In this document: in pieces, positions 1-14,947 of the stretch
Layout of the letters: each line of letters opens with the position of its first letter
Position numbering within the stretch: the first letter of the stretch is position 1
Origin: Rhodanobacter sp.
Lineage (GTDB): Bacteria; Pseudomonadota; Gammaproteobacteria; Xanthomonadales; Rhodanobacteraceae
Length of the DNA: 14,947 nucleotides
Reading direction: 5' to 3'
NCBI GenBank assembly: GCA_026193555.1
Contig: JAPHUU010000364.1
Location: 1-14,947, forward strand
Position numbers and translations under genes: made by a program
The notes under the pieces: model-generated
What the model was told of the DNA's origin: nothing
Database searches by the model: none
What the model saw: the letters and a program-made list of their open reading frames with translations, nothing else

Positions 1-54
1 AGATACTTCGCCCACTGGCTTGAAAGGGAAGTCTCTTCATGATTGAAGCTCCCG

Positions 55-1752
55 TTACAACGCAAACACGTACAGATGGCCGCCCACCGGGATGTTGACA
101 ACACGCGGGTCGTTGGCCATGTCGCCACCCCAGATCGGTGTGGCACCACCCCAGCCCGCATACACACCCACGTACTGCTTGCCATTGACCTTCCAGGTAC
201 TGGGCACACCTTCCACGCCGGAGCTCAGCTGTGCACTCTTCCACAGCACCTTGCCGGTCTTGGCATCGAATGCGTACAGATGGCCGTCCGCGCTACCGGA
301 GAACACCAGGCCACCTGCCGTGCTGACCATGCCGCCGTTCCACGGCAAGGCCGACGGGAAGCTCCACGCCTGCTCTCCGGTATTGACATCAATCGCCTGC
401 ACCTCGCCCCACATGTTCTTGAACGCGGGGTCGGCGACGACCTTGAACTTCTCGCCCAGGAACGGAAGTCCCGCCTTGTAACCCACGGTCGTGCCCTTGA
501 TCGTCATGCAGGTATGCATGGTCGGCACATAGGCCAGGTGAGTCGTCGGATCAACCGAGATCGGCCACCAGTTCTTGCCACCGAGGAAGCTGGGACAGGT
601 GAACACCTGCTTGTCGACCGTCGGCCGCATGGCCGGGTCGGTTACCGGCTTGCCGTCCTTGAATCCGCTGACCGAAGTGGCCGTGGCAAATTTCCTGGCG
701 TAGATCAGCTTGCCGTCGATGCGGTCAATGGCATAGAACCAGCCGTTGCGGCTGGCGCTGACGATGGCCTTGTAGGACTTGCCCTTGTAATCGATGTCGG
801 TCAGTACCGTCTCATTGACGCCGTCGTAATCCCAGGTGTCATTCGGGGTGTACTGGTAGCTCCACTTGATCTTCCCGGTGGCGGGATTCATCGCGATCAC
901 CGAGTCGGTGTAGAGGTTGTTGCCGGGACGCAGCGTGGCCAGCCAGGGACCGGGGTTGCCGACACCCCAGAACAGCGTGTCCGTGGCCGTGTCATAGCTT
1001 CCTGTCAGCCACGCGCCACCGCCACCCGTCTTGTACGCACCCTTGGGCCAGGTCTTGCCGCCGGGCTGGTCCGGCGACGGCACGGTGTATTGCTTCCATA
1101 CCTGCTTGCCGGTCCTGGCATCGAGCGCCACGATGAAACCACGGGCACCGTACTCGCCACCGGATTCGCCGACGATCACCTTGCCCTTGACGACCAGCGG
1201 GGCCAGCGTCATGGCATAGCCGATGTCAGCGGGAATCAGCTGTTTTTTCCAGACGGTCTTGCCAGTACGCGCGTCCAGCGCCACCACGTAGTTGTCCAGC
1301 GTGGCCATGTAGACATTGTCGCCATACAGGGCCACGCCACGATTGACCACGTCGCAGCAGACCGTCTTCAGGCCGACGTGCGAGAGATCCTGCTGGTATT
1401 TCCACAGCAGCTTGCCGGTGCTGGCCTGGAACGCGAGCAGTTCGTCCTTCGGCGTGGTGATGAACATGTAGTCGCCATTGACGATCGGCGGTGCCTCATG
1501 TCCCTGGTTGAAACCGGTCTTGTAGTCCCAGACTTGCTTGAGCCCCGTCACGTTGGCTGTGTTGATGTTGTTGAAGGGGGCGTAGCCCGTGCTGGCGTAA
1601 TCGCGGCGGTACATCAGCCAGCCGTTGTCTGTCGCTGCAGCGTCAAGACGGGCATTGGTTACCGGGGTGTAATCGGCGGCAAGTGCGCCGCCGGCGATGA
1701 CCAGCATCGCCACAAACAGGCTGGTTTGGCGCAGCGTGGTAATACGTTTCAT
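55..1752 (-). CDS. PQQ-dependent alcohol dehydrogenase, lanthanide type, periplasmic
   Basis: 565 residues. It oxidises alcohols to aldehydes in the periplasm and passes electrons to a cytochrome c. Residues 1-25 are a Sec signal peptide ending ALA|AD. The rest is an eight-bladed propeller with repeated 'ALDARTGK.VWK' tryptophan-docking motifs. Family landmarks are visible: the vicinal disulfide pair C132-C133, E200 in GGEYG, N266 in GNPGPW, and the catalytic D308. D310, two residues on (WDYDGVNE), is the extra metal ligand known from XoxF/PedH-type lanthanide enzymes; calcium enzymes such as MxaF have Ala there. There is no C-terminal haem domain, so it is a quinoprotein rather than a quinohaemoprotein and needs a separate cytochrome, which is not in this window. 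AGGGAG lies 6 bases before the ATG. It sits 30 bases after the porin gene and is probably in one operon with it. The substrate cannot be read from sequence; ethanol or another short alcohol is likely given the aldB neighbour. Confidence 0.93.
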   Translation of the reverse strand: MKRITTLRQTSLFVAMLVIAGGALAADYTPVTNARLDAAATDNGWLMYRRDYASTGYAPFNNINTANVTGLKQVWDYKTGFNQGHEAPPIVNGDYMFITTPKDELLAFQASTGKLLWKYQQDLSHVGLKTVCCDVVNRGVALYGDNVYMATLDNYVVALDARTGKTVWKKQLIPADIGYAMTLAPLVVKGKVIVGESGGEYGARGFIVALDARTGKQVWKQYTVPSPDQPGGKTWPKGAYKTGGGGAWLTGSYDTATDTLFWGVGNPGPWLATLRPGNNLYTDSVIAMNPATGKIKWSYQYTPNDTWDYDGVNETVLTDIDYKGKSYKAIVSASRNGWFYAIDRIDGKLIYARKFATATSVSGFKDGKPVTDPAMRPTVDKQVFTCPSFLGGKNWWPISVDPTTHLAYVPTMHTCMTIKGTTVGYKAGLPFLGEKFKVVADPAFKNMWGEVQAIDVNTGEQAWSFPSALPWNGGMVSTAGGLVFSGSADGHLYAFDAKTGKVLWKSAQLSSGVEGVPSTWKVNGKQYVGVYAGWGGATPIWGGDMANDPRVVNIPVGGHLYVFAL

Positions 1753-1782
1753 GGAATTCTCCCTGGTGGTCGCTTGTGATGG

Positions 1783-2985
1783 TCAGAAAAACAGGATGCC
1801 GCCGAGGGCCGCGCCGTTCATGCGAGCGGTGTTGCCGGCGAAATCCTTCGAGCGGGTCTGGCTGAGCTCGAAGTCCAGCGTCACGCTCTTGGTCAGCGCG
1901 TAGTAGGCACCGACGGTGACGTTGCTGTTGGACTTGAAATGGGCCGTACTGACCAGGTTGTCCTGGTTGCGGCTGACACCACCGCTCAGGCCGAGCTTCA
2001 GCTTCTCGGTGATCCCGAGCGTGCCTTGCAGCAGGTAGTTGGTGCCCTTGACGTCCCCTTGATCGCCATCAGTGAGGATGCCGACGCCGCGTCCGGACTG
2101 GACGTTGCCCAGCAGGCTGAACTTGCCGAGCGTGTACGAGGCACCGATCTCCCCGGCGGTCATGGTGAAGCTGGAGGGCAGTGCACCGGTGCCGGCCATC
2201 GCGTAGAAGCGCTGCGTCTTGGCGCCGATCCAGACTTTCGCGCCACCCTGCGTGTAGGACAGTTGCGCCTGCACCTGCGGTGCCGAACGCGAGTCGTAGA
2301 CCCCGGTGTTATTCACCGGGCTGAACACACCACCGGTGAAGCTCAGACCGCCACTTCCGGGCGTGGTGTAGACGATCTGGCCGTAGTTGCCAAGATAGCT
2401 GTAACCCGCGCCGATATGGCCCAGCGCCACGCGACCGCGCTGGGTCGCCTGGACCGGTGCACCCACCCCCAGCAGTGTCATGTCGGTGAGAATGGCATTG
2501 GAGCCAAAGATGCCGTAATCACGGCCGAGCTTGACCGTGCCAAACCCGGGTGTGCCGAGCGTGAAGAACGCCTGACGCACGTCGATGCCATTGTTCGCCG
2601 ACAATCCGTCGGAAGTCGCCGTGTGCACCATCAGTCCCATCTGCGCGGCAATGTCGATGCCTTCCTGCTGCGTGCTGAACTTGGTGATCAGGGCATCCGG
2701 CAGCAGACCGTTGCCGATCGTCGTCCGGTTCTGCTGGCCGCCGCAGCCCAGCCCCTGCGAGGCCAGTGCCGTCCCGCCCACCGCCGCCCCGTTGCAACTC
2801 ACCGTGGTGTAGAAGGCATTGACGAAACCGCTGATGTCGACCTTCCAGTTGTCGCCACTGAACGAGGTAGCGCTGGCCGTCAGTGGACAGACGGCCAAAC
2901 CAAGCAGCGCGATGCCGACTGACATCCCCGCATGCGACACATGTCGGCGCTGTCGCTTGCCATGACTTCCTGCGAATTTCTTCAT
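1783..2985 (-). CDS. Gram-negative outer-membrane porin
   Basis: 400 residues from the ATG at 2985. That start is chosen because GGGGAGAGGGG lies just before it and a signal peptide begins there (basic stretch, then a hydrophobic segment, ending about TASA|TSF near residue 38). An upstream in-frame ATG at 3081 would add 32 residues ahead of the signal peptide and is unlikely. The mature part starts with the typical first strand (NWKVDISGFVNAFY), has 'DVRQAFFTLGTPGFGTVKLGRDYGIF', which is the porin strand-turn-strand with the 'R.aFvGL.g.fGtv.lGR' pattern, and alternating amphipathic strands. It ends in phenylalanine (GILFF), the outer-membrane assembly signal. It probably lets small solutes into the periplasm. 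Its position directly ahead of the PQQ dehydrogenase gene suggests that it feeds substrate to that enzyme, which is inference. The exact porin subfamily is not resolved. Confidence 0.88.
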   Translation of the reverse strand: MKKFAGSHGKRQRRHVSHAGMSVGIALLGLAVCPLTASATSFSGDNWKVDISGFVNAFYTTVSCNGAAVGGTALASQGLGCGGQQNRTTIGNGLLPDALITKFSTQQEGIDIAAQMGLMVHTATSDGLSANNGIDVRQAFFTLGTPGFGTVKLGRDYGIFGSNAILTDMTLLGVGAPVQATQRGRVALGHIGAGYSYLGNYGQIVYTTPGSGGLSFTGGVFSPVNNTGVYDSRSAPQVQAQLSYTQGGAKVWIGAKTQRFYAMAGTGALPSSFTMTAGEIGASYTLGKFSLLGNVQSGRGVGILTDGDQGDVKGTNYLLQGTLGITEKLKLGLSGGVSRNQDNLVSTAHFKSNSNVTVGAYYALTKSVTLDFELSQTRSKDFAGNTARMNGAALGGILFF

Positions 2986-3128
2986 GCCCCTCTCCCCCTG
3001 ATGATTTGCTGCGTCCGGCGTCGATTGATACGCCACGGTGATTGTCGGAATGGATGGCTGGGCTGCGATCAACCAGGACAAAAGGGCAAGCCGCTCCCCT
3101 GCGCGATCGCTGCGAACGATTCACGTGC

Positions 3129-3178
3129 GGGGCATGGCCCCGTGATGTCACTCTGGAATGACCGGCGCGCCAGGCGCC
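3129..3178. other. Two small GC hairpins between aldB and the porin gene
   Basis: The gap 2986-3249 holds two perfect 5-bp stems: GGGGC-ATG-GCCCC (3129-3141, loosely flanked by TCAC/GTGA at 3121 and 3142) and GGCGC-GCCAG-GCGCC (3164-3178). Both lie after the aldB stop in the direction of transcription. Neither is followed by a T-run, so a factor-independent terminator is not supported. No convincing promoter for the porin could be seen in the gap. Confidence 0.3.
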
Positions 3179-3249
3179 CGTCCTGCATCCGTGCCTGAAC
3201 CTCAGCCGCGCAGCGATGCCCTCGAGGCCATCCCTGCGCGACTGACGTC

Positions 3250-4770
<1,521 letters not shown>

Positions 4771-4810
4771 GGCTGCGTGCTCCGAGGCTGGTGGAAGTGG
4801 ATTACATGGA

Positions 4811-4826
4811 GCAGAAGCCGTGCCGA
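4811..4826 (-). promoter_or_regulatory. Sigma-54 (-24/-12) promoter of aldB
   Basis: Read on the minus strand, the site is cGGCACGgcttCTGCt against the RpoN consensus TGGCACG-N4-TTGCW. The -24 GG is at 4824-4823 and the -12 GC at 4812-4811, exactly 10 bases apart. Transcription would start near 4799, leaving a leader of about 30 bases with a GGAG before the aldB ATG at 4770. A divergent sigma-54 activator makes the assignment coherent. It was found by eye, not by a scored scan. Confidence 0.72.
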
Positions 4827-4887
4827 TGAATCCGTCGTCAGGCCATTGCTGCACTGTGTCAATAGGGCAAAGTGCCGCTGTCATAGG

Positions 4888-4915
4888 AAAAAAAAACATA
4901 TCGCTGCAGTGCAGC
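4888..4915. promoter_or_regulatory. A-tract and GCTGCA palindrome in the aldB upstream region
   Basis: A run of nine A (4888-4896) is followed by a perfect palindrome GCTGCA-G-TGCAGC (4903-4915). The A-tract lies between the presumed activator sites and the sigma-54 promoter. It could bend DNA so that bound activator reaches RNA polymerase. The role is inferred; no match to the IHF consensus was recognised. Confidence 0.3.
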
Positions 4916-4956
4916 AGTGAGCATTCCGGGCGCGCTGTTGCGCTTTGGACACGCTT

Positions 4957-4975
4957 GTGTCTTGTATCGGAACAC
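4957..4975. promoter_or_regulatory. Degenerate second dyad of the activator site
   Basis: GTGT-N11-ACAC, the same half-site spacing as in the strong dyad at 4986-5008. The two centres (4966 and 4997) are 31 bases apart, about three helical turns. It could be a weaker binding site for the same regulator, placed on the same face of the DNA. Confidence 0.4.
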
Positions 4976-4985
4976 TCGATGAAAC

Positions 4986-5008
4986 AGGTGTCGCAAACTG
5001 CGACACCT
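4986..5008. promoter_or_regulatory. Strong inverted repeat, probable upstream activator site
   Basis: Perfect 10-bp arms AGGTGTCGCA and TGCGACACCT around AAC. It lies about 160-185 bases upstream of the aldB -24 element, a normal distance for an enhancer site of a sigma-54 activator. It ends two bases before the GGAGG of the regulator gene, so binding there could also limit the regulator's own expression. The assignment to the neighbouring activator is inference. Confidence 0.6.
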
Positions 5009-5020
5009 CGGAGGTACCCC

Positions 5021-6922
5021 ATGCGACAGACCGTTCTTTCCGACTCGATCGAAGCCGCTCGTCGGCGTTTTTTTGATAGTGGCTCGACCCCGCACGGGTT
5101 GGTGCCGGAAACCATCCTGGCGTCGTGGCGACGCTGCCTCGAAAGCGGCTTGGTGGCTACCGCACGCCCGACCAATGCACCGATGGAGCGCCATGCGCTG
5201 GGTGAGATGCAGGAAAGGCATGAAGCGCTGCGGCGGCTGTGCCGGCCGGAACTGGAAGCGCTGTATGCCAGCGCGAACCAGGCCGGGAGCATCGTGGTGC
5301 TCACCGCGCCGGACGGGTTCATCCTCGATGCGCTGGGCGACGCCGACTTTCTGGACAAGGCCGCGCGGGTGTCGCTTCGTCCCGGTGTGCCGTGGAGCGA
5401 GGCGGCAACCGGCACCAATGCGATCGGCACGGCGCTGGTCGAGCGCCGTGCGGTCGAGGTGCGCGGTGGCGAGCACTACCACGCACGGCATCGCGTACTG
5501 AGCTGCTCGGCGTCGCCGATCTTCGATCCGCACGGTCGGGTGGCCGGCGTGCTCGACGTCTCCGGCCACGCCTCAGTGCATCACCTGCATGCGCTGGGCA
5601 TGGTGCAGCTGGCGGTGGAACAGATCGAGCATCGCCTGTTCGAGTGCGATTTCGACGGCGCGGACATCGTGCGCATCCAGCCTGACCCGGCACTGCTGGG
5701 CACCACCCGCGAGGGCATGCTGGTGTTCGAGGGGCACCGGCTGGTGGCCGCCAACCGCCATGCGCTGCGGCTGCTCGGCGTCGACTGGAGCGAGCTGGGC
5801 AAGTGCCGCTACGACGAGCTGTTTGCATCGGCCTTGCCGACCCCGGGCAACGTCACCAGCATGCGCTGCCAGACCGGCGACATGGTGCACGCGCGACGCG
5901 ATCCGCCCCGCCGCAGGATCGAGGTACCCAGCACGGTGCGCGCGTCCCGCACCGTGCACAAGGCGATACGTCCGTTACGCGCACCCAGCAACGTGTTCGA
6001 TGGCGAGCAGGATGCGGCCATCGACCGTCAGGTGAGGCTGCTCGACGCCGACATCACCGTGCTGCTGCAGGGCGAAACCGGCAGCGGCAAGGAAGTGGTG
6101 GCGCGCGAGTTGCATCGGCGCAGCGTCCGCTCGCAGGCGCCGTTCGTGGCGGTCAACTGCGCCTCGCTGCCGGAATCGCTGATCGAGTCGGAGCTGTTCG
6201 GCCACCTGCCCGGTGCCTTTACCGGCGCGCGACGCGAAGGCGCACCCGGCCTGCTGCGCGAGGCGCATGGCGGGGTGCTGTTCCTGGATGAACTGGGCGA
6301 CATGCCACTGTCGCTGCAAAGCCGTCTGTTGCGCGTGCTGCAGGAGCGCGAGGTGACGCCGCTTGGCGGCGGTCACGCGCATTCGATCGACGTACGCGTG
6401 GTCGCCGCCACGCATCGCAACCTGCTGCAAGCGGCGGAGCGCGGCGAGTTCCGCGCCGACCTCTACTACCGCGTGGCGCAGTCGGTGCTGCACCTGCCGC
6501 CACTGCGTGAGCACCGCGACGTTGCCGGCACCGTGCGCCGCCTGTGGACCGCGCTGGGTGCGGAGCAAATTCCGATGCACCTGTCCGCCGAGGCGGTCGC
6601 CTGCATGGCGGCGTCATCGTGGCCGGGCAACGTGCGCGAGCTGGTGGGCGTGCTGCGCAGCCTGATGGCCCTGGGCTCGGTGGGCGCCACGCTGGGCATC
6701 GACGATCTGCCCGACAGCCTGCGCCGGCGGTTGCCGGCTCCGCCATCCACGGCACTAAAGGCCGGCGAGCAAGCCGGCAGCCTGCAGCACCTGGAGGCGC
6801 ATGCGATCGATCAGGCGCTGGCGGCCTGCCACGGCAACATGGCCGCCGCAGCGCGGCAGCTGGGGATCAGCCGCAGCACGCTGTACCGGCGACTGGAGGC
6901 GCGTCAGCAAGGTGGCGAGTAA
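5021..6922 (+). CDS. Sigma-54-dependent activator, AcoR type (GAF-AAA+-Fis)
   Basis: 633 residues. It is likely an enhancer-binding protein that senses a small molecule and opens sigma-54 promoters, here most likely aldB. An N-terminal segment with '[13 protein letters not shown]' is typical of the AcoR/acetoin-regulator family. A GAF domain spans about 80-205 ([16 protein letters not shown]), and a PAS-like segment spans about 224-270. The AAA+ domain at 325-545 has Walker A GETGSGKE (351-358), the sigma-54 contact loop GAFTGA (398-403), Walker B GVLFLDEL (418-425) and [10 protein letters not shown] Fis-type helix-turn-helix lies at 592-627 ([18 protein letters not shown]). No receiver domain is seen, so it is not a two-component regulator. 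The ATG at 5021 has GGAGG 6 bases upstream; the in-frame ATG at 4979 would place the dyad inside the coding region. Confidence 0.9.
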
Positions 6923-6947
6923 GGCCCCGCCCAGCCACGGGTCGAAC

Positions 6948-6990
6948 GCCGCCAACCCCTTGGCGGCCCGGCCGTCCTTGGCCACGGGCC
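6948..6990 (+). other. Two mutually exclusive hairpins ahead of the acyl-CoA synthetase gene
   Basis: The 91-base gap between the regulator and the synthetase holds a perfect 8-bp stem GCCGCCAA-CCCC-TTGGCGGC (6948-6967). An alternative 6-bp stem GGCCCG...CGGGCC (6965-6990) shares bases 6965-6967 with it. No T-run follows either. They could be a weak attenuator or simply GC-rich spacer. Confidence 0.25.
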
Positions 6991-7013
6991 GAGCATGCCC
7001 CGGGAGCAAGTCG

Positions 7014-8699
<1,686 letters not shown>

Positions 8700-8760
8700 A
8701 CGAGCGAAACCGGCGTGACATCAGACCACGTGCCGAGACCGACATGGGGCCGCGTGATTC

Positions 8761-9544
<784 letters not shown>

Positions 9545-9565
9545 CAACATCCAACCTCCCGGGAG

Positions 9566-9609
9566 CCGCCCCCGACCCGTCACCTCACCCCGAGAACGGT
9601 CGGGGGCGG
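9566..9609 (+). terminator. Strong hairpin terminator after ubiK
   Basis: A perfect 12-bp stem, CCGCCCCCGACC (9566-9577) with GGTCGGGGGCGG (9598-9609), and a 20-base loop. It is followed by TTAGTTATT, only a weak T-tract. It lies 21 bases after the ubiK stop and before comM, and should separate their transcripts. Confidence 0.75.
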
Positions 9610-9691
9610 TTAGTTATTGGCTACAGTGATGGAGTCGCTCGATGTTCGTGCAGGTCAGCGACTCCGGCATCCGTCAGCGACTTTCGGCAGC

Positions 9692-11185
9692 ATGAGTCTC
9701 GCCGTCACCCTCAGTCGTGCCCAGGAAGGGATCGCCGCGCCGCAAGTCGTGGTGGAGGTTCACCTGTCCGGTGGCTTGCCGTGCACGAATATCGTCGGCC
9801 TGCCCGAGGCGGCGGTGCGCGAGGCGCGTGATCGGGTACGGGTGGCAATCCAGTGCACGGCCTTTGAATACCCCAGTCGCCGGGTCACGGTGAATCTCGC
9901 GCCGGCGGAGCTTCCCAAGGACGGCGGCCGCTTCGACTTGCCGATCGCACTGGGCATTCTGGCCGCGAGTGGCCAGGTGCCACGCGACAAACTGGACGAT
10001 TGCGAATTTCTCGGTGAGCTGGCGCTGACCGGCGCGCTGCGCGGCGTGTCCGGCGTGCTGCCGGCACTGCTGCGCGCACGGGCGCGCGGGCGCAGGGTGG
10101 TGGTGCCGCGTGAGAATGCCGCCGAGGCCGCGCTGGTTCCCGATGTCGATGTAAGGGTGGCCGATACGCTGGGCGACGTCTGTGGCTGGCTGCGTGGCGC
10201 ACATGAACTGTCGATGCCGGTGGGCATACCCAGCGATGGTGGTGCGCATGCCGGACCGAATCTGCACGATGTGCGTGGTCAGCTGCAGGCGCGACGCGCG
10301 CTCGAGATCACCGCTGTCGGCGGCCATCATCTGTTGTTGATGGGGCCGCCGGGCACCGGCAAGACCATGTTGGCCGAACGCCTGCCCGGCATCCTTCCAC
10401 CGCTGTCGGAGTCCGAGGCGCTGGAAACCTGCGCGATCCTGTCGGTCGCCGGGCAGGCTACCGATCTTGCGCAATGGCGTCGTCGTCCATTCCGGTCGCC
10501 CCATCACACCGCGTCGGCGGTCGCCCTGGTCGGTGGGGGTTCGTATCCACGCCCCGGCGAAATATCGCTGGCGCACAATGGCGTGCTGTTCCTGGACGAA
10601 TTGCCGGAGTTCAGCCGGCACGTGCTGGAAGCGCTGCGCGAACCGATGGAGTCCGGCCACATCCTGATTTCGCGGGCGGCACGGCAGTCGACGTTTCCTG
10701 CCCAATTCCAACTGGTGGCGGCAATGAATCCGTGCCCGTGCGGCCATGCCGGCGATCCGCGCTGCCAGTGCACGCCGGATCAGATCCAGCGCTATCGTTC
10801 ACGCATTTCCGGGCCACTGCTCGACCGCATCGATCTGTGCGTGGAGGTGCCACCGGTGCCCTTGGCCGATCTCGGCCGGCCAGCCGGCGCCCATGACGAG
10901 GATTCGGCCACAGTGCGCGCGCGGGTGCTGAAGGCGCGGCGGCAGGCGCTGATGCGGGCCGGCCGGCCAAACGCTGAAATCAGCAAGCAGGAGCTGGAGC
11001 GTGACTGCGCATTGGGTCCGGCCGAGCGGCGCTGGTTCGAATCCGCATTGGAGCGGCTGGGCTTGTCCGCCCGTGCGTATCACCGCGTGTTGCGGGTTGC
11101 GCGCACGATTGCCGACATTGACGGCGGTGCTGCCCTGCTGGAACGCGAGCATCTGGCCGAGGCGCTGCAATATCGACGGCTGTAG
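9692..11185 (+). CDS. comM: ComM/YifB family AAA+ ATPase, competence-linked helicase
   Basis: 497 residues from the ATG at 9692. In Vibrio and Acinetobacter, ComM is a hexameric branch-migration helicase that promotes integration of incoming DNA during natural transformation. The N-terminal ChlI-like domain (1-165, with LPEAAVREARDRVR and NLAPAELPKDGGRFDLPIA) is followed by the Mg-chelatase AAA+ domain: Walker A GPPGTGKT (218-225), Walker B GVLFLDEL (297-304), and the cysteine cluster CPC...CQC (348-360), typical of the family. The C-terminal lid ends in a YRRL motif. The start at 9692 is chosen because E. coli ComM begins MSLS with the same continuation; its ribosome site is poor. In-frame ATGs at 9617 and 9629 would add leaders without homology. 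It presumably has its own promoter after the ubiK terminator. Confidence 0.93.
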   Translation: MSLAVTLSRAQEGIAAPQVVVEVHLSGGLPCTNIVGLPEAAVREARDRVRVAIQCTAFEYPSRRVTVNLAPAELPKDGGRFDLPIALGILAASGQVPRDKLDDCEFLGELALTGALRGVSGVLPALLRARARGRRVVVPRENAAEAALVPDVDVRVADTLGDVCGWLRGAHELSMPVGIPSDGGAHAGPNLHDVRGQLQARRALEITAVGGHHLLLMGPPGTGKTMLAERLPGILPPLSESEALETCAILSVAGQATDLAQWRRRPFRSPHHTASAVALVGGGSYPRPGEISLAHNGVLFLDELPEFSRHVLEALREPMESGHILISRAARQSTFPAQFQLVAAMNPCPCGHAGDPRCQCTPDQIQRYRSRISGPLLDRIDLCVEVPPVPLADLGRPAGAHDEDSATVRARVLKARRQALMRAGRPNAEISKQELERDCALGPAERRWFESALERLGLSARAYHRVLRVARTIADIDGGAALLEREHLAEALQYRRL

Positions 11186-11338
11186 CAAGCACAGCGGCAC
11201 CGCATCGCCCAGGCAGCGGATGGGTCGGTGACTGGACGCCGGAAGGAGGGCCTGCTCTGATCAGCAGGCTGATGGGGCTTGAGGCGCTGCGACGACTGCC
11301 GAGCCGGGCCTGATGCAATCCGGCATGCTGATTGGCGG

Positions 11339-11800
11339 GTCACGTTACCGGCGATCCTGTTCCCGTTGCAGGCCGGCATTGTCCCGGGGCTGCTGGTAGT
11401 CACGTTGATCATCGGCACGGTGATACTGCAAAGCCCCATGGCACCACGATGCTGCGGCGCGACCGCTGGCGCTTTGGCTGAATGTGGCCAAGCCGAAACC
11501 GAGCGGCTTGTTGATCTTCGGCTCCGACAAGGTGGTCCGGGCGATCGGCAAGTGTTGGGTGAAGCTGGCTTGCGCGTGCTGCTGGGTGATGACGACCGGG
11601 ACGGCATCCGGCCGGCGAATTTGACTCTCCTGCCTCAGCGGCAGCTTCGATTGGCCGCACTTCATCGAGCAGTGCCGTTCGGATAGCGTGCTGCTCTTCG
11701 GTATGGTGGAGAAGGGTGCGTTGCGAGTGGCCTCGACCACGCGCGAGCTGGCGCCGTGCCATGGCTGGATGGTGATCGTGCTGGTGCCACCGGTCAGCAT
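11339..11800 (+). pseudogene. Decayed 3' end of a Na+/H+ antiporter gene
   Basis: Read across three frames, this stretch gives a continuous protein end. From 11339 comes a last membrane helix (VTLPAILFPLQ, then LLVVTLIIGTVILQS). From 11460, one frame over, is RPLALWLNVAKPKPSGLL-IFGSDKVVRAIGK. From 11552, back in the first frame, is VLGEAGLRVLLGDDDRDGIRPAN. From about 11643, in the second frame again, is DWPHFIEQ...VLLFGMVEKGALRVASTTRELAP and GWMVIVLVPP. This order, membrane helix then a TrkA-N-like nucleotide-binding domain then a small C-terminal domain, is that of CPA1-type antiporters with a cytosolic tail. At least three frameshifts break it, and no 5' part is present nearby, so it is a remnant. 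Confidence 0.72.
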
Positions 11801-11833
11801 GCAGTCGCGTCCGCAGCTTGCCGAACGGTGCCG

Positions 11834-11873
11834 TTGTTCCGATCAATCTACCGGGTATATTCGACGGCCGTCG
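11834..11873 (+). promoter_or_regulatory. Candidate sigma-70 promoter for the borosin operon
   Basis: TTGTTC (11834-11839), 16 bases, then TATATT (11856-11861). A perfect 12-base palindrome CGACGGCCGTCG (11862-11873) begins immediately after the -10 and would cover the start point, so it may be an operator. A second AT-rich -10-like hexamer, TATAAA (11935-11940), lies closer to the gene but has no recognisable -35. The assignment is by eye only. Confidence 0.35.
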
Positions 11874-11978
11874 GTCGATGCTGACGGGCGGGCGCGTAAC
11901 GCGGCAGCACGCAACCACTGCTGCAAAGTCACCATATAAAACCCCACCATAGACACCGGATATTTCTCCCTGAACAGC

Positions 11979-12803
11979 ATGACGACGCCTGTACCTGCAA
12001 ACTCCGAACAAGCCGGCAGTATCGCCTGCGTGGGTATGGGCATGACTCTGGGCTCGCATCTCTCCCCGTTGGCGCGCAGCCATATCGAGCAGGCCGATGT
12101 CGTCTTCGCGGCACTCTCCGACGCCATCGTCGAGCTGTGGCTGGAACAGATGCATCCGGACGTGCGCAGCCTGCAGCCGTACTACGGCGAGGGCAAGTCG
12201 CGCATGATCACCTATCGCGAATGGGTCGAGGTGATGATGGTCGAGGTCCGCGCGGGCAGGAAAGTGTGCGCCGTGTTTTACGGCCATCCCGGCATATTCG
12301 CCTGGTCGCCGCACGAAGTGATCAAGGTCGCTCGCGCGGAAGGCTTCCGGGCCCACATGGAGCCGGGCATCTCCGCCGAAGACTGCCTGTATGCCGACCT
12401 GGGTATCGACCCCGGACGCGGCGGCTGCCAGCACTACGAGGCCAGCCAGTTGCTGATCTACGACACGCCCCTGAATCCCGGAGCCTACCTGGTGCTGTGG
12501 CAGGTAGGCCTGGTCGGCGACCGTTCGATGAAACGCTTTGTCACCGGACCGGAGTACCGGCAGGTACTGGTGGACGTGCTGAGCAGGGATTACCCACTGG
12601 ACCATGAGGTGATCATCTATCGCTGCGCGACCTTGCCGATTGAGCAGCCGCGTATCCGCCATGCGACCCTGCGCAATCTGGCTGCGACGGATGTGAGCGC
12701 CGAGGAAACCGTGGTCCTGCCGCCCGCGTCCAGGCTGCATGCCAATACTTCGGTGCGGGAGCGATTGGCGGCGTTGGACAAGGCTTGGGCGGCGCAGGGA
12801 TAG
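11979..12803 (+). CDS. Borosin-type peptide alpha-N-methyltransferase (split/SonM-like)
   Basis: 274 residues, all of it one tetrapyrrole-methylase-fold domain. Borosin methyltransferases use SAM to methylate backbone amide nitrogens of a RiPP precursor. The motif order fits: GMGMTLGSHLSP (19-30, SAM loop), Y69-x5-R75-x3-Y79 in YYGEGKSRMITY, then FYGHPGIF with Y101, and ISAEDCLYADLGIDPGRGGCQHYEA (131-155, key residues E134, D135, D144 and C150). The spacing Y69-R75-Y79-Y101 equals that of OphMA Y66-R72-Y76-Y98, recalled as its catalytic set. Unlike fungal OphMA it carries no fused core peptide and ends soon after the domain, like SonM of Shewanella, so a separate substrate is expected; one is encoded 179 bases downstream. 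Cobalamin/sirohaem methylases share the fold but lack the YGEGKSR...Y set and SAEDCLYADLG. The ATG at 11979 has only a weak ribosome site (CTCCCTGAACAGC). Confidence 0.86.
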   Translation: MTTPVPANSEQAGSIACVGMGMTLGSHLSPLARSHIEQADVVFAALSDAIVELWLEQMHPDVRSLQPYYGEGKSRMITYREWVEVMMVEVRAGRKVCAVFYGHPGIFAWSPHEVIKVARAEGFRAHMEPGISAEDCLYADLGIDPGRGGCQHYEASQLLIYDTPLNPGAYLVLWQVGLVGDRSMKRFVTGPEYRQVLVDVLSRDYPLDHEVIIYRCATLPIEQPRIRHATLRNLAATDVSAEETVVLPPASRLHANTSVRERLAALDKAWAAQG

Positions 12804-12982
12804 GCCGCGAGGCCAACGACGAGCCTCGGTGATGAATGCTACGCTGCAAGTCGGCATGGAGCGTCGCGCTGTGATGAACATTCAGAGCGTAGGGCCTTTG
12901 CCGATCATGTCAGTCGGTATAGGTCAGCAGCGTCTCCGCTGGTGGGACGGGCGATTCTTCGGCAACGGAAACGGGGGGCAAA

Positions 12983-13264
12983 ATGAGCAACACGATCGAA
13001 CTGCTGGAAACCATCGGCAAGGATGCGTCACTGCGTTACGCATCGGGGGAGAGTCTCGCCCAGATGCTGAGCGGGCGGCTGGCCAGCGAGTGCCTGCTGA
13101 GTGCGGCCCGTTCGGGCGACCGCGGTCAGCTGACGCAAGAGTTCGGCCAGCGGGACATAAAGACCAGCCATAGCGCGAACCAGGAGCCGGTCCCCGCGGA
13201 CGATGACGATCTCGGGCAGCAAGATGACGATGGCCGGGATGGTTCCGAAGTGACGGAACACTGA
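12983..13264 (+). CDS. Probable borosin precursor peptide (SonA-like) with acidic tail
   Basis: 93 residues with no signal peptide. Residues 4-55 resemble the borosin-binding domain of SonA: 'LLETIGKDASLRYA' against SonA 'FFTQLGQDAQLMEDY' (recalled). A helix-rich stretch with 'SLAQML' follows, then 'LLSAARSGDRGQL', comparable to 'INAVMTGDMEKL'. After G55 comes a flexible tail (56-93), where a methylated core would lie. It contains IKTSHSANQEPVPA and then D73-D76, D81-D83 and D86, so it is strongly acidic and lacks the hydrophobic core seen in known borosins. GGGGGG lies 4 bases before the ATG. The gene follows the methyltransferase by 179 bases and precedes the GGDEF gene by 22. The call rests on position, size and a weak leader resemblance; the core itself is unproven. 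Confidence 0.65.
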   Translation: MSNTIELLETIGKDASLRYASGESLAQMLSGRLASECLLSAARSGDRGQLTQEFGQRDIKTSHSANQEPVPADDDDLGQQDDDGRDGSEVTEH

Positions 13265-13286
13265 GCCAAGACACCGCCGTACGTTG

Positions 13287-14947
13287 ATGCGCAGCGCTGC
13301 AAAAAGTGGTATTGCACGAGGTGCAATGCTCGTGGTGCTTCTCGGTTTCGCCGCCGGCATGGTCCGTGCGGCGGATTCAGATGCAGCCGCTCCGGCTGCC
13401 TTGCTGGCGCAGGCCGAGAATGCGAGGGTAACGGATCACCCCCTTTTCCTGAGCCTGCTGAGTCGGCTGCATCAGGAGCAAGCCCCGCTTTCACCACAGC
13501 AACGATGGCATCTGCGCTACCTGGATGCATGGCAGACGGCATTCTCGGACAAGCTGGACCAGGCCGCGCCCGTCCTGCGTGACATCATCGCTCATGTCGG
13601 AGATGCGACCCTGGCGACGCGGTCATCGGCACTGCTGATCAATGTGCTGGCGCGAGGCCGTCATTACGAAGAGGCTTACCAGCGGGCCAACCAATTGATC
13701 GCCACCCTGCCCGCGATCGCCAACCCCAAGGCGCGTGCGGAGGCCTTGCGCGCCGTCGTGCAGATGTTCAGTCTGGCGGGACAGAACGATCTGGCGCTGA
13801 AATACGCCAAGCAAATGAAGGCGGAGATCGTGCCCGGTGACAGCCGCTGCGCTGCCTATTCCTACGAACTCAATGCACTGAGTGAAGCCGACAAGCTTTC
13901 CTCGGCGAATCCCGAGCTGCGTAGCGCGATACGTACGTGTCTTGCCGACAAGCAGGCGGTGTTCGCCAATACACTGCGTCTGGATCGCGCTTATCTGCTG
14001 ACGGACGAGGGTCACCCGGACCAGGCCGTTGCCCTGCTGCAACGCATCGAGCCGAGTATCCGCCGTTCCGGGTTCCAGCCTCATATCGTCGGCCGCGATG
14101 TTGCTCTCGCCCTTGCCTATGTGGGTGTGGGCAACGACGCGAGGGCGAGAGAGGCAGCGCTTGCAGCGGTGGCGGCGAGCGATGCCGGCAGTCTCACCTG
14201 GCCGTTGCAAACGGCCTACGAGCTGTTGTACGAAATCGAAAAGCGCGCTGGTCATGACCGGGCCGCGCTGACCTACTACGAAAAGTACATGGTGCAGTAC
14301 AAGGCCGCCATGGATGACGCCAAGACGCGCGCGCTGGCCTACCAGATGATCAGGCAAGACGTTCTGTCCAAGAAGTTGAAGCTCGATGCGCTGGGCAAGC
14401 AGAACCGGATTCTTGAGCTGCGCCAGGAACTGGCAAGCCAGGCGCAGAAAACCAGCCGGCTGTACATCGCGCTGCTGCTGGTCGTGATCGCCTTCATCGT
14501 CGCGGCGTTGTTCTGGCTCAGGCGCTCCCAGCTGCGCTTCCGGCGCATGGCGCGACACGATGGCCTGACCGGATCGTTCAATCGCGAGTACTTTTTCGAT
14601 GAAGCGGAACGCACGCTGCGGCGACTGCACAAGGCAAACGCCGACGCCTGTCTGGTGGTGCTGGATATGGATCACTTCAAGTGTGTCAACGACACCTACG
14701 GTCATGCCGCTGGCGATGAAGTCTTGCGGCGCGCCGTGGCGATCTGTCGCCGGGAATTGCGTGGCTCGGATGTGTTTGGCCGTCTGGGCGGCGAGGAGTT
14801 CGGCATCCTGATGTCGGCTTGTTCGCGCGAGCAGGGCATCACCATCACCACGCGCATCCGCCGCGTCCTGGCCGCCACCCCGATGGCGGTGAAGTCGCGT
14901 ACCTCGATCATGGTGTCTGGCAGCTTTGGACTGGCCTGCAGCAGCAC
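13287..14947 (+). CDS. TPR-type sensor diguanylate cyclase (partial, cut by window end)
   Basis: 553 residues are visible and the frame stays open to the last base. It makes c-di-GMP from GTP. Residues 1-28 are a signal peptide or anchor (MLVVLLGFAAGMVRA|AD). About 30-390 is an all-helical region with TPR-like repeats, probably periplasmic, ending in a coiled coil (LDALGKQNRILELRQELASQ). One membrane helix (LYIALLLVVIAFIVAALFWL) lies at 392-411. The GGDEF domain starts near 421 (ARHDGLTGSFNREYF), with metal-binding DMDHFKCVND and the active site GGEEF at 501-505. The inhibitory site RxxD is at 492-495 (RGSD), so product feedback is expected. The start is uncertain: ATG 13287 gives a better basic n-region but no ribosome site, while ATG 13326 has GAGG 4 bases upstream. 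No terminator separates it from the precursor gene. Confidence 0.88.
   Translation, partial: MRSAAKSGIARGAMLVVLLGFAAGMVRAADSDAAAPAALLAQAENARVTDHPLFLSLLSRLHQEQAPLSPQQRWHLRYLDAWQTAFSDKLDQAAPVLRDIIAHVGDATLATRSSALLINVLARGRHYEEAYQRANQLIATLPAIANPKARAEALRAVVQMFSLAGQNDLALKYAKQMKAEIVPGDSRCAAYSYELNALSEADKLSSANPELRSAIRTCLADKQAVFANTLRLDRAYLLTDEGHPDQAVALLQRIEPSIRRSGFQPHIVGRDVALALAYVGVGNDARAREAALAAVAASDAGSLTWPLQTAYELLYEIEKRAGHDRAALTYYEKYMVQYKAAMDDAKTRALAYQMIRQDVLSKKLKLDALGKQNRILELRQELASQAQKTSRLYIALLLVVIAFIVAALFWLRRSQLRFRRMARHDGLTGSFNREYFFDEAERTLRRLHKANADACLVVLDMDHFKCVNDTYGHAAGDEVLRRAVAICRRELRGSDVFGRLGGEEFGILMSACSREQGITITTRIRRVLAATPMAVKSRTSIMVSGSFGLACSS

What the first reader, a model, noticed from the sequence alone, without database searches (positions are those of the whole stretch)
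11979..13264. Split borosin RiPP locus: stand-alone N-methyltransferase plus separate precursor
The enzyme has the borosin motif set with residue spacing Y69-R75-Y79-Y101 identical to OphMA Y66-R72-Y76-Y98, plus SAEDCLYADLG. It has no fused core, and a 93-residue protein with a SonA-like leader follows. Split bacterial borosins are known (Shewanella SonM/SonA), but few have been studied. This pair, with its unusual tail, may be a distinct type.
Basis: partly seen in the sequence, partly recalled or inferred. Interest (0 to 1): 0.9.

Follow-up and report, generated by a model that had tools for sequence, protein, structure and literature searches.

The report
Split borosin beside signalling cyclase
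A soil bacterium carries an enzyme that probably methylates the backbone of a small companion peptide, and the peptide gene sits directly in front of a membrane signalling enzyme with a peptide-binding type of sensor, which suggests that the peptide may be a signal.

Summary
The 274-aa protein is a split-borosin-type N-methyltransferase: SonM is its best solved relative (243.7 bits; best cobalamin enzyme 18.7) and its catalytic residues are invariant. The 93-aa protein is its likely precursor: a profile of 38 such precursors ranks SonA first in the PDB, though the window's own subfamily alone does not reach SonA. The enzyme belongs to a Rhodanobacter/Dyella clade (100/99) whose precursors mostly have a short polar core instead of the Cys/hydrophobic core of the paralogous locus. 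The acidic tail is not unusual.

The finding does not mention the third gene. Directly behind the precursor lies a diguanylate cyclase with a predicted periplasmic TPR sensor. In named relatives 77 of 80 complete cyclase ORFs start within 82 nt of a precursor stop. Enzyme and sensor share the same 45 of 60 genomes and 124 of 249 in the order. I propose a peptide-to-c-di-GMP signalling cassette; methylation, release and sensing are inferred. GGDEF already appears in a published scheme of borosin architectures (legend).

The parts
11979..12803 (+). stand-alone peptide backbone (alpha-N) methyltransferase of the SonM/OphMA kind, 274 aa
   Evidence: PF00590 6e-19; SonM 7ltc 243.7 bits, OphMA about 174 bits; catalytic residues invariant in 47 of 47 enzymes filed as type A and 33 of 33 filed as type B
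12983..13264 (+). precursor protein, 93 aa: leader (BBD) plus core plus acidic tail
   Evidence: profile of 38 relatives ranks seven SonA sequences first in the PDB, E 0.001-0.003; AF2 gives five helices in residues 2-54 and a disordered tail
12983..13147 (+). leader, residues 1-55, equivalent to the borosin binding domain of SonA
13148..13198 (+). putative core, residues 56-72 (QRDIKTSHSANQEPVPA); by ungapped register H63 and A65 sit where SonA L63 and I65 are methylated
   Evidence: register; methylation sites of SonA from a PMC11285071 passage; inference for this protein
13199..13261 (+). acidic, predicted disordered tail, residues 73-93
   Evidence: pLDDT under 50 for residues 62-93; composition
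13287..14947 (+). diguanylate cyclase with TPR sensor, cut by the contig end; start taken at the first ATG
   Evidence: PF00990 5.5e-32 at residues 422-552; hydrophobic stretches near residues 7-27 and 386-416; relatives: 77 of 80 complete cyclase ORFs follow a precursor
13371..14501 (+). sensor domain, residues 29-405, predicted periplasmic TPR solenoid with two invariant Cys (188, 218)
   Evidence: AF2 pLDDT 90.6, pTM 0.82; Foldseek: TPR proteins, NprR-NprX rank 2; Cys in 81 of 81
14550..14942 (+). GGDEF domain (GGEEF active site, RxxD inhibitory site)
   Evidence: motifs read in the translation printed; relatives

Best explanation
This is a three-gene split-borosin signalling cassette. (1) The 274-aa enzyme docks the helical leader of the 93-aa precursor and N-methylates one or more backbone amides in the short core that follows (about residues 60-70). 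(2) The modified peptide, whole or clipped, reaches the periplasm. (3) There it binds the TPR sensor of the cyclase encoded immediately downstream and changes its c-di-GMP output. Shown by sequence: the enzyme family and its intact active site, the SonA-like leader, the precursor-cyclase adjacency, the co-occurrence, and the predicted TPR fold. Inferred: methylation of this core, the export route, and peptide sensing. My confidence is about 0.93 that enzyme and precursor are a genuine split-borosin pair, about 0.85 that the cyclase belongs to the same pathway, and about 0.45 for the whole chain with the peptide as the ligand.
For: Enzyme; type-A clade 100/99, with Trp82 in all 50 of its members and Met in the other 31's type-B rows. 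Precursor; selection. Cassette: tblastn finds a cyclase homologue in 76 of 80 named loci, of both paralogous types; 77 of 80 complete cyclase ORFs start 0-82 nt (projected start) behind a precursor stop, the other 3 being second cyclases in tandem. In 5 of the 16 loci with several precursors and one methyltransferase (L115, L122, L128, L130, L138) there are two complete cyclases, each behind its own precursor. In distant families (L165, L166, L167) short SonA-like precursors keep the precursor-cyclase adjacency although the methyltransferase is now third. The precursor-cyclase pair persists where no methyltransferase is found in the fetched stretch (L153) or only a remnant (L157, L158). Co-occurrence in 60 genomes including the window's own: both 45, enzyme only 0, sensor only 0, neither 15. 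Within family f1 of the 249-genome set: 60 with both; of 16 without the enzyme, 15 lack the sensor and one (G175) has a weak hit, 8.3e-7. Fold: TPR, with NprR-NprX, Rap-Phr and AimR peptide receptors among the matches. Topology: hydrophobic N-terminal stretch in 80 of 81 and one before GGDEF in 81 of 81.
Against: TPR is a general protein-binding fold: the best VIA rows are eukaryotic TPR proteins such as APPBP2 and APC subunits. Distance correlation does not single out the core: core-sensor partial r 0.26, leader-sensor 0.28. Apart from the cyclase no neighbour (ORFs of 150 aa or more, crude picking) recurs in more than 6 of 47 type-A named loci, so no dedicated exporter or protease is seen and the way to the periplasm is unexplained. 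Pairing is not strict: 21 of 98 precursors have no cyclase behind them, 11 of 16 multi-precursor loci with one methyltransferase hold only one complete cyclase (some are cut by the locus end), and in G524 the SonA-like precursor lies about 3 kb from enzyme and cyclase. Six cyclases have no detectable precursor nearby (L152, L154, L155, L156, L159, L160). The type-A-only precursor profile does not find SonA and hhalign gives 13.5% probability. The core is polar, whereas the 11 enzyme-precursor pairs tested in one study acted on primarily hydrophobic cores (PMC11285071 passage). Co-occurrence tests are not corrected for kinship.
Confidence: 0.45

Rival explanations
1. The locus makes an ordinary RiPP with an outward function (toxin, metal chelator or similar), and the cyclase only controls when it is made or responds to its own unrelated signal. 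The two genes are linked because they share an operon.
For: Tight gene order with 0-82 nt gaps is what an operon looks like. Short-tailed type-A precursors without a cyclase exist (L133, L148, second precursor of L079), and 21 of 98 precursors are unpaired, so a precursor can be kept without one. His- and acid-rich cores could bind metal (sequence, inference).
Against: A cyclase is an unusual production regulator. Precursor-cyclase pairs occur twice under one methyltransferase in five loci and survive decay of the methyltransferase, which fits ligand and receptor better.
Confidence: 0.25
2. The polar core of this subfamily is no longer methylated. The precursor now acts as an unmodified partner protein, and the enzyme modifies only the precursors of the second locus or is on its way out.
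For: Core fraction of V/I/L/M/F/W/C 0.14 against 0.33 in type B; Cys in 4 of 46 cores against 44 of 49. Methyltransferase not found or decayed beside precursor-cyclase pairs in L153, L157, L158.
Against: All active-site residues are kept in 47 of 47 type-A enzymes, and the enzyme, with a clade-specific Trp82 (50 of 50), is retained in many species. KchMA methylates some acidic residues, so polar acceptors are possible (PMC11395268 section 4).
Confidence: 0.15
3. The cyclase is unrelated in function; the association is inherited gene order within one bacterial order.
For: The genomes with this pattern are relatives, so counts are not independent. In a class-wide sample of 276 genomes only 6 had a match, the window's own included; of the five others only G524 has a TPR-cyclase beside the enzyme, and its precursor is not adjacent.
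Against: Surroundings change while the module stays: 38 different immediate upstream neighbours in 47 type-A loci (crude ORF picking). Gene order inside the module changes, yet precursor and cyclase stay adjacent in L165-L167. Both are absent together in a same-genus genome, G022.
Confidence: 0.1
4. The enzyme is a tetrapyrrole (cobalamin/siroheme) methylase and the small ORF is incidental.
For: Same Pfam family, TP_methylase; weak NCBIfam hits to YabN, CobM and CysG far below their cut-offs.
Against: SonM 243.7 bits against 18.7 for precorrin-2 C20-methyltransferase; borosin catalytic residues invariant.
Confidence: 0.01

Closest known systems
SonM/SonA, type IV split borosin of Shewanella oneidensis (PDB 7LTC; PMC8429565)
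   Same: Discrete enzyme and precursor; aligned catalytic residues Y58, R67, Y71, Y93, F99, W166; a profile including this leader aligns with SonA residues 1-60 without gaps.
   Different: Precursor is 93 aa with an acidic tail and a polar core (SonA chain 7ltc_B is 71 aa); side-clamp insertion of SonM is missing; a TPR-GGDEF gene follows. A term search of that paper's main text found no GGDEF, diguanylate or operon; I did not look at the Shewanella locus itself.
OphMA and fused fungal borosins (types I-III)
   Same: Same methyltransferase family; same catalytic spacing as in the fused bacterial type III KchMA.
   Different: No fused core or clasp here.
Borosin architectures shown with a GGDEF domain (PMC11395268, Fig. 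1 legend; figure not seen)
   Same: A GGDEF domain is part of a published scheme of borosin architectures.
   Different: I could not see which type it belongs to; Imani 2022 and Lee 2024, two of the sources cited there for the further types, were not held.
RRNPP peptide-pheromone receptors (NprR-NprX, Rap-Phr, AimR)
   Same: TPR solenoid next to a gene for a small variable peptide; structural matches. The grouping name RRNPP is recalled.
   Different: Here the TPR is predicted periplasmic and joined through a membrane helix to GGDEF; sequence identity about 9-14%; similarity of fold does not show peptide binding.

Membership tests
Split borosin (SonM/SonA kind) | separate methyltransferase homologous to SonM/OphMA | tested here: met
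   SonM 243.7 bits, E 2.6e-71; no fused extension
Split borosin (SonM/SonA kind) | conserved catalytic and SAM-site residues | tested here: met
   Y69, R75, Y79, Y101, F107, W174; identical in 47 of 47 rows filed as type A and 33 of 33 filed as type B
Split borosin (SonM/SonA kind) | separate precursor with N-terminal helical borosin binding domain | tested here: met
   38-sequence profile hits seven SonA entries first; five helices; but type-A-only profile misses SonA and hhalign 13.5%
Split borosin (SonM/SonA kind) | core peptide right after the leader, suited to methylation | tested here: inconclusive
   variable segment at SonA's core position; polar composition
Split borosin (SonM/SonA kind) | backbone alpha-N-methylation of the precursor | not testable with these tools
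   needs co-expression and tandem mass spectrometry
Borosin types V-XI | published architecture and core definitions of each type | not tested
   two primary papers looked up and not held; only passages, section 4 and legends of PMC11395268 read
RRNPP-type peptide receptors | TPR solenoid sensor domain | tested here: met
RRNPP-type peptide receptors | cytosolic receptor acting on a transcription or phosphotransfer target (feature recalled) | tested here: not met
   hydrophobic N-terminus, membrane stretch and GGDEF output; so analogous at most, not a member
Cobalamin/siroheme methylases | closest relatives and score above an equivalog cut-off | tested here: not met
   best NCBIfam 28.1 bits against cut-off 525 (YabN); CobM 20.9 against 259.65; PDB 18.7 bits
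Diguanylate cyclase | GGDEF domain with active-site motif | tested here: met
   PF00990 5.5e-32; GGEEF in 80 of 80 and RxxD site in 74 of 80 complete relatives; own C-terminus cut by contig end

The most novel reading that the evidence does not exclude
A backbone-N-methylated, ribosomally made peptide is the cognate ligand of a periplasmic TPR receptor cyclase: a Gram-negative counterpart of RRNPP peptide signalling with direct c-di-GMP output. Several species of Rhodanobacter and relatives run two such channels, one with Cys/hydrophobic cores and one (this window) with polar Asn/Gln/His/Pro cores that would extend the known acceptor range of borosin enzymes.
Probability: 0.3. Interest if true: 0.9.

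Novelty: new variant of a known kind. Interest (0 to 1): 0.68.

Why it matters
To my knowledge no biological role of a bacterial borosin has been established (recall, not a search result). A precursor that stays next to a sensor cyclase in several families of one order, is in some loci duplicated with it and largely shares its presence and absence gives a concrete, cheap test of function: does the peptide set c-di-GMP through that receptor? If so, N-methylated peptides become a class of bacterial signal, with a matched receptor family that can be read from the genome. The polar-core branch also offers enzymes whose acceptor residues may differ from those used so far.

Tried and rejected
Cobalamin/siroheme methylase: rejected. 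Chance ORF for the 93-aa protein: rejected by orthologues, synteny and selection. The acidic tail as the novelty: rejected, it is common to both paralogous types. Single-sequence PDB search with the precursor: no useful hit, best 50S L9 at E 1.1. Type-A-only profile: no SonA among hits up to E 10; best a 2-on-2 haemoglobin at 0.05. Foldseek with the precursor model: no match at E 0.001, SonA complex rank 2 at E 7.5. Core-sensor co-evolution by partial Mantel: not core-specific, so not used as support. Literature: no paper in the held library with 'backbone N-methylation' plus 'Rhodanobacter', or with 'borosin' plus 'Lysobacter', 'diguanylate cyclase' or 'di-GMP'; 'borosin' plus 'GGDEF' gives one, PMC11395268. 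Imani 2022 and Lee 2024 were not held, so I do not claim that the association is unreported. Papers: PMC8429565 passages; PMC11395268 abstract, passages, sections 4 and 28; PMC11285071 passages; all others search listings only.

Rows dropped: three weak rows (G041, G051, G053; 20-24 bits) were left out, and 'full' enzyme meant over 150 bits. In one search two enzymes had no precursor in reach (L074, L131), and a regular expression filed L148 and L124 as type B although the tree places them in the type-A clade. In one search two partial cyclases (L129, L146) were skipped. In one search pairs with synonymous difference of 0.70 or more were left out of the pooled ratio (691 of 990 kept). In one search, 43 of 45 precursors formed full triples. 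The 46 type-A cores leave out the window's own, L148, L124 and the second precursor of L115; its core windows were cut by a regular expression. Alignments A1 (38) and A2 (55) were chosen by hand. One search kept 80 of 184 confirmed relatives, the cap of that tool. One search looked only at ORFs of 150 aa or more.

Full report
WHAT IS THERE. The window is contig 383 of a 2.96-Mb draft genome of 465 contigs; the loci nearest to its enzyme come from Rhodanobacter, Dyella and unclassified MAGs. The finding's two ORFs are present as described. A third gene, not in the finding, has its first ATG 22 nt after the precursor stop (13287) and runs off the contig.

THE ENZYME. Pfam places it in TP_methylase (6e-19). 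Against the PDB its best match is SonM (243.7 bits, E 2.6e-71), then OphMA variants (about 170-176 bits); the best cobalamin enzyme has 18.7 bits. NCBIfam cobalamin and siroheme models are far below cut-off. In an alignment of 82 enzymes plus SonM, the residues at SonM Y58, R67, Y71, Y93, F99 and W166 are identical in 47 of 47 rows filed as type A and 33 of 33 filed as type B; two more could not be filed. The roles of Y58, R67, Y71, Y93 and of the W166-F99 lock are from PMC8429565 passages.

TWO PARALOGOUS SYSTEMS. The genome also has a second enzyme, 72% identical, at a contig edge. In relatives there are two main kinds of locus. Type B has one to several precursors with cores such as VCCML or FCCLI. 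Type A, the window's kind, usually has one precursor with a core such as PQ(I/V/S)(T/S)-x-x-PGHEE or, in the window's subclade, KTxNxVNNNVGGG or NQxPxx before an acidic run. Cys occurs in 4 of 46 type-A and 44 of 49 type-B cores; the V/I/L/M/F/W/C fraction is 0.14 and 0.33; both have acidic tails (0.38 and 0.32 D+E). The enzyme tree puts the type-A enzymes in one clade (100/99, 50 rows; bootstrap not fully settled). That clade also holds L148 and L124, which my pattern had filed under B, and L074, whose precursor lies beyond a contig end. Trp82 is found in all 50 of them; the remaining 31 type-B rows and L131 have Met. By ungapped register H63 and A65 of the window's precursor lie where SonA is methylated (L63, I65); several close relatives (P0002-P0006, L072, L073, L078) have Val at the column of A65. 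This is a prediction only.

LINKAGE. In the named loci, tblastn finds a cyclase homologue in 76 of 80 (not in L074, L133, L135, L148, of which L074 and L135 end at or just behind the enzyme). 77 of 80 complete cyclase ORFs start 0-82 nt (projected) after a precursor stop; the three others are second cyclases in tandem. 77 of 98 precursors are so paired; the 21 unpaired include members of multi-precursor loci and loci cut short. All 80 complete cyclases show GGEEF and 74 the RxxD site. Among 47 type-A named loci, 43 have a complete cyclase ORF; L074 and L082 run into contig ends, L133 and L148 lack it. Their immediate upstream neighbours fall into 38 clusters, and no neighbour other than the cyclase recurs in more than 6 loci (crude). 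Of 16 loci with several precursors and one enzyme, five have two complete cyclases and eleven have one. Across 60 genomes (own included) enzyme and sensor domain occur together in 45, apart in 0, and neither in 15. Of 62 enzymes over 150 bits, 54 have the sensor downstream within 6 kb; of the 8 others, three lie at contig ends, one is a second enzyme in G013, three have the cyclase in front of the enzyme instead, and one (G044:C16) has no sensor-type cyclase in the 12 kb read. Of 84 sensor hits 65 have such an enzyme upstream within 8 kb. In 249 genomes of the order: both 124, enzyme only 4, sensor only 22 (12 of them weaker than 1e-20), neither 99. The Fisher values in those calls are inflated by kinship. 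In a class-wide sample of 276 genomes (own and at least three of the same order included) five besides the window's own match a SonM-like enzyme from L166 at E 1e-20; in one, G524, a TPR-cyclase follows the enzyme, but its SonA-like precursor lies about 3 kb away; in the other four no GGDEF protein was found in the stretches read.

WHAT IT MOST LIKELY DOES. The unit that tends to stay together is precursor plus cyclase: adjacency is kept where the enzyme moves (L165-L167), the pair occurs twice under one enzyme in five loci, and it outlives the enzyme in three loci examined. A ligand-receptor relation explains this best. Steps not shown: methylation, processing, export, binding, direction of the effect. 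Against it: no recurrent exporter or protease seen, no core-specific covariation, unpaired precursors and unpaired cyclases.

WHAT IS KNOWN. Split borosins are an established kind (PMC8429565, PMC11285071 passages). A published scheme of borosin architectures includes GGDEF (PMC11395268 legend), so the association as such is not mine to claim. Two of the primary papers on the further types, Imani 2022 and Lee 2024, were looked up and are not held. I rate this a new variant of a known kind, with an unusually testable hypothesis of function.

Noticed in passing
G000:C338:2-715 (L032): The same genome has a second borosin methyltransferase at a contig edge, 72% identical to the window's; the stretch where its precursors would lie is beyond the contig end.
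   Followed up: partly
window 55-8699: PQQ-dependent alcohol dehydrogenase (591.9 bits, TIGR03075), ExaC-type acetaldehyde dehydrogenase (959 bits), a sigma-54 activator and a fatty-acid CoA ligase lie close together: perhaps an alcohol-oxidation cluster.
   Followed up: no
window 9617-11185: YifB/ComM-like Mg-chelatase family protein upstream of the cassette; of the named loci tblastn finds it only in L072-L075 and L078.
   Followed up: partly
L157 1076-2201 and L158 2538-3791: Intact-looking type-A precursor and cyclase behind a methyltransferase reduced to a weak remnant (51.5 and 22 bits).
   Followed up: partly
L134 2588-2932, L136 5976-6868, L069, L070, L115 5903-6163: Precursors with long proline runs after the core (PPGPPG or PPPPPPPP), unlike the other cores.
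   Followed up: no
L123 6381-6755 and L125 6393-6707: Precursors with a second Cys/hydrophobic core further along the same chain, in L123 together with a repeat of the end of the leader.
   Followed up: no
L079 9359-9574, L133 5935-6165, L148, P0010-P0014: Short type-A precursors (69-83 aa) without the long acidic tail, several ending in Trp-containing segments; the three with context have no cyclase directly behind them.
   Followed up: partly
L165, L166, L167: Other families of the order with gene order precursor, TPR-cyclase, methyltransferase and short SonA-like precursors.
   Followed up: partly
L152, L154, L155, L156, L159, L160: Cyclases of the same family without a detectable precursor or methyltransferase in the 6-6.5 kb read; L152's sensor is 65% identical to the window's.
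   Followed up: no
L105 270-2375 (-): By eye a prolyl-oligopeptidase-like protein upstream of the cassette; its cluster is found in 3 of 47 type-A loci. A prolyl oligopeptidase (OphP) acts in fungal omphalotin synthesis (abstract in the listing), so it may deserve a look.
   Followed up: no
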